Source of the DNA: a bacterium
GTDB lineage: Bacteria > CLD3 > SB21
NCBI GenBank assembly: GCA_013360215.1
Contig: JABWCP010000002.1
Coordinates: 186,001 to 250,000, forward strand
DNA length: 64,000 bases
Direction: 5' to 3'
How positions within the stretch are numbered: the stretch's first letter is position 1; each line of letters starts with the position of its first letter. The position numbers and the translations under genes were made by a program. Shown here one piece after another: positions 1-64,000 of this stretch. The notes beneath the pieces were generated by a model. That model was given only the letters and a program-made list of their open reading frames with translations. It ran no database searches and was not told the DNA's origin.

Positions 1-2
1 TT

Positions 3-1307
3 AGTGTTCCGGTAGAATACCACAAACTTGAAAACGGGTTGAAAGTCGTACTTTCACCGGATGCCACAGCCCCGACAGCGACCGTTGCCGTGTATTACAA
101 TATCGGCTTTCGCATCGAACCCAAAGATCGAACGGGATTCGCACACCTATTCGAACATATGATGTTCCAAGGTTCACAGAATCTCGGTAAAATGGAATTT
201 ATCCAATTGATTCAGCGTAACGGCGGTATTCTTAATGGTTCGACCCGTTTTGATTTTACCAATTATTTTCAGGTTGTCCCTTCTAATAAATTGGAAACCA
301 TTCTGTGGGGCGAAGCCGACCGTATGAAAGGCCTCGCTATTACCAAAGAGAATCTTAAAAACCAACAGGAAGTTGTCAAAAACGAAGTAAAAGTCAATGT
401 TCTCAATCAGCCTTATGGCGGATTCCCTTGGCTTGATATGCCGCAATATGCCAATACCAATTGGTACAATGCACATAATTTTTACGGCGACCTCAAAGAT
501 CTGGATGCCGCTACGCTTGAAGATGTTCAATCATTTTTCAAAACATATTATGCGCCCAACAATGCCGCGTTAGTGGTGGTCGGTGACTTTGAACCTAAAC
601 AAACGTTGGAATGGATAAAAAAATATTTTGGCAGTATCGCGGCGCAACCCCAACCGGCAAAACCGGATATCAGCGAACCGGAGCAAACTGTAGAGAAAAA
701 ATCCAAAAAACAGGATCCGCTTGCGACACGCCCTGCAGTAGCTGTGGCCTACCAGATGCCTGCCCGCAATACGCCTGAGTATTATGCCATGGGATTGTTG
801 GATCAAATCCTTGTGCAGGGCGAAGACAGCAAACTACACCAAGCTTTAGTTCAGAAAAAAGGATATACGGGACAGGTTAGCGGCGGTATAAACTATCTTG
901 GTAATATGTTTAACTATAACGGGCCGATGCTTTGGATGATGGATCTTATTCACGATCAGAATGTTTCGGCCGACAGCATCATGCTCGAAGTTGATCGCAT
1001 TATGCAGGAACTCGCAGAAAAACCTGTTGATCAGGCTACACTCAACCGCGCCTTAGTTAAAATGCGTTCATCGCTGTATGGCGAATTTAATCAAACCGGC
1101 GGATTGGGCAAAATGGACCTGCTTGCCTGCTTTGCCTTATTTGATGATAACCCGGCACGAATCAATACACTGGAAGACGAGTTTCGTAAAGTCACGCCGG
1201 AGCTTATTCGCGAAACGGCCAAGAAATATCTGCGTTCAACCAATCGGACCATACTTTCGGTAGAAGCAACCAATGTGATGAAAAATAAAATGGGAGCCGC
1301 GCAATGA
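3..1307 (+). CDS. M16 family zinc metallopeptidase, catalytic subunit (5' truncated)
   Basis: The reading frame is open to the left edge, so the N-terminus lies outside the window; a TTG at 39 is only the first possible start codon inside it and is not believed. Counted from that TTG, the inverted zinc motif HLFEH is at residues 36-40, and the third ligand Glu lies about 77 residues later in VKNEV, as in processing peptidase/pitrilysin-like M16B enzymes. A second M16 half follows (residues 225-415). The insert around residue 205-230 is Lys/Pro rich. The stop overlaps the next M16 gene by ATGA, so the two are translationally coupled and probably form a heterodimer in the periplasm. It likely degrades peptides; the substrate cannot be seen. 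Family confident. Confidence 0.93.
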   Translation, partial: SVPVEYHKLENGLKVVLSPDATAPTATVAVYYNIGFRIEPKDRTGFAHLFEHMMFQGSQNLGKMEFIQLIQRNGGILNGSTRFDFTNYFQVVPSNKLETILWGEADRMKGLAITKENLKNQQEVVKNEVKVNVLNQPYGGFPWLDMPQYANTNWYNAHNFYGDLKDLDAATLEDVQSFFKTYYAPNNAALVVVGDFEPKQTLEWIKKYFGSIAAQPQPAKPDISEPEQTVEKKSKKQDPLATRPAVAVAYQMPARNTPEYYAMGLLDQILVQGEDSKLHQALVQKKGYTGQVSGGINYLGNMFNYNGPMLWMMDLIHDQNVSADSIMLEVDRIMQELAEKPVDQATLNRALVKMRSSLYGEFNQTGGLGKMDLLACFALFDDNPARINTLEDEFRKVTPELIRETAKKYLRSTNRTILSVEATNVMKNKMGAAQ

Positions 1308-2683
1308 AATCCGTAAAATATATTCTAATACTGGCCGCCATGTTTATTTCTGTGGCCTTTGCTCAAAAAGAAACGCCCCCTAAAGGTTCAGCGCCAAAAG
1401 ACTTTTCTCTGCCAAAACGTGAGACTATTTCGCTGCCCAATGGTTTACAAGCTTCGCTCATTCGCTACGGCAATGTTCCCAAAGCCATGATACGCGTCAT
1501 TGTGCGTACCGGTAATATTGATGAAAAAAACAACGAAACGTGGCTTGCTGATTTGACCGGTGAGTTTTTGAGTGAAGGTACCGCTTCAAAAAATGCCGAA
1601 GCCGTGGCTACGGCTGCAGCCAATATGGGCGGATCATTAAATATCAATACCGGACTGGACCAGTCATTTGTAGCCGGCGAAGTCTTATCGGAATTCACTC
1701 CGGATTTCATCAAACTTTCGGCTGACGTGATTCGAAATCCTGCTTTCCCTGCTGCTGAACTCGAGCGTCTAAAATCAAAAATGCTTCGTGATCTGAGCGT
1801 GCAAAGCAGCACACCGCAATCCCAAGCACTGGAAAAATACAGCAAAGTGATGTATGGCGATCACGCGTATGGGCGTACTTTTCCTACCGAAGCCATGCTC
1901 AAGAGTTATACCCTTGATCAAGTAAAATCATTTTATGCGGCCAATTTTTCAGCTAAACGCACCCATATTTTTGTTGTGGGTGTATTTGACCCTGCTGCTG
2001 TAACTAAAGCCATACGTGAAGCCTTCGGCGACTGGAAAGAAGGAACCCCGCCGACACAAAACGTACCTCAGGCTAAGTCCGAACGAACAATTTATCTGAT
2101 TGACCGCCCCGGCGCACCGCAATCTACGATAATACTCGGTTTACCTACGATGGATGCTTCCCATCCGGATTATGTTAAATTTCTCATCATGAACTCCATT
2201 CTGGGAGGATCATTCGGTTCGCGTATTACCAGTAATATCCGCGAAAACAAGGGCTACACTTATTCGCCTTTCAGCGCTATCACTTCACGTTATCGTAGCG
2301 CTAACTGGTCGGAACAGGCGGACGTGACAACCGAGCATACCGGCGCATCTATCAAAGAAATTTTATACGAAATCGAACGCCTTAAAAAAGAACCTCCGGC
2401 TAAGGATGAATTGGAAGGAATTCAAAATTATCAGGCCGGAATATTCGTATTACAAAATTCAAACTTCAACGGTATCGTCAATCAATTAGCTTTCCTCAAT
2501 TTGCACGGTTTACCGGATACATACCTTAGTAATTACGTTAAAAATGTATATGCCGTGACACCGGAGGATGTATCCAACATGGCTAAATCTCAATTAAAGG
2601 ACGATGCTTATACGATCGTCATTGTCGGAGACATTGCTAAAATCGAAAAACAGGTAAAAGGGTACGGAAAGATCGTGAAATAA
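1304..2683 (+). CDS. M16 family peptidase-like protein, non-catalytic partner
   Basis: 459 aa with a clear signal peptide (MKSVKYILILAAMFISVAFA, then Q). It has two M16 halves, but where HXXEH should be it reads LTGEFLSEG, so the zinc site is lost. It retains the second-domain RENKGYTYSPF segment, the Arg/Tyr region that positions substrate in M16B beta-type subunits. This is the usual split of labour in bacterial M16 pairs: the upstream gene carries the zinc and this one the Arg/Tyr pair. The ATGA overlap with the upstream gene supports a 1:1 complex. It is exported to the periplasm, possibly membrane-associated. A strong hairpin terminator follows 18 bp after the stop. Confidence 0.92.
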   Translation: MKSVKYILILAAMFISVAFAQKETPPKGSAPKDFSLPKRETISLPNGLQASLIRYGNVPKAMIRVIVRTGNIDEKNNETWLADLTGEFLSEGTASKNAEAVATAAANMGGSLNINTGLDQSFVAGEVLSEFTPDFIKLSADVIRNPAFPAAELERLKSKMLRDLSVQSSTPQSQALEKYSKVMYGDHAYGRTFPTEAMLKSYTLDQVKSFYAANFSAKRTHIFVVGVFDPAAVTKAIREAFGDWKEGTPPTQNVPQAKSERTIYLIDRPGAPQSTIILGLPTMDASHPDYVKFLIMNSILGGSFGSRITSNIRENKGYTYSPFSAITSRYRSANWSEQADVTTEHTGASIKEILYEIERLKKEPPAKDELEGIQNYQAGIFVLQNSNFNGIVNQLAFLNLHGLPDTYLSNYVKNVYAVTPEDVSNMAKSQLKDDAYTIVIVGDIAKIEKQVKGYGKIVK

Positions 2684-2700
2684 TACGTTTTATTATCCTA

Positions 2701-2733
2701 TAGAAAAAGCACGCTTGTGGCGTGCTTTTTCTA
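2701..2733. terminator. Bidirectional intrinsic terminator
   Basis: A perfect 14-bp stem (TAGAAAAAGCACGC with GCGTGCTTTTTCTA) around a 5-nt loop, with A-tract and T-tract on the two sides. It lies between convergent genes (M16 pair on plus, TPR lipoprotein on minus) and can serve both. Confidence 0.9.
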
Positions 2734-2771
2734 TTTCTATACTTAAAAACTGAATTCAATCAACTTATTCA

Positions 2772-3353
2772 CTAATTATTTACTTTATTCAATCCTCGTA
2801 ATCGCTCAATTTCTGCTGCCAGTGAAGAGCGACCTGAAACCGTAGTTACATCAGCGCTAAAAGACGCATTGACCATTTTTATGCTGTTTAACGAGGCCGG
2901 ATAATTACCAAGCGCAAAATAATTAGCTGATTTAACTATGTAGATATCTGTAACATTAATCTCGGACCCATGGGTAAATGTCCACGTCGGAGAGGCGCTG
3001 ATCAATATATCCGCTTGTGTATTGGATTCGTTATACATTTTTTTCGCGCTCAGTGCAAACGTATAACCGCCTGTCACATCTTCTGGAGGCAACGCTCCTT
3101 CGGATGACTCAAACATGGTCACAGCTCGGCTAACCGAATCCATACGCAAAAGGGACCATGCCAAACCGTGCGCTGCTTCCGCATCGTTGGGATGATCCAG
3201 ATAAACATTCAAAAAAATATCCCGTGATTCATAAAATTCGCCTGACTCAAAAGCCGTCCAACCTTTTTGGATGGGATCGGCAGAATCACTGCTGCCGCCG
3301 CATCCTGATAAACAAAATATCCCTGCTAAAAATATATATGTCAACTTTTTCAT
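2772..3353 (-). CDS. TPR-like lipoprotein
   Basis: 193 aa. The N-terminus is a lipoprotein signal with lipobox LSGC (Cys18), followed by a Gly/Ser/Asp linker, so it is anchored in a membrane, probably the outer one. Residues 30-165 read as helical TPR-like repeats (AFESGEFYESRDIFLNVYL, then AEAAHGLAWSLLRM). Such proteins are usually scaffolds; no enzymatic residues are visible. It starts 15 bp from the end of the upstream minus-strand gene at 3369 and may share its transcript. Exact role unknown. Confidence 0.75.
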   Translation of the reverse strand: MKKLTYIFLAGIFCLSGCGGSSDSADPIQKGWTAFESGEFYESRDIFLNVYLDHPNDAEAAHGLAWSLLRMDSVSRAVTMFESSEGALPPEDVTGGYTFALSAKKMYNESNTQADILISASPTWTFTHGSEINVTDIYIVKSANYFALGNYPASLNSIKMVNASFSADVTTVSGRSSLAAEIERLRGLNKVNN

Positions 3354-3368
3354 AGATTATACCTTAGT

Positions 3369-6296
3369 TTATTTGATTAACATCATTCGTTTGGAAAAAA
3401 TACTGCCATCGCTTTCGAGGCGATAAATATAAATACCGCTGGCAACGGCTACACCTTGATCATTGCGCCCGTCCCATATAACACGATGCGTACCGGCGGA
3501 AAAAACACCTTGTGTCACCAATCGTATCCTTTGTCCGAGCGTATTATAAATCGTCAATCGTATATCTGATGGCTGATGAAGGTCAAATCGGATCGTCGTC
3601 GTAGGATTAAATGGATTCGGATAATTTTGCGATAAACTCAAATTATGTGGTACTTTTTCAGAAATTTCAGAGCCTGTAGATTCTGAAATTCGAAATTTTC
3701 CAAGATGTTTGATATTAGCCCTAAACAAATGACCGACTCTTTCGACCGGGATCTCTTCCCAACCATTAATTGTTTCAAATTCCATTTTTGGATTGCGCCA
3801 TGCGTTCAATTCTATGCGTGCATGCGATTGCAATTCGAGAGCATTTCCAAAACTGATAAAATCCATACCCGCTTCTTGTGACGCTTCGATAATAGCGAAA
3901 CGCTCAGAGGCTATGGCTCGCGCCGGGACAAAGACGCTAAAACGGTTATCCATCGTTTGAATCCATGTAGGTTTATCTGCGGCAATGATCGCTACTGTGA
4001 ATATTTTTTGAAGGCTTCCGGTGAAACCATTGGAATCTGAAAATGTCGCATTGATTTGGTATGTCCGCGTCGAATCGAAAACCCACGAACCGCGATAGAC
4101 CCCCGGAGAAATTGAATCGGATACTACAACAGCACTTTGTCCTGGAGCGAAAACAGTTTGCCCCGTAACCTGTATAAACGGTTTTGATCTTAGGTTAATT
4201 TCACTGACAGTAATCAAATCAACCGTATGCGTAGCTATCGGATTTTGCAAAACATACATTTTGGGTTGATCCTTGACATCAATAGTAAATGTCATCGAAT
4301 CGGAACCAACTGGGTTGACCGATCTGATTTTGATGTTGTGAGATCCTAATTGCGACGATGTCGGTTTCCAAGTGATATGTCCCGCAATGCTATTAATAGT
4401 CATCCCCGCTGGTCCTTGTACCAGTTGATATGTTGCCGGTTGGGTAGGCGTGCTTACGTATTTTGAAAAAATACTTACATTCATCCCCACCATTGTCGCA
4501 CGATTAGGCAAAGGAATAATCTGTGGCTTTACCAATTGGGTTATAGAAAGAGTGTATTGCCTTTCTTGTGATCCATGAGAATTAACAGCGGACACACGTA
4601 CCGTTTGATTACCGGTTTGTGTAGCGTTGGGAACCCACTGTATCAAGCCACTAACGGAATCAATCGTCATACCTGAGGGTGACTGAATGAGCCTATATAC
4701 GGCTTTTGGATTAGCATGAGCAAACAAAGTCGCTGTATACGATGAATCTACAAATGTAGAATTGTTAGATATCCATTTAAAATTTGGCTTGTACCCTAAA
4801 CTAGTATCTTCAATAATATCCACCGTTTGATTTACAGCTAAAGAGGTAGCGTACTGACGTATTCCTGATGGCCAGCGTATTTCGACCGAATCGACATTCG
4901 TAGCATCGGCCATACCAAAATGCTGAATCTCTGCGCTATGACCGCTAAACGAATTTTGTGCTGACATTTGACGGGTTTGCCAACGGGTATGCCCCCCGAT
5001 CGTTGCTTTGACGCGAATAATGGCGCCCCAAGCTGTATGGTTGGATACTTTGCCGGACAAACGAAAATTAATCCAATGATTCCCGTTCGTCAGATCGTTG
5101 CGGAAGAAATTATTTGCACCTTTAAAGGAACTATACACGTATAAATCCAAATCCCCATCTTGATCAAAATCACCGGCTGCCGATCCGCGTCGTGGATTTG
5201 TCCCGTTAGACATCGCCAGTGTATCAATCCGCGTAAAAGTCCCGTCATTATTATTTTGATAATATAGGCTGCTATCTCCGTTTTCATTTGAAATAAAGCA
5301 GTCCAAATCGCCGTCATTATCAAAGTCTTCCCAAAGATTCCCCAAGGATACGTCTGCATCCGTTGCAATGGCACCGGAGGTTAGTTTTGTGTAGACTCCC
5401 GCGTCATTTCGATAAAAATGATTGGGTTGAATAGAGTTATTTCCAAAACCATAATTTGTTACATAAAAATCAAAATCACCGTCATTATCAAAATCGAACC
5501 AGTTAACATTTTGGCCATCGCGAAGTTCGCTTGCAAAATTATCTGTCATCCTTCTGAAAAAAGCTGTCCCCGTTTCCGATAACATATTTTTAAAATAAAA
5601 ATCCGGACCGGCATTTCCTGTTGCCGGGCCGCTTCCTATAAACAAATCAATATCTCCATCCATATCGTAATCATACCAACTGGGAACTGTATATGGTCCT
5701 GTTTGAGATGTAATGACTGACGTATCAATGCGCGTAAATTGAGCGTTCCCTTCATTGTGAAATAACAGATTACTGCTGTTTATACCATCAAAAGTAAATG
5801 GAGCTGCCATGATAATATCTAATAAACCATCGTTATCATAATCACCAAGAGCGCCTGTCCAACCCGCATTCGGTTGACCTATTGATCCGGTACTAATGCG
5901 TGTAAATGTTCCACCGTTATTTAGGTATAAACCCGATCCACGTGTAGACGTGACTAAAGCATCCGGATCGCCGTCATTATCCACGTCGCCAAAAGAAATT
6001 CCTTTTCCTATTGCGGCATTAGATAAACCGGCACCCGGCGCTTGAGATATCGAAACGAAAACTCCCCCATCATTGCGATAGAGATGACCAATATGTGCGT
6101 ACAAATCAAGGTCACCGTCGCTATCAAAATCAATCCATGCCGACCCGTTATAATTATTAAAGGTCGGCCCCAACGAATCCGTAATGATGGGATTGGAAGT
6201 ATCTGTGATAGGTACGAACCGCATTTGCCCTAACAATGAACGTTCCGGCCAAACTATCACTAATATGATCCAGAATAATGGTAAAATTTTACGCAT
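3369..6296 (-). CDS. Secreted FG-GAP/ASPIC-UnbV protein with type IX sorting domain
   Basis: 975 aa. The ATG at 6296 is preferred over a 25-codon longer frame because GAGGTGTT sits just before it and a signal peptide follows. Residues about 30-400 carry seven Ca-binding DxDxDGxxD loops (for example DFDSDGDLD, DYDMDGDID, DFDNDGDFD), enough for a seven-bladed integrin-like propeller. Next comes an ASPIC/UnbV domain (about 405-505; HFGMADATNVDSVEIRWPSG), two Ig-like putative-Ig (He_PIG) repeats (about 510-690), an undefined beta-rich part, and a C-terminal sorting domain starting QNYPNPFNPTTTI and ending GIYIYRLESDG...KRMMLIK. This tail is the type IX (Por) signal of FCB bacteria, so the protein is predicted to be exported to the surface or medium. 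Ligand unknown. Confidence 0.88.
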   Translation of the reverse strand: MRKILPLFWIILVIVWPERSLLGQMRFVPITDTSNPIITDSLGPTFNNYNGSAWIDFDSDGDLDLYAHIGHLYRNDGGVFVSISQAPGAGLSNAAIGKGISFGDVDNDGDPDALVTSTRGSGLYLNNGGTFTRISTGSIGQPNAGWTGALGDYDNDGLLDIIMAAPFTFDGINSSNLLFHNEGNAQFTRIDTSVITSQTGPYTVPSWYDYDMDGDIDLFIGSGPATGNAGPDFYFKNMLSETGTAFFRRMTDNFASELRDGQNVNWFDFDNDGDFDFYVTNYGFGNNSIQPNHFYRNDAGVYTKLTSGAIATDADVSLGNLWEDFDNDGDLDCFISNENGDSSLYYQNNNDGTFTRIDTLAMSNGTNPRRGSAAGDFDQDGDLDLYVYSSFKGANNFFRNDLTNGNHWINFRLSGKVSNHTAWGAIIRVKATIGGHTRWQTRQMSAQNSFSGHSAEIQHFGMADATNVDSVEIRWPSGIRQYATSLAVNQTVDIIEDTSLGYKPNFKWISNNSTFVDSSYTATLFAHANPKAVYRLIQSPSGMTIDSVSGLIQWVPNATQTGNQTVRVSAVNSHGSQERQYTLSITQLVKPQIIPLPNRATMVGMNVSIFSKYVSTPTQPATYQLVQGPAGMTINSIAGHITWKPTSSQLGSHNIKIRSVNPVGSDSMTFTIDVKDQPKMYVLQNPIATHTVDLITVSEINLRSKPFIQVTGQTVFAPGQSAVVVSDSISPGVYRGSWVFDSTRTYQINATFSDSNGFTGSLQKIFTVAIIAADKPTWIQTMDNRFSVFVPARAIASERFAIIEASQEAGMDFISFGNALELQSHARIELNAWRNPKMEFETINGWEEIPVERVGHLFRANIKHLGKFRISESTGSEISEKVPHNLSLSQNYPNPFNPTTTIRFDLHQPSDIRLTIYNTLGQRIRLVTQGVFSAGTHRVIWDGRNDQGVAVASGIYIYRLESDGSIFSKRMMLIK

Positions 6297-6430
6297 AACA
6301 CCTCGCCTACGTTTGTGATTAATTTTCCTTTTACAAACGTAAGGAAGTAGTAAAAATAATGATGTAACCAATACTGGTGAATTGATGCGAGGAGTATATT
6401 TACGCTACGTACATTGTAGCAGTAAAAAAA

Positions 6431-7048
6431 TCAAATAATACGATCTTTTAACGCTGTAATGACAGCTTCGGATTTGGAATTAACATTAAGTTTACGATAG
6501 ATACTTTTGATGTGTGAATGCACTGTTTCCCAGCTGACGTGCATACTATCGGCAATCATTTTATAACTGTGACCTTTACAAAGAAACCGCAATACATCCG
6601 TCTCGCGTGCAGTTAAAATCGGATTTTGTTTTTTTTGGAAAGATTGAATTACAAGCCGTGCAATAGACGCACTCATCGGTACACCACCGGAGTTTATTTC
6701 TTTCACCGCATCCATGATTTTATTAGGATGGGCTGTTTTGATCAGATAACCTGATGCCCCGGCACACAAAGCATCAAATACCGTTTGATCGTCCTGATGA
6801 ACGGTTAAAATAAGTATATCGGTATTTTCGCTACGTTTCTTAAAAAGCGGAATAGCCTCAATTCCGTTTATTCCCGGCAATTCAATATCCAGTAAAAGTA
6901 CATCCGGTTTTTCCTTTTCTGCAGCTTCTATAGCAGTTTCTGCCGTGTTATAAGCTCCGACGAGTTTTACACCCCGCGTCTGAACGGCAATAAGTTCCAA
7001 TCCTTCGCGTATATCGGGATCGTCTTCAACGATCATGAGTCGTATCAT
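6431..7048 (-). CDS. NarL/FixJ-type response regulator
   Basis: About 205 aa. The start at 7048 gives an ATGA overlap with the kinase stop and has AAGGGATGG upstream; a start three codons earlier is possible. The receiver domain (1-120) has the acidic pair EDD near residue 7, the phospho-acceptor Asp in LLLDIELPG and the conserved Lys in LIKT. A LuxR-type helix-turn-helix follows (about 140-200; LTARETDVLRFLCKGHSYK, recognition helix VSWETVHSHI). It is the direct output partner of the upstream propeller kinase: phosphorylated by it, it should bind DNA as a dimer. Target genes are not visible; neighbouring secreted-protein genes are plausible. Confidence 0.93.
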   Translation of the reverse strand: MIRLMIVEDDPDIREGLELIAVQTRGVKLVGAYNTAETAIEAAEKEKPDVLLLDIELPGINGIEAIPLFKKRSENTDILILTVHQDDQTVFDALCAGASGYLIKTAHPNKIMDAVKEINSGGVPMSASIARLVIQSFQKKQNPILTARETDVLRFLCKGHSYKMIADSMHVSWETVHSHIKSIYRKLNVNSKSEAVITALKDRII

Positions 7049-10000
7049 ACAAACCATCCCTTGATTGTAGTTATCCAGTCACGTTTTTCCTGGAAATTGC
7101 GCGCTTCGGCATCAATTGTCGGTAATAAACCGGTAAAGGTTATATGCGTACCCGCTGATTCGTTTGATTCTATACTCAGTAAACCATGTAGTTTTTGGGC
7201 GCGTTCTTGCATATTCTTTAGGCCATTACGTGTTGAACGAGTATTCTCCTGCGAGAAACCCATACCATCATCAGCCAAATGAATTGCAAAATGAATTCCT
7301 TCGATGATGATATGAAGACGGATGTGTTTGGCTTTTGCATGTTTTAAGGTATTGTTCATGGCCTCTTTGAAGATTAAGGTCAAATGACGCCGCCATTCCA
7401 TCGTTAAATGAATTCTATCAAGTTGTTCGGAAAGTCCATCTACTTCAAAAACTATCTCCGTATCTTGAACGAGATCGAACCCAAAATCGCGAAGATTAAC
7501 CATTACATCATACAACGTGTCTTTACCGGGATCTAGCGCCCAAATGAAATCTCGGGTTGTCACTGACAAGGAAGTGGAAGTATCCGCCACTTTTTGTAAA
7601 AATTTTTTCGAATCGGCTTTATTTTCGTGTAGAGCACGTTGAGATAACTCACTAAAAAGCGTTATTTTAGTAAGCTTATGCCCCAATTCATCATGAAAAT
7701 CTTTAGATATTTGTTCTCGCATGCGCTCTCGTTCGGCTAAACGGATACGCTCCATTTCGAGGGATTTGTCGACAGCACGTTTCGTCATAATACGATGAAC
7801 AAACCAAATTAACAGGAAAACGGTCATTGCAACAAGGAACAAAAAGCTTCTTGTTTTCCAAAATGGCGGTCGAATAATAATTTGTATTGCGCCGATCTGC
7901 GAACTCCAAACACCATCTCGATTCGTAGCGCGAACGGTAAGCGTGTATGATCCCGGAGCGAGGTCCGTATACTGCGCTTCACCCTTGTTTCCCGCATAAT
8001 GCCAAGCCTTTTCCAAAGGTTCAAGGCGGTATTGATATTGATTTTTGTTCGGAGCGAAAAAATCCATAGCAGAAAAGGCAATCGAAAGATAATTTTCATC
8101 ATAGTTGAGCTCAATCAAACCCGAATCAATCGAAATTAATTGATTGAATTTTTTGGCTTGAACAATCTGCACCTGTGGCTCAAATAAATTATCTCGCAGT
8201 TGCTCTGATTTAAAACAAACCGCACCTTGCACGCTACCAAACCATAACGTGCCATCGCGGCTTTGTAAGGCCGCTCCGATATTAAACATATTTCCCGGCA
8301 AGCCGTCATATTTATCGTAATTTCTGAAAAAAGTCGGTCGATTGGGATCAAAACTACTGATACCGTTATGCGTACTGACCCAAAGTTTCCCATCAGGGCT
8401 TCCTAAAATACCGACGATTACATCACTCGGTAATCCGTTTTTTTGGTTAAGAACTTTGAAATCGTCAGAGTTCTTTTCTTTATAACAAAGCCCATTATTT
8501 GTACCGGCCCAGGTTCTTCCGTTTTGATCGCAAAAAACGGAATAAACATAATTATGAGAAATGGACGTCGGGTTCTTTAAATCATGTGTAAAAAATTTCC
8601 ATGGACCCTCTTGTGAAATCTGCAATAACCCGCCATAGGTTCCAACCCACATAGTCGAATCACTCGATTCATACAAACAACTTACCGAAGCTGAATTCAT
8701 TATCGAATTAGTAGGATCATAACGAATAAATGATTTATCGTTTTCATTGAAAAGATTCAAACCGCCGTCAAGCGTACCTACCCAAAGTCGTCCCTTTTTA
8801 TCTCTAATGATGGAAGATATGGGAAAAGAATAACTAGTATCTTCTTTAGGAGAGATTAAAAATGTTGTTTTTATTTTGTTTTTTACACGAACCAACCCCG
8901 CTGTCATCGTACCTATCCATAGCGTCCCATCTCTATCTTTCCAAAGCGCAGTTACCGAACGAGCGCTTTGATGAGATGCCGGAAAAATATCATTCCATAG
9001 TTCAATATTTTTGTTGACAATTCGAACCAACCCTCCATGGTGTCCTATCCAAACATCCGAAGAATCCGACAAAATGGCGTTGACGTAAATATCACCTGAT
9101 CTATAATCAAACAAATCTGTAAGTCTGTCAAACTTATGAAAATCCGGTGCATTTTTTTGCAATGCACCATTGGCCGTTGCAACCCACAACATAGAGGATT
9201 GATCCACAAGCAAGGCTGTCACCATATCAGTTTTTAAAGCATACGGTGCGTAAGACCAGTGATTTTTATTTTGAGATATGGTATTAGAATTAAAATCAAA
9301 TTTGAATAAACCTTTTCCATTCGACCCGACCCATAACACATTATTCATTCTATCAACAGCTAATCTAAAAGCCGATAACGAATCGCATGCCACTTTTGTT
9401 GGAAAAGACGACTCGACCCATTGATTATCTCTTAGATCAAATGTTTTCAATCCCACATCTGTTGTAACCCACAATAAATTATTAAGCTCTACGATATCGT
9501 ATGCATTATAAAATCTCACCGTATCGCCGGACGCTCGCATCAAAGGAAAATACCTAAAAACATTCTCCGATTGATCATATGTAGCCAATCCTCGGCCAAA
9601 TGCGCCAATCCAAATACGACCGTCGGATGAAGTGTATAATTTTTGAGGTGCCTGCGGTGCCGTTTGACGAGGTCTTTTAGGATCACGCACAAATCTTGTA
9701 AAACCCGAATCAGGTAATGTAAGATTCAATAGATTGACTCCGCCGGTGCGCGTCCCTATCCATAGCCTACCATGCTTATCACCCGTTATCGATAAAACGA
9801 CATTATCACTGATTGATTTTGCATCCGTCGAATCGTTGAGGTATCGAGTAAATACGCCGGTCTCAGGATTGTATCGGTTTAGCCCGCCCCCGTAAGTACC
9901 AATCCATATTTTTTTGAATTCATCTTCGTAAATAGCTACTACGTCATCGTGAGACAAAGATTGCGGATTTTCAGGATCATGACGAAAAACGATATTACTT

Positions 10001-10191
10001 CGCCCATCATAGCGAATGAGGCCGCTGATCGTTCCGATCCATAGATAACCTCGGGAGTCCTGATAAAGTGCATATACAGACTGATACGATAACCCATCAT
10101 CTAACGGAAGGCTTTCCAAACGAATACGATTGGTCTGTGCGCAAAGAAAAGCCGGTAAAAGAAAAATTATTAAATATTTCAATTTAGACAT
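7045..10191 (-). CDS. Propeller-type (Reg_prop/Y_Y_Y) sensor histidine kinase
   Basis: 1048 aa. A signal peptide ends at LCAQ. Residues 25-680 are two-component-regulator propeller repeats with the typical YLWIGT / MWVGTYGG / LWVGTLDGG signatures, giving two periplasmic propellers. A Y_Y_Y domain follows (about 690-785), then one membrane helix (FLFLVAMTVFLLIWFV). The cytoplasmic part is HisKA_3 (ISKDFHDELGHKL, His the likely phosphorylation site) and HATPase_c with N box EAMNNTLKHAKA, DDGMGF and the GLKNM lid. It senses an outside ligand, often a glycan in relatives, and phosphorylates the coupled LuxR regulator (ATGA overlap). Unlike Bacteroides hybrid sensors, the receiver and HTH are on a separate protein. 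The ligand cannot be inferred. Confidence 0.95.
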   Translation of the reverse strand: MSKLKYLIIFLLPAFLCAQTNRIRLESLPLDDGLSYQSVYALYQDSRGYLWIGTISGLIRYDGRSNIVFRHDPENPQSLSHDDVVAIYEDEFKKIWIGTYGGGLNRYNPETGVFTRYLNDSTDAKSISDNVVLSITGDKHGRLWIGTRTGGVNLLNLTLPDSGFTRFVRDPKRPRQTAPQAPQKLYTSSDGRIWIGAFGRGLATYDQSENVFRYFPLMRASGDTVRFYNAYDIVELNNLLWVTTDVGLKTFDLRDNQWVESSFPTKVACDSLSAFRLAVDRMNNVLWVGSNGKGLFKFDFNSNTISQNKNHWSYAPYALKTDMVTALLVDQSSMLWVATANGALQKNAPDFHKFDRLTDLFDYRSGDIYVNAILSDSSDVWIGHHGGLVRIVNKNIELWNDIFPASHQSARSVTALWKDRDGTLWIGTMTAGLVRVKNKIKTTFLISPKEDTSYSFPISSIIRDKKGRLWVGTLDGGLNLFNENDKSFIRYDPTNSIMNSASVSCLYESSDSTMWVGTYGGLLQISQEGPWKFFTHDLKNPTSISHNYVYSVFCDQNGRTWAGTNNGLCYKEKNSDDFKVLNQKNGLPSDVIVGILGSPDGKLWVSTHNGISSFDPNRPTFFRNYDKYDGLPGNMFNIGAALQSRDGTLWFGSVQGAVCFKSEQLRDNLFEPQVQIVQAKKFNQLISIDSGLIELNYDENYLSIAFSAMDFFAPNKNQYQYRLEPLEKAWHYAGNKGEAQYTDLAPGSYTLTVRATNRDGVWSSQIGAIQIIIRPPFWKTRSFLFLVAMTVFLLIWFVHRIMTKRAVDKSLEMERIRLAERERMREQISKDFHDELGHKLTKITLFSELSQRALHENKADSKKFLQKVADTSTSLSVTTRDFIWALDPGKDTLYDVMVNLRDFGFDLVQDTEIVFEVDGLSEQLDRIHLTMEWRRHLTLIFKEAMNNTLKHAKAKHIRLHIIIEGIHFAIHLADDGMGFSQENTRSTRNGLKNMQERAQKLHGLLSIESNESAGTHITFTGLLPTIDAEARNFQEKRDWITTIKGWFV

Positions 10192-10220
10192 ATTTGCTTG
10201 GTAATCGTTGAGGCATGATG

Positions 10221-11108
10221 TTACTTCTTACGAACATAACGAAAATCATAGGTTACCTGCCAGCTTTTTCCATTATCATCGGAACGTTCAGCAAGTTGGC
10301 GTACCGTATCGGAATCAATCCTAAAAAAACGCAATCTATTTTTCACTATTCCGCCATTCGCCAAAGCTGATTCTCCGTAAAAATCCATTACACCTTCGGA
10401 ATATTGCCCATAAAATTCAGAAACATTGCCATTGCTAGCGATCCATATCTGCCGCCATATTTTTTTCTGTTTATCATAAAAATTAATACTCTTTCCGGAA
10501 CCTCCCAAAGAACCGGTCCAGTTTTCGAACAATAAACAACCTTCTGTTAATTTTTGAATCGTATTCGTACCAGCTTTTTGCCCGGCGATATTAAACACAT
10601 CCCATTCACCGATCCAAAAATCAAATTGACGAAATAATGAATCATATTCGCAAGGTCTTGCAGCACGATCTAATGATAGGACTAAATCATCAAATCTCCG
10701 GGAATGGAGAGGTTTCAAATCGTTATCCTTGCGAACCTGCGTTGCGGTAAACCATCCGCTTTGCGTCGCTTTTTCAAGCCAGTACCACGCTGTATCTTTT
10801 TCACCGGATAGAGCAAATGTACAAGCGGCATTATACATACCTACCGGATCCTGAGCCATAGATAAGTATTGACGGTATGTCTGCGACGCGTTTTTGTAAG
10901 CCCCCTGTTGATAATACGACGTTGCGAGGCGATTCCAAAATTTTGCTTCTCCGGGTTGACTCTTGCACAACTGCAAATATAACTTTACGGAAGTTGCCCA
11001 GTCTGAGGCCTTATAAGCCGATTCCGCTTTTTCAAGAATATCCACTTGTGTTTGAGAAACTGCAAAATTGACGATTGGAATGATCAAAATTAAAATAAAA
11101 AAACGCAT
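10221..11108 (-). CDS. Exported TPR protein with DUF1579-like C-terminal domain
   Basis: 295 aa with a signal peptide (MRFFILILIIPIVNFAVSQ) and AGGAGG 7 bases before the ATG. Residues 25-140 form two or three TPR-like helical pairs (AESAYKASDWATSVKLYLQL, YYQQGAYKNASQTYRQYL). From about residue 150 there is a beta-rich domain beginning FDFWIGEWDVF and containing repeated Trp/Gly turns, the pattern of DUF1579-like exported proteins. It lies 29 bp upstream of the sensor kinase on the same strand, so it may be co-transcribed and could modify or present the signal. Function unknown. Confidence 0.7.
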   Translation of the reverse strand: MRFFILILIIPIVNFAVSQTQVDILEKAESAYKASDWATSVKLYLQLCKSQPGEAKFWNRLATSYYQQGAYKNASQTYRQYLSMAQDPVGMYNAACTFALSGEKDTAWYWLEKATQSGWFTATQVRKDNDLKPLHSRRFDDLVLSLDRAARPCEYDSLFRQFDFWIGEWDVFNIAGQKAGTNTIQKLTEGCLLFENWTGSLGGSGKSINFYDKQKKIWRQIWIASNGNVSEFYGQYSEGVMDFYGESALANGGIVKNRLRFFRIDSDTVRQLAERSDDNGKSWQVTYDFRYVRKK

Positions 11109-11193
11109 AAGCGCCTCCTGATGTATAAAATCAAAATACGTTTATGCGTTTGTAGATTAACTCACCAATAGTGGTGATTTTAACAAATTAAAA

Positions 11194-11721
11194 CTACTCT
11201 TCGATAACTAGCCGGTTATCAATTACAGCGGCGGATGTATGAGCGTCCACTAAAAACTCTGCACGTCGGCGTTCGGACTGGACCGTCACTTTGCCGGCTA
11301 AAATAACTGAATTATTTTGCACAATCACATGTACCGGAAGGTCGGCAGCCAATACATACTTTCTGAACATGGCATCACGATAAATCGCACTTAACGCGCG
11401 CCCGGCCAATTCATCTGATCCATTAGAAACGGTGATTTCATTCGTAATTTCCTTTATACCAGGTACCTGCTCTACCGCTTTTTGGATTTTATCAGTTTTC
11501 CAATACCCGCTAACCCAACCGTTTAATATAACTACTCCTTCCGATACTTCGACGTTTACATAGTCACGTGCTCCGTACCATACGATACCTTGAATTTTAT
11601 TTTCTACTGCATGCTTCAAAGCGGCATCATCCGGAGATTCAGAATTTTCAGTTTGACCCCACACGACACTTCCGGTTAAAAAAAACACAAACACCATTGC
11701 GATCCAGCGAATTTCTCTCAT
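11194..11721 (-). CDS. Exported protein with two BON domains
   Basis: 175 aa with a signal peptide ending VVWGQ and AAAGGAG upstream of the ATG. Two BON modules are visible: about 30-100 (ALKHAVENKIQGI...VEVSEGVVILNGWV..VPGIKEITNEITV) and about 105-175 (LSAIYRDAMFRKYVLA...VIVQNNSVILAGKV). Each has the Gly-containing beta-turn of the family. BON domains bind membranes or are found in OsmY, secretins and channels, so this is probably a periplasmic envelope-stress or membrane-binding protein. A 85-bp gap separates it from the downstream TPR gene on the same strand. Confidence 0.88.
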   Translation of the reverse strand: MREIRWIAMVFVFFLTGSVVWGQTENSESPDDAALKHAVENKIQGIVWYGARDYVNVEVSEGVVILNGWVSGYWKTDKIQKAVEQVPGIKEITNEITVSNGSDELAGRALSAIYRDAMFRKYVLAADLPVHVIVQNNSVILAGKVTVQSERRRAEFLVDAHTSAAVIDNRLVIEE

Positions 11722-11777
11722 AACGCGGCTCCTTTCGTCATTTTATTGTTAGACAGAGCAAGCGTTAAGAGGTTTAA

Positions 11778-12497
11778 TCATTCCGCGGCCATTGCAGCGA
11801 TTTCGCTCAAAGATAGGGCGCGGCTATAAATTCTGATATCATCCAGACGCCCTGCGAATGTATCTGCGTTAAGACCTGTACGTGTTCCAATCAAAAGCAG
11901 ATTTTTATCGCTGGTCAATGCATTACTTTTTTGTAACGTATCAACCGGTGAACCATTAATATAAAAAATCATGGATTCGCCGTCATATGTACCAGCCAAA
12001 TGCATCCAGGTTTGTAAAGGATACCCGCCGCTTTTGTATGTAAAATTTGTTCCAATGCGAAATCCACGATCGCCATTACCGGCAAGGTATAATTCAAATA
12101 CAGGAACAGCTAAGCCGCCTCCTTTACGAACGACAATTTGGCTTTTCAGTGAATCCGTTCTCACCCATGCAGTTACGGTCAGTGAATCGTCAAATTGAAA
12201 ATTAGAAGTATCATTGACACTGATAAAATCAGAGTTCCCATTAAAATACATCGCTTTTCCTACTTGGTCGTGACGATCATGTGCCGAAATTGCCCCCGAA
12301 ACAACACCATCGCTATGGGAACTACCGGCATCGTACGCGTTTCCATCTAATGGGTAATACGCCACAAGCCCCGGTTCGTTATTTACAGTATTATCATCTG
12401 TGTCTTTAGTGTTATTGTCATCACACGATAACAGTCCTAATAACCCCATAATAAAAGAAAAAGCTACAACCCTTTTAATACAATGAAATCTTTTCAT
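11778..12497 (-). CDS. LamG-like (concanavalin A-like) lipoprotein
   Basis: 239 aa. Lipoprotein signal with lipobox LLSC (Cys about 25), then an Asp/Asn/Thr-rich spacer that suggests surface exposure. Residues 42-235 are one LamG/concanavalin-like jelly roll (start LVAYYPLDGNAYDAG; DSLTVTAWVRTD; HLAGTYDGESMIFYINGSPV; end GRLDDIRIYSRALS), the layout used for carbohydrate or protein binding. GAGGGAAAAATG marks the start. It may be the substrate-binding partner of neighbouring secreted proteins, but this is inference; no catalytic Glu pair is evident. Confidence 0.85.
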   Translation of the reverse strand: MKRFHCIKRVVAFSFIMGLLGLLSCDDNNTKDTDDNTVNNEPGLVAYYPLDGNAYDAGSSHSDGVVSGAISAHDRHDQVGKAMYFNGNSDFISVNDTSNFQFDDSLTVTAWVRTDSLKSQIVVRKGGGLAVPVFELYLAGNGDRGFRIGTNFTYKSGGYPLQTWMHLAGTYDGESMIFYINGSPVDTLQKSNALTSDKNLLLIGTRTGLNADTFAGRLDDIRIYSRALSLSEIAAMAAE

Positions 12498-12505
12498 TTT
12501 TCCCT

Positions 12506-12538
12506 CATATTGTTTTGTTTATTTATACAAACAATATG
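12506..12538. repeat. Inverted repeat before the LamG lipoprotein gene
   Basis: Ten-base perfect arms (CATATTGTTT / AAACAATATG) separated by 13 AT-rich bases, 9 bp upstream of the LamG start codon and next to its Shine-Dalgarno. It may be an operator or an mRNA hairpin that limits translation. No regulator is identified. Confidence 0.45.
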
Positions 12539-12594
12539 GATGGTTATCGCGATCAGAGCACCTGCATTATGATGTAGTACGCATCAAAAAACAA

Positions 12595-12624
12595 AAAACC
12601 CGATACACTGAAGTATCGGGTTTT
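12595..12624 (-). terminator. Intrinsic terminator of the erpA-like gene
   Basis: A 12-bp stem AAAACCCGATAC / GTATCGGGTTTT with a 6-nt loop; reading on the minus strand it is followed by a T-rich run. It lies 19 bp after the stop of the A-type Fe-S carrier gene. Confidence 0.85.
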
Positions 12625-12643
12625 ATATAAAACTACTGGAAAT

Positions 12644-12997
12644 CTATGCAGAAAATGAACTACCGCAGCCGCACGTTTTTTTGGCATTAGGGTTATTGAA
12701 AACAAAACCGCGTCCGTTTAACCCATCTTGAAAGTCAAGCGTGACGCCTTTGAGATATAACATACTCTTGTAATCAACGGCAACTTTGACTGCGCCGAAT
12801 TCCAATATCGTATCGTTTTCAGAAATGGTTTCATCAAAAGCTAACGAATATTGAAAACCAGAGCAACCACCGCCTTGAACACCCATACGCAATGTATAAT
12901 TTTCAGGAATACTTTGTTCGCGCATGATCGAACCGATTTCTTCAATAGCACGTTGTGTAATCACCACATCGTTAACGGCTTCCATAGTTTCTGTCAT
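12644..12997 (-). CDS. erpA: A-type iron-sulfur cluster carrier (ErpA/IscA/HesB family)
   Basis: 117 aa. One HesB/IscA domain with the three cluster-ligand cysteines in their usual places: GGGCSGFQY near residue 45 and TCGCGSSF near the C-terminus. It accepts Fe-S clusters and passes them to apo-proteins in the cytoplasm. AAGGAGATAATATC lies before the ATG. It is transcribed away from feoAB from a clear promoter, and iron import next to Fe-S delivery makes sense. The symbol erpA is the best family fit, but IscA or SufA cannot be excluded from sequence. Confidence 0.9.
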   Translation of the reverse strand: MTETMEAVNDVVITQRAIEEIGSIMREQSIPENYTLRMGVQGGGCSGFQYSLAFDETISENDTILEFGAVKVAVDYKSMLYLKGVTLDFQDGLNGRGFVFNNPNAKKTCGCGSSFSA

Positions 12998-13053
12998 GAT
13001 ATTATCTCCTTAAACCACTGTTTGATCTATAATTAGGTGTTTTCAATGAAACT

Positions 13054-13082
13054 AATGTAGAATAAAAAAATTCCCTTGTCAA
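13054..13082 (-). promoter_or_regulatory. Sigma-70-type promoter of the erpA-like gene
   Basis: On the minus strand: TTGACA, 17-bp spacer, TACATT. The predicted start of transcription is about 13047, giving a 50-nt leader with a good Shine-Dalgarno. Confidence 0.75.
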
Positions 13083-13112
13083 GCATTTTCCTGACGTATA
13101 TCATTGTTTCTC

Positions 13113-13141
13113 TTGACTGGTTGACTGTATTATTCTATATT
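13113..13141 (+). promoter_or_regulatory. Sigma-70-type promoter of feoAB
   Basis: TTGACT at 13113-13118, 17 bp, TATATT at 13136-13141. The predicted +1 (about 13148) falls inside the left arm of the palindrome at 13143-13183, so a protein bound there would block initiation. Confidence 0.7.
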
Positions 13142-13142
13142 C

Positions 13143-13183
13143 ATTTCATTAAGATTGAGACGCAGTCTCAATCTTAATGAAAT
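13143..13183. promoter_or_regulatory. 41-bp perfect palindrome, candidate iron-responsive operator of feoAB
   Basis: Two 19-bp arms, perfectly complementary, centred on GCA (core TTGAGAC GCA GTCTCAA). It begins two bases after the predicted -10 box and covers +1. Position and symmetry fit a metalloregulator site (Fur, DtxR/MntR-like or similar) that switches iron uptake off when iron is replete. It does not match the E. coli Fur or DtxR consensus base for base, so the protein is unknown. As RNA it would form a very stable hairpin at the extreme 5' end. Confidence 0.6.
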
Positions 13184-13209
13184 TGTTAAACTTTAAAGAA
13201 ATTTTAGCT

Positions 13210-13455
13210 ATGACGTCGAACAAATTGAAAACTGTAGCACAACTCGGATGCGGCGAATGTGCTGTTATTTGTAAAATCAGCGGCGAACATCTTGAAAACG
13301 ATAACACATGTATACGTTTGATGGAAATGGGATTTACGCCGGGACAAGAAGTCAAAGTTATCGCCAAGTCCCCTTTTCGATGCCCTATGGCGGTTTCTGT
13401 TCGGGGTACAGTAATAGCGCTTCGTAAAAATGAAGCGGAATGCATTCATATATGA
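13210..13455 (+). CDS. feoA: Ferrous iron transport protein A
   Basis: 81 aa from the ATG at 13210. An in-frame ATG at 13177 lies inside the palindrome's right arm and has no ribosome site, so the shorter form, which matches the usual 75-85 aa, is preferred. It has the SH3-like FeoA fold pattern: QLGCGECAVICKISG at the start, then RLMEMGFTPGQEVKVIAKSPF, then PMAVSVRGTVIALRKNEA. It is a small cytoplasmic accessory of the FeoB Fe(II) transporter. Its stop overlaps feoB by ATGA. Expression is probably iron-controlled through the upstream palindrome. Confidence 0.93.
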   Translation: MTSNKLKTVAQLGCGECAVICKISGEHLENDNTCIRLMEMGFTPGQEVKVIAKSPFRCPMAVSVRGTVIALRKNEAECIHI

Positions 13456-15500
13456 CGGATTCGGGTTTGCCATCGGATTGTCATACGCCATCTTCGAACT
13501 CTGTTGCGGGTACCAGCAGCAACACTAGCTTTCGCATCACACTTATCGGCCAACCTAACTCCGGTAAAACCACTTTATTTAATATCCTTACCGGCTCACA
13601 TTTTAAAACTTCTAATTATCCGGGTACGACGGTCGAATTTCTTGTTGGTCGTATGCACGAACGTTTTAAATGCGACGCCCAAGTTATTGATTCGCCCGGT
13701 ATCAACAGTTTAACTCCGCAGTCGTTGGACGAAAAAGTTTCTGTCGACTCGTTATTTTTAGATCCCAATTACCGACATCCTGATCTTGTCCTTGTTACAG
13801 CGGACGCCACTCAGCTCTCCCGCCAACTTTATCTGGTTAAGCAACTTATTGATGCAGGTTTTCCGGTCATTGTCGCTCTTACGATGAATGATTTACTCCA
13901 AAAACGCGGTTTTTCGGTAGATACAACTTTGCTATCGGAACGACTCGGAACTCCTGTCGTAAAAACGTACGGGCATACGGAAAACGGCGTGGCTGAATTA
14001 GCTGAAGCCATACGTGGTTTTTTAGCAGTCACGCAAAAATACATATTACCTCCTATCCCCAGGCTCCAATCGGAATCAGCGGTAATGGAATTGTACCGAA
14101 TAACTGAATCCATAGAGAAAGAGGTAATACGCCCCTTTTCTGTCAAGCCCGACATCCACGCTATCAATCATGCTGTATTTAATACGCGTACCATCGAACC
14201 GGATGAAACATCTTTAAAACTGGACAGAATTTTTCTACACCCGATTTGGGGTATGTTCTTTTTTGTTTTTTTTATGGCGCTTATTTTTACGTCCGTTTTT
14301 TGGTTGGCCCAACCGATGATGGATGTGATTTCAGAGGGATTTGATGCACTAGCCAATCTCTCAAAATCTTGGCTCCCATCATCGCATTGGTTTGGTAACC
14401 TCATCGCTGATGGTTTAATCGCCGGTATGGGTACCGTGATGACCTTTGTTCCTCAAATTGTAATTCTTTTTTTACTCATGGGGATGCTTGAGGATTCCGG
14501 TTACCTATCTCGCGGCGCCATGCTCATTGACAAACCGCTATCCAAGATCGGACTCAACGGTCGTTCGTTTGTTCCGATGCTTTCGGGCTTTGCTTGCGCG
14601 ATACCGGCGACTATGGCCGCCCGTACTATCCCCAATCAGCGGGAACGATTGCTTACGATTTTTATAATACCGCTGATGACATGCAGTGCGCGATTACCGG
14701 TGTACGCATTGCTTTTAGGTTTTCTGATGCCTCCGGATCGTCCTTGGCTGAGCGGATTGATTCTAGCCGGCATTTATTTTGTAAGTCTTATCAATGGTGC
14801 ACTCGTAGCGGGTATTGTCAGTCGTTTTATTAAAGAAAAAACACCGTCCGGTTTTATGCTTGAATTGCCGGCTTACCGCAAACCTATACTACGATTTATA
14901 CTGCGTAATACATTTCAGCGTTCAGTTTCATACATCCAAAACGCCGGTACGACGATCATATTATGCTCGATCATCATCTGGGGGCTTACCTATTTTCCCA
15001 ATGCAAACCCGGAAATCACCGACGAAGCCAAAGCTTCCGGAAATGTCGAACAATGGATCGCCGGAGAACGCACTAGCTCCTCGTATGCTGCGATGGTTGG
15101 TCGATGGATCGAACCCGCATTAATACCACTTGGCTGGGATTGGCGTGTCGGCGTGGGCATGATTTCCGCTTTTGCTGCACGTGAAGTTTTCGTCAGTGCG
15201 ACGGCCCTGACATTTCACATTGCGGAAGATGATGAAGATAATATGCAGCAGTCATTGATTAATTCTATGAGAACCGCCCGGCACGAGCAGACGGGTAAAC
15301 CCGTATTTACGGTTTCTTCGGTCGTGGCCATTGTAATATTTTTTATGTTTGCATTACAATGTACATCTACGCTCGCCGTTGTGCGCAAAGAAACAGGTTC
15401 GTGGAAAATGCCTTTGATCCAACAAGTAGCATTTACATCTATCGGTTATGGATTAGGATGGCTGGCGGTTGTATTGCTTAACGCCGTGGGAATCGCTTAA
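13452..15500 (+). CDS. feoB: Ferrous iron transporter FeoB
   Basis: 682 aa from the ATG that overlaps the feoA stop; a start 4 codons earlier (13440) is possible. N-terminal G domain: G1 GQPNSGKTT, G2-region YPGTTVE, G3 DSPG, G4 read as TMND where NMxD is usual. A helical GDI-like stretch follows (about 190-260), then about 8 membrane helices with the two Gate motifs (SGFACAIPATMAARTI with the pore Cys; LQCTSTLAVVRKETG). It imports Fe(II) across the inner membrane with GTP-coupled gating. The G4 Asn-to-Thr change could alter guanine specificity. The stop is 7 bp from the convergent bfd-like gene, leaving no room for a terminator. feoC is absent. Confidence 0.96.
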   Translation: MTDSGLPSDCHTPSSNSVAGTSSNTSFRITLIGQPNSGKTTLFNILTGSHFKTSNYPGTTVEFLVGRMHERFKCDAQVIDSPGINSLTPQSLDEKVSVDSLFLDPNYRHPDLVLVTADATQLSRQLYLVKQLIDAGFPVIVALTMNDLLQKRGFSVDTTLLSERLGTPVVKTYGHTENGVAELAEAIRGFLAVTQKYILPPIPRLQSESAVMELYRITESIEKEVIRPFSVKPDIHAINHAVFNTRTIEPDETSLKLDRIFLHPIWGMFFFVFFMALIFTSVFWLAQPMMDVISEGFDALANLSKSWLPSSHWFGNLIADGLIAGMGTVMTFVPQIVILFLLMGMLEDSGYLSRGAMLIDKPLSKIGLNGRSFVPMLSGFACAIPATMAARTIPNQRERLLTIFIIPLMTCSARLPVYALLLGFLMPPDRPWLSGLILAGIYFVSLINGALVAGIVSRFIKEKTPSGFMLELPAYRKPILRFILRNTFQRSVSYIQNAGTTIILCSIIIWGLTYFPNANPEITDEAKASGNVEQWIAGERTSSSYAAMVGRWIEPALIPLGWDWRVGVGMISAFAAREVFVSATALTFHIAEDDEDNMQQSLINSMRTARHEQTGKPVFTVSSVVAIVIFFMFALQCTSTLAVVRKETGSWKMPLIQQVAFTSIGYGLGWLAVVLLNAVGIA

Positions 15501-15506
15501 AAACGA

Positions 15507-15695
15507 TTACTCATTAACTTCAAATCGTGTCTGACCGGTCGCCAGCATTCGTCGAATATAGGGATGACATAATTTACAACGTACGCCGACTAAAACCCGC
15601 TCTTGTAATTCTTCCAATGTCTTACAGCGATATGCTGCAGCTACTTTTTTGAGCTCTTCAAATTCTTTATCAAAACAAACGCAACGTGTGATCAT
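15507..15695 (-). CDS. BFD-like [2Fe-2S] protein
   Basis: 62 aa. Four cysteines in the spacing C5-x-C7-x32-C40-x2-C43, the same as the [2Fe-2S] fold of bacterioferritin-associated ferredoxin (Bfd). A short helical middle (EFEELKKVAAAYRC...LEELQERV) fits the helix-turn-helix of that fold. The start codon overlaps the cobalamin adenosyltransferase stop by ATGA, so the two are made together. In this setting it may deliver electrons for the Co(II)-to-Co(I) step rather than serve bacterioferritin; no bacterioferritin is in the window. Its nearness to feoB is convergent, not operonic. Confidence 0.82.
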   Translation of the reverse strand: MITRCVCFDKEFEELKKVAAAYRCKTLEELQERVLVGVRCKLCHPYIRRMLATGQTRFEVNE

Positions 15696-16246
15696 TCGTC
15701 AACCGGCTTTTTCCACACGGTATCCGCAATGCCTGCCTTCGCATTTTCCCAGCGCGCCAAAACAAATAAAAGGTCGGAAAGCCGATTAAGATATGTCAAT
15801 ACATGTTCATTGATCGTCTCCTCCTTCGACAGTTTTACTGTCAATCGTTCGGTCCTGCGGCAAACATTTCGCGCCAAATGGAGGTATGACGAGGCCCGTG
15901 TGCCTCCAGGTAGAATAAAATTCGTCAGCTCCGGTAACCGCGCATCAAAACTATCAATCCGTTTTTCGATTTGCAGGGTATTTTCGGCTTTTATCCTAAC
16001 AATGTATTCACTTTTAACGTCCATCGGGGTTGCCAAATCTGCTCCCAGAATAAATAATTCGTTTTGTATCGCCGCATATACCGTATCCAATTCGTCATCT
16101 TCACTATGGCATCGCACTAGACCCATGACGCTGTTTAGTTCGTCAACGGTACCATACGATTCGATTCGAGTAGCATCTTTTTGAACGCGTCCGGCACCAA
16201 ATAAACCCGTCGTGCCATCGTCGCCCGTTTTCGTGTAGATTTTCAT
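15692..16246 (-). CDS. PduO-type cob(I)alamin adenosyltransferase
   Basis: 184 aa, the normal length. The ATP-binding N-terminus MKIYTKTGDDGTTGLFGAGR is followed by ESYGTVDELNS and by the C-terminal helices LARNVCRRTERLTVKLS and LTYLNRLSDLLFVLARWEN, all PduO/MMAB hallmarks. It transfers adenosyl from ATP to Co(I) corrinoid, making coenzyme B12 in the cytoplasm. It starts 5 bp after the upstream propeller lipoprotein stop, so it belongs to the riboswitch-controlled B12 unit, and it couples to the BFD-like gene. This implies the cell makes AdoCbl from scavenged corrinoid. Confidence 0.95.
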   Translation of the reverse strand: MKIYTKTGDDGTTGLFGAGRVQKDATRIESYGTVDELNSVMGLVRCHSEDDELDTVYAAIQNELFILGADLATPMDVKSEYIVRIKAENTLQIEKRIDSFDARLPELTNFILPGGTRASSYLHLARNVCRRTERLTVKLSKEETINEHVLTYLNRLSDLLFVLARWENAKAGIADTVWKKPVDE

Positions 16247-16251
16247 AGATT

Positions 16252-17247
16252 TTATGGTAGTAAAATTGAACTTGGTGTTATACCTACCGGATATCGTTTG
16301 CGAATAGTTCCGTCTTTACGAATCCAATATACGTAACCATTGCGCAAAAAATCTTGCGCATCGGCTGCTAATACGTCTTCACCTAACGGCACTCCAACGA
16401 AATAACTACCCGCTAAAGTGGTTTTGATATCGGCTCTCATATCGTATCGTACAATGGCGTTGTTGCTTCGCGTGTTATAAACCAAAACAGAATCATGCAT
16501 ACGAACAAAAGTAGGATTGATACCGGAGACTATTTCAGAAGTAATCATTTTAGTCAAGGGGTCCCATTCTACTATTTTACCAGCGCTAGAATTTTTACCG
16601 GTATAAGCGATATAAACCTTACCGGCAGGATTATTAGCCCATACGGAAACGGCCAGTGAACCGATAGCATACGCATTGACGTCCGACATAGTTATGTCAA
16701 TCAAACTGATCACACTATCTTTTGATAATACTCCATCCGGCGATCGGCTATTGGATACGATCAAAAATCCGTTGAGCGCTGTTATTTCATCCGGTCTATG
16801 GCTGAGTTTATAACGGTGCGTTTCCGTATAATCGGCGGCATCATACGCTATAACCAAACTGTCAAAATACGAGGTCACATACACATTATTCTGGTACAGA
16901 ACGCCATTACGCGGGCTTTCGATGCCAGTAATCGTGTGCATGGCTTTAAGTGTTCTGCGGTGCAGGATACTGATTTTATCGGAGCCCGTCATCATCAGCC
17001 AAGCTGTGGAATCAGTAAAAACCGCGCTGTGAACGGCGCTTCCGTTCAGATAAGAACCTGTGGCGTTTGAAAAAGTTGTATCTTCATACAGTGTGTCAAG
17101 CAACGTAATGGAAGCATTGTTAGCCCCATAATTACCTTCATTGATAATCCATACACTCGACAAACCGCTCGGTATGGCCGAAAAGGAATCATCGCTCTCA
17201 TTACAACTCATAGAAAAAAAAATCCCCACGGCGAAAATGTATAACAT
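16252..17247 (-). CDS. BtuG-like beta-propeller lipoprotein (copy 2)
   Basis: 331 aa from the ATG at 17247; a longer frame would overlap the upstream gene's coding end and lacks a signal. Lipobox MSC (FFSMSC). The mature protein starts WIINEGNYGANNASITLLDT, close to the LNEGSFGAGNGDVTLY start of the paralogue at 17947, and continues as YncE/DUF5074-like repeats typical of a seven-bladed propeller (for example SPRNGVLYQNNVYVTSYFDS). Surface propellers of this kind (BtuG) bind B12 very tightly and hand it to BtuB in Bacteroides. Placement in a B12-riboswitch unit supports that role here. Direct B12 binding is inferred. Confidence 0.78.
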   Translation of the reverse strand: MLYIFAVGIFFSMSCNESDDSFSAIPSGLSSVWIINEGNYGANNASITLLDTLYEDTTFSNATGSYLNGSAVHSAVFTDSTAWLMMTGSDKISILHRRTLKAMHTITGIESPRNGVLYQNNVYVTSYFDSLVIAYDAADYTETHRYKLSHRPDEITALNGFLIVSNSRSPDGVLSKDSVISLIDITMSDVNAYAIGSLAVSVWANNPAGKVYIAYTGKNSSAGKIVEWDPLTKMITSEIVSGINPTFVRMHDSVLVYNTRSNNAIVRYDMRADIKTTLAGSYFVGVPLGEDVLAADAQDFLRNGYVYWIRKDGTIRKRYPVGITPSSILLP

Positions 17248-17290
17248 CAATTTCAACCGTGAGGTGTAAAAAAATAAAGCGCTCAAATTA

Positions 17291-17848
17291 TTATCCGTGA
17301 ATAGGCGCTGATTGGCGACTGAGCTTTGTAACGATAAAATGAACTGCTTCATATAGTCCGACAAATACCACGATAAAAAACATATCCCCGGCCAATGCAT
17401 TTTTGAAAAAAGGAATCGCCATAATATAGCTTTGCATCAAGCCGGATATATCTTTGGTATATTCCGGAATTACAAGCCACGCTGCAAAATTGGTTGTCAG
17501 ATAAAAAAGTACCGATGAGGCTAAGGTACCACCGCCTACGGCCATGGCAAACTGTTTCTTGTTTTCATAGACATTACGAACTCGGGTTCCAATCCATGAG
17601 CTGACTAATATCGAAGCATAAACAACCGGTGAAGTCCAATCCATTCCGAGAAAAAGGTCGGCTACGATCATTGACGCTAACGGTAATCCGTACGCCAACG
17701 AGCGATTCAAATAGATCCCACCAAAAATCGCCATCGCAGTTACCGGAACAAAGTTCCAAGGATGCGGCATAAGGCGATACCCTACAATTAACAAAACCGT
17801 CACCAGTGTAGGAACAAACCTCAGCATGTTTGACGTGCGCATTGTCAT
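17291..17848 (-). CDS. DUF6580-like membrane protein, candidate B12 transport component
   Basis: 185 aa. The ATG at 17848 is chosen because AAAAGG lies 8 bases before it; the frame is open 34 codons further. About six hydrophobic helices, beginning with FVPTLVTVLLIVGYRLMPHP; the WNFVPVTAMAIFGGIYL and PLASMIVADLFLG segments resemble the DUF6580 family and the general size and layout of ECF S components. No cysteine, so it lacks the cobalt-liganding Cys of BtuM. It lies between two B12-type propeller lipoproteins and no BtuCD genes are near, so it may carry corrinoid across the inner membrane. Family moderately sure, substrate inferred. Confidence 0.7.
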   Translation of the reverse strand: MTMRTSNMLRFVPTLVTVLLIVGYRLMPHPWNFVPVTAMAIFGGIYLNRSLAYGLPLASMIVADLFLGMDWTSPVVYASILVSSWIGTRVRNVYENKKQFAMAVGGGTLASSVLFYLTTNFAAWLVIPEYTKDISGLMQSYIMAIPFFKNALAGDMFFIVVFVGLYEAVHFIVTKLSRQSAPIHG

Positions 17849-17946
17849 AATGATTACCTTTTTATTATACGTTATATATGATTTAATGATAAATTTTTTA
17901 TTCACTGCAGACGTGTCAATATAGTTTGCCTTGGATAATTTTGCAA

Positions 17947-18987
17947 TCACTTATTCTTGTTGTAAAATACCATCCCTGACGGAAAATCACCAACGGTAAA
18001 GCTATGCTTCACTTGACCGTCTTGATCAAATATTTCAAATTTACCCGGTACTAACGATGCGTCGGTTGCATATACGTCGGAATCCACGTCGGGATTTAAA
18101 ACAACGTTGTAAAAGGAACCTTTGATACTATCCATAATGGCCCAATTGCTGGTATTAAATTTTTGTATGTCGCCATAGAATCCACTTATAAAGTAACCTA
18201 TGTTTTCATTCACAGCGATGCGCCCCGGATAAAAGGATTTCGCACCTGTAGAGCTAGGCAAATTCACCAATGAATCCACCATTGTTTGGGTATTTAGATC
18301 AACAACGTAAATACCACCTGGTACAGGTATTTCTGCATATTGATTTCCTTCGCATGCGATAAAAAGTTTATTATCCCCGGATGACTTGCTAAATGCTCGC
18401 GGACCATAACCGACACGAATGATTTTGGTAATCGATTTTGACACTGTATTGTAGATTTTCACCGTATTATCATTGCCGTAACCGTAATTAGCGACATAAA
18501 GATCATTGCCGTCGAGAAACAAAGCTTCCGGCGCTGTGCCTATCGCAATCGAATCCGTCACTTTTTTTTGTGTTAAATCCAGCGTTTTGAGTTTTCCGTC
18601 CCACGCCGTCAGATAAACTTTGTCTTCATCACCTTTGACAAACATACGCGGCTGTAGCGTACCTATAGTTGATAAAAGCGTAAAATCTTTCAACCGAACA
18701 AAACAAATTTTATTCGAATTATTAATGGAAATAACAGCCATCGTATCAAGTATCAGCATATCCTGTACAATATCGCCGGCGGATTTGCCATTGGCACTCA
18801 AGTAAAGATTATTGATCACATCCGCACTATCAGGGCGATAAAGAGTAACGTCACCATTTCCAGCGCCAAATGAACCCTCATTTAAAATAAATATACCCTC
18901 TGTAATGATCCCGGACTTAGGGTCAGAAATTTTTTCTTCGCACGATAATACTATCGTGAAACTTATAACAAACCATAAGTAGCGCAT
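17947..18987 (-). CDS. BtuG-like beta-propeller lipoprotein (copy 1)
   Basis: 346 aa. GGAGAAAAAGC precedes the ATG. Lipobox VLSC (Cys16), then an acidic linker. The body is a YncE/DUF5074-like propeller: LNEGSFGAGNGDVTLY, IGTAPEALFLDGNDLYVANY, GYGPRAFSKSSGDNKLFIAC and related blades. It starts 17 bp after the TonB receptor stop. In Bacteroides the matching gene, btuG, encodes a surface lipoprotein that captures B12 and caps BtuB. The protein shares its opening blade motif with the copy at 16252, so the unit carries two divergent capture proteins. Whether both bind the same corrinoid is not known. Confidence 0.82.
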   Translation of the reverse strand: MRYLWFVISFTIVLSCEEKISDPKSGIITEGIFILNEGSFGAGNGDVTLYRPDSADVINNLYLSANGKSAGDIVQDMLILDTMAVISINNSNKICFVRLKDFTLLSTIGTLQPRMFVKGDEDKVYLTAWDGKLKTLDLTQKKVTDSIAIGTAPEALFLDGNDLYVANYGYGNDNTVKIYNTVSKSITKIIRVGYGPRAFSKSSGDNKLFIACEGNQYAEIPVPGGIYVVDLNTQTMVDSLVNLPSSTGAKSFYPGRIAVNENIGYFISGFYGDIQKFNTSNWAIMDSIKGSFYNVVLNPDVDSDVYATDASLVPGKFEIFDQDGQVKHSFTVGDFPSGMVFYNKNK

Positions 18988-19004
18988 GCTTTTTCTCCAA
19001 TATG

Positions 19005-20921
19005 TTAGAACGTTATTTTAGTTCCCACGACATACTCGCGCGCAAGCCCGGGATATTGCGCAACGGATTCGTAAGCTTTATCAAAAATATTTTTTACGAT
19101 TACGCTAAGCTGTACATCATAACTAATTATTTGTTTGTGCCAAGACACTATCGCATCCGTAAGCCAATAACTCGGTATTACACTGTTATTAGCAGCATCT
19201 GTATAACGTTGACTCTGATAATGCGTTGTATGACCTATTGTAAAATCTTTGAACATAGCATAATTCGATAAAGAAGCTGTGTATAGCGGATTGTACGGAA
19301 TCCGTCGTACATTATCGGGATCGCTGGTATCAACGGCCTTCGCACGTGAAAGTTCAAATTTGGTTTCCCACATTTGTTCTTTTTCGTACTTCATCGCCAA
19401 TTCCCTACCCCGTGATGAACTTTTGCGAATATTTTCAGGATGTATTATTCCGGCCAAATTCCATGCGATCTGATTGTGTGCTCTCATTACAAACCACGTA
19501 TATTCGATTTCAAAGCTATGCTTTCCTTGCGAACCACCGAAGCGTCCGCCCAAATCCCATGTTGTTGATCGCTCGGGTTTGATATCCGGATTGCCTGATG
19601 CGTCCGTATCTTTCCAATATCGTTCATTGAGCGTAGGCGCTCTAAAATTACGAGACCATGATGCGCGTAAGGACGTGTAATAGCCTGATTTTTCGTAGGA
19701 AATATTCATTCCGGCCTTAGGGCTCCATACCTGCCCAAAATCTGAAAATTTATCCCATCGTATAGCCGGTGATAATCGAAAAGACCACATCGGATTGAAC
19801 AACGGAATTAGCCATTGATCATCGGCAAAAACACTGACACTCTGATTACTCACATGATCCGTATTATCGCCTTCGCCTTGCACGAAGGTATGGGTAACAC
19901 CTAAATTGAAAGTATGTTGCTTTAGAAGAGTTATCAGATTAGTCCAACGTGTATGGTAACTATTAGAAATATTTCGGCTATTGATGGTAGTTGGAAATGA
20001 ATTGGTATAATCAAACTGATATTGATACCAACTCAAGCCAATCGCCGTATGCCATTGGTCGTTAAAGCGGTGTTGTATCTGCGGCGCGATGAGAAATACG
20101 CGATCTTCCTGATTTCCGCGTGATGTTACAGATGTATTATTACTAATCGTACCCGGTATCTCAATATCACGAAACGTCCATTGACCCATTAAAGAAAAAT
20201 CAGTTTTTAAGCTTAAATTGTTATTAACATTGAGAAATAGAGCATGACGTTTGCTTTCCGAATTCACCCGCAGTACACGTTCTCCTGAGGACGGCACAGT
20301 AACAAAATAACTGCTATCGGGCTGGTATTCGAACTCATAGGCGAAATTATAAGACGTTTTCTTTATGAAACCTGTTAGCCCCGCTGATAACCACTGTCTT
20401 TTAAATGAACTATAGTGCGCTTTCGTTATAATTGACATCGGTTCATCACGTGGTTGTTTTTTTGTTATGAGGTTTATTGTCCCGCCTACGGCGTTATTAT
20501 CGCCTCCTTTGTATGTTTCGATATGATCAATCATGGTCAAAGGAACAACACCCAAATCAATCAAACCCGTAGCGGGATTATTGAGCGGTATTCCGTCAAT
20601 CATGATTATAACCTGCTCAGAAGTAGAACCTCGCAAAGATGGAAGTTTGAGTCCTGATGCTCCGCCGAAGTCTTTAATTTGTATCCCTGAAGCACCACTC
20701 AAAGCGTCGGATAGATTGGTTGCCCCTCGCCTTTGGATATTTTCTTCTGTAATGACATTAACCAATGCAGAAGAGGCATTTCGGGAATTTATCAAACGTG
20801 ATGAGGTAATAACCGTACCCTGCAAGTCATATTGCTTAATTTTAACACTATCCCCGGTTTGCGAATAATATTCGGCAATGGCGAACCACAATAACCCGAT
20901 GTATATGGTACTTTTCATCAT
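19005..20921 (-). CDS. btuB: TonB-dependent receptor, BtuB-like cobalamin transporter
   Basis: 638 aa. Signal peptide at residues 1-20 (starts MM; either Met may initiate). A TonB-box-like QYDLQGTVITSSR is followed by the plug domain (VITEENIQRRGATNLSDAL, IKDFGGASGLKLPSLRGS, VIIMIDGIPLNNP, IETYKGG, GGTINLITKK) and a 22-strand-type barrel ending in ...REYVVGTKITF, with the terminal Phe typical of outer-membrane barrels. The cobalamin riboswitch directly upstream gives the substrate: a corrinoid. It is the first gene of a six-gene unit with two BtuG-like lipoproteins. Its ribosome site (GAGGAT) is inside the terminator stem, so it should be strongly shut off when B12 is plentiful. Confidence 0.92.
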   Translation of the reverse strand: MMKSTIYIGLLWFAIAEYYSQTGDSVKIKQYDLQGTVITSSRLINSRNASSALVNVITEENIQRRGATNLSDALSGASGIQIKDFGGASGLKLPSLRGSTSEQVIIMIDGIPLNNPATGLIDLGVVPLTMIDHIETYKGGDNNAVGGTINLITKKQPRDEPMSIITKAHYSSFKRQWLSAGLTGFIKKTSYNFAYEFEYQPDSSYFVTVPSSGERVLRVNSESKRHALFLNVNNNLSLKTDFSLMGQWTFRDIEIPGTISNNTSVTSRGNQEDRVFLIAPQIQHRFNDQWHTAIGLSWYQYQFDYTNSFPTTINSRNISNSYHTRWTNLITLLKQHTFNLGVTHTFVQGEGDNTDHVSNQSVSVFADDQWLIPLFNPMWSFRLSPAIRWDKFSDFGQVWSPKAGMNISYEKSGYYTSLRASWSRNFRAPTLNERYWKDTDASGNPDIKPERSTTWDLGGRFGGSQGKHSFEIEYTWFVMRAHNQIAWNLAGIIHPENIRKSSSRGRELAMKYEKEQMWETKFELSRAKAVDTSDPDNVRRIPYNPLYTASLSNYAMFKDFTIGHTTHYQSQRYTDAANNSVIPSYWLTDAIVSWHKQIISYDVQLSVIVKNIFDKAYESVAQYPGLAREYVVGTKITF

Positions 20922-20923
20922 AT

Positions 20924-20957
20924 CAAAAAAAAATCCTCATTCGGAAAGAATGAGGAT
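20924..20957 (-). terminator. Riboswitch terminator that also contains the btuB Shine-Dalgarno
   Basis: Minus strand: ATCCTCATTC, loop TTTCC, GAATGAGGAT, then eight T. It ends just 3 bases before the btuB ATG. The 3' arm holds GAGGAT, the only plausible Shine-Dalgarno for btuB, so the same hairpin could stop transcription and hide the ribosome site. Confidence 0.8.
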
Positions 20958-21016
20958 AATAGAAAAGTTGACTTTATTGATCCCCACGCCTTCCCCTCGA
21001 AGGTTGGTCGAATGCA

Positions 21017-21174
21017 GTTTAGGCAGGTCTCCTGACTTGCGCGTTAACGATTGCCTTCCCATTACCGATAGGTTCGATAACAGTGGACTTATTAGAATGC
21101 GCTTACAGTTGCGGGGCAGCTCATGATTTTCACATGATTCCCTTTTCATCACGTCGTATGCGTGACACCTAAAC
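21017..21174 (-). promoter_or_regulatory. Cobalamin (B12) riboswitch aptamer
   Basis: Minus strand. P1 arms GTTTAGG (21168-21174) and CCTAAAC (21017-21023). Between them lie, in order, GAAAAGGGAATC, GAGCTGCCCCGCAACTGTAA, a CCACTG segment, GGGAAGG and the B12 box AGTCAGGAGACCTGCC: all conserved blocks of the class-I cobalamin riboswitch. Bound AdoCbl is expected to favour the downstream terminator and reduce expression of the btuB unit. Confidence 0.96.
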
Positions 21175-21203
21175 CAAATAACAAAGAACAATTGACAGTT
21201 CTC

Positions 21204-21231
21204 AAGATAACCGAAAACTTTTATTTGTCAA
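21204..21231 (-). promoter_or_regulatory. Sigma-70-type promoter of the B12 unit
   Basis: Minus strand TTGACA, 16-bp spacer, TATCTT; predicted +1 about 21197, some 20 nt before the riboswitch P1 stem. It starts 13 bp after the CHAT gene stop, so the B12 unit has its own promoter. Confidence 0.65.
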
Positions 21232-21243
21232 GTTTTAAAATAA

Positions 21244-23622
21244 TTACTTCCAAATCACCCACGATGCCCAATAAAAAGGAAGCGTGTTTTGAACGATAAA
21301 ATCACGTTTGGTTTTTTGTAGCGCCGCCGGAATGGATTTTTCGATAATCCAATGTCGATACAACTGATCAACAAAATTTACTGCATCACGATCGTTAATT
21401 TTCCATAAGGTACTTAAAACTAACGAGGCACCGGAATTAAGAAACGCTTCAGGAATAGCCGGGATATTTTTTTGCGCTATTTTAGTGCTTACGGATGTCT
21501 CACAAGCCGATAAAATAACCGATTGACCGTGTAATTGTTGTTTTTCGATTTCATCACACGTCAAATACCCATCATGATGGGTTTGATCTCGCCCTAATAC
21601 AATTCCGCTTTTACGCACATCGTCTGTCGTGTTCATACCATGACCTATCAAATGCAAAACTTGTGATGTATCTGTGTTTATGATATCATAATAATTTTTT
21701 TCAGTAGCTTGGTAATAAATTTGGTTATACGGAATAATAGACTTGATGCGGTCTATTTCGTTATCAACATCCGGCAGATCCGGCAATGAAGTCCACGAAC
21801 TATATTCTGAGCGGGCCAATATAGTGATCGACGGTATTGTTCGTTCCGATTTAACAGCAAATTCATCTCCAAAATTAAGTGCATTACTATATTGAATCGT
21901 ATGCGTTTCAGTCAGATATCGTCGTTCTATGCTCAACATCTCAAAAGGAAAATTACACAACAAACCGTCAGGTACTATGACCAATTCTTTATGTGATTGA
22001 ACGTAATCTATAATCGCCGGGTTTATCCAATCTGATAATACAGCCAGATGTTGTGATAGACTATGCTGATTAGCGGAAGGTTGACGAAGAAGGGTTTTAA
22101 CTTGTAAAAGGTGATCCTTGATACGTGGTGATATGAATAAACGATAATATTGCAATTCACTCTCTGTATTGAGTAATACATGCATGACCGTATCAGCTTG
22201 AAAGAATGAAATGCCCGATTCAAAAAAAGGTATTGAGTGCGGTTTAATTTTATGGGTAGGAATGCTGTTTAATAAAAGCTGATATCTCAATGCATCATGA
22301 TACTTTTTTTGATCAAAAAGAAATCGAATATAGTTTTTATAAAATCGAGTGCGATTATTGGGGATACTGGCATCATATACAAATGCAGAGCTTTGTTCCT
22401 GATAGATCGAATCTATGGATTGCAGCGCAAGGACATAATAGGCATCAGCGCTGTCCGTTTGGTTAATTGATTCACAATATAAAGCGCGCGCATCATAATA
22501 ACTTGGTGTATATCGTTTTGAAGGAAGTTGGGAGAGTAAATTGTAGGCTTTAGCTAACAACTGATCCCCATGTTCAAATTGTTTTAACTTCACTGTCATT
22601 TGAAATTTAGCAAGAAGGGTATAAAACATTGGATCTAAAGCACCACTATCAAAATAGATGTCATACGCCATATTCCAAAAGTACATGGCGCTATCGTACA
22701 ATGATAACGTACGGTATGTTCCAGCTAATTCGTAATACCCGTCAGCCGTTGCAATTTTGTCACCTGCTTTTTCAGTGATAACCAATGAGCTTCGTAAACA
22801 TTGAAGGGCTGATTTTATTTGGCCATGATTATTAAATAAATGCGCCATATTGTTCAAAATTAATCCCTCGGACCCTACATCTCCCGTCATTCGTATGTAT
22901 TCAAGTGCTTTTTCAAAACAATAACGGCTTTCGGGGTATAATTCCATCTCCAAAAAAATCAAACTCAAGTTTTGATAATCAGCCGCCATGTCGGCCTTAT
23001 CATTACGCAGAGAATCTTGGTGCAAAGCCATTCTATATTTTTCTATTGCGGAAGCATAATCCCCCATCATTTTATAAACAATACCACGATTGGAAACAAT
23101 CCACGATTGCAATTTGATATCTAAGTCGCGGTGTATGTAATGCTCAGCTTTATTCAAAGCTTCGTTGGCTAAAAAGGGTTGAGAAGATTGGATATAGATG
23201 ATACCAACCGTATTCCAATAGCGGGCCAAGGTGGTCGAATCTTTAACCGTAGGAAGTATTGATTGGATTATAGTGAGTAACGAGTCGCAGAGTTTAAAAT
23301 TACCTGTTTCAGCAGCAACAAGAATATAATCCTGAGTCCACCGAAAACGATCCATTGTTGCAACATCCTTACGTTGTAACAGCGATGAATACAAACTTTG
23401 CGACTCCTTGTTTTGACCAAGATAGAAATACGCTTTCGACAGCGCAGCATGGGTAGCGGGCTTATGTATTGTGGAAATACTATTTACTTCAAAAAGGTGT
23501 ATGGCATCGGCATATTTACTTTCACGAAGTAAGGCGTCCACACTATCGAGTAATATATGATCCTGAGCATGTATTTGGCTCATAACAAACAGAAACCAAA
23601 GAAACAATCTCATAAAAATCAT
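21244..23622 (-). CDS. Exported TPR-CHAT protein (putative caspase-like protease)
   Basis: 792 aa. Signal peptide ends IHAQ. Residues 25-420 are TPR repeats (for example YASAIEKYRMALHQDS, YPESRYCFEKALEYIRM). A helical linker follows, then a CHAT domain (about 590-792) with the caspase-type dyad: His in VLHLIGHGMN and Cys in VILSACETS, and a STLWKINDRDAV block. CHAT proteins are cysteine peptidases of the caspase clan, often with TPR substrate adaptors; some are defence proteins. Here the N-terminal signal puts it in the periplasm or outside. Its start overlaps the parvulin lipoprotein stop by ATGA, which suggests an envelope protein-quality role. Substrate unknown. Confidence 0.88.
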   Translation of the reverse strand: MIFMRLFLWFLFVMSQIHAQDHILLDSVDALLRESKYADAIHLFEVNSISTIHKPATHAALSKAYFYLGQNKESQSLYSSLLQRKDVATMDRFRWTQDYILVAAETGNFKLCDSLLTIIQSILPTVKDSTTLARYWNTVGIIYIQSSQPFLANEALNKAEHYIHRDLDIKLQSWIVSNRGIVYKMMGDYASAIEKYRMALHQDSLRNDKADMAADYQNLSLIFLEMELYPESRYCFEKALEYIRMTGDVGSEGLILNNMAHLFNNHGQIKSALQCLRSSLVITEKAGDKIATADGYYELAGTYRTLSLYDSAMYFWNMAYDIYFDSGALDPMFYTLLAKFQMTVKLKQFEHGDQLLAKAYNLLSQLPSKRYTPSYYDARALYCESINQTDSADAYYVLALQSIDSIYQEQSSAFVYDASIPNNRTRFYKNYIRFLFDQKKYHDALRYQLLLNSIPTHKIKPHSIPFFESGISFFQADTVMHVLLNTESELQYYRLFISPRIKDHLLQVKTLLRQPSANQHSLSQHLAVLSDWINPAIIDYVQSHKELVIVPDGLLCNFPFEMLSIERRYLTETHTIQYSNALNFGDEFAVKSERTIPSITILARSEYSSWTSLPDLPDVDNEIDRIKSIIPYNQIYYQATEKNYYDIINTDTSQVLHLIGHGMNTTDDVRKSGIVLGRDQTHHDGYLTCDEIEKQQLHGQSVILSACETSVSTKIAQKNIPAIPEAFLNSGASLVLSTLWKINDRDAVNFVDQLYRHWIIEKSIPAALQKTKRDFIVQNTLPFYWASWVIWK

Positions 23623-25391
23623 TTCAGCTTAATTTCAAAAGCATCTTTCAACGAGTGATAATTAACTGTAGGAGTATATTTTTCTCTTAAGCTTAATAAC
23701 CATTTATCCCGTGTCTGTTTGATTAATGAAACTGCGTAATCGGATTTAACCTGAGCAAACACTTTATCCAATGAATACCAGCTCGGTTGTGTTCTTTTGT
23801 AAATCTTAACAATGCCGTATTTACCATCATTCATAATAAAAACGTCGCTTATATCACCTTCTTTGAGTTCTTGTATACGTGCCGACAAGTTCCCAAATTC
23901 TTTTAAGGGTCTCAGACCGGAACGTACAGCAGATGCGGGATTTTTCTTTCGCAATTCGTCAAAACTGATTTCAAAACTTTTTGAAGATTTAATTTTATCT
24001 GCAATAGGCCGTATCTGCGCTTCTTCGTTCATTACAATCATTCCCAGATCCAAACTGTCCGGCATTTTGTAATTCTTTATATTGACCTCATAATAGCGAC
24101 GCACATTGGATGTATCTTCGATCAGTTTGAAATCGGGCGTGGGAGGTTGAATTTTATTATAAATCAGGCCGCCTTCTATCCGCTTGATAAAATGTGCCTC
24201 ACGATCAGTAAGTTTGACTTTCTGTTCTTTAGCCCAACGCGATACAAGTCTAACGGCTATGGCATTGCGAACACCGGATTCCATTTGTTCCATTGTAATA
24301 CGTGAATTAAACCGATTACCAGTGAGTGCGAAGGCTACATCAATTATTTTTATAGTATCCGTCAGTGATGTAGCGAGAATCGTATTTAGTTCATCATCGG
24401 TTAACTGCTCAAATAGCGATTTTTTTATATCATATTTTTTGAATTTAGAATACCATGCCGCAGCGTTAGATTGATTAAAACTGTATGACCCATCATGTAG
24501 CCGTTTTTCGATGAACTCTTTTTTGTTTTTTTCGATTTGTACATCAGGTTTTAAAAGAATTTGTTTAGCAATTTGCTCCTTAATGGCAATTTTTGCTTTT
24601 TCATATGGTAGTACATTAGCATCATTGCTTTTTTGTATGATTTTATAAATATGGTATCCGTTCCCATCGTCAATTGGTTGCGATAATTCATCGGGTTGTA
24701 GTTTAAACAAAGCATCGCCTACTTCATTAGGCAATTCACCTCGGCGCAACCCTTTGATAGTGCCATCGAAAAATTTGGTGGCTGCATCGTCAGAAAACTG
24801 TTCTATAAAACTTTCAAATTTATCGGGTTCTTTTTTGAGTACGCCCAACAAAGAATCAGCAATGGATTTGGCGGCTAGCTTAAATCGTATGATTTTCTTT
24901 TGATTGGGTGCCATTTCCAATGAAGGATCAAAAGTTTTATCATATCCGATAAAAATATGTTTTACATCCAACTGTTCTTTTAGTTGCTCATATCGCACTT
25001 TGATTTGATCTTCCGTTATCGAGGGCTCTACTATTGCATTTCGTATTGCATGCGCATAATACAATTCGTCTTCTTTGGTACGAACTTGAAATTGCACATA
25101 GGGATGTTCCTGCAGTTTCTTATCTCTTCCATCCATTACCATAAGGTAGTAATCTACCATTTCATCGAGAATTTTGCGTCGCGTAGCTTCTGATTCCAAA
25201 TCGGGTTTATTTTGTTTCAATTCCAAAACCCGGTTTTTATAATCACCTAAAAAAACAGTATCTTCACCGACTACTGCTAATACTGTTTTCAAATCATTAT
25301 AATCAGTCTTTTTCTCGTCGTTTTTACAGGCTATGGTCATAACCGTAATCAATAGTACCCACGAATACCGTCGAATTTTAGAAAAATACAT
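23619..25391 (-). CDS. Parvulin-type peptidyl-prolyl isomerase lipoprotein
   Basis: 590 aa from the ATG at 25391, chosen for its AAGG site six bases upstream; a longer frame to 25421 overlaps mfd. Lipobox TIAC near residue 20. SurA/PrsA-like N-terminal helices (residues 35-115), then a parvulin domain around 120-240 (LDVKHIFIGYD, FIEQFSDDAATKFFDG, GLRRGELPNEVGDALFKLQP, GNGYHIYKII). A weaker second parvulin-like domain lies near 445-540 (ASAVRSGLRPLKEFGN, NDGKYGIVKIYKR). It assists folding of exported proteins, possibly outer-membrane barrels, from the periplasm. Coupled to the CHAT gene by ATGA. Confidence 0.88.
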   Translation of the reverse strand: MYFSKIRRYSWVLLITVMTIACKNDEKKTDYNDLKTVLAVVGEDTVFLGDYKNRVLELKQNKPDLESEATRRKILDEMVDYYLMVMDGRDKKLQEHPYVQFQVRTKEDELYYAHAIRNAIVEPSITEDQIKVRYEQLKEQLDVKHIFIGYDKTFDPSLEMAPNQKKIIRFKLAAKSIADSLLGVLKKEPDKFESFIEQFSDDAATKFFDGTIKGLRRGELPNEVGDALFKLQPDELSQPIDDGNGYHIYKIIQKSNDANVLPYEKAKIAIKEQIAKQILLKPDVQIEKNKKEFIEKRLHDGSYSFNQSNAAAWYSKFKKYDIKKSLFEQLTDDELNTILATSLTDTIKIIDVAFALTGNRFNSRITMEQMESGVRNAIAVRLVSRWAKEQKVKLTDREAHFIKRIEGGLIYNKIQPPTPDFKLIEDTSNVRRYYEVNIKNYKMPDSLDLGMIVMNEEAQIRPIADKIKSSKSFEISFDELRKKNPASAVRSGLRPLKEFGNLSARIQELKEGDISDVFIMNDGKYGIVKIYKRTQPSWYSLDKVFAQVKSDYAVSLIKQTRDKWLLSLREKYTPTVNYHSLKDAFEIKLK

Positions 25392-25410
25392 ATTTAACCT
25401 TATGAATGAT

Positions 25411-28400
25411 TTATAACTCAATTATTTGTGAAATTATTTTTTTGGCACTTATCAATACTAAAGAATCTTCTTTAGACTCAGTTGAAATAATACGGCTTTT
25501 TGTCGCATCATACCACTCAAAACCAAAAGTAATATCTAAAAAGTCTTTATTCTGAAAAAATCGAAGATTTTCGAATGTTTTTACAATTGCATTCATCCTT
25601 ATTTTCATACGATCTGCCATATTCGGTTGACTCATGCTCTTCACATCAAACCGAAGTACTAATTTGTTTTCATCAATATCCAATCGTTCAGCACAAAGCG
25701 GCAATGTCATCAACTTTATTTCAATCATTTGCAGAAGATTTTTTGCTTCTACAGGGAGTTTCCCAAAACGGTCCACCAATTCTTGTTCGATTGCATTTAA
25801 AGCGTCAATCGAAATGATATCCGATAAGCTTTTATAAATCCTAACCCTTTCGGATGGAACATTAACATAGGTATCCGGTATATAGGTATCGCAAAAAACA
25901 TGAACCTGCAAAGCCGGCATATACTCTGCTTGCTGAGTTATTTCCTCTTTTTTGCCCGACTCAACCACATTCATTTCTTGGCGTGTCTCTTGTACGGCTT
26001 CATCCAAAATTTGACAATAAAGCTCAAAACCAACCGCGTTCACAAAACCGCTTTGTTCAGCGCCAAGCATATTGCCGGCACCACGAATTTCTAAGTCCCG
26101 CATTGCAATCAAAAAACCTGAACCCAGATCCGAAAATTCCTCTATCGCCTGCAATCGTCGTAACGCGTCCGAAGGCATTACACTCATGGGCATCGTGAGA
26201 AGATAGCAATACGCCTGACGATTGGAGCGACCGACGCGACCGCGTAATTGATATAACTGCGATAACCCAAACTGATGTGCCTGGTCTATGATAATAGTAT
26301 TGACGTTTGGTATGTCAATACCGTTTTCAATGATTGTCGTAGCGACTAAAATATCATATTCGCGTTTCATGAAAGCATGAACGATATCCTCAACTTGTTG
26401 CGGTGCCATTTGCCCGTGGATCACAGCTAATCGTGCTTTGGGAACAACCGTATTGAGCATGTCCGTGATGCGATCAATACTCTGTATCCGATTGTGCACA
26501 TAATAAACCTGTCCACCCCGGTCCAATTCTTTCATCACGGCATCATGGATGAGGTCTTCGTCAAACTGCGTTATCTCTGTTTTAACGGGTAAACGATCCT
26601 GCGGTGGCGTATTGATGACCGACAAGTCACGTCCGCCCATCAACGAAAAGTGCAATGTTCGCGGTATCGGCGTCGCTGTCAGAGTGATCGTATCGACGGT
26701 AGCTTTGAGCTGACGAAGTTTTTCCTTATGAGCAACGCCAAAACGCTGTTCTTCATCGATAATAAGAAGGCCTAAATCTTTGAACTGCACATCCTTTGAA
26801 AGAAGTCGGTGCGTGCCGATCAGTATATCAATTTCGCCGCGCTGTACTTTTTCGAGGATGATTTTTTGTTCTTTGGTTGTCCGAAAACGGGATATCACAT
26901 CAATGCGAACCGGAAATTCGCGCATACGTGAAGAAAACGTTTCAAAATGCTGTTCCGCCAAAATCGTCGTGGGAACGAGTATCGCCGCTTGCTTACTATC
27001 CTGAACGGCTTTAAAAGCAGCACGTATAGCGATTTCCGTTTTACCGTAACCCACATCACCACAGACAAGCCTATCCATCGGATTATCGCTTTCCATGTCC
27101 TTTTTGACGTCGAGCGTCACCTTGGTTTGATCGGGCGTATCTTCAAATTCGAACGATGCTTCCAATGCGTATTGCATATGGGTATCCGGTGTAAAAGCGA
27201 ATCCTTTGCGTGATTTGCGTTCGGCATAGAGTTTGATCAGATCCTGTGCGATATCTTTCAGCGTTTTTTTGGTGCGTGCTTTAACCTTATCCCAATCACC
27301 TGAACCTAATTTATGTAACGTCGGTGTAACGCCGTCTTCGGCTGAAAACTTTTGGACGCGCGAAAAATGTTCAAGCGGAACAAATAATTTATCACCGTTT
27401 TTATAAAGAAGTTTCAGGCATTCTTCGGTATGTTCACCGCTGGTTACTTTTTCAAGACCGGCGTAGCGCGCAATGCCGTAATCCACATGAACTACATAAT
27501 CTCCCGGTTTGAGCGATGCAATATGACGCAACGCCTGCGCTGTTTTAAATTTGCGATGTGATCGCGTACGCTTGATGCGTCCAAAAATCTGATGATCCGT
27601 AAATACGACACATTGTGCATCTTCCGTGTAGAAGCCTTCATGCAACTCGCCGACGCCGATTACAAAATCAACGCCGGACGCAAGTTCATCGGAATCCAAT
27701 AATTCAGACAATCGTTCAGCCTGACCCGTATTATTACACGCTATGAAAACCTTATATTGGCCCCGAATGGCTATCAATCGTTCTTTGAGCAGGTTGATGT
27801 GGCTGTTAAATGATTCGAGTGCATGAGCCGCAAAATTTATTTTATCAAAATCCATATTACGGCTATAACGGGCAAAATAAAGGCCTGCAAAGGCATTGAG
27901 CTTTTTCATTACGGATACGGCATCAAGAAAACGACTTTCCGGCGCGAGAAGTTCTGAATGAGCTTCGGATTTACGTTGATAACTGTCGTTGATTTCATCC
28001 CAATACTTAACCAATGCACCCTGTAAAATTTCCGGTTCTAATAACATGACCAGTGTGTCCTGTGGCCAATAATCCGTCAGATCGGCATCGTGTTGTGCCG
28101 TTTGACTTTCCGATTTGGGATACAGCGCTAAATAATCTGTTTTTTGCAACGAACGCTGATTTACTACATCAAAAAAACGAAGCGAATCAATCGTATCGCC
28201 GAAAAATTCGATACGGATAGGATTTTGTTGAGCAAAAGGAAATACGTCAACGATACCACCACGAATGGCAAACGTTCCCGGCTGATCCACGATTTCTTGC
28301 TTTTCGAAACCGATCTCATGGAGCAATTCGACCAAGTATTGAAACTGAAACGTGGCGCCGCTTTGAAGTTCTATCTTGTAAGATGCCACGCTACGCGGAC

Positions 28401-28812
28401 CCGGAATGCGTTTACTCAAAGCACGAACCGTGGTAACAAGTATTGCTTTTTCGTTATTAAGCAATTGCTCGATACTCTCCTGCCGTGCTGCTACGAAAGC
28501 CGGATTGGCTTCCCGGTCATCATAGGGTAAAAGTTCGTCTTCCGGGAATTGTAAAATCGGGATTTTGTGGGTTGTATAGTCTTGCAGCGTTGTGAGATCA
28601 TCGAGTACACGACCATACGTCAAACTGTCCGGCACAACGATAACGGATAAGCGGTTATTCACATAGGCCGACTGAGCCGCTAAAATCCCAAGCACCGCAT
28701 CCATCGAACCGACATACCCGTCCACCATGATCGTCTTCTTTTCGGCGATATGGCGAAGTAAATTTTGCGCCGATTCAGAGGATGCTATACGCTGAAGAAC
28801 TATATCAAGCAT
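25411..28812 (-). CDS. mfd: Transcription-repair coupling factor Mfd
   Basis: 1133 aa, normal family length. UvrB-homology N-terminus (about 1-330; FPEDELLPYDDREANPA), CarD/RID RNA-polymerase-binding domain (about 410-490; LKPGDYVVHVDYGIARYAGL), RecG-type helicase motifs: GYGKTEIAIRAAF, DEEQRF as the DEEQ box, TATPIPRTL, then QLRGRVGRS, and the C-terminal TRCF domain. It removes stalled RNA polymerase and recruits UvrA to the lesion. It sits between miaB and the parvulin gene with gaps of 15 and 19 bp, so it is part of the long operon from 32277. Confidence 0.98.
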   Translation of the reverse strand: MLDIVLQRIASSESAQNLLRHIAEKKTIMVDGYVGSMDAVLGILAAQSAYVNNRLSVIVVPDSLTYGRVLDDLTTLQDYTTHKIPILQFPEDELLPYDDREANPAFVAARQESIEQLLNNEKAILVTTVRALSKRIPGPRSVASYKIELQSGATFQFQYLVELLHEIGFEKQEIVDQPGTFAIRGGIVDVFPFAQQNPIRIEFFGDTIDSLRFFDVVNQRSLQKTDYLALYPKSESQTAQHDADLTDYWPQDTLVMLLEPEILQGALVKYWDEINDSYQRKSEAHSELLAPESRFLDAVSVMKKLNAFAGLYFARYSRNMDFDKINFAAHALESFNSHINLLKERLIAIRGQYKVFIACNNTGQAERLSELLDSDELASGVDFVIGVGELHEGFYTEDAQCVVFTDHQIFGRIKRTRSHRKFKTAQALRHIASLKPGDYVVHVDYGIARYAGLEKVTSGEHTEECLKLLYKNGDKLFVPLEHFSRVQKFSAEDGVTPTLHKLGSGDWDKVKARTKKTLKDIAQDLIKLYAERKSRKGFAFTPDTHMQYALEASFEFEDTPDQTKVTLDVKKDMESDNPMDRLVCGDVGYGKTEIAIRAAFKAVQDSKQAAILVPTTILAEQHFETFSSRMREFPVRIDVISRFRTTKEQKIILEKVQRGEIDILIGTHRLLSKDVQFKDLGLLIIDEEQRFGVAHKEKLRQLKATVDTITLTATPIPRTLHFSLMGGRDLSVINTPPQDRLPVKTEITQFDEDLIHDAVMKELDRGGQVYYVHNRIQSIDRITDMLNTVVPKARLAVIHGQMAPQQVEDIVHAFMKREYDILVATTIIENGIDIPNVNTIIIDQAHQFGLSQLYQLRGRVGRSNRQAYCYLLTMPMSVMPSDALRRLQAIEEFSDLGSGFLIAMRDLEIRGAGNMLGAEQSGFVNAVGFELYCQILDEAVQETRQEMNVVESGKKEEITQQAEYMPALQVHVFCDTYIPDTYVNVPSERVRIYKSLSDIISIDALNAIEQELVDRFGKLPVEAKNLLQMIEIKLMTLPLCAERLDIDENKLVLRFDVKSMSQPNMADRMKIRMNAIVKTFENLRFFQNKDFLDITFGFEWYDATKSRIISTESKEDSLVLISAKKIISQIIEL

Positions 28813-28827
28813 GTATAGAGGCTTTGA

Positions 28828-30297
28828 TTAGATATATTCGCCGAAAAGCGTGTGGCCGTCGGCACGTGCGATACGAATACGAGCATACTCACCGATGGTT
28901 TTATCGGACTTAGGAATAATGATAATCTGCCCTTTGTCAGTACGCGCGCAATAATAATTATCCGATTTGCGGCTAACTTCTTCGATTAATACTTCGCGTT
29001 CTTTACCGATCTCACGGTGCAAAGATTTTAAACCGTTTTCCTTTTGCACTTCAATTATCTGTTGCAAGCGTCGCGACTTCTCCGCTTCTGTTACATCATC
29101 GGGCATAGTATACGCTTTAGTGCCGATACGCGCCGAATATTTAAACATAAATGCCGAGTCAAATTGTACCGTACGAAACAGTTCCACGGTATCCAAATGA
29201 TCACGTTCAGTTTCCGATGGAAATCCGGTGATAATATCGGTTGAAATGGACACATCCGGAATTATGCGACGCACTGTATCAATAAGTTTAAGATATTCTT
29301 CGCGTGTATATGTACGGTTCATAAGTTCCAAAATACGATTGGAACCCGATTGCACAGGAATATGAAGCTGTTTGCAAATATTATCGCGTTGTGCGATGAT
29401 GTGCAGAAGATGTTCAGGGAAATCCTTTGGATGCGGAGAAGTAAACCGAATCCTACGCACTCCAGGCACTTCACTGACGCGATTCATCAACTCAGCAAAA
29501 TCCTTTTGTTCCGGATCACGGTATGAATTGACATTTTGGCCCAATAACCCAATTTCTGTATAACCCTGCGCTACAGCTTTGTGTACTTCTTCGACTATAC
29601 TTTCAACGGAACGACTGCGCTCCCGGCCCCGCGTATAAGGAACCACACAAAATGTGCAAAAATTATCACATCCCCGCATGATCGCTATCCACGCCGTGAT
29701 TTTACCAAGTCGCAATGGTTCAACCTGATCATACACCTCCGTGCGCGACAAACGCGTATCCATTTGAAGAGGTTTTAATTGAAAATCACGATATTCGGAT
29801 AAACTGAAGTCCTCAGCGTGTTGGGCTGGCAAGCGTATCTGTACAAGATTTTGCGAAGCTTGTTTTTTTTCTATTAACTCCGGAATTTTACGATACGAAT
29901 CCGGTCCTAAAACGACATTGACGTACGGGCGTTTGGCGTGGATTTCTTCTTCAAGATGTTTTGCCATACAACCCAAAACACCAATGATGAGATGAGGTTT
30001 CTCTTCTTTGAGTTTTTTAAATCGCGTTAACTGACCCCACACGCGCTGCTCGGCATTCTCACGAATAGCACATGTATTCATAAAAATCGCATCGGCCGTT
30101 TCATAATCATCCACTAGATCATAATCCATATCGCGCATAATGCTGGCGACCAACTCCGAATCATACACATTCATCTGACAACCGTAGGTTTCTAAATATA
30201 AACGTTTACGGCTGCCTTGGAGGCGCGAACGTACATCGGCAATGGATTCAGGTGTATGAATCTCTTCAAAGGCTGTATCGGACATGGGATTACTCAT
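28828..30297 (-). CDS. miaB: tRNA-2-methylthio-N6-dimethylallyladenosine synthase MiaB
   Basis: 489 aa. N-terminal MTTase domain with YGCQMNVYDSE and the two further cluster cysteines (FMNTCAIRENAEQR, VLGCMAK); radical-SAM motif GCDNFCTFCVVPYTRGRERS; C-terminal TRAM domain (about 425-489). The last residues are normal. It adds the methylthio group to i6A37 of tRNAs reading U-starting codons. The start is unsettled: the ATG at 30297 overlaps the upstream stop by 8 bp, and an ATG at 30285 lies just beyond it. Member of the mfd operon. Confidence 0.97.
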   Translation of the reverse strand: MSNPMSDTAFEEIHTPESIADVRSRLQGSRKRLYLETYGCQMNVYDSELVASIMRDMDYDLVDDYETADAIFMNTCAIRENAEQRVWGQLTRFKKLKEEKPHLIIGVLGCMAKHLEEEIHAKRPYVNVVLGPDSYRKIPELIEKKQASQNLVQIRLPAQHAEDFSLSEYRDFQLKPLQMDTRLSRTEVYDQVEPLRLGKITAWIAIMRGCDNFCTFCVVPYTRGRERSRSVESIVEEVHKAVAQGYTEIGLLGQNVNSYRDPEQKDFAELMNRVSEVPGVRRIRFTSPHPKDFPEHLLHIIAQRDNICKQLHIPVQSGSNRILELMNRTYTREEYLKLIDTVRRIIPDVSISTDIITGFPSETERDHLDTVELFRTVQFDSAFMFKYSARIGTKAYTMPDDVTEAEKSRRLQQIIEVQKENGLKSLHREIGKEREVLIEEVSRKSDNYYCARTDKGQIIIIPKSDKTIGEYARIRIARADGHTLFGEYI

Positions 30298-30844
30298 TGA
30301 TCAGAGAGTCCGTAAGGCTGAGTGCAATTCCAGAGAGCATGACTTCCGGCCCCAGAGTGGTAAGATCACCGGACAGCATTTCCGTATCCACATTGGCATA
30401 TAATGAGCAGGCTGCCCCTTTTTCTATCGTAAGACCGGAAAGTTTTCCATTCTGTACGCCAACAAAAGTTACTTCATTCAATAGTTCGCTGACGACATAA
30501 CCGCTGCAAAAATGAAGTTGCAGATGCGCGTTGGGTGTATATACAGTGATAAGCGTCCCCTTACGACGGCCAATCGGGATCTCCGGATATATTTCCAATG
30601 TAAGTTTTCGCCCCTCGGCCTGATTTTCAAGATACATTCTGTAATGATCGCCAAAATCCTGTTTCTCCACTCCCAAACTTTTGGCAATGCGTTCCACATC
30701 TACCGGCGACAAATTAAATTTATGTTCATCTTCTGATTTGGCTTTTTTTGTTTTGAGCGCAACGGAACGTGCTTTATCAGTTTTTTTATTTTCCGATTTA
30801 ACGCGTTTGGAAACTGCGGGTTGAGTTTTCTTTTTCTTTTTCAT
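30290..30844 (-). CDS. Hypothetical protein with Lys-rich N-terminus
   Basis: 184 aa. The first 40 residues are almost all Lys/Ser/Thr/Ala (KKKKKTQ, SKRVKSENKK), which looks like a flexible nucleic-acid- or membrane-surface-binding tail. The rest (about 45-184) is a compact alpha/beta domain with VDVERIAKSLGVEKQDFGDH, a LTLEIYPEIPIGRRKGTLITVY strand pair and GLTIEKGAACSLYA. I do not recognise the family. ATGA overlap with the upstream membrane protein gene means the two are made together and may interact. Confidence 0.75.
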   Translation of the reverse strand: MKKKKKTQPAVSKRVKSENKKTDKARSVALKTKKAKSEDEHKFNLSPVDVERIAKSLGVEKQDFGDHYRMYLENQAEGRKLTLEIYPEIPIGRRKGTLITVYTPNAHLQLHFCSGYVVSELLNEVTFVGVQNGKLSGLTIEKGAACSLYANVDTEMLSGDLTTLGPEVMLSGIALSLTDSLINE

Positions 30845-32277
30845 GATTGTGTATTTTGTGTATCTACAATTACTGCGCCTAAATCATTGTCTATGGAACG
30901 ATTTTTTCGCAGAAGTTCAGATTCTTTTAATTCCTGTTCGATTTGTGGAAACGTATAGCGTACATCCCCGTTATTATTCAATGTAGTTTCACCGTTAAAA
31001 TCTCTCAACATGCTATCCAAAGCCTCCTGGACATCGTGTTTTTTGAGAACTTCTTCCCCTTTGGATTTACCGTTGATATAAGTTACAACTTCATCCACGG
31101 TTGCTGAGGCCGACGGTATCGAAAACAAATACCGCATAATTCGTTTCCGTACATTCATCGCCCGTCGGTTTCGTTTTTGTTTAATTATAGCAAACGAACG
31201 AAACAACGGTATAATAAAGAATATCAGTGAAAAAACAAAGGGAACCCATCCTAAAAACACGCCGATCCATGGGGATTCATTCATCCATGGCATATCCTCG
31301 AGAGGCCGGTAATACGTTTTTAGAATAAGCACGGAAAAAGCCAAATTAAAAATATTCATGAAACTGATAAGCGCATTGCGTCCGGTCGTATTGCCCGTCA
31401 GTTCATAATCAGGTTCATATTCATCCCAGTAATATTCAATTGCGCCATCCTGCGCACTTTCTTTTTTTCGTGTGATCTGATCAAAGCGTCCGTAGATAAC
31501 TCCGTTGTCGGTAAACAAAATTTCGCCTTGGAATCGCACAATACAATCGGATAAAAACGATTCCGCTTTCTCCCTCGTCCAACCGGCTAATGCAATAAGT
31601 TCGGCCGGTGTTATGATCCCTTTTTCACGCCGTAGATACGCCGCCACTTCACGGGCGTTGGCTAACGGATCTATTTGAACGCGTTCCGGACCGAATACAA
31701 AATCATACACGGAGGCCATGAAGCTTTTTTTGTTTTCGTTGAGCGGTGACGGGCGGGGTGTATAGTTTTTGTAACGGTATCCGCGATTATCCACTTTGTA
31801 TCCGATATCACCGGTGATAGTACGCCAACGGAAAATGGAAAAAAACACATCAAAGATCTTACCCAAATTGACCGGCGATCGTTTACTGTCTTTGCTGGCA
31901 GCAACGGCGGCAACGACCATGGCGATCAATAGAACTAAAAAGATACCGAAATAAACGACCAACGTGATCGCGATCCAAGCCTTATAGAACCATGTAAAAA
32001 TTTTCCAAAAAATTTGGCCGATGGCCGCAACATAATCTTTCCATGTCTTAGCGCCGCGACGACGCAAGGAGGCGCCGAACCCATATATCAGATCGCCGTT
32101 TTCCGTGAGCCGCAGCCGGCAATCGTATTTTGCCATCATGGCATCTAATGCCGACTTGGCTTCATCTACGGACAATCCGGAAACGGCCGAGGCATCCGCG
32201 AGTGTAAAATCACCTTTGAATGCACTAACCTTGCTTTCCAGCAGTTTGATAGCTTTTTCGATATCAGTTTGTAACAT
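30841..32277 (-). CDS. Membrane protein with three winged-helix-like repeats
   Basis: 478 aa, family not recognised. It has three similar soluble modules: about 20-70 (FTLADASAVSGLSVDEAKSA ... RLTENGDLIYGF), about 215-265 (GIITPAELIALAGWTREKAE ... LFTDNGVIYGRF) and about 395-455 (ASATVDEVVTYINGKSKGEE ... LNNNGDVRYTF). Each is helix-turn-helix followed by a two-strand wing, all ending in the same NG-hydrophobic-Y motif. Two or three membrane helices lie at about 90-130 (AWIAITLVVYFGIFLVLLIA) and about 310-375. The modules face the cytoplasm if the orientation is simple. First gene of the mfd operon. Confidence 0.75.
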   Translation of the reverse strand: MLQTDIEKAIKLLESKVSAFKGDFTLADASAVSGLSVDEAKSALDAMMAKYDCRLRLTENGDLIYGFGASLRRRGAKTWKDYVAAIGQIFWKIFTWFYKAWIAITLVVYFGIFLVLLIAMVVAAVAASKDSKRSPVNLGKIFDVFFSIFRWRTITGDIGYKVDNRGYRYKNYTPRPSPLNENKKSFMASVYDFVFGPERVQIDPLANAREVAAYLRREKGIITPAELIALAGWTREKAESFLSDCIVRFQGEILFTDNGVIYGRFDQITRKKESAQDGAIEYYWDEYEPDYELTGNTTGRNALISFMNIFNLAFSVLILKTYYRPLEDMPWMNESPWIGVFLGWVPFVFSLIFFIIPLFRSFAIIKQKRNRRAMNVRKRIMRYLFSIPSASATVDEVVTYINGKSKGEEVLKKHDVQEALDSMLRDFNGETTLNNNGDVRYTFPQIEQELKESELLRKNRSIDNDLGAVIVDTQNTQS

Positions 32278-32300
32278 AATGTGTTCGTTTGAATGGCGAG

Positions 32301-32329
32301 AATGTATGGCACTTGATGCATAAATTCAA
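32301..32329 (-). promoter_or_regulatory. Sigma-70-type promoter of the mfd operon
   Basis: Minus strand TTGAAT, 17-bp spacer, TACATT; predicted +1 about 32294, 17 nt before the ATG of the first gene at 32277. Confidence 0.6.
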
Positions 32330-32350
32330 CCCATAAAAATACCTTTCGCC

Positions 32351-32379
32351 TTGCGCAGTATAGCCTCTTTTGATATATT
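32351..32379 (+). promoter_or_regulatory. Sigma-70-type promoter of queEDC
   Basis: TTGCGC, 17 bp, TATATT; predicted +1 about 32386. The queE ATG is at 32388, so the message is leaderless or nearly so, which agrees with the absence of any Shine-Dalgarno. Confidence 0.7.
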
Positions 32380-32387
32380 GCGCCGCC

Positions 32388-33068
32388 ATGCAAAACACTA
32401 TACTTCGCGACACACTTAAGGTCAACGAAATTTTCTACAGCATCCAGGGCGAATCTACGCACGCCGGTAAGCCGTGTGTATTTGTGCGTTTGACGTACTG
32501 TAACCTGCGCTGCACATACTGTGATACGGAATACGCATTTTATAGCGGGCGGGATATGACCGTTGAAGACGCCATTCAGACAATTCAATCATATAACTGT
32601 AAAACCGTTGAAGTGACCGGCGGCGAGCCTCTTTTGCAAGAACGTGTTTACGATTTGATGATGCGGCTCTGCGATATGGGATTTGAGGTATTGATCGAAA
32701 CCGGTGGCAGTCTTAATGTTGAAAAAATCGATCCCCGTGTACTGAAAATCGTTGATATGAAGTGCCCCTCTTCCGGTATGCAGGAAAAAAATTATTACCC
32801 TAACCTGAACAAACTATTACCGACGGATGAATTAAAATTTGTTATCGGCGATCGTAATGATTACGAATGGGCGAAGGCATTGATTGCTCAATATCCGCAT
32901 ACAAAACAAATTAATTCTATACTTTTTTCGCCGGTATTTGGCACTATCGAACCGGTTTCTATGGTCAACTGGATGCTGGAAGATAAACTTCAAACGATAG
33001 CGCCTAATATTCGTTTTCAGATACAGTTACACAAGGTGATATGGTCACCGGAAACGCGTGGTGTATAA
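32388..33068 (+). CDS. queE: 7-carboxy-7-deazaguanine synthase
   Basis: 226 aa from the ATG at 32388; a TTG six codons earlier lies inside the promoter -10 box and is rejected. Radical-SAM cluster motif CNLRCTYC with the upstream IQGESTHAG substrate block, and VTGGEPLLQ. QueE turns 6-carboxytetrahydropterin into CDG in the preQ0 route to queuosine. The stop codon shares a base with the queD start (TAATG), and queD and queC follow, so all three enzymes unique to preQ0 synthesis are together. GTP cyclohydrolase I (folE) is not in the window. Confidence 0.96.
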   Translation: MQNTILRDTLKVNEIFYSIQGESTHAGKPCVFVRLTYCNLRCTYCDTEYAFYSGRDMTVEDAIQTIQSYNCKTVEVTGGEPLLQERVYDLMMRLCDMGFEVLIETGGSLNVEKIDPRVLKIVDMKCPSSGMQEKNYYPNLNKLLPTDELKFVIGDRNDYEWAKALIAQYPHTKQINSILFSPVFGTIEPVSMVNWMLEDKLQTIAPNIRFQIQLHKVIWSPETRGV

Positions 33069-33502
33069 TGACACAAACCGTCAAAATCGCAAAAGAATTT
33101 CACTGGGAAATGGCCCATCGCCTGCCTTATCATACGGGCGGTTGTCAGAATATTCACGGCCACTCTTATATTCTATGGGTCGAAATCGAAGGACAACCTC
33201 AGGAAAACGGTATGTTGCTTGACTATGCAGAAATTAAACGAATTGTGAAACCGATGATTGACACGCTCGACCATGGTTTTATATGCAGCAGTGACGATAC
33301 GGCAGTTCTTGCGTTTCTGAACAACTCAAAATTCAAAATGACTATCGTTGATTTTTATACGACCGCTGAGAATTTGTGTTATTATTTTGCGGACGCCATC
33401 GAAAAAGAAATAATAAAATATCCTCATGTTCATTCCATGAAAATTAGAATTTGCGAAACGCGTTCGTCGTACGCCGAAATAACCCGATCCCTGAAACGAT
33501 GA
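33068..33502 (+). CDS. queD: 6-carboxy-5,6,7,8-tetrahydropterin synthase
   Basis: 144 aa from the ATG that overlaps the queE stop; an earlier in-frame ATG at 33041 lies within queE. PTPS fold with zinc-ligand histidines in FHWEMAHRL (the His after AxE) and NIHGHSY, active-site Cys in GGCQNIHGH, a LDHGFI block and the C-terminal CETRSSYAE segment with the conserved Glu. It forms CPH4 from dihydroneopterin triphosphate. The stop overlaps the queC start by ATGA. Confidence 0.96.
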
Positions 33503-34203
33503 CAACGGATACCCATTCTACATTGGCCGTCGTCCTCGCAAGTGGCGGACTGGACAGTTGTGTCACGACGGCTATTGCGTCACAAACTCACGCGCTTGCA
33601 ATGTTGCATGTCAACTATGGTCAGCGTACAGAAAAACGCGAACTGCGCTCTTTTAACGATATTTGCAATTATTATAGTGTTCTACCCTCTCGACGCTTGA
33701 TCGTTAATATCGAGCACCTAAAGCAAATTGGCGGTTCCAGTCTGACCGATAATTCGATTCCTGTCTCATCGGCTGACCTTCATAATAAAAACATCCCCAG
33801 TTCTTATGTGCCTTTTCGCAATGCCAATATTTTAGCCATGGCCGTAAGTTGGGCCGAGACGATCAAAGCCGAAAAAATTTATATAGGCGCCGTACAGGAA
33901 GATTCCAGCGGTTACCCTGATTGCCGATCGGATTTTTTTGAAGCATACAATCAAATGATTCGGTTGGGCACCAAACCGGGTTCGGGAATTGAAATCATCA
34001 CCCCAATCATTCATTTGCAAAAGTCGGAAATTGTCCGCGAGGGACTGCATCTGAATGCCCCGCTATCGCTTACATGGTCGTGCTACCAATCGGAAGATGA
34101 GGCGTGTGGGGTTTGCGACAGTTGTGCATTACGCTTACGGGGATTTCAATCTGCGGGCATTGAAGATCCGATCTTATATCGGGTAAGACCAAAATATGAT
34201 TAG
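33499..34203 (+). CDS. queC: 7-cyano-7-deazaguanine (preQ0) synthase
   Basis: 234 aa from the ATG that overlaps the queD stop. PP-loop ATPase motif [10 protein letters not shown] at residues 10-20, the NYGQR block, and the zinc site [18 protein letters not shown] (four cysteines) near residue 200. It converts CDG with ammonia and ATP to preQ0. As the last gene of the unit it is followed by a terminator about 110 bp downstream. queF and tgt, needed to complete queuosine, are not here. Confidence 0.96.
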
Positions 34204-34314
34204 TTGATCTGTTTGCATTCGATTTTCGTAGTATCAGTCTCGTATTAATTTAATTGAGGGAGTTTGTTGCGAGGCACTTTAGAGTTTTATACGTTCCAAT
34301 AGAGCTACCAAAAC

Positions 34315-34343
34315 AAAAAAGCCGACTTAAAATCGGCTTTTTT
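34315..34343. terminator. Bidirectional intrinsic terminator between queC and tRNA-Ser
   Basis: Stem AAAAAAGCCGA / TCGGCTTTTTT with a 7-nt loop. T-tracts exist in both directions, so it can end the que transcript and the tRNA-Ser transcript, whose 3' end is 3 bp away. The remaining sequence 34204-34314 shows nothing I can name. Confidence 0.85.
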
Positions 34344-34345
34344 GT

Positions 34346-34437
34346 TGGCGGAGAGGGTGAGATTCGAACTCACGGTACCCTTTTGGGGGTACACACGCTT
34401 TCCAGGCGTGACAGTTAAACCACTCCTGCACCTCTCC
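34346..34437 (-). tRNA. tRNA-Ser(GGA)
   Basis: 92 nt with encoded CCA. Acceptor arms GGAGAGG/CCTCTCC, anticodon loop CTGGAAA (anticodon GGA, reads UCC/UCU), long variable arm GTACCCCC-AAAA-GGGTAC typical of class-II tRNA, T-loop GTTCGAATC. It lies 93 bp downstream of gatB on the same strand. A CATATTAA/TTAATATG inverted repeat sits 14 bp before its 5' end. Confidence 0.97.
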
Positions 34438-34530
34438 GTGGCTCTTGGCCTCATATTAAACAAACGCTTAATATGAAAATATTTTTATGCGCGCGAAAAA
34501 TAGACAAGCACGCTCAATAATGCAAGGAAT

Positions 34531-35994
34531 TTATTGATTTTGCTTTTTTTCAGCGAGTTTTTGCTTCAAAATTTCATTCGTCATGGCCGGATTGGTCCTT
34601 CCTTGCGACAGCTTCATCACTTGCCCGACAAAATGACCAAACACGGCTTCTTTTCCGCCAAGATATTCCTGCAATTGTTTTTGATTCAATTCAAACATAC
34701 GATCAATAATTTTTTCAATCTCTCCGCGGTCCGTGATTTGGAGCAAACCCTTTGTTTTCACGATAGCTTCGGCATCCGCACCATCCTTCGCCATTTCTTC
34801 AAATACTATCTTCGCTATTTTTCCGCTGATCGTATTATCGGATACCATACGAAGTAATTTCCCAAGATTGGCCGGTGAAATGATAAAGGCATCGGCATCC
34901 TGTTTGCGCTCCTTCAACAAAGCCATGACCTCGCCCATAATAAAATTACTGGCCAACTTGCCGTCGCTTACGTGTTTTAGCGTTTCTTCAAAATAATTGG
35001 CTAATGATTTACTGAGCGTCAAAACGTCGGCATCATACTTAGGAATGCCGTATTGTTGAACAAACCGATCCCGACGCGCTCCGGGTAACTCGGACAAACT
35101 ACCGGCGATTTCATCCACCCAGGCTTTAGTAACACGTAAAGGTACCAGATCCGGCTCGGGAAAATAACGATAGTCATGCGCTTCTTCTTTGGACCGCAAT
35201 GCGCGTGACACACCTTGATTGTCGTCCCACAACAACGTCTGTTGGCTGACACTACCGCCATTTTGCAGAATATCTGTTTGACGGGCCATTTCGTAATTCA
35301 AAGCGCGTTCTACCGCTTTGAATGAATTCATGTTTTTAATTTCTGTTTTGGTGCCAAATTTTTCCTGACCTACGGGACGCATCGATATATTGACATCACA
35401 CCGCAAGCTGCCCTCTTCCATATTTCCATCACAAATTTCCAAATACTGTACAGTCTGGCGAATTTTGGTCAGATATGCGACAACCTCAGCCGGAGTCCGA
35501 AAGTCTGCTTCCGTTACAATTTCTATCAAGGGCGTACCGCAGCGGTTAAGATCAACAAAGGTTTTTTCGCCGCCGGTGAGGGCATCGTCGTGGATAGATT
35601 TGCCCGCATCTTCTTCCATATGTATGCGTTTTATGCGAATACGCTTTACGGCTTCGCCGACTTCGATATCCACCCATCCGTTTTCACATAGAGGTTTGTC
35701 AAATTGGGATATTTGATAACCTTTAGTCAGATCCGGGTAAAAATAATTTTTTCGAGCAAAAATGCTTTCTTCGGCGATAACGCAATGCGTAGCCAATCCC
35801 ATACGAATGGCAAAATCTACCGCTTTTTTATTGAGCACCGGTAACGCACCGGGCAATGCCAGGCAAACCGGACAAGTTTGCGTATTGGGCATCGCACCGT
35901 ATTTGGTGCTGCAGGTACAAAACGCTTTGGATTGGGTAATAAGTTGAGCGTGAACTTCCAGACCCATTACCGGTTCATATTGTATATCGGACAT
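34531..35994 (-). CDS. gatB: Asp/Glu-tRNA(Asn/Gln) amidotransferase subunit B
   Basis: 487 aa, full length. GatB N-terminus GLEVHAQLITQSKAFC with zinc-binding pairs CTCS and CPVCLALPG, then LFARKNYFYPDLTKGYQISQ-type block, and a C-terminal YqeY/helical tail (about 335-487) that grips the tRNA. With GatA and GatC it converts Glu-tRNA(Gln) or Asp-tRNA(Asn) to the amide forms. gatA and gatC lie elsewhere. It follows purA by 10 bp, suggesting one transcript. Confidence 0.97.
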   Translation of the reverse strand: MSDIQYEPVMGLEVHAQLITQSKAFCTCSTKYGAMPNTQTCPVCLALPGALPVLNKKAVDFAIRMGLATHCVIAEESIFARKNYFYPDLTKGYQISQFDKPLCENGWVDIEVGEAVKRIRIKRIHMEEDAGKSIHDDALTGGEKTFVDLNRCGTPLIEIVTEADFRTPAEVVAYLTKIRQTVQYLEICDGNMEEGSLRCDVNISMRPVGQEKFGTKTEIKNMNSFKAVERALNYEMARQTDILQNGGSVSQQTLLWDDNQGVSRALRSKEEAHDYRYFPEPDLVPLRVTKAWVDEIAGSLSELPGARRDRFVQQYGIPKYDADVLTLSKSLANYFEETLKHVSDGKLASNFIMGEVMALLKERKQDADAFIISPANLGKLLRMVSDNTISGKIAKIVFEEMAKDGADAEAIVKTKGLLQITDRGEIEKIIDRMFELNQKQLQEYLGGKEAVFGHFVGQVMKLSQGRTNPAMTNEILKQKLAEKKQNQ

Positions 35995-36004
35995 ACTATT
36001 CCTC

Positions 36005-37291
<1,287 letters not shown>

Positions 37292-37301
37292 TCAGACAAA
37301 A

Positions 37302-37336
37302 AATAACCCAAAACCTATTGCAGATCTTGGGTTATT
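37302..37336 (-). terminator. Hairpin, probable terminator after the STAS gene
   Basis: Arms AATAACCCAA / TTGGGTTATT around a 15-nt loop; on the minus strand a T-rich run follows. The long loop makes it weaker than the other terminators here. It lies between the STAS gene stop and purA. Confidence 0.55.
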
Positions 37337-37358
37337 ATGTTTAAAAATAATTTAATTT

Positions 37359-37697
37359 TTAGACAAAACTTTTAACCCCGTCATCCACAGAATCGTATTG
37401 CTTAAATACGGTCGCCAATTTTGTTATTTGAAATATCTGTTTGATTTTCGGAGACAGATTGGTCAAGCGTAAATCACCGCCGTTATTTTTTACCGTAGTC
37501 AGATTGCTGATCAAAATACCCAAGCCTGAGCTATTGATAAGATCAACGGATTGCATATTAACGACAAAATTCTTTTTTCCCTGCTTTATGCGGGTATGAA
37601 TTTCATCATTAAGCTGCGTTGCATCCGGGCCGCCCATGATGTTGCCTTTTAATTCCAATACGACAACGCCGTTATTCTCTGCAATATTGTAATCCAT
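37359..37697 (-). CDS. STAS-domain anti-sigma factor antagonist
   Basis: 112 aa from the ATG at 37697, which has AGAGG nine bases upstream; the longer frame has no ribosome site. One STAS domain (VVVLELKGNIMGGPDATQL, then DLINSSGLGILISNL with the serine that is phosphorylated in SpoIIAA-type proteins). Such proteins release a sigma factor or control a partner by switching phosphorylation state. No anti-sigma kinase is encoded beside it, so the partner is elsewhere. Same strand as secDF, 66 bp downstream of secF. Confidence 0.9.
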   Translation of the reverse strand: MDYNIAENNGVVVLELKGNIMGGPDATQLNDEIHTRIKQGKKNFVVNMQSVDLINSSGLGILISNLTTVKNNGGDLRLTNLSPKIKQIFQITKLATVFKQYDSVDDGVKSFV

Positions 37698-37763
37698 AGC
37701 GGTAACCTCTAAATTGACTGGCGTAACATAAACCAAAAAAGCATCACGATCAAGCGCAGATTA

Positions 37764-38654
37764 TTACTTGACTTTAATATCTTCTCCGGCATTCCATTCG
37801 ATCAGGATCGGACTCGCCACGTAAATGGATGAATACGTTCCAACGACAATACCGGTCAACAGAGCCCATGCAAATGTGCGAATAACCTCACCGCCGATCA
37901 TCAGCAATACAATAACCGACAACAAGGTTAATGTCGATGTCATCACCGTACGGCTCAGAGTTTCATTAATGCTTTTATTGATGACTTCTCCAAAGGTCGT
38001 ACCACGTTTGATAAGGCGTGTATTCTCACGAATACGATCAAATACGACTATGGTATCATTTACGGAGTAACCAATGATGGTCAGCAAAGCGGCAACGGCA
38101 CCCAGCGAAAACTCAAGTTGCAACGCGCAAAATAAACCGATGGTGATGATCACATCATGGAACAAAGCCGCCACGGCAGCCATGCCCCATTTCCAATGAA
38201 AACGAATCGCAAGGTAGACAACAATGAATAGAAGTCCCCAAATCGAAGCCCAGATGGCGGAAACTTTAAGTTCATCGCCGATCTTGGGACCAACCTGACT
38301 CACCGAACGTAGTTCAACCGAATTGCCGGGAAAGTTATCGTTCATCAGCTTTAAAACGGTCGGCGCTACTTCGTTATTTTGTTCCAAAACGTGTATTAAC
38401 ACTTCATTTCCATTTCCGAAGTCCTGAATACGGTCAGAGCTATACTTCGAAGAAACAATGCTGCGAACTTTTTCCAATTCCACTTTGGAATTAAACTTAA
38501 CTTCGATGGACGTACCGCCGACAAAGTCAACGCCGTAATTAAGTCCCCGGAAAAAGAATAACAATAAGCTGATTAAAATGAGTATACCCGAAAAAATGTA
38601 CGCATTGCGACGCGTATCGACAAGCGGGTAATTTTTATTTACAAACAATTCCAT
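37764..38654 (-). CDS. secF: Protein translocase subunit SecF
   Basis: 296 aa. Six membrane helices and the RND-type signatures: FFFRGLNYGVDFVGGTSIEV near the N-terminus, the large periplasmic loop (about 45-125), LEFSLGAVAALLTIIGYSVNDTIVVFDRIREN with the functional Asp, and the C-terminal SRTVMTSTLTLLSVIVL. With SecD it uses the proton gradient to finish protein export at the inner membrane. It starts 29 bp after secD. Confidence 0.97.
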   Translation of the reverse strand: MELFVNKNYPLVDTRRNAYIFSGILILISLLLFFFRGLNYGVDFVGGTSIEVKFNSKVELEKVRSIVSSKYSSDRIQDFGNGNEVLIHVLEQNNEVAPTVLKLMNDNFPGNSVELRSVSQVGPKIGDELKVSAIWASIWGLLFIVVYLAIRFHWKWGMAAVAALFHDVIITIGLFCALQLEFSLGAVAALLTIIGYSVNDTIVVFDRIRENTRLIKRGTTFGEVINKSINETLSRTVMTSTLTLLSVIVLLMIGGEVIRTFAWALLTGIVVGTYSSIYVASPILIEWNAGEDIKVK

Positions 38655-38683
38655 TATCTGTACTCCTCGAAAATTTCGTTATT

Positions 38684-40618
38684 TTATGCGCTGGTTTTGG
38701 TATAGGAAATACCGATACTCATCTGACGTTCAATCGTAGAACGATCGTAGATGAGATCCATAATAAAGCGCGACACAAACACACCGGTGAAGATCGTAGT
38801 GACGATACCGATCATCAGCGTCAAAGCAAAACCTTTGATCGGACCGGTACCAAATTGGAACAACACGATACCTGTACCAAATGTTGTAAGATTGGCATCT
38901 ACGATCGTAACAAAAGCTTTTGCAAAACCGGTTTCGATCGCTGCACGCACTGTTTTTCCGAGGCGAATTTCTTCACGAATACGTTCATAAATTAGCACGT
39001 TGGCATCAACCGCCATACCCATCGTAAGTACGATACCCGCAATACCAGGCAGGGTAAGTGTAAAACCGAAACCAGTGAGAACTCCGAAAAGTAATAGAAC
39101 GTTGATTACTAATGCCATATCCGCCACAGCGCCGGACATACGGTAATAAGCCACCATCGCTAAAGCGATAACCACGAAGCCTATCCAAAATGCCATTTTT
39201 CCGCTGTCAATCGAATCCGCACCCAACGAAGGACCGATCGTACGCTCTTCCATCACGTGAACCGGCGCGGGCAGTGAACCGGCACGCAGCGCAATAGCAA
39301 GGCTCTTGGCTTCGATGAGGTTTTCCATGCCTGTGATTTGCGTGTTACCGCCTGAAATTTTTTCCTGAATATTCGGAGCGGATTGAACTTTGTTATCAAG
39401 AACAACGGCAATGCGTTTGCCGACATTAGCACCGGTAACGATCGCCCACCGTTTACTGCCTTCGGGTGTCATTTTAAGCGTAACGATCGGGCGTCCGGCC
39501 AATCCCGGATCCATGCCCTGATAAATATCCTGTTTCGCTTCGGTGATCACGGCGCCCGATAATTCGGGTTGTTTTTTCACCAAATACAACGCGTGGTGGC
39601 CTTCAAAAATAGGTTTTGAGCTGAAGATGATATCATTGGATTCACCGATCACCTGTTGTACGCCCGGCTTCATTTTGACACGTTCGCCGACCTGATAATA
39701 GAGCATGGACTTAACGTATTCAAAATTATTTTCGGGAACCAATACATCATATTGAGACGAAACCAAAAGTTTCGTTAATGGTTTATCTAGATTAGCGAGT
39801 GCGGAAGAATCTTTTTGTGAGGAATCGGAAGAAGACTTTTGAAGTTCCGCCGACAACCCTGTACCGCCATCCGATGATTTTTTCGACGTATCGGCCGAAA
39901 TGGCACCGGCGCTGATTTTGCCGCTAACCGTATCTACTTTTGCAAAATACACATCCAAGCGTTCCAACGCTGTACCCAAATCCTGCGGATCTTTGACCAG
40001 TTTAAATTCAAGCAACGCCGTTTGCTGTATCAGATTTTTAGCTTGAGCCGGATCTTCGACGCCCGGTAATTCCACGATTATACGATGGTCGCCTTGCTTT
40101 TGAATGGTGGGTTCGCTCACACCGAATTGATCAACACGATTACGAATGATCTGCTGTGCTCGGTCCACGGCATCTTTGGATTGCTCATCCATAAACTTAA
40201 CTACGTCCGCATTGTCCTTGAAGCGTTCACCCCAATAGGCCGGCATAGACAATTTTGCTTCTTCAAAATGAGCACGTAGAACATTGGAAAAAACGGCATC
40301 CGGATTTTTACGGTATTCTTCAGCCGCTTTTTCAAAAACCCGTGTAAACTCGGCATCCTTGGTTTTGGCTATACTCTCATAGAGCGTTACCACATCCGTT
40401 TCCATCACAAGATGTATACCGCCTTTGAGGTCAAGACCTAAATTGATAGATTTGGACTGCAGTTCATTAAGCTCTTTCGTGCCTTCGGGCGTTTTGAGCA
40501 TTTCTTTTTTCTGTGCATCAGACAAATTATAAAATTTGAATGAAGGCCAAAGCGCGAACAGCGATAAGGCTGCACAGACCACAATGATCACCGCTCTGAC
40601 ATTTTTACTCTTAATCAT
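38684..40618 (-). CDS. secD: Protein translocase subunit SecD
   Basis: 644 aa. N-terminal helix, then SINLGLDLKGGIHLVMETD, a large P1 periplasmic region (about 70-460), then five membrane helices with GIVLTMGMAVDANVLIYERIREE. A Ser/Asp/Lys-rich, low-complexity insert (about residues 235-275: KKSSDGGTGLSAELQKSSSD) sits in the periplasmic part. SecDF helps pull exported chains out of SecYEG. Expressed from the strong promoter 60 bp upstream, with secF behind it. Confidence 0.97.
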   Translation of the reverse strand: MIKSKNVRAVIIVVCAALSLFALWPSFKFYNLSDAQKKEMLKTPEGTKELNELQSKSINLGLDLKGGIHLVMETDVVTLYESIAKTKDAEFTRVFEKAAEEYRKNPDAVFSNVLRAHFEEAKLSMPAYWGERFKDNADVVKFMDEQSKDAVDRAQQIIRNRVDQFGVSEPTIQKQGDHRIIVELPGVEDPAQAKNLIQQTALLEFKLVKDPQDLGTALERLDVYFAKVDTVSGKISAGAISADTSKKSSDGGTGLSAELQKSSSDSSQKDSSALANLDKPLTKLLVSSQYDVLVPENNFEYVKSMLYYQVGERVKMKPGVQQVIGESNDIIFSSKPIFEGHHALYLVKKQPELSGAVITEAKQDIYQGMDPGLAGRPIVTLKMTPEGSKRWAIVTGANVGKRIAVVLDNKVQSAPNIQEKISGGNTQITGMENLIEAKSLAIALRAGSLPAPVHVMEERTIGPSLGADSIDSGKMAFWIGFVVIALAMVAYYRMSGAVADMALVINVLLLFGVLTGFGFTLTLPGIAGIVLTMGMAVDANVLIYERIREEIRLGKTVRAAIETGFAKAFVTIVDANLTTFGTGIVLFQFGTGPIKGFALTLMIGIVTTIFTGVFVSRFIMDLIYDRSTIERQMSIGISYTKTSA

Positions 40619-40684
40619 TCGTTCAGATCCTCCGATAAATCTATTAAGTATTTAATTATCAGCAGTTTTGAAAAAAACGCGCCT

Positions 40685-40713
40685 AATATAGATGGCCGTA
40701 TTCATAATGTCAA
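40685..40713 (-). promoter_or_regulatory. Strong sigma-70-type promoter of secDF
   Basis: Minus strand TTGACA, exactly 17 bp, TATATT: the best consensus match in the window. Predicted +1 about 40678, giving a 60-nt leader. Confidence 0.8.
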
Positions 40714-40743
40714 GTTTATTCAAAATGAAGGAATGTACCTCAT

Positions 40744-41121
40744 CTAATCCGTACAACCTTGCGCCGCTAATGACGAATCATCAATTGCTGTTCGTATGAA
40801 TTTATACGATGTCACATCGTCAGTTAATGTCAATGTATCCTTTACAACTTCCCAGTTTATCGTAATGTAGCCATCGATAATAAAGTCATCACCATCAACG
40901 GTATATTGATAAAACTGAATATCGAAACATGTATCGCCATCCGCTTTGACGGCATCAACATACACTACTTTATCAAAGTCTAAATAATTAACATAACCGT
41001 CAAATTCTCCGTACCACTCCGTACCATTAAGTGGAAAATTAGGTTTGTCGTCGCAACCGGAGAAAATCAATATCGTACATGTACTAACAACCCAAAAAGA
41101 CAAAAAATTATTAACTTTCAT
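40744..41121 (-). CDS. Small lipoprotein, lipocalin-like
   Basis: 125 aa from the ATG at 41121 (GGGGACG upstream; an ATG seven codons earlier is unlikely). Lipobox FSGC. After a short linker comes a beta-rich domain, GTEWYGEFDGYVNYLDF...YTVDGDDFIIDG...KDTLTLTDDVTSYKFIR, the N-terminal W and alternating strand pattern of small lipocalin-like lipoproteins. The C-terminus ends in a Cys. A second protein with a similar plan is at 51833. Binding partner unknown. Confidence 0.65.
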   Translation of the reverse strand: MKVNNFLSFWVVSTCTILIFSGCDDKPNFPLNGTEWYGEFDGYVNYLDFDKVVYVDAVKADGDTCFDIQFYQYTVDGDDFIIDGYITINWEVVKDTLTLTDDVTSYKFIRTAIDDSSLAAQGCTD

Positions 41122-41148
41122 ATCGTCCCCTTTTTTTGGCAAAGCTCT

Positions 41149-42192
41149 TTATTTTATTTTTATAGAATCTGCGTTTCCTGCATTATACTGAATTAAATAT
41201 TCCAACGGCCACCAAGTGATAATACCGGTGCCGCCGCCTGTAACAACGGCTTTACCATCCGGAGAGGCTGCCATAGACCATATTCCACGCTCTTGCGCTT
41301 TACGAATATCTTTTAGTCTTTCCAATCCCTTGGTTCTCCACAATGTCAGATCCCCATCCCCGTCACCGGTCACAAAATAGTTTCCGCCCTCAAGCCAACA
41401 CATTTTTTTTATTTCACCATCATAAACTACCGTTTGTTCGTGCGCGTCGTTTGCTCGATTCCAAACTGAAATAGCGTCCACACTGCCTGTGAGAATCCGA
41501 TTCCCTTCCGGAAAAAGTAACATCGCATTGATAGGATCACCTTCAGCGTAGGTACGAACATCATGCCCCGCTTTCATATCCCAAATTAAAATTTTTTTAT
41601 CCCAGCTTACCGATACAAATACATTGGGGTCCGATGTAAAGACTATATCTGTAACCGCATCATAATGCCCGTACGGTGACGGAACTTCGATGGGGTGGCC
41701 TGAAAAAAATTTAGTTTGTTTTCCTGTTTCCGCATCCAAAAAAAGGATATTAAAAAAATTACCGACAATTAATTCTCTACCATCCGGTGAATATTTGGCA
41801 AGCTGAATATCATTAGTTTGTTTGTCAATAAACCACTGACGATGACGGTCCGCGAAGGAATACATTCCGATGCTTCCGGTGGATTGCGTATTGTCACTTG
41901 TTGTAATAAAAAATCGGTTCCCATCCGGCGAAAACCCGTTTACTAAAACGGCATCCGGCATCATATCCGATACCCATATTACATTTCCGGTTGCAAATTC
42001 TATAATTTTTGTATGCTTATTTTCTCCCCCACAAATCAGAAACTTGCCATCCGGTGAGAATTGTACGGAATTGACGATTTTACCGTCGCCGATAGAAAAT
42101 GTTTTGGGTTGTTCTGTCGGTTTAGGATTACTTCCAGAGCCACTACAAGCTATCAGCGTTGAAAAGAGAATGGGAATAAACAGGCTTCGCAT
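41149..42192 (-). CDS. WD40-repeat lipoprotein
   Basis: 347 aa from the ATG at 42192; the frame extends further upstream but that part has no signal. Lipobox LIAC, Gly/Ser spacer, then about six WD40-type blades: IVNSVQFSPDGKFLICGGE, FVSVSWDKKILIWDMKAG, ILTGSVDAISVWNR, FVTGDGDGDLTLWRTKG, SMAASPDGKAVVTGGGTGII. A beta-propeller held on the membrane is likely a protein-binding platform. No enzyme domain is present. Same strand as the small lipoprotein downstream (27-bp gap). Confidence 0.85.
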   Translation of the reverse strand: MRSLFIPILFSTLIACSGSGSNPKPTEQPKTFSIGDGKIVNSVQFSPDGKFLICGGENKHTKIIEFATGNVIWVSDMMPDAVLVNGFSPDGNRFFITTSDNTQSTGSIGMYSFADRHRQWFIDKQTNDIQLAKYSPDGRELIVGNFFNILFLDAETGKQTKFFSGHPIEVPSPYGHYDAVTDIVFTSDPNVFVSVSWDKKILIWDMKAGHDVRTYAEGDPINAMLLFPEGNRILTGSVDAISVWNRANDAHEQTVVYDGEIKKMCWLEGGNYFVTGDGDGDLTLWRTKGLERLKDIRKAQERGIWSMAASPDGKAVVTGGGTGIITWWPLEYLIQYNAGNADSIKIK

Positions 42193-42344
42193 ATATTTTT
42201 TTCCACAATGGTTTACGATTTTGTCGTGGTAATTGTCTAAAAAGGGCACTAAATTAGCCCGTTCAAACTTGAGAATCAAGCGTAGAATCTCAATTACTCA
42301 CGTTCTATTTTTTGAATACCACGCTATCATTTTAAAGGTTAAAT

Positions 42345-43289
42345 ATGGCCGTTAAACGACCGACAAAGACAAAAAAAACAAAACGTGCTTCCCCTAAAAA
42401 CAACTCACGCTCTAAAAAACAACCGCTGATTAGAACAACAGTTAGTCGTAACGTCAAAAAGACTTTTCCCGTCAGTATTAATGTGCCGCAGATCGAAAAC
42501 CTTTTGTCCGAGCTTGAATACGGCGAAGAACTGGCTGAGTATTATGATCTGATTTATTCAGAAAAGGTAATCCACCAAATTCAATCTCCTTTTTTTCAAA
42601 TGTTGATCAAAAAATACGGTATTCGGTCGGCTTGCGATTTATCTTGCCGTTCCGGTCAAACGCTTGCGGCATTATCCAAACTGGGCATCAAAAATCTAGC
42701 CGGTGTTGACGTAAGCTCCAAAATGCTTGATCTTGCGCGTAAGCGTTGCCCCTCTAAAACCCAGTTTTATCAAAGTGAGTTATTTCTCGCTCCGCACACC
42801 ATCGGCGATGATACCAAGTTTGATCTTGTTTTATGTTCGCGCGACGCATTGCCTTTGGTTCTGGATGACGAAAGCCTTCTAGGGTTTATGGCGCAGGCGC
42901 GCAATCTGCTTTCACCCAACGGTATTCTTGTCGTAGAAACATGGAACTATGATAAAATCTGGCGCCGAAAAGAACGCTTCATGCCTGTGATGGATCGGTG
43001 CAGCAATAAACAATCTCTGCTGTTTTTTATCGAAAACGATTTTCACGGCGAATTATTGGTACATAATGTAGTCAAACTCGAAAAAAATAAATTTGAATGG
43101 TTCTTACGAACCATTTCAACACCCATTCGCCCGCTCACGCGCAACGAAATGGAGTTCTTCGTAAAAGAAGCAGGGTTTGAAAAATATGGTTTTTTGGGTA
43201 ACTACGCAGGCTCACCATTTAATACAGCAGAGAGCGCGTACTGTATCATGCTTGCAATGAATAATACAAACACCATAACGGTTTCATAA
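42345..43289 (+). CDS. Class I SAM-dependent methyltransferase with basic N-terminus
   Basis: 314 aa. The first 45 residues are Lys/Arg/Thr rich (RPTKTKKTKRASPKNNSRSK), a tail that could bind RNA or DNA. A Rossmann methyltransferase follows (about 55-235): motif I is DLSCRSGQTLAALSKLGI, where DxGxGxG is usual, so the glycines are partly replaced; GVDVSSKMLDLARKRC gives the acidic SAM-ribose ligand; FDLVLCSRDALPLV is motif IV. AAAGG lies before the ATG. Substrate unknown. It is unpaired with its neighbours. Confidence 0.75.
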   Translation: MAVKRPTKTKKTKRASPKNNSRSKKQPLIRTTVSRNVKKTFPVSINVPQIENLLSELEYGEELAEYYDLIYSEKVIHQIQSPFFQMLIKKYGIRSACDLSCRSGQTLAALSKLGIKNLAGVDVSSKMLDLARKRCPSKTQFYQSELFLAPHTIGDDTKFDLVLCSRDALPLVLDDESLLGFMAQARNLLSPNGILVVETWNYDKIWRRKERFMPVMDRCSNKQSLLFFIENDFHGELLVHNVVKLEKNKFEWFLRTISTPIRPLTRNEMEFFVKEAGFEKYGFLGNYAGSPFNTAESAYCIMLAMNNTNTITVS

Positions 43290-43315
43290 TCGTTTTTCGA
43301 ATTTATTAATAACTC

Positions 43316-43344
43316 TTGCGTGGGACTATATATTAAGTTATACT
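43316..43344 (+). promoter_or_regulatory. Sigma-70-type promoter of the DEAD-box helicase gene
   Basis: TTGCGT, 17 bp, TATACT; predicted +1 about 43351. Confidence 0.65.
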
Positions 43345-43350
43345 GCCCCA

Positions 43351-43583
43351 CTACGATCTATGATCATGAGTTTCTTTTCCGCCTTCAATTCCGCTACCGG
43401 ATTTGTGATCGCTTCAAAAGTGGCTCAAAGTTCGGGTCTCGGCCTCTTACTTCCGCATCATAATCGAATTTAATTTTTAACGGGATATTCGTGCGTCCGA
43501 GTTTTTCACGCCGTATATTTCGTTGGTATTTTTTATCGCTTTAGGATCTCGTCCGTAAAGCACTTTTTAAGAAAGAATGATGT
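43351..43583 (+). other. Long 5' leader of the helicase mRNA
   Basis: About 230 nt of untranslated leader, far longer than elsewhere in this window. It contains a 37-codon frame (43360-43473, starting MIMSFFSAF) without a ribosome site, probably not translated. Long leaders are common on cold-induced helicase genes, where they control stability and translation; this is an inference from position and length, and I see no conserved cold-shock box. Confidence 0.45.
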
Positions 43584-44906
43584 ATGGCTTTCAAGCAACT
43601 TCATGTCATCGAACCTATTTTACAAGCACTCAAATCGGAGGGTTATACCAAACCAACCCCTATTCAGGAACAAGCTATTCCTCTGATTTTGAACCACAAA
43701 GATTTGCTCGGCTGTGCACAAACGGGTACAGGAAAAACAGCGGCATTCGCGATTCCGATATTGCAACTCCTGTTTCAGTCGTCATCGGTTCATATCCCGC
43801 GTAAAACCCACGCGCTTATTTTAACTCCGACGCGTGAACTGGCAATTCAAATCGGTGAAAGTTTTACGGCGTATGGTCGTCATACGGGATTGCGACATGC
43901 CGTGATTTTTGGCGGTGTATCGCAACATGCTCAAACTCAGGCATTGAAAGCCGGCGTCGATATCCTTATCGCCACCCCGGGTCGATTACTGGATCTGATG
44001 CAGCAAGGGTTCGTTCACCTTCAACAACTTAAGATTTTTGTATTAGATGAAGCGGACCGTATGTTGGACATGGGCTTTATACATGATGTGAAAAAGATTG
44101 TCGGTAAGTTACCCTCCAAACGTCAAACGCTCCTTTTTTCAGCCACGATGCCTGCTGAAATCCAAAAGTTAGCACATTCAATTTTATCGCATCCCGAACA
44201 AGTCTCCGTCACGCCGGTATCATCCACGGCTGAAAAAATCGAACAAACAGTTTATTTTGTCAATAAGCCCGATAAAAAAAACTTACTTATTCATGTTTTG
44301 CGAAACCCTGAAATTATTTCAGCCCTGATTTTTACACGAACCAAACACGGAGCTGATAAAGTAACGCGGGATTTGCTCAAAGCCGGTGTTACTGCGGAAG
44401 CCATTCACGGCAATAAATCCCAAAACGCCCGTCAACGTGCTTTAGGAAATTTTAAAAATGCTAAAACCCGCGTTCTGGTAGCTACAGATATCGCTGCGCG
44501 CGGCATTGATGTGGATAATTTATCCCATGTGATAAATTATGAAATCCCTAATATACCTGAAACCTATGTTCACCGAATCGGTCGCACGGGACGAGCCGGT
44601 ATGAGTGGTACAGCTATTTCTTTTTGTGATCCGGAGGAACGCGCCTATTTGAAAGATATACAGAAATTAATCGGGAAAACTATCCCGGTTATGGATATGC
44701 CGGCCGCTGTGACTCCCGCAAAAGCCGCGGCTAACACCTTACATGATCATGGTACAAAACCGCATCAGGCTAAACAACACGGGCGCCCACAACAAAAAAC
44801 GGGTTCATCGGATCGGAGAACTAAACAAAAAACGCAACACCAAACCGGTAAACCCAAAGATCATCGCAGTTGGTTTAAGAATACTTTTAAAAAGAGAGAA
44901 GATTAG
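43584..44906 (+). CDS. DEAD-box RNA helicase (RhlE/DeaD-like)
   Basis: 440 aa. Q motif [12 protein letters not shown], Walker [24 protein letters not shown], then ARGIDV and [10 protein letters not shown]: a complete two-RecA core (about 1-370). The tail (about 375-440) is Lys/Gln/His/Pro rich and disordered-looking, giving non-specific RNA binding. It unwinds short RNA duplexes during ribosome assembly or RNA decay. RhlE is the closest subfamily by core and tail, but the exact class is not certain. Followed by an intrinsic terminator. Confidence 0.96.
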
Positions 44907-44914
44907 ATAAAATA

Positions 44915-44944
44915 AAAACTCCCTTCAAAATGAAGGGAGTTTTT
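44915..44944. terminator. Intrinsic terminator of the helicase gene
   Basis: 13-bp perfect stem AAAACTCCCTTCA / TGAAGGGAGTTTT with a 3-nt loop and T-run. It lies 4 bp from the 3' end of tRNA-Glu and can serve that gene also. Confidence 0.9.
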
Positions 44945-44947
44945 GTG

Positions 44948-45019
44948 TAGCGCGTACGGGAATCGAACCCGTATTACAGCCTTGAGAGGGCTACGTCCTA
45001 ACCGTTAGACGAACGCGCC
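44948..45019 (-). tRNA. tRNA-Glu(CTC)
   Basis: 72 nt without encoded CCA (CAC follows). Anticodon loop CTCTCAA gives CTC, reading GAG. Acceptor GGCGCGT pairs with ACGCGCT, so the terminal pair is G1-U72 instead of the usual G-C. D-arm CGTCTAACGGTTAGGACG and T-loop GTTCGATTC are normal. The strong promoter just upstream and the shared terminator fit a single-gene transcript. Note the contrast with tRNA-Ser, which encodes its CCA. Confidence 0.94.
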
Positions 45020-45030
45020 ATGAACTGCGG

Positions 45031-45060
45031 AATATATACACCCGATCCCGCGTTTGTCAA
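45031..45060 (-). promoter_or_regulatory. Promoter of tRNA-Glu
   Basis: Minus strand TTGACA, 18 bp (GC-rich), TATATT; predicted +1 about 45024, five bases before the tRNA. Confidence 0.75.
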
Positions 45061-45112
45061 GCAGGTTTATCATTTATGCGTAATTATTTTTAATAAAAAA
45101 TAGATTAAAATT

Positions 45113-45454
45113 ATGACAGAGATTCAATCACCGGAAATGTTAGATGCTTTGCTAGAGAAATCGTTGAATACTACGGTGCTTCTCTTCAAACACAGCAACA
45201 GTTGCGGGACTAGTGCGTACGCGTTGGAACAAGTTGAAATTTTTTTGTCGGAATATCCGGGATGGAATGATCGTTGCGGCATGATTGTCGTTCAGACGCA
45301 TCGTACGATTTCTAACCGCGTTGCCGATTTATTTGCTATCACCCATCAAAGCCCGCAGATTTTTGTCATTCAAAACAAAGAAGTCCTATGGCATAAATCG
45401 CATCACAGCATCACCAGCGACGCGATTAAAAAAATCGTTCTCTCGCTATTCTAA
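45113..45454 (+). CDS. ytxJ: YtxJ-like bacillithiol-system protein (DUF2847)
   Basis: 113 aa with a thioredoxin-like fold: TTVLLFKHSNSCGTSAYAL with a single active-type Cys, where YtxJ proteins have KHS..C, and the cis-Pro block FAITHQSPQIFVI near residue 82. YtxJ proteins are thought to remove bacillithiol from proteins (monothiol bacilliredoxin). A second Cys (about residue 47) is not in a CxxC. It suggests the cell makes bacillithiol, as several FCB bacteria do. The gene starts 93 bp after the divergent tRNA-Glu. Confidence 0.85.
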   Translation: MTEIQSPEMLDALLEKSLNTTVLLFKHSNSCGTSAYALEQVEIFLSEYPGWNDRCGMIVVQTHRTISNRVADLFAITHQSPQIFVIQNKEVLWHKSHHSITSDAIKKIVLSLF

Positions 45455-45485
45455 CACACGTGGAAATAAGAGTTGCCGTATCCGT

Positions 45486-46511
45486 TCATAGGTTAACTTC
45501 ATAACCCAAAACGATGGTTTTGTAGCGGAAAGGTTCTACTTTTTGGGTAAATTCCGTTTGCGAATAAGCGGCTCGTATGAATAGTCGTTGATTGGCGGCT
45601 GTTTCATATGAAAGTTTGATGTGCGCGCGATTATCCTGAACAGAATTGGTATATAACAAATTTCTAGTGATTTTATTCTCTCGGGGTATATCACGTCTAA
45701 CGTAATCGGCTAAAAAATATAAACCCCAACGTTCATTGATATGTTTGCCAATAACAATATGGGCTTCCTGCTCTAATGAATAATTGAGGGTATATTTGGA
45801 TACACGCCATGATGCGATATAGCGCCCATTAATAATCCATGTACCCGAGTAGTCCAGCCCTGTTTCCATACCATTGCGCCAACCATTGTTTTTACTCGGA
45901 TAAGTCAATGGATCCGTCGTGGAAGCAAAAAAACGTTCCGTAAGGAAACCGGTGAAAACTTTCAAATATTCTGCGCTGGACCATACTAATCCAATAACGC
46001 CGGCGCGGGACGCAAAGCGATTTTCATGTTCCACTTTGGAGATATTACGTTCAAATCGCAATTCTGCAAACGCGCCCATCCTTTGTCCGAAATAATATTC
46101 GCCACGGGATTGAAGATTATACAAAGTCGCACGCACATCCGGTCCTGAAAGTCCATACTGTTGAGTGCGCCAATTAGTATTTAACGACCACACCCATGCG
46201 CCGCTCGCATAAACGTATTCTGTGCTGGCATGCGAAGTCCATGCATGACGTTCGTATGACGTATTATAATCTTCGTAACGTCCACGTCCTTGAAACGTAA
46301 GCTGATGTTCTCCGAATACGAATTGATAGCGCCCAGAACCCGCTGCCGCCATTAAAAATTGTCGGCTGGTTGACGTTCGATTTGATATAACAGGACCGGT
46401 CTCGCCGCCAATACGCCAATCAAAAGTACCGGCGTATAGTGTCGTTTGAAAACATACAAAATAGATGCCTATGAAGTTTATTCGGGCCAACAGAAGTGTT
46501 TTGGCTTTCAT
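45486..46511 (-). CDS. Outer-membrane beta-barrel candidate
   Basis: 341 aa. Signal peptide (residues 1-28, ending LYAG). The mature part is nearly all alternating strands with many aromatic residues (RYEDYNTSYERHAWTSHAST, YASGAWVWSLNTNWRTQQY, TIVLGYEVNL at the end), the pattern of a 12-16-stranded outer-membrane barrel; the terminal hydrophobic residue is Leu. No known family was recognised. It is the last gene of the kinase-regulator-coiled-coil unit (ATGA overlap with the upstream gene). Its task could be export or surface contact. Confidence 0.72.
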   Translation of the reverse strand: MKAKTLLLARINFIGIYFVCFQTTLYAGTFDWRIGGETGPVISNRTSTSRQFLMAAAGSGRYQFVFGEHQLTFQGRGRYEDYNTSYERHAWTSHASTEYVYASGAWVWSLNTNWRTQQYGLSGPDVRATLYNLQSRGEYYFGQRMGAFAELRFERNISKVEHENRFASRAGVIGLVWSSAEYLKVFTGFLTERFFASTTDPLTYPSKNNGWRNGMETGLDYSGTWIINGRYIASWRVSKYTLNYSLEQEAHIVIGKHINERWGLYFLADYVRRDIPRENKITRNLLYTNSVQDNRAHIKLSYETAANQRLFIRAAYSQTEFTQKVEPFRYKTIVLGYEVNL

Positions 46512-47440
46512 GGGTTGAGTTTGTCCGTAAGCAAATCACGGTAAGCAACCAACTGTTTATCGGCTTCTTTGAGTAACTGAATATAATCCGATTCCGACAT
46601 GAACTCGGACATGCTCAAAACTTTTTCATAATTACGGACAATATTCGAAGGATTTCCGATCTGACGCATTACTGAAATCACCGTTCTTGCTTGCACATTT
46701 TGCGGATTGATATCAATTCCGTTATTCACACCGTCGTTTTTTATAAGCGAAGTACCATTACGAGAAAAACCCGTCCAAGTTCCCGCATCATACGCATCTT
46801 GTATAAAATCCGTCGTACGTTTTCTCAGAGACACCAGGGATTCATATACTTTTCGTTGCGTACGAATCTGATCTACATATTTATCCACTTCGATAATAGC
46901 CGCTTGCAGGTATTCTTTGCGAACTTCTTTTTCAAAAGGATCCGTAATCTTGTACAAATCTATTTTTAATAATGTTACCGGATCATACGATAGATTGTTC
47001 ATCGGAGGCGTAATGAGTAGTTTTTTTTCCGTCCAATATCGTAATTGTTTTTCGATAGAAGAAGTGCTTTGGCGTTTTTGTTGAATGCGGAGCGAATCAA
47101 TGATATAGTCGTATTCGCTGTTGAGTTGAATACGTAACGTTTCGATTCGTTTATGATAATCCTCCATCCGTCGTTGATTGGCTTTAATTTGTTCTGACAA
47201 GGTTAACCCTTTAGCAAGCGATCGAGCTATACGCTCTTTATTGGGTTGATTGGACTTTTTTTGTTGGATAATTTCATCTGCGTTTTCTTTCATGCGCTGA
47301 TTGAGACTGTCTGCAGCATGAGCCGATGCACGCCATGCAAAAATAGTTTGCCCGTAAAACAACTCTTTTTCTTCCATGTTTTGTGCATGGAGGGGACCTA
47401 TGCCGATCACCCCAATCGTAATAAAAATAAACCAATTCAT
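46508..47440 (-). CDS. Exported coiled-coil protein
   Basis: 310 aa. Signal peptide ends PLHAQ. Residues 25-215 are charged helices (KERIARSLAKGLTLSEQIK, NQRRMEDYHKRIETLRIQLN, KEYLQAAIIEVDKYVDQIRT) that look like long coiled coils. About 220-250 (DAGTWTGFSRNGTSLIKNDG) is a Gly/Asn-rich break, then another helical stretch. Nothing here matches a family I know. ATGA overlaps join it both to the NtrC-type regulator before it and to the barrel gene after it, so it likely works in the periplasm with the barrel. Confidence 0.72.
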   Translation of the reverse strand: MNWFIFITIGVIGIGPLHAQNMEEKELFYGQTIFAWRASAHAADSLNQRMKENADEIIQQKKSNQPNKERIARSLAKGLTLSEQIKANQRRMEDYHKRIETLRIQLNSEYDYIIDSLRIQQKRQSTSSIEKQLRYWTEKKLLITPPMNNLSYDPVTLLKIDLYKITDPFEKEVRKEYLQAAIIEVDKYVDQIRTQRKVYESLVSLRKRTTDFIQDAYDAGTWTGFSRNGTSLIKNDGVNNGIDINPQNVQARTVISVMRQIGNPSNIVRNYEKVLSMSEFMSESDYIQLLKEADKQLVAYRDLLTDKLNP

Positions 47441-48813
47441 AAGAGTTGGAACTTTTCCATTTTATAATAAAGGCTGCTCGTAGGAATGCCTAATAATTTT
47501 GCAGCCTGATTTTTGATATTATTACTTTTTTTCAAGGCAGCCATAATTATACCTTTTTCGAACGCTTCTAATGCCTGTTCCAACGGTAGATTCTCAAAAC
47601 CCGACATGAGCGATTTAGAAGGGCCTGTGATATGTTGATTAATCATGGCATCATCTATTATTTCGTTTTCAGATATGACACACAAGCGTTCAATCAGATT
47701 CTGCAATTCGCGAATATTTCCGGGCCAAGTATGCTTTTTCAAAGTTTCCATCGCTTCGTCCGATATCTGTTTTGAACTTTGACCGCGGGTTCCGGCGTAT
47801 TGATTGAGAAAATGATGCACGAGCAGTGGTATATCTTCCTGCCGTTCACGTAGCGGCGGCAACGAAATGGGAATGACCCGTAATCTATAAAAAAGATCTT
47901 CACGAAATTTTTCTTCTTGCACCATTTTAGACAGCGAGCGATGAGTAGCTGCAATAATACGTACATTTACGGCAATCGTATCTTCGCCGCCAACACGTTC
48001 AAATTCTCTTTCCTGCATAACTCGAAGTAAACGTACCTGCATGGCCTGCGAAATGTCTCCGATTTCGTCAAGAAACAGGGTTCCCCCGTCAGCTAATTCA
48101 AAACGACCTTTTTTTCGTTTGATAGCTCCGGTAAAGGCGCCTTTTTCATGCCCAAAAAGCTCGCTTTCAAGAAGATTCTCGGATAACGCTCCGCAATTCA
48201 CTTTGACAAACGGTTTATCGTGACGATTACTTTTTTGATGTATAGCGCGCGCTACAAGCTCTTTACCGGTTCCGCTTTCGCCTTCGATAAGTATCGTGCT
48301 GTCTTCTAATGCCACACGGTCAATCAAATTGAATATTTTTTTTATACCTTGTGATGTTCCTATCATCGCGCCGTAGGAGCGCAACAGTTCGCCCTGTAAT
48401 AATTCGTTTTCTTCTTTGAGACGTGTTAAAATAATTTCCTGTCGTATTTTTTCAACAAGCCTGCCGACGCGAAAACGTAATTCTTCCGGTGAAAACGGTT
48501 TTGTGAGAAAATCGGCAGCGCCTTTTCGCATGGCATGTACAGCCGTATCGACCGTACCAAAGGCTGAAACAACCATAACGGCAGTTTGCGGTTGAATCGT
48601 TTTTACCTGTTCTAAGACGTCCATGCCCGACATGCCATCCATTTTCAAATCCGTGATGACCAAAGGTAACGGCTTTTGTTTAAAAAATTTTAACGCACTC
48701 TCCCCATCGGAAAAGGCATGGACTTCAAACCCTTCGCGGCGTAAACTTTCAACCAATCCCATGCGCATGGAAGCGTTATCTTCAACTATCATTATTTTCA
48801 TGGATTCCATCAT
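47437..48813 (-). CDS. NtrC-family sigma-54-dependent response regulator
   Basis: 458 aa. Receiver (about 1-120; acidic pair VEDN, Asp in LVITDLKMDG, Lys in LTKPF), AAA+ domain (about 145-380) with Walker A GESGTGKE, the sigma-54 contact loop GAFTGA, DEIGDIS, and a Fis-type HTH (NNIKNQAAKLLGIPTSSLYY). Starts at 48813 or four codons later. It activates promoters used by RpoN; rpoN is not in the window. It is preceded by its kinase and coupled by ATGA to the coiled-coil gene, so the unit probably regulates its own envelope proteins. Confidence 0.96.
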   Translation of the reverse strand: MMESMKIMIVEDNASMRMGLVESLRREGFEVHAFSDGESALKFFKQKPLPLVITDLKMDGMSGMDVLEQVKTIQPQTAVMVVSAFGTVDTAVHAMRKGAADFLTKPFSPEELRFRVGRLVEKIRQEIILTRLKEENELLQGELLRSYGAMIGTSQGIKKIFNLIDRVALEDSTILIEGESGTGKELVARAIHQKSNRHDKPFVKVNCGALSENLLESELFGHEKGAFTGAIKRKKGRFELADGGTLFLDEIGDISQAMQVRLLRVMQEREFERVGGEDTIAVNVRIIAATHRSLSKMVQEEKFREDLFYRLRVIPISLPPLRERQEDIPLLVHHFLNQYAGTRGQSSKQISDEAMETLKKHTWPGNIRELQNLIERLCVISENEIIDDAMINQHITGPSKSLMSGFENLPLEQALEAFEKGIIMAALKKSNNIKNQAAKLLGIPTSSLYYKMEKFQLL

Positions 48814-48816
48814 ACG

Positions 48817-50217
48817 TCAAATCGTTTGTTTAAGTCGCATAGTCACGGAGCAACCCGCTTCAAGACGGCTTTCGATATGTATCGTGGCGCCGTTGACGGC
48901 ACAAAGCTTCTTACATATCGCAAGTCCTAATCCGTTACCATGTCCGCTTCGCGTAAAAAAAGGTTCAAAAACCTGAGGTAGCCATTTTTGATCAATCCCC
49001 TTACCGTTATCACGAATTGATAAATGAATATAAGAGTCGTGCATTTCGGATACCACTTCGATTTTTCCATACATTTCAAGCGCATCAATAGCATTTGAAA
49101 ACAGATTGAGCATAATCTGGCGAAAATGCTGAGGGTCAAAATAAATCTCAGGTACACTTAAGTTGTAATTAATTTTAATTTTTTTGTTTTTTATTTCGTT
49201 CAAAAGTAATTGCTCCACTTCGGCACACAACGACCTGATGTCTATAAGTTGGCCTATAGCTTGTGCCGGGCGGCCGAATTCTAAATATTGGTGAACAAGA
49301 TTTTTAAGGCCTGAAACTTCCTTTCTTATTTGCCGGATATACGCGCTTTGTTGCGACTCAGGCGGCATATCCTCGTAAACCAAGCCGGCCATCAGTTCAA
49401 TACCCCCCAACGGATTTCTTATTTCATGCGCGATTTGCGCCAACAGTTCCTCTTTTTCTTTGTGACGGCCTTGTATATCCGTGCGCATTTGCTCCATAGC
49501 TGTGGCCAACGAAGCCAATTCGCCTTTGACATGTTTAGGCGCTTCCGTATCCCATTCCCCGCGTCCCAACGAACGGCTGAACCGCACCATTTGATCGATC
49601 GGCTTAGTAATCGTTTTAGCCAGCCAAAAACTTCCAAACAAAGTAAATACTAAAGCCGTTCCGCTTATGAACCAAAACACAAAGGACAAGTTTTCAATGT
49701 ACATCAATTGATCGGCCTTTGCACGTACACCGGCCCAATATTCATCATCGATTCTGCAAAACCCCCACATATACCATTCGTTGTCATTACCCAAAAAGGG
49801 TAAAGTCGTCGAAGTTTCGCCCGGAGTTAATCGTTCAATTTCAGATTGACTGAGCAGTAATGTAGGATCCGGATGGATATAGTCGGATTCATCATCACTC
49901 GTCATCACAATTCGCAATGTCGCATCAAAAATAAAAGCGCTTGCCAGTTCGTGCCCTTCTTTTTTCTTCTTTAGATATCGCTTGTAAAATTGTGTGGCTA
50001 CAGAGTTTTCCGAATGGGGTTGGACAAATTTTAAATTTCCCATATCCATATCCGTTGCGATCGCTTTGGCGGACATACGCACCTGACGGCTTAATTGATC
50101 CAGATAAACTTCTCTGACTGCTACGTAACTAAAACGCGAAAGCACGATGATGAGAATCATCGTGATTACGCTGAAAAGAACCCCGATCCGAGTACGCATC
50201 GTCCATCGGAATGTCAT
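48817..50217 (-). CDS. HAMP-containing sensor histidine kinase
   Basis: 466 aa. First helix (residues 13-33, IGVLFSVITMILIIVLSRFS), a periplasmic sensor of about 140 residues, second helix (about 180-202), HAMP, HisKA with HEIRNPLGG (phosphoryl His) and HATPase_c with DNGKG, FEPFFTRSGHGNGLGLAI. The nearest output is the NtrC-type regulator 3 bp after its stop. The signal is unknown; the sensor has no recognised domain. The gene lies 130 bp from the previous transcription unit's terminator. Confidence 0.95.
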   Translation of the reverse strand: MTFRWTMRTRIGVLFSVITMILIIVLSRFSYVAVREVYLDQLSRQVRMSAKAIATDMDMGNLKFVQPHSENSVATQFYKRYLKKKKEGHELASAFIFDATLRIVMTSDDESDYIHPDPTLLLSQSEIERLTPGETSTTLPFLGNDNEWYMWGFCRIDDEYWAGVRAKADQLMYIENLSFVFWFISGTALVFTLFGSFWLAKTITKPIDQMVRFSRSLGRGEWDTEAPKHVKGELASLATAMEQMRTDIQGRHKEKEELLAQIAHEIRNPLGGIELMAGLVYEDMPPESQQSAYIRQIRKEVSGLKNLVHQYLEFGRPAQAIGQLIDIRSLCAEVEQLLLNEIKNKKIKINYNLSVPEIYFDPQHFRQIMLNLFSNAIDALEMYGKIEVVSEMHDSYIHLSIRDNGKGIDQKWLPQVFEPFFTRSGHGNGLGLAICKKLCAVNGATIHIESRLEAGCSVTMRLKQTI

Positions 50218-50286
50218 AAGCTTTTTTACTTAAAGTTGCTCCTTTTGCGTATTAATTGCAACAGCCGCACACTTGTTTTAAAAATA

Positions 50287-50339
50287 CACCCGCCCGGGTT
50301 ATGAGGAGGGAGAGGGTTTATAAAATTCCCGGGCGAGTG
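50287..50339 (-). terminator. GC-rich hairpin, terminator after the CBM-like lipoprotein gene
   Basis: Arms CACTCGCCCGGG / CCCGGGCGGGTG on the minus strand (one G-T pair) around a 29-nt purine/pyrimidine-biased loop, followed by TATTTTT. Each arm also contains the self-complementary CCCGGG. Confidence 0.65.
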
Positions 50340-50346
50340 CTCTTCA

Positions 50347-50847
50347 TTACCGCACCTGCAAAATTTGCAGGCCGTCTATATTTACTTGGCTAAAAGCTAT
50401 ACCACCGCAAAATACTTCCAATTTCAAATTTTCACCGTCCCGCATTTCAAATTCTTCAGACTCATACAGTTTCCACTCACCGCTTTCGACGGACAAATCA
50501 ATCCGACTTGGATTTTCTGAATCCGACGCCGTAAGCGAAAATAAAGCGTTGCTGGCACTATTTTCTTCCATACGTGCCCACATTCGTAAACGATAGAAAC
50601 CCGAAGCGACAACCTGTTTTTCAAAAACTGCTGCAGGTTGAATACATCCGGCCCCCACGGCCATACTGTATTCGCCCGCACCAGGCGCCGCTTTATTGAT
50701 ACGTTGACTTTCGTTGACGTTTTTCCATGCTTTGAGGTCATTTTTTGATTCAAATGACGTTTCATAAAAGAGTCCTGAATCCTTTTCACTGCAAGATACG
50801 ACTGCAATAAAAAGTATTGAGAGGATACCTGCCCGCGTTATTTGCAT
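50347..50847 (-). CDS. Lipoprotein with carbohydrate-binding-module-like domain
   Basis: 166 aa from the ATG at 50847 (AAGGAGAG upstream). Lipobox VSC (AVVSC). Residues 25-166 form a jelly-roll-like domain: FYETSFESKNDLKAWKNVNE, YRLRMWARMEE, LFSLTASDSENPSRIDLSV, GEWKLYESEEFEM, and a C-terminal VNIDGLQIL strand, the arrangement of CBM4/9/16-like modules. Such modules bind glycan or hold a surface complex. Separated by 70 bp from the gene upstream, on the same strand as a run of lipoproteins. Confidence 0.7.
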   Translation of the reverse strand: MQITRAGILSILFIAVVSCSEKDSGLFYETSFESKNDLKAWKNVNESQRINKAAPGAGEYSMAVGAGCIQPAAVFEKQVVASGFYRLRMWARMEENSASNALFSLTASDSENPSRIDLSVESGEWKLYESEEFEMRDGENLKLEVFCGGIAFSQVNIDGLQILQVR

Positions 50848-50917
50848 GAAATCACTCTCCTTTCTAAATAATAATTTGAGATAACTGTACATACTTATAA
50901 TAATTTAGATCACGATA

Positions 50918-51823
50918 TTAATTGCTTGTCTCAATCAAATTTTGAATCGAATCGCAAGGCATTGATATTTCAAAATCTTCTCCGTCCGTCAAAATGTGGA
51001 TGCCTTCTTTGGTAAACAATGTTTTGCCTCTGAATTCATAATCTTTGAACGTCTGATTAGGAACGTCTTTAAGTTTTGACTGATAAAACACTCTTTCTAT
51101 TTCAGGTTCTATGGTAAAAGCTCCAGGCATCGCATCTTGCGTCATAGTACATTCAAAGTATCCGCTGTTAGGCACGCAGCTCTGTTCGCTCAGCACGACG
51201 TTTTGAACAATATCGCGATAGGTAAATTTGACAACCGTATCCGGGGAAAATTGATATTGAAAGTGACTTATTGTTGATCCGCTATAATACAGTTCGCCAA
51301 CCGTGCCCGGATCTGAATAATTTTTGATACCTTTTATTGTATATTTGACTGTCCCCTCCACGTCATAAGCCTTTGTACCGGAACCGATGGGGTGATTATT
51401 TTTATAATTAAACTCAAAATACATGACATTGCTCTTGGATGTCGGATTGCCTTCCTGATCGGGCGATTCATATCGGTATTGTAATTCATAGCTTCGATTG
51501 GATTTTTCAAAACGAACAGACCAATATTGAGTTTGACGATTATACCGCAATGAATCTTTCATAGATGATTCCCCTTCAAAGCGAAAACCCCAAGGAGATA
51601 ATATGAACAAACCCGGTAAATCAGCTATCTCCCTTTGAGCAAGGTAAGAAGCGTTATTTAATTGTACCAAACTATTGCTTAGCATTGCACGACCTTGTGT
51701 CTCGACAATATCATTTAATTCTTCGCGGCTCATTTTTTTTTCTGATGCGTCATAACATGAAATCAAATTCAACGAAATGAACAAAAGACCGAATATTTTT
51801 GTCACTCTACGCAAAACGAACAC
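50918..51823 (-). CDS. Lipoprotein of unknown function
   Basis: 301 aa. Lipobox LISC (Cys23). The body is mostly beta strands: SLRYNRQTQYWSVRFEKS, YELQYRYESPDQEGN, MYFEFNYKNNHPIG, VKYTIKGIK, with a C-terminal part LKDVPNQTFKDYEFRG. I do not recognise a family. It sits third in a run of lipoprotein genes (gap of 9 bp after the previous one), so it is probably co-expressed with them. Confidence 0.7.
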   Translation of the reverse strand: MFVLRRVTKIFGLLFISLNLISCYDASEKKMSREELNDIVETQGRAMLSNSLVQLNNASYLAQREIADLPGLFILSPWGFRFEGESSMKDSLRYNRQTQYWSVRFEKSNRSYELQYRYESPDQEGNPTSKSNVMYFEFNYKNNHPIGSGTKAYDVEGTVKYTIKGIKNYSDPGTVGELYYSGSTISHFQYQFSPDTVVKFTYRDIVQNVVLSEQSCVPNSGYFECTMTQDAMPGAFTIEPEIERVFYQSKLKDVPNQTFKDYEFRGKTLFTKEGIHILTDGEDFEISMPCDSIQNLIETSN

Positions 51824-51832
51824 ATCACTTTC

Positions 51833-52225
51833 TTATTCACCACAGATTAAAAGTTGGTCATTATCAAATTCTACTTGTCTCATAGCTGTAACCACTTCAC
51901 CGAAACGAACATACAGCGTATCATTACTCACTTCAAAGGAACCGAGACAAATGTCACCCGGCATTTTTATAGGTGCGCATATTTTTCCCTTCAATCTTTC
52001 CGTCTCTGAGTACGGATAGTATGTATACTCGTAACAATCCGAAGGTTGCTCTTTTAACCAATAATGATAAGTCCCGTTTTCAAAATATACTCGCTCCTCT
52101 TTTGACAGTATGACGCTTACTGTTTGCCATTGTGAGCCATCTATTCCCGGTTCCTTTTTGGAGTCACAGCCGAATACCGAAATTGTAAGCACAAATAGTA
52201 TTGTTAACGTTTTATGATACACCAC
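51833..52225 (-). CDS. Small lipoprotein, lipocalin-like
   Basis: 130 aa. Lipobox VFGC (Cys about 20). The mature part starts GSQWQTVSVILSKEERVYFE and ends with SFEVSNDTLYVRFGEV, a short antiparallel barrel pattern with a conserved Trp near the N-terminus. It resembles the protein at 40744 in length and plan, though identity is low. It has several Cys (PSDC, KIC, DIC, LLIC), unlike its relative. Second in the lipoprotein run, 18 bp after the gene at 52244. Confidence 0.65.
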   Translation of the reverse strand: MVYHKTLTILFVLTISVFGCDSKKEPGIDGSQWQTVSVILSKEERVYFENGTYHYWLKEQPSDCYEYTYYPYSETERLKGKICAPIKMPGDICLGSFEVSNDTLYVRFGEVVTAMRQVEFDNDQLLICGE

Positions 52226-52243
52226 TTATTCTTTCACAATAAG

Positions 52244-52579
52244 TTAATACTCTAAACGCTCAACCTTTTTTAACGATAGAATTGGCGCCGCTGCATGAAT
52301 GCATACAGATTCTTTATTGATATGGCCTGTAAATTTTACCACGATACCGTCTTTTTTATATTCATCCGGTAAATCATGCACATCAAAAATTTTGTTATCA
52401 CTGGTTATCAGTTCGAAATAACCACCTTCAACGGTCACATACTTTATGTAGCCGACGCCCGATATCTTTTCGTCGGAACCGAACAACGCTTTATCGTTTT
52501 CGGATGTGCCAATATTCGCGCCTTCCGAACACGCCATTAAGAGAAATAAGGTTGTTAATATGTTTAACTTGATCAGCAT
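52244..52579 (-). CDS. Small lipoprotein, first of a run
   Basis: 111 aa. Lipobox LMAC (Cys about 17). A short beta-rich domain follows: SGVGYIKYVTVEGGYFELIT, DNKIFDVHDLPDEYKKDGIV and VKFTGHINKESVCIHAA, an OB-fold-like or NigD-like layout. Function unknown. As the first gene of the run it would be the one next to the promoter; the upstream region holds a TGGCAC-N5-TTGTA sequence. Confidence 0.65.
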   Translation of the reverse strand: MLIKLNILTTLFLLMACSEGANIGTSENDKALFGSDEKISGVGYIKYVTVEGGYFELITSDNKIFDVHDLPDEYKKDGIVVKFTGHINKESVCIHAAAPILSLKKVERLEY

Positions 52580-52623
52580 CGAAGTTAAATAGATTAGTAT
52601 GACGAAATGTTGAATAATAAAGC

Positions 52624-52639
52624 TACAAACTTAGTGCCA
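52624..52639 (-). promoter_or_regulatory. Possible sigma-54 (-24/-12) promoter-like site
   Basis: Minus strand TGGCAC, 5 bp, TTGTA. The -24 half is a perfect match; the -12 half has T where C is expected in TTGCA. It lies 45 bp before the first lipoprotein gene (52579). An NtrC-type activator is encoded 4 kb away. Chance is a real alternative. Confidence 0.3.
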
Positions 52640-52814
52640 ATGAGGGACAAAAATGAAGTCGAGTAAATCAATAAAAAACAATATGGCGAGTTTTGTTTTT
52701 ACTCGATTTTCAGTTCTCGGTTATCAGAAAACCGATACTATAGCGGATATTTGATAAGAAATAGGGATTTGATATGATTTGAAAAGAGTCAGGTTGGGAT
52801 ATTTAATTTACAAA
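52640..52814. other. AT-rich intergenic stretch with no clear gene
   Basis: About 175 bp between the AraC-Ogt gene's end and the lipoprotein run. It has a 9-bp inverted repeat (TCGAGTAAA/TTTACTCGA) and a plus-strand frame of 33 codons (52653-52754) with GAGGGACAAAA before its ATG. I cannot support it as a gene. Confidence 0.4.
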
Positions 52815-53675
52815 TTACAAAACACTTTCATGTTGCGCAGATATCTTAGCGGCTTCCCATCCGATGATCGCCGTTTTACGGGTTGTACCCCACATATAGC
52901 CGCCAAAGTTTCCTGAAGACTGAATCACTCTGTGGCATGGTATCAAATATGCAACGGGATTACTGCCAATCGCTGTACCCACGGCACGCGAAGCTTTCGG
53001 CTTACGAATTTCTTTAGCAATGGTATTATATGTAGTCAACTTTCCGAAGGGAATTTTTAACAACGCTTCCCATACTTTGAGCTGAAACTCGCTTCCTTTT
53101 AAATGTAAATTGATCGAATGATTTTCAGGCGCTGTTGCATTAAAAATATTCAGCGCGTTTTTATGAAACGAATCCTTCTTGTGATGATATGTGGCATTAG
53201 GAAAATGTGACACTAATTGCGATAACGCTGATTTGGGGTCATCGGAGAACATCATGTAACACAGGCCTTTGGACGTAGAGGCTGAAAGTATGTCACCAAA
53301 AGGACTTTCTGAAAAGCTATAGTTTATTTCGAGATTTTCTCCTCCATTTTTATATTCTCCGGGCGTCATACCTTCGATATTAACAAAAAGGTCATGCAAG
53401 CGGCTTGTTCCCGATAATCCGCTTTCCATAGCGGCATCCATCAAACTAATTTTACCATCTTTCAAAATACTTTTTGCATAATCTATCGTTGTAAACTGTA
53501 AAAACTTTTTGGGACTTACCCCGGCCCATGCCGTAAACAAACGTTGAAAATGAAACGGGCTTACATGTACTTTTTTAGCCACGTCATCCAAATCAGGTTG
53601 TTCTTTGAAATTAACCCTGATATATTCGATCGCTTCAGCTATTCTTTTGTAATTTATCTGTTCTTGAACTTCCAT
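52815..53675 (-). CDS. AraC-type regulator fused to O6-alkylguanine-DNA alkyltransferase
   Basis: 286 aa. The ATG at 53675 has AAGGAG six bases upstream; the first ATG, two codons earlier, sits directly against it. N-terminal AraC HTH (about 5-105; DLDDVAKKVHVSPFHFQRLF, SLMDAAMESGLSG), a small alkyltransferase N domain, then the active-site block IPCHRVIQSSGNFGGYMWG with the acceptor Cys. It is a shortened Ada: the zinc-Cys phosphotriester domain is missing. It should repair O6-methylguanine and may control its own gene. Partner alkylation genes are not nearby. Confidence 0.92.
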   Translation of the reverse strand: MEVQEQINYKRIAEAIEYIRVNFKEQPDLDDVAKKVHVSPFHFQRLFTAWAGVSPKKFLQFTTIDYAKSILKDGKISLMDAAMESGLSGTSRLHDLFVNIEGMTPGEYKNGGENLEINYSFSESPFGDILSASTSKGLCYMMFSDDPKSALSQLVSHFPNATYHHKKDSFHKNALNIFNATAPENHSINLHLKGSEFQLKVWEALLKIPFGKLTTYNTIAKEIRKPKASRAVGTAIGSNPVAYLIPCHRVIQSSGNFGGYMWGTTRKTAIIGWEAAKISAQHESVL

Positions 53676-53772
53676 ATCCATCTCCTTTTTTAGGATAAAG
53701 ATACTATCTCAAAACTCGCCGCAAAACCCGATTCTTGCTATTTTTGGGTCAAAGTAAGTCATTCTGAAATCA

Positions 53773-54666
53773 TTATTCATTGTGAATCAAAACCGACGTC
53801 ATCGTCAAAGACCCGGCAACCGGTTTGTCATTAAAAAAACTTATTTTTTCATCCGGTTTCTGTAACGCCAGAATATACAGTAGAGGCAAAAAATGATCCG
53901 GCGTCGGTATGGCCATATCAAAAGCACGCCCCATTTTATCGTAGTGTATGAGAGCACTATGATCGTTTGTAAGGATTTTTTGCTTCATGGTTTCATTCGC
54001 TTCGATGGCCCAATCATAACCATAAGCCGTATCATTGAGTTTATCCCAAGCAACCATACGCAGATTATGTACCATATTTCCGCTCCCCACGATCAAAATG
54101 CCTTTCTGCCTTAAAACGTGGAGTTCTTTAGCTAATTCGTAGTGGTATTCAGCGTGTTGATAATGGTCAAGGCTCATTTGTATGATCGGTATGTCAGCAT
54201 TCGGATATAAATGTTTGACCACGCTCCAGCATCCATGATCCAATCCCCATTGTCCATGATCCAAGCCGACTTTGGTTTTGGTTATGATGGATTGTGTTTC
54301 TAAGGCTAAATCCGGACTACCGGGTGCGGGATATTCTACTTCATACAACGATTTTGGAAATCCACCGAAGTCGTGAATCGTTTTGGGTTTGTCCATGGCC
54401 GTCACATAGGTTCCCCGCGTTTCCCAATGGGCTGAAATGCACAAAATTGCCTTAGGCTTTGGTAATAGTTCTCCTATTCGACGCCATCCTCGGACAAACT
54501 CATTTTCGTCTATCGCATTCATGGGGCTGCCATGACCGAGAAACAAAATCGGCATGCTCTCAGTATTGGGCAAAGATTTTGTGATGGATGAAAATTCACG
54601 CAGTCGCATATTAACTCCGGCTAATGGCATTAATGCCATCGTGTGAATAAATTGTTTTCGATTCAT
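53773..54666 (-). CDS. ygiD: LigB-family extradiol dioxygenase (YgiD-like)
   Basis: 297 aa from the ATG at 54666. The N-terminus (MNRKQFIHTMALMPLAG) may be a poor signal. Then a class III extradiol dioxygenase: LFLGHGSPMNAID with the first metal His, ISAHWETRG, LDHGQWG and LDHGCWSVVKHLYPNA, GSGNMVHNLRMV. This matches 4,5-DOPA dioxygenase YgiD (about 260-300 aa). Zinc or iron in these enzymes opens a catechol ring. The natural substrate in bacteria is unknown. It lies between the AraC-Ogt gene and a terminator. Confidence 0.88.
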   Translation of the reverse strand: MNRKQFIHTMALMPLAGVNMRLREFSSITKSLPNTESMPILFLGHGSPMNAIDENEFVRGWRRIGELLPKPKAILCISAHWETRGTYVTAMDKPKTIHDFGGFPKSLYEVEYPAPGSPDLALETQSIITKTKVGLDHGQWGLDHGCWSVVKHLYPNADIPIIQMSLDHYQHAEYHYELAKELHVLRQKGILIVGSGNMVHNLRMVAWDKLNDTAYGYDWAIEANETMKQKILTNDHSALIHYDKMGRAFDMAIPTPDHFLPLLYILALQKPDEKISFFNDKPVAGSLTMTSVLIHNE

Positions 54667-54750
54667 TAGCAAAACTATAAGAATTACTTATCTATTTTAC
54701 ACATGATTTATGCAAATATTGGGTCATTCGAAAATAAAAAACTTTAATCA

Positions 54751-54777
54751 AAAACCTCCGTTTTTAGCGGAGGTTTT
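54751..54777 (-). terminator. Intrinsic terminator after pepT
   Basis: Stem AAAACCTCCG / CGGAGGTTTT with a 7-nt loop, followed on the minus strand by TTTTTGATT. The pepT stop is 32 bp before it. Confidence 0.8.
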
Positions 54778-54808
54778 CATTGAACTTCTAAAAGCAGGTT
54801 TCACTCGG

Positions 54809-56059
54809 TCACACTTTTTCTTCCCAAATCTGCGCGATTTCGATAATGGTTTTTACGGCGGCTTCCATGTCTTGCACGGCTACCCACTCCAGTTTGGAAT
54901 GGAAACTATGCTCACCGGCAAAAATATTGGGGCAAGGTAAACCCATAAACGAAAGCCGTGATCCGTCCGTGCCGCCACGAATCGGTGTCTGGATAGGTTC
55001 GATTCCGAGGCGTTTCATCGCTTCGACGGCATACGCTCCGACTTGCGGATGATGATCAAGCACTTCTTTCATATTGCGGTATTGCTCTTTAACTTCGCAC
55101 TCTACGCGGGCACCCGGAAATTGTGCGGCCGTTTTTTCAGCGAGATCTTTGAGAAAATCTTCTTTTTCTTTGAGCTTTGCCGTCACAAAATCACGAATGA
55201 TAAAACGTATGGTCGCCAATTCTTCATTGGCTGTAAACGATGTCGGATGAACAAACCCCTCGCGCTTTTCCGTTGTTTCCGGAGAGAGACCGACCTTTGG
55301 TAAATTTTCGATAAAATGAGATGCCACCTTGATGGCATTGACCATTTTTCCTTTAGCATATCCGGGGTGGATATTTTTTCCATGAAATCGGATCGTCATA
55401 CCGTCGGCGCTAAACGTCTCGGTCTCGATTTCGCCGCGACTGGAGCCGTCCACCGTATAGGCATATTTGGCGCCTAATTTTTTTAAATCAATTTTTTCCG
55501 TACCGCGACCTACTTCTTCATCCGGTGTAAAACATACTTTGATCGGGCCGTGCTTGACTTCCGGATGAGACAAAAAATAATTAACCGCATCCATGATTTC
55601 CGCCACACCGGCTTTATTATCCGCGCCGAGTAGCGTCGTACCATCCGTGGTAATGATGTCAAAGCCGATCATTTTTTCAAGATCAGGGTTGTTTTTCACC
55701 TCGATAATTTGATTGGAATCGTTTTTGAGGCGAATATCGCCGCCTTGGTAATTTTTATTGATCACCGGATTGACACCGGCACCGGTCACTGCCGGCGATG
55801 TATCCACGTGTGCAATAAATGCAATAGGATCCACGTTTTTGGAGGTATTCCCGGGCAATGTCGCCATCACATAACCATACTCGTCCATGTGCGCATCGGC
55901 CAATCCCATCGCTTTCAATTCAGCGGCAAGATCGCGGGATAAATTTTTTTGTTTTTCGGTACTCGGAAAAGAAGTGGACTCTTCATCCGACTGGGTATCG
56001 TATTTGACGTATTTCAAAAAACGATCCACGCAGGTAAATGTATACTTGGGATCAAACAT
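54809..56059 (-). CDS. pepT: Peptidase T (tripeptidase)
   Basis: 416 aa from the ATG at 56059 with AAGGG 8 bases upstream. M20 metallopeptidase: zinc-ligand motifs FIAHVDTSPA, GADNKAG with the shared Asp, TPDEEVGRG with the catalytic Glu pair, YTVDGSSRG and NIFAGEHSFHS. A lid domain (about 215-320) is present. It removes the N-terminal residue from tripeptides in the cytoplasm. Divergent from the glgP gene with a short shared promoter region. Confidence 0.96.
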   Translation of the reverse strand: MFDPKYTFTCVDRFLKYVKYDTQSDEESTSFPSTEKQKNLSRDLAAELKAMGLADAHMDEYGYVMATLPGNTSKNVDPIAFIAHVDTSPAVTGAGVNPVINKNYQGGDIRLKNDSNQIIEVKNNPDLEKMIGFDIITTDGTTLLGADNKAGVAEIMDAVNYFLSHPEVKHGPIKVCFTPDEEVGRGTEKIDLKKLGAKYAYTVDGSSRGEIETETFSADGMTIRFHGKNIHPGYAKGKMVNAIKVASHFIENLPKVGLSPETTEKREGFVHPTSFTANEELATIRFIIRDFVTAKLKEKEDFLKDLAEKTAAQFPGARVECEVKEQYRNMKEVLDHHPQVGAYAVEAMKRLGIEPIQTPIRGGTDGSRLSFMGLPCPNIFAGEHSFHSKLEWVAVQDMEAAVKTIIEIAQIWEEKV

Positions 56060-56179
56060 AGTTTTGCCCTTAATGGAGTTGTAAATAGTATTGATAAACA
56101 ATGGTAACTTTTTTTTTGTAAAACATCAAGACACGGCTTACGATTGTACCTATCATTCTATCCGATTATGTTTTACCGC

Positions 56180-56208
56180 TTGATGTTCATCGCGGGAAAT
56201 TTTATACT
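56180..56208 (+). promoter_or_regulatory. Sigma-70-type promoter of glgP
   Basis: TTGATG, 17 bp, TATACT; predicted +1 about 56215, 25 nt before the ATG at 56240. It rules out the longer frame that begins at 56144. Confidence 0.7.
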
Positions 56209-56239
56209 GTGCCCCCACGTAACGAAACTGCAAGGAATT

Positions 56240-58345
56240 ATGGATCAACGATTAAACGATCTTACGGCTTTGGCATACAACCTCTGGTGGTCATGGAATC
56301 AAAACGCACAATCAGTTTTCCGCGAATTATCCCCGCAAATCTGGGAGGAAAGCAATCATAACGCAGTTGCGGTTTTGCACGGAACGAGCCACCAAGAATT
56401 GCGTGCACGTCTCAACGATTCACATTTTCGTGAAAAGGTGGATCGTGTTATTACGCAGTTTCGCAGCTATATGCAGCACGAAAACACCTGGGGATCGCAT
56501 CACGCTCAAACGTTTCGTGATAAGCCGGTCGCCTATTTCAGTCCTGAATTTGCATTGCATGAATGTTTACCGATTTATTCGGGCGGGCTCGGCGTCCTAT
56601 CCGGCGATCATATCAAGTCGGCCAGCGATTTGGATATTCCATTTGTCGGTGTCGGTTTGTTTTATCGTCAGGGTTATTTTCAGCAACATATCGCCATTGA
56701 CGGTACACAGCAGGAACTCTACCCGCTCAATGATACGACGCACTTGCCTTTGTCACTTCTTTCCGACCGTACCGGAAAACCTGTAGTAACTGTAGTTGAA
56801 ATCGGACACAGTCTGGTCAGCTTATACTGCTGGCAAGTCAAGGTCGGTCGCGCTCAACTGTATTTGCTCGATAGCAATCATCCGGATAACGAAGAACATT
56901 ATCGCGAACTGACATCACGCACCTACGGCGGCGATATCATGACGCGCATTTGCCAGGAAATCGTGATGGGAATTGGCGGTGTTCGATTGCTCCGTTCTAT
57001 CGGAATTCGTCCGTCCGTATATCACATGAATGAAGGCCATAGCGCATTTCTCACACTGGAACTGCTCCGTGAACGTATGCTTGAAGGCCAGCCGATGGAT
57101 ACGGCGCGGGCATGGGTTCGTGAACATTGTGTTTTTACCACGCATACGCCGGTTCCTGCGGGCCATGATCGTTTTAGCCGCGACCTGATGACGTTTGCAT
57201 TAGCCAACTATTGCGCGATTCTTGGCTTAACGATTGATCAGGTTATGGGCCTGGGACGCGTGCATCCGGACGATGAAAAAGAAACATTTTGTATGACCGT
57301 ACTGGCGCTCAAAATGTCTCGCGCATCCAATGCCGTCAGCGCGTTGCACGGTAATGTCAGCCGCAATATGTGGAAAGAACTTTTTCCGGATCGTCCTGTT
57401 GAGCAAGTGCCGATTTCACATATTACCAACGGCATCCACATCTTAAGCTGGATGAATAAGCGCACCCGTAATTTTTGGCGCAAATTTCTCGGTGAAAACT
57501 GGGAACAACATATCAAACAACCGGATTTCTGGCAACGCGTAGCCGACCCTTCGTTTATTTCCGATGAAGAAATCTGGGCGCTGCGTTATGATCTCCGGCG
57601 CATGCTCATCGAGTTTATGCGTGTACGCCTCAAAGAACAACAACGTCGTGCGGGCGGAGACGGTGTGCGCGTGTTCTCAAACTTTTTTTCACCAGACATA
57701 TTAACCATCGGCTTCGCGCGCCGTTTTGCTACCTATAAACGCGCACCTATGATTGTTCAAAACCTCGAACGGGCGATTCAATTTTTCAATGACCAGGATC
57801 AACCGATTCAGGTTGTGTTTTCAGGTAAAGCCCACCCCAAAGACGACAGCGGAAAAGCGTTCATCAAACGCATTGTCGAATTGAGCAAACATCCCCAACT
57901 TTTTGGCAAACTGGCCTTTATTGAAAATTACGATCTTTATGTTGCCCGGTTTCTTACATCCGGCTGCGACGTTTGGCTTAATAATCCCCGTCGTCCTCTT
58001 GAAGCCAGCGGTACCAGTGGGCAAAAAATCGGCATACACGGCGGACTCAATTTATCCATTCTTGACGGATGGTGGCGTGAAGGTTATGACGGGACTAACG
58101 GATTTGCTATCGGTAAGGATGAGTCGCTGGGCAATGAAGCGGAACAGGATCGCTTAGACGAAGAAAATCTTTATCTGACACTCAAAAATGAAGTGATACC
58201 CGCATTCTACAATCGCGATGCCAACGGTATTCCCCGCGTGTGGATCCAAAAAATTCGCCGCGCCATGCAAACCTTGATTCCGGTGTTTAATACGGATCGC
58301 ATGGTCGCCGAATATTTTGAAACCATGTATCGCCGCAATTCATAA
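56240..58345 (+). CDS. glgP: Alpha-glucan phosphorylase
   Basis: 701 aa from the ATG at 56240, which has AAGGA 4 bases upstream and a promoter between it and the earlier in-frame codon at 56144. GT35 family of the short Thermotoga/actinobacterial type: FSPEFALHECLPIYSGGLGVLSGD, GVGLFYRQGYF, HMNEGHSAFLTLEL, FVFTTHTPVPAGHD, and a PLP-region block RPLEASGTSGQKIGIHGG with the expected phosphate/PLP-binding Lys. It releases glucose-1-phosphate from glycogen or maltodextrins. Its 3' end overlaps the convergent peroxiredoxin by 6 bp. Confidence 0.95.
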   Translation: MDQRLNDLTALAYNLWWSWNQNAQSVFRELSPQIWEESNHNAVAVLHGTSHQELRARLNDSHFREKVDRVITQFRSYMQHENTWGSHHAQTFRDKPVAYFSPEFALHECLPIYSGGLGVLSGDHIKSASDLDIPFVGVGLFYRQGYFQQHIAIDGTQQELYPLNDTTHLPLSLLSDRTGKPVVTVVEIGHSLVSLYCWQVKVGRAQLYLLDSNHPDNEEHYRELTSRTYGGDIMTRICQEIVMGIGGVRLLRSIGIRPSVYHMNEGHSAFLTLELLRERMLEGQPMDTARAWVREHCVFTTHTPVPAGHDRFSRDLMTFALANYCAILGLTIDQVMGLGRVHPDDEKETFCMTVLALKMSRASNAVSALHGNVSRNMWKELFPDRPVEQVPISHITNGIHILSWMNKRTRNFWRKFLGENWEQHIKQPDFWQRVADPSFISDEEIWALRYDLRRMLIEFMRVRLKEQQRRAGGDGVRVFSNFFSPDILTIGFARRFATYKRAPMIVQNLERAIQFFNDQDQPIQVVFSGKAHPKDDSGKAFIKRIVELSKHPQLFGKLAFIENYDLYVARFLTSGCDVWLNNPRRPLEASGTSGQKIGIHGGLNLSILDGWWREGYDGTNGFAIGKDESLGNEAEQDRLDEENLYLTLKNEVIPAFYNRDANGIPRVWIQKIRRAMQTLIPVFNTDRMVAEYFETMYRRNS

Positions 58346-58801
58346 CGACGACGTACGAAGATATGCGAGTACACGATCCGCGTGAACTTGCGCATCCCTT
58401 TCGGCATGAATCACGTCCATAATTTTTCCATCCGACGGACGAATGATATACGTGACTCTTTTATTGCGCCAGAGTCCCCACAACCATAGTGTACCAAACT
58501 TTTTGCTCAATGCTCGATCATGGTCGTAAATGAGTGCGTACGGTAACCGATGATGTGTGCGAAATTTTTCATGGGTCGCGTCGTCATCCAAACTGACGCC
58601 AAAAACCACACCGCCTTGTGCCGCGATTTCGCCATATACATCGCGAAAGTAACACGCTTGCCCGGTACAAACGCGTGTAAAATCCATCGGATAAAAGAAG
58701 AAAACTACAGCTTTGTGCCGGCTATATTGCGCAAGCGTATGTTCCTGACCGCCCGAATCCCGCCAAGTTAATTCAGAAATAATAGCATTTTTTTTAAGCA
58801 T
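58340..58801 (-). CDS. Peroxiredoxin, BCP/PrxQ-like
   Basis: 153 aa from the ATG at 58801 (AAAGGAG upstream; the frame extends 33 codons further into hpnE and is ignored). Thioredoxin-fold AhpC/TSA: FFFYPMDFTRVCTGQACYFRD with the peroxidatic Cys in VCTGQAC and a second Cys five residues on, the PrxQ spacing. GVSLDDDATHEKFRTHHRLP follows. It reduces peroxides in the cytoplasm, with the second Cys as resolving residue. It is last in the squalene operon, where it may guard against oxidised lipids; that is inference. Confidence 0.9.
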   Translation of the reverse strand: MLKKNAIISELTWRDSGGQEHTLAQYSRHKAVVFFFYPMDFTRVCTGQACYFRDVYGEIAAQGGVVFGVSLDDDATHEKFRTHHRLPYALIYDHDRALSKKFGTLWLWGLWRNKRVTYIIRPSDGKIMDVIHAERDAQVHADRVLAYLRTSSL

Positions 58802-58808
58802 AGAGAGA

Positions 58809-60143
58809 TTAACTCCTTTTGTTTTTTTCGTCTTGCAACACGGCCTCCGCGCATCGGATACCGCTAAGTACCGCGCTTTCGATCGTCGAAGGTAATTCAT
58901 CGGCGATCCAGTCTCCGGCTAAATACAACCCTTGAATTCCAGTGCGACTATGAAAACGATACGAATCTTTCGCATGATTGTTCGAGGTGGCGCGCACCGA
59001 CTTGATAATTTCAATACGACGAACCGAACTAGGTTTAAAATTTTTAAACAGAAGTGTCATGTCATCTGTTATTCTCTTTTCCCAAATTGACGCCGCATCA
59101 AAAACAGACGCGCCGGGGTGGCTGATCGTAATCTGAATACATTCTGAGTTTTTTTTGAATACCCATTGTACGTGCGTTCCTATACATGCGGCCATAGGTC
59201 CGTCGAATAACGCATCCGGATGCATCTCATTTAACCATATATAGGCCGATAATATCGGTGCCGATGAAAAATTTTGGAAACGTGATGTCCATTCGTTTTC
59301 TACAGGTAAAAGCTTGCCGGCACTCCACGGCGGTACGGCCATAATGACTTTATCAGCCCGAATGATTTCGCCGTTTCGCAACGTGATTCCATCTACCCGG
59401 CCATTAGAAACGGTGATATGGCGTACAAATGAATGAAAATGCAACGAACAACTTTTTTGTTTTAAAAACCTTACAGCCGGTTCGACCAATACGGCGTCGA
59501 GTGATTTTTCCGGAATAATAAAACGTCCATCGTCGCGTGAACCGAAAAAAATTCGTCGCATAGCCTCGCCAAACTGAACCACATCGGCATCTTCGGGATG
59601 CTGATTCATAATCGCTAAACAAATCGGGTTCCAAAACCATCGTCGTGTGTCCTGCGTAAATCGCCAGGCGTCCAACCAATCGGATACAAACCGTCCCCTT
59701 ATTAACGGTTTACGCATTGATAAACCCGCCCTCAAAATACGCCAGCGTTCGCTCAATGGGATCGCATCGTATCGCATAATACCGTACAGGGCATACCACG
59801 GCGCAGGCCAATCCGGTAAATTCAAACAGGCTATCCGGCCATCGACGGAATAAAAATTCAAAGGAAACGATTTTTTGGGAATATCCAATGAGGCATTTAA
59901 TGAATCAAGCCACGCACGGGTAGCATGATAACACCCCATCAGGAGATGCTGGCCGTTGTCGAGTGTCGATCGTGATGCAACATCGGTAAACGAAAAAGTA
60001 CGCCCTCCGGCATAGGCATTTTTTTCATATAAACTTACATCATGCCCCGCCTGTGCAAGCGTCGTCGCGGCAGCCAGTCCGGCTGTACCGGCGCCGATGA
60101 TGATTATTTGAGAGGGAGATTTAGCCACGGTAAGGGCGATCAT
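58809..60143 (-). CDS. hpnE: Hydroxysqualene dehydroxylase HpnE
   Basis: 444 aa from the ATG at 60143, overlapping hpnD by 23 bp. N-terminal FAD-binding GxGxxG (IIIGAGTAGLAAATTLAQAGHDV), GGRTFSF, then a flavin amine-oxidase-type fold and a C-terminal block LYLAGDWIADELPSTIESAV that closes the FAD site. In the HpnCDE route it reduces hydroxysqualene to squalene. It is the third enzyme, with hpnC and hpnD directly before it. Family assignment rests on this context plus the amine-oxidase motifs; a related carotenoid desaturase is the alternative. Confidence 0.9.
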   Translation of the reverse strand: MIALTVAKSPSQIIIIGAGTAGLAAATTLAQAGHDVSLYEKNAYAGGRTFSFTDVASRSTLDNGQHLLMGCYHATRAWLDSLNASLDIPKKSFPLNFYSVDGRIACLNLPDWPAPWYALYGIMRYDAIPLSERWRILRAGLSMRKPLIRGRFVSDWLDAWRFTQDTRRWFWNPICLAIMNQHPEDADVVQFGEAMRRIFFGSRDDGRFIIPEKSLDAVLVEPAVRFLKQKSCSLHFHSFVRHITVSNGRVDGITLRNGEIIRADKVIMAVPPWSAGKLLPVENEWTSRFQNFSSAPILSAYIWLNEMHPDALFDGPMAACIGTHVQWVFKKNSECIQITISHPGASVFDAASIWEKRITDDMTLLFKNFKPSSVRRIEIIKSVRATSNNHAKDSYRFHSRTGIQGLYLAGDWIADELPSTIESAVLSGIRCAEAVLQDEKNKRS

Positions 60144-60960
60144 CAAACCAAGTTCGGCCTGCGGTTTGTATTTTTTCCGATAAAGTAAGGCTTACCCGAT
60201 GAGCGGTCGGTGTAAAGCCGGTTTGTTCGATTTTATCAAGCAATAACCGATACATGTTTTCCATGACCCGTGCCGGAAAAAGCGCCAACGACGGATACGC
60301 ACGAAACGCTTCATCGGCCAATTGGAATTGTTTTCTCGCTTCGGCACATTGCAGCCTCAACGCATCCTGAACGGCTGACGGATTATCAAAAAACGCACGC
60401 CGATCCGTCACCGGAAAATAGATCCGGCCGTCCGCTATATCAGATGCTGCATCACGAATCGTATTGGTCAATTGTAAAGCTAAACCGGCATGCAACGCAA
60501 ACCGTTCACTGGCCGTATGATGCGCTCCCAAAATCCTAATGATCATCAATCCAACGGCTGACGCAACGCAATAGCAATATTCATACAATTCATCAAACGT
60601 GCGGTATTCTCTGCGCTCTAAATCCATTTCCATCCCGCGAATAACGTCATGAAACAATTGAACAGGAATCGAAAAATCACGCGCAACCCGCATCACCCGA
60701 TTGAGCAAATAATATGACGAATGACCGCGCTCGGCGGCAATCAATTCTTTTTTCCATACAGACAAATGCGTCGCGGCATCGGAACCATTTTGATCCACGA
60801 TATCATCCGTGATCCGGCAAAATGCATATACCGTAAAAATAGCTTCGCGTTTCCCTCCCGGAAAGAGCATCATCGGATAATAAAAGCTGCTGCCGGAGCG
60901 TCGCGTAATACTTCGGGCATCCTCTTGCAATATCGTTTCTATATCCATAAAACGCGCCAT
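60121..60960 (-). CDS. hpnD: Presqualene diphosphate synthase HpnD
   Basis: 279 aa; ATG at 60960 or 60948, both overlapping hpnC by 10-22 bp. Squalene/phytoene synthase fold with two Asp-rich motifs: FCRITDDIVDQ (DxxxD) near residue 50 and QLTNTIRDAASDIADGRIYFP near 165. It joins two farnesyl diphosphates into presqualene diphosphate. Distinguished from HpnC by order and by its better match to the HpnD YRTFDELYEYCYCVASAVG block. Confidence 0.92.
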   Translation of the reverse strand: MARFMDIETILQEDARSITRRSGSSFYYPMMLFPGGKREAIFTVYAFCRITDDIVDQNGSDAATHLSVWKKELIAAERGHSSYYLLNRVMRVARDFSIPVQLFHDVIRGMEMDLERREYRTFDELYEYCYCVASAVGLMIIRILGAHHTASERFALHAGLALQLTNTIRDAASDIADGRIYFPVTDRRAFFDNPSAVQDALRLQCAEARKQFQLADEAFRAYPSLALFPARVMENMYRLLLDKIEQTGFTPTAHRVSLTLSEKIQTAGRTWFDDRPYRG

Positions 60961-61832
60961 AGTATCCAAAATTTGTCTTTTAAACCAATCGTCGGACGAT
61001 GATTCAGCGTATCACCGCCCGTTTTTTCCATTTTCATAAGCACACGTAATCCGCTCAACCATATCATACCGATGATTTTGCGATCTTTGAAACGCAGGTA
61101 ACCCAACAACGCATGCCCTTGATCAAACAAATCACGTGTTTTTTTTAAACAGACCGCCATCGTCTTTGAAAACGACGTATTTACCGTTTTATTTTTCCAG
61201 TCTTCTTCGGTATAGCCGCATTCTTTCATCAGTTCCAGCGGTATATACAGCCGGTTTTTCTGAAGATCAATGAATACATCCTGCCAATGATTGGTGAGCT
61301 GGAGCGCCGAACAAATGGCATCCGACAAAGGGGTCATTTTTTCCCACATAGTCGAGTTATGTGTGTAACCAAGGATATGCAGTACGATGAGGCCGACCGG
61401 ATTGGCCGAATAACGACAATACCCCATGAGTTGCTCTTCGTCGGTATATCTATTTTTGAGAAGATCTACTTTGAAGGCGCTCAGGACATCATCCAACCAT
61501 TGACGGGGAATACCGCCCTTTTGCAACGTCACGGACAGCGCCGCAAACATCGGATCTTTGGCGCGTCCTTCTTCGCTGGCTTTGAGCGCAGCCTGCATCC
61601 ATAAAAGTCCGTGCATACGTTGTTCGATAGTGCCGGTGCCTTCGTCAGCTACATCATCGGCGCGGCGTAAAAAGGTATAAACCGCCGCAAGGTGACGGCG
61701 TTGAGCGGCATTAAAAATCCATGAAATAACAGGGAAATTTTCGTAATGCGAAGCGGCAAAATCCCGGCACATCGCATAGGCCGCGTCTATTTCATCGTCG
61801 GAATACGAACCGATCGCCCGCTCCTCATTCAT
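60939..61832 (-). CDS. hpnC: Hydroxysqualene synthase HpnC
   Basis: 297 aa. Second squalene-synthase-fold protein: AVYTFLRRADDVADEGTG with the first Asp-rich motif, LMGYCRYSANPVGLIVLHIL, and LTNHWQDVFIDLQKNRLYIP with the second. The N-terminus YAMCRDFAASHYENFPVIS is typical of HpnC. It converts presqualene diphosphate to hydroxysqualene. Overlaps the DUF4149-like gene before it by 8 bp, so the operon is tightly coupled. Confidence 0.92.
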   Translation of the reverse strand: MNEERAIGSYSDDEIDAAYAMCRDFAASHYENFPVISWIFNAAQRRHLAAVYTFLRRADDVADEGTGTIEQRMHGLLWMQAALKASEEGRAKDPMFAALSVTLQKGGIPRQWLDDVLSAFKVDLLKNRYTDEEQLMGYCRYSANPVGLIVLHILGYTHNSTMWEKMTPLSDAICSALQLTNHWQDVFIDLQKNRLYIPLELMKECGYTEEDWKNKTVNTSFSKTMAVCLKKTRDLFDQGHALLGYLRFKDRKIIGMIWLSGLRVLMKMEKTGGDTLNHRPTIGLKDKFWILWRVLWI

Positions 61833-62319
61833 CGCGTTCTCGCAGGGTTAGGCCGACTACCAAAAGCGCGAGTACGATATTGAATCCTACGAGTGCAGAA
61901 TACCGGCGATGCCATGCGTCGAATTCCTTACGCTCGGGGCGCGGATCGTTTTCTTTGGCGTATTGATCGAAGTCTACGATTTTTTCTTTGAGCATCGTCA
62001 TCTGCGGCGTGATAAAATCCGCGTAGAAAAAAAGATTGATCAGCATCACACCGGACACGATCCCACGTACACGCGACCATAGTGATTTTTGACGCCTATA
62101 CAGAACAAAGGACGATACAACGATCAACGCCGCACACACGTATTCCAGATGATTCATTCGAACAAGAATCAATCCGTTGATATATCCGGCGATGGTTTTG
62201 GAATCAAGGTTTCTAAAAATAGTACCGGCGACACCGTATGCCAAAAACACGAGAATGCCGATCCATGCACCGGCAAACAATAATATCGCTCCGCGCCATG
62301 TATAATTTCGGATACTCAT
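61825..62319 (-). CDS. Small membrane protein, DUF4149/TMEM205-like
   Basis: 164 aa, four predicted helices (about 10-32, 55-77, 83-103, 137-158), with an acidic linker (KENDPRPERKEFDAWHRRYS) between the last two. The layout and GAWIGILVFLAYGVAGTIFR start match DUF4149. Function unknown. It overlaps thiO (ATGA) before it and hpnC after it, so it is fixed within the squalene operon and may act on the lipid product. Confidence 0.7.
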   Translation of the reverse strand: MSIRNYTWRGAILLFAGAWIGILVFLAYGVAGTIFRNLDSKTIAGYINGLILVRMNHLEYVCAALIVVSSFVLYRRQKSLWSRVRGIVSGVMLINLFFYADFITPQMTMLKEKIVDFDQYAKENDPRPERKEFDAWHRRYSALVGFNIVLALLVVGLTLRERDE

Positions 62320-63452
62320 GCGTTGGTACTCCCGTTAAATCGCGAGGGTGAAAAGGGTGCCAACATCGGCGAAGGTTTGCCTGTGATGATCATATCGGCT
62401 ATAAGTTTGGCCGTTATCGGCATAAGAAGAATGCCATTGCGAAAATGCCCTGTTGCTACGACGAGGTTGGTCAAGCGTGTTTCACCAAGCAACGGAAGGC
62501 GATCCGCACTACAGGGACGCAAACCGGCCCACCGCTCTACCGATTCGAAAGTTTTGGACTGCGGGATCAATGCTCTTAGTTTTTCGATAAATCCGACAAT
62601 CACCGAGGGCGTCACGGCTTTATCAAAGCCGGCATCTTCGACCGTTGAGCCGATAAGCAGCCGACCGCTATTGCGCGGTACGTAATAAAAATCTTCAAGG
62701 TATGCCGGGTATCGAATAAAATCAGGTTTCGGCATTTGCATCGCGACGATCTGCCCCCGTATCGGTTTGATCTCCGGTATCGTTTGTGTCAATCCGGGAA
62801 TCTGTGATGACCATGCACCGGCGGCCAATACATATCGTGCCGCAGATACCGTCCCGGTTTTGGTTTGAAGATGATCAATCGCTTCATTATTGAGTATGAT
62901 GGATTCGACCGCAGAATACTCCAAGATATCCACGCCGAGATTTTTGCAGCATTCGGCCAGCGCGGCGCTCAATTTGCGGTTTTCCACCTGATGGTTATCC
63001 GGCAAATGAATCGCCGCCATGCCTTCGCGCAATGCAGGCTCCGCTTCGCCGGTTTGTTCGACGCTCCAAAAATGCGCATGCATCCCGAGCCCGACATACC
63101 ACGACAACCATGGCTTCGGATCCATTTCAGGTGAGATAAGTTTGAGAATGCCTTCTTTGCGGTATTCGCAATCCATACGGCTGTGGTATTCGATACGCCG
63201 AATGGTCTCTTCATACATGTTTTGACTTTCCCTGCACAATCGAAAAAAAGCTTTTTCGCGATCCGACAAATTTTGACGCGGCATGATCAACTGCGGTTCG
63301 AGCATGCCTGCGGATGCGTGGGAAGCCTCATATCCCGTTTGTGTTTTTTCTAAAATGGCTACTTTTATTTTGCTGTGACGAAATTTGATTTCATACGCGA
63401 TCGAAAGCCCGATCACACCCCCGCCGATCACAACGACATCATATATTTTCAA
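62316..63452 (-). CDS. thiO: Glycine oxidase ThiO
   Basis: 378 aa starting at a TTG codon (63452) that has AGGAG six bases upstream. FAD-binding DVVVIGGGVIGLSIAYEI, then EASHASAGMLEPQ, RLLIGSTVEDAGFDK, and the C-terminal GHFRNGILLMPITAKLIAD loop, all ThiO/DadA-like marks. It oxidises glycine to dehydroglycine for the thiazole of thiamine. No thiG, thiS or thiE is next to it; it leads the squalene operon. Another D-amino-acid oxidase role is possible. Confidence 0.88.
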   Translation of the reverse strand: MKIYDVVVIGGGVIGLSIAYEIKFRHSKIKVAILEKTQTGYEASHASAGMLEPQLIMPRQNLSDREKAFFRLCRESQNMYEETIRRIEYHSRMDCEYRKEGILKLISPEMDPKPWLSWYVGLGMHAHFWSVEQTGEAEPALREGMAAIHLPDNHQVENRKLSAALAECCKNLGVDILEYSAVESIILNNEAIDHLQTKTGTVSAARYVLAAGAWSSQIPGLTQTIPEIKPIRGQIVAMQMPKPDFIRYPAYLEDFYYVPRNSGRLLIGSTVEDAGFDKAVTPSVIVGFIEKLRALIPQSKTFESVERWAGLRPCSADRLPLLGETRLTNLVVATGHFRNGILLMPITAKLIADMIITGKPSPMLAPFSPSRFNGSTNA

Positions 63453-63481
63453 AACTAACTCCTGGTTGATGCTGACAATTC

Positions 63482-63510
63482 AATATAGAAGCGTTGTCTT
63501 AAAAAATCAA
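63482..63510 (-). promoter_or_regulatory. Sigma-70-type promoter of the thiO-hpn operon
   Basis: Minus strand TTGATT, 17 bp, TATATT; predicted +1 about 63475, 23 nt before the TTG start of thiO. Confidence 0.7.
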
Positions 63511-63565
63511 GCTTGGGCACGTACTGAAACGCTTAATTTTCAATGGTTTTAGGCGTTTTTTATGC

Positions 63566-63594
63566 TTGATATTGGCTTAGCCAAGAAATATATT
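63566..63594 (+). promoter_or_regulatory. Promoter of the Ser/Thr kinase gene with a palindrome in its spacer
   Basis: TTGATA, 17 bp, TATATT; predicted +1 about 63601. The spacer holds the inverted repeat TTGGC-TTA-GCCAA (63572-63584), a good place for a repressor. Confidence 0.65.
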
Positions 63595-63665
63595 GCCGCG
63601 TTGTAATCCGCAATTCTTTTATCTATTTATTGTAATTTTAAATATACAATTCCGGGAGTTTTTTA

Positions 63666-64000
63666 GTGGAACCGAAAAAGCTTGGCCGTTATGAAATCGT
63701 ACAAGTCCTGGGTCAGGGCGCGATGGGCATTGTGTACAAAGGCGTTGATCCGATGATCGGACGCACAGTCGCTCTCAAAACACTTAAGTCCGGGAGCGAA
63801 ATTCCAGAACAGCAGCTTACAGAATTTAAGCGCCGTTTTGCGCAAGAAGCACAGTCCGCGGGCCGTCTCAATCACCGCAATATTGTGACCGTATATGACG
63901 TCGGCGAAGAAGAAGGTTTGGCCTACATCGCGATGGAATTTATTAAAGGCCGTCCTTTGGATGACCTGATCGCCGAAAAGCATCCCTTTACCATAGAGCA
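63666..64000 (+). CDS. Ser/Thr protein kinase, PknB-like (3' truncated by the window)
   Basis: GTG start at 63666 with GGGAG 7 bases upstream; 111 codons are visible. Kinase N-lobe: LGRYEIVQVLGQGAMGIVYKG (Gly-rich loop), catalytic Lys in VALKTLK, helix-C Glu in FAQEAQSAGRLNH, then IVTVYDVGEEEG and the hinge IAMEFIKGRPLDDL. Hanks-type bacterial kinase, cytoplasmic, probably with a C-terminal sensor or TPR part outside the window. Transcribed divergently from the thiO-hpn operon. Confidence 0.95.
   Translation, partial: MEPKKLGRYEIVQVLGQGAMGIVYKGVDPMIGRTVALKTLKSGSEIPEQQLTEFKRRFAQEAQSAGRLNHRNIVTVYDVGEEEGLAYIAMEFIKGRPLDDLIAEKHPFTIE

Follow-up and report, generated by a model that had tools for sequence, protein, structure and literature searches.

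How does a bacterium in which neither a BtuC-type permease nor EcfT was found bring vitamin B12 across its inner membrane? The question is raised by a locus in the 64,000-nucleotide stretch of DNA that was analyzed (the window), where the following features are encoded on the minus strand, from position 21231 down to 15507:

21204..21231, minus strand: promoter-like site TTGACA-16-TATCTT, directly upstream of the riboswitch (consensus scan, 10/12)
21005..21187, minus strand: cobalamin riboswitch aptamer, RF00174 (110.5 bits; gathering threshold, 31.5)
20933..20957, minus strand: terminator-like hairpin with T8, a 10-pair stem between the aptamer and the receptor start, also present in the folded leader
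19005..20921, minus strand: BtuB-like TonB-dependent receptor, 638 aa (PF00593 and PF07715 over cut-off)
17947..18987, minus strand: propeller 1, BtuG-like lipoprotein, 346 aa (BtuG3 8p97_B, E value 4.5e-18; DUF5074 over cut-off; lipobox VLSC)
17291..17848, minus strand: DUF6580 membrane protein, 185 aa (PF20221, 147.5 bits; cut-off, 27)
16252..17247, minus strand: propeller 2, BtuG-like lipoprotein, about 331 aa (BtuG sequence match, E value 2.5e-11; BtuG-like model)
15692..16246, minus strand: PduO-type cob(I)alamin adenosyltransferase, 184 aa (TIGR00636, 212.3 bits versus a cut-off of 108.45; PF01923)
15507..15695, minus strand: BFD-like [2Fe-2S] protein (ferredoxin), 62 aa (PF04324, 27.3 bits, just over the cut-off of 26)

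Every part named in the first-pass annotation of this DNA was found, in the order given there and on one strand. Its view that the unit is an operon for scavenging and activating B12 is supported by the occurrence of a riboswitch, a BtuB-like receptor, two BtuG relatives, and an adenosyltransferase in one operon, the order of which is largely kept in other genomes of the same family. The unit is a previously undescribed version of known B12 uptake systems. The RF00174 match is full length (model positions 1 to 189), lies above the gathering threshold of the covariance model, and is the single copy of this riboswitch in the whole genome. The promoter-like site at 21231 to 21204 is a consensus match only, as such sites number 20 in the region versus 17.6 in shuffled sequences, and the folding energy of the leader is not unusual relative to shuffles (z, -0.5). 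The hairpin at 20957 to 20933 is the probable expression platform of the riboswitch, and its position before the receptor gene, together with its T8, suggests that the riboswitch acts by ending transcription; this terminator role is one that we infer, because the hairpin is a consensus match only and such hairpins are not above the shuffle rate (6 in the region versus 5.6). The receptor has its best NCBIfam match to the TonB-B12 model (TIGR01779; E value, 2.5e-44), below the cut-off of that model. The BFD-like protein at the end of the operon contains CxC and CxxC and is a possible electron donor for cobalt reduction.

The source assembly is 3.72 Mb in size, is rated 100% complete, and belongs to a small phylum, of which nine species genomes were compared; the close relatives of the source bacterium are metagenome assemblies. 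In family searches, CbiC was absent from all nine phylum genomes, including that of the source bacterium, and each of the nine encodes proteins with a B12-binding domain (ten matches in the source genome). This combination makes the source bacterium very probably a B12 user without corrin synthesis, unable to make the vitamin itself. Family searches of its genome also returned no match to the FecCD/BtuC permease (PF01032), with 13 of 14 controls detected, and none to EcfT (PF02361). The operon contains no ABC genes, and no periplasmic carrier or secreted BtuF-like gene was identified in it. With neither EcfT nor FecCD/BtuC found, the DUF6580 protein is the only candidate inner-membrane B12 importer found in the genome.

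The first-pass annotation had placed its emphasis on the two propellers, both of which it called BtuG-like. This was confirmed for propeller 1 by sequence and for propeller 2 by a weaker sequence match and a structural model, and a joint profile of the two matches BtuG3 over nearly the full length (E value, 5e-49). The opening motif that they were said to share, NEGxxGAxN, is present as NEGSFGAGN and NEGNYGANN. Correcting the start of propeller 2 from 17400 (the longest open frame) to about 17247 removes an overlap with the DUF6580 gene and adds a lipoprotein signal (SMSC), so that a lipobox can be read in each of the two sequences, both of which are encoded in the operon of the receptor. Structure prediction, proposed earlier as a check, was run for propeller 2 (AlphaFold; pLDDT, 83.7) and gave structures of BtuG, a seven-bladed propeller, as the top matches, with BtuG chains occupying all of ranks 1 to 16 in Foldseek (best, 8.5e-17) and all of ranks 1 to 11 in VIA-align (Z, 32.5 to 33.9; next, 30.0). 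Sequences and model thus support both proteins as BtuG relatives with a predicted role in corrinoid capture. The pair is real, with DUF6580 between its members, but it is the lesser point, since three genera (g1, g2, and g3) carry both types and a fourth (g4) carries type 2 only, which makes two propellers a trait of part of the family.

A possible though rather unlikely alternative is that propeller 2, instead of serving as a surface BtuG lid, is oriented toward the periplasm and takes over the role of BtuF by passing B12 to DUF6580. Such a role would fit the position of propeller 2 directly after DUF6580 in 7/7 family genomes, the absence of propeller 1 from genus g4, and an operon that has no secreted BtuF-like gene. 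The model is closest to surface BtuG, however, and g4 would then be without any surface propeller. We favor a placement of both propellers at the cell surface.

The stronger finding concerns the protein between them: in this bacterium, and in many other groups as well, DUF6580 is the probable importer of B12 at the inner membrane. The start of DUF6580 is most likely at 17848 and not at 17950 (the longest open frame), a correction that removes an overlap with propeller 1. The homology search that had been suggested for this protein was run with a profile from an 82-member alignment against PDB sequences, and its sole match was CbrT (6fnp_A; E value, 0.0012; 21.9 bits), a weak one. Structure 6FNP is that of ECF-CbrT, of which CbrT is the B12-binding S-component (PMC5997447). 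The 6fnp_A chain, with 182 residues, fits CbrT in size, and the RLLP-HPxNFxP and SDxFLGF regions of DUF6580 align with R-IPNVQP and SNIFLGF of CbrT. None of the BtuM chains matched the profile at E values up to 10. The AlphaFold model of DUF6580 (pLDDT, 88; pTM, 0.82) is, with a Z score of 13.3 over 163 residues (3.4 Å), most similar in VIA-align to BtuM with cyanocobalamin (8c7p); ECF S-components fill every rank from 1 to 22, and the Z score is down to 6.2 at the first unrelated chain. Foldseek likewise places S-components near the top, with E values of 0.16 or worse and hence no firm E value. The CbrT match and the model are each modest alone, and the support for an S-component fold lies in the agreement of the methods. 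The earlier description of a non-BtuCD membrane protein is borne out in that DUF6580 is unrelated to BtuCD and has the predicted fold of the B12-binding S-components.

S-components bind their ligand at the membrane end that holds loops 1, 3, and 5. With halves and topology assigned from the helices of the model, the conserved columns of DUF6580 cluster at one membrane end, 25 of the 29 columns conserved at 90% or more falling in the half with loops 1, 3, and 5. R25, H29, N32, D64, N120, Y130, and N150 are among the conserved residues of this proposed outer face. That the motifs HPWN and MAIPFF are invariant among the relatives is in part an effect of the search patterns; D64, F115, N120, Y130, and G136, which lie outside those patterns, are also invariant in the alignment. 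The 185-residue protein of the window contains no cysteine, so that a cobalt-cysteine bond like that of BtuM is impossible in it, and no cysteine is conserved across the 82 aligned relatives, the most frequent one (position 140) reaching 50%. H29 is the sole conserved histidine and may be a cobalt ligand.

The mode of action of DUF6580 is most likely that of BtuM, and CbrT is probably a relative. BtuM of Thiobacillus denitrificans, which is paired with an adenosyltransferase, shows that a solitary S-component can support the uptake of B12 (PMC6072759), and it shares with DUF6580 its small size, the lack of an ECF module, and the pairing with an adenosyltransferase gene. In contrast to DUF6580, BtuM needs Cys80, in loop 3, as its cobalt ligand; it has no detectable sequence match to DUF6580 and is found mostly in Proteobacteria. 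CbrT, although a B12-binding S-component as well, works with EcfA, EcfA', and EcfT, and the source genome lacks EcfT. With EcfT and the BtuM cysteine both absent, DUF6580 was filed under neither.

The requirement of CbrT, the nearest sequence relative, for an ECF module (PMC5997447) would be matched if DUF6580 were a B12 S-component with an ATP-driven partner that the EcfT model fails to recognize, for example another ABC transporter or an ECF module of distant relationship. We consider such a partner improbable, because an EcfT match was missing in 44 of the 45 genomes searched (43 of the 45 with DUF6580), with controls detected, because the operon is devoid of ABC genes, and because no recurring ATPase appears in the tallies of neighboring families.

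For the solitary importer that we prefer, the distribution of FecCD permeases is informative. In 119 genomes of one class, that of Ignavibacteria bacterium UBA2360, DUF6580 (over cut-off) was found in 59 and a strong FecCD match (E value below 1e-30) in 58, with both in 3 and neither in 5 (Fisher P value, 4e-24, which ignores kinship and is overstated because the genomes share ancestry). Among DUF6580 genomes from several phyla, 1 of 40 contains a strong FecCD; weak FecCD matches (20 to 40 bits) from genomes with DUF6580 probably belong to another permease family and were left out of the BtuC count. Eight FecCD proteins were examined, six from the class and two from a sister family, and for seven of these the best NCBIfam match is to a BtuC model, in every case under the cut-off, for which reason their substrate is only likely to be B12. 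Three of nine FecCD genes examined adjoin an obgE-like gene, and one FecCD region has a cobalamin riboswitch approximately 7 kb away. The sister family, whose members have no DUF6580 and one strong FecCD each, was rejected as a case of direct replacement, its FecCD being outside a recognizable B12 locus and having no riboswitch nearby. The claim of replacement rests on the 119-genome test, by which DUF6580 seems to stand in for FecCD permeases in this class.

S-components serve several ligands, and their fold is also found in receptors (PMC11109136); among the structural matches of DUF6580, S-components for other vitamins rank below BtuM. DUF6580 might accordingly carry a B12-related compound (dimethylbenzimidazole, alpha-ribazole, or cobalt) or sense B12, rather than import intact corrinoids. 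This is very unlikely, because DUF6580 occurs together with proteins that catch whole corrinoids (BtuB and BtuG) and with B12-using enzymes, because it alternates with permeases that mostly match BtuC best, and because the source genome, DUF6580 apart, showed no route for B12 across the inner membrane.

A scan of 84,980 species genomes for DUF6580 yielded 226 confirmed relatives, and 80 loci were kept, from Patescibacteria, Ignavibacteria, Kapabacteria, Omnitrophota, Elusimicrobia, Rokubacteria, Abditibacterium, and others. A B12 marker lies within 3.5 kb of DUF6580 at 74 of 79 loci, versus 0 of 410 genes more than 5 kb away, a contrast that is partly built in because some marker seeds came from the neighbors themselves. 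Neighbors assigned by Pfam or NCBIfam, independently of the seeds, include MetH, adenosylcobalamin-dependent NrdJ, CobA/BtuR, TonB receptors, DUF4430, and toroid proteins; BtuB, BtuG, adenosyltransferases, and, in Patescibacteria, transcobalamin-like proteins also adjoin DUF6580 elsewhere. The gene order in Ignavibacteria is riboswitch, propeller, receptor, DUF6580, and MetH, with one propeller, upstream of the receptor. The receptor, propellers, and adenosyltransferase alone would suffice for a recognizable B12 locus, but a chance placement of DUF6580 there, as a bystander or as some general membrane protein, is hardly credible, given its modeled S-component fold, its alternation with FecCD, and its retention of B12 neighbors in distant phyla without BtuB or BtuG. 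No relatives were found in viral contigs and plasmids, and a literature search of open-license papers found none on DUF6580 by name.

With a probability of roughly 80%, we read the locus as a riboswitch-controlled operon for B12 import and activation in which DUF6580 is a solitary predicted B12 S-component importer without an ECF motor. The two BtuG-like propellers would catch corrinoids at the surface and deliver them to the BtuB-like receptor for TonB-energized transport across the outer membrane. DUF6580 would then bind the corrinoid at its conserved outer face, reorient in the membrane, and release it inside, with no ECF motor. The adenosyltransferase would make adenosylcobalamin, perhaps with electrons fed by the BFD-like ferredoxin, and would thereby trap the vitamin. 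When cobalamin is plentiful, the riboswitch would shut the operon off, probably through the terminator hairpin before the receptor gene. Metabolic trapping has been proposed for BtuM with BtuR (PMC6072759), and the pairing of DUF6580 and adenosyltransferase in this operon matches the BtuM/BtuR pairing. The Bacteroides BtuBG loci (PMC10404256, PMC6143338) share with this operon a riboswitch, a TonB receptor, and a BtuG-like surface propeller; they differ in relying on an inner-membrane ABC transporter, whereas here a DUF6580 gene and two propellers occur in one unit. The BtuCDF ABC importer performs the same step, B12 transport across the inner membrane, with a protein unrelated to DUF6580, and the source genome has no FecCD permease.

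We lean toward a broader view in which DUF6580 joins BtuCDF, ECF-CbrT, and BtuM as another type of B12 importer at the inner membrane, widespread and so far undescribed. It would be a solitary S-component that lacks the cysteine of BtuM, would replace a missing BtuC, and would be fed by BtuB and BtuG propellers in two-membrane bacteria or by transcobalamin-like toroid/DUF4430 proteins in Patescibacteria. According to Rempel et al. (PMC6072759), the membrane proteins responsible for B12 uptake have yet to be identified in most of the prokaryotes that import it. DUF6580 is a concrete candidate family for this gap, with a probable fold, conserved residues, and organisms in which FecCD seems to be replaced, and the gap is thereby directly testable with the existing E. 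coli complementation assay.

In Patescibacteria, the neighbors of DUF6580 are proteins with prenyltransferase-like toroid and DUF4430 domains. One half of transcobalamin is a toroid. The other, at the C-terminus, is DUF4430 (PMC4350170). The patescibacterial proteins share this domain plan with transcobalamin and intrinsic factor but are bacterial, membrane-anchored or secreted, putative B12 binders; a literature search of open-license papers found none that treats Patescibacteria and transcobalamin together. Such neighbors suggest how small-genome cells could supply their ribonucleotide reductase with B12, namely through a catcher that follows the transcobalamin plan. Riboswitches of three classes occur near DUF6580, namely RF00174, RF01689 (Patescibacteria), and RF01482 (Elusimicrobia), the last of which ends 18 bases before the DUF6580 open frame.

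Genes for possible B12-binding proteins adjoin the gene for DUF6580 (PF20221), the proposed solitary B12 S-component, in loci from other genomes. In genus g2 of the window organism's family, propeller 1 and DUF6580 are separated by the gene for a BtuF-like binding protein (PF01497; L095:6901-7830, also in L009), and a protein of this type adjoins DUF6580 in Omnitrophota (L072) and Rokubacteria (L080). No signal peptide is evident in the BtuF-like protein of these four loci, and it may be an acceptor of B12 in the cytoplasm.

In Patescibacteria, the neighbors of DUF6580 are toroid and DUF4430 proteins (L013:5753-8683, L016:8498-8887, L041:6150-7901, and similar loci), which have the domain plan of transcobalamin and, in some cases, a possible C-terminal membrane anchor. 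These are candidate B12 binders at the surface. A further possible B12 binder is a secreted TSP3-repeat protein of Rokubacteria (L080:1712-2962), whose gene has a cobalamin riboswitch on one side and DUF6580 on the other. An Elusimicrobia locus (L084) carries two AdoCbl riboswitches (RF01482; 168-315 and 960-1155), one immediately 5' of DUF6580 and the other beyond it, ahead of a TonB receptor gene.

In class genomes without DUF6580 (L105, L108, and L112), a solitary FecCD permease gene adjoins an obgE-like GTPase gene and lies outside any transport operon.

The B12 uptake operon of the window is flanked by the following genes:
13177-15500 (+), feoA and feoB (ferrous iron uptake), convergent with the operon and running into its end
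21244-23622 (-), TPR-CHAT protein, codirectional with the operon and ending a short way 5' of its promoter-like site
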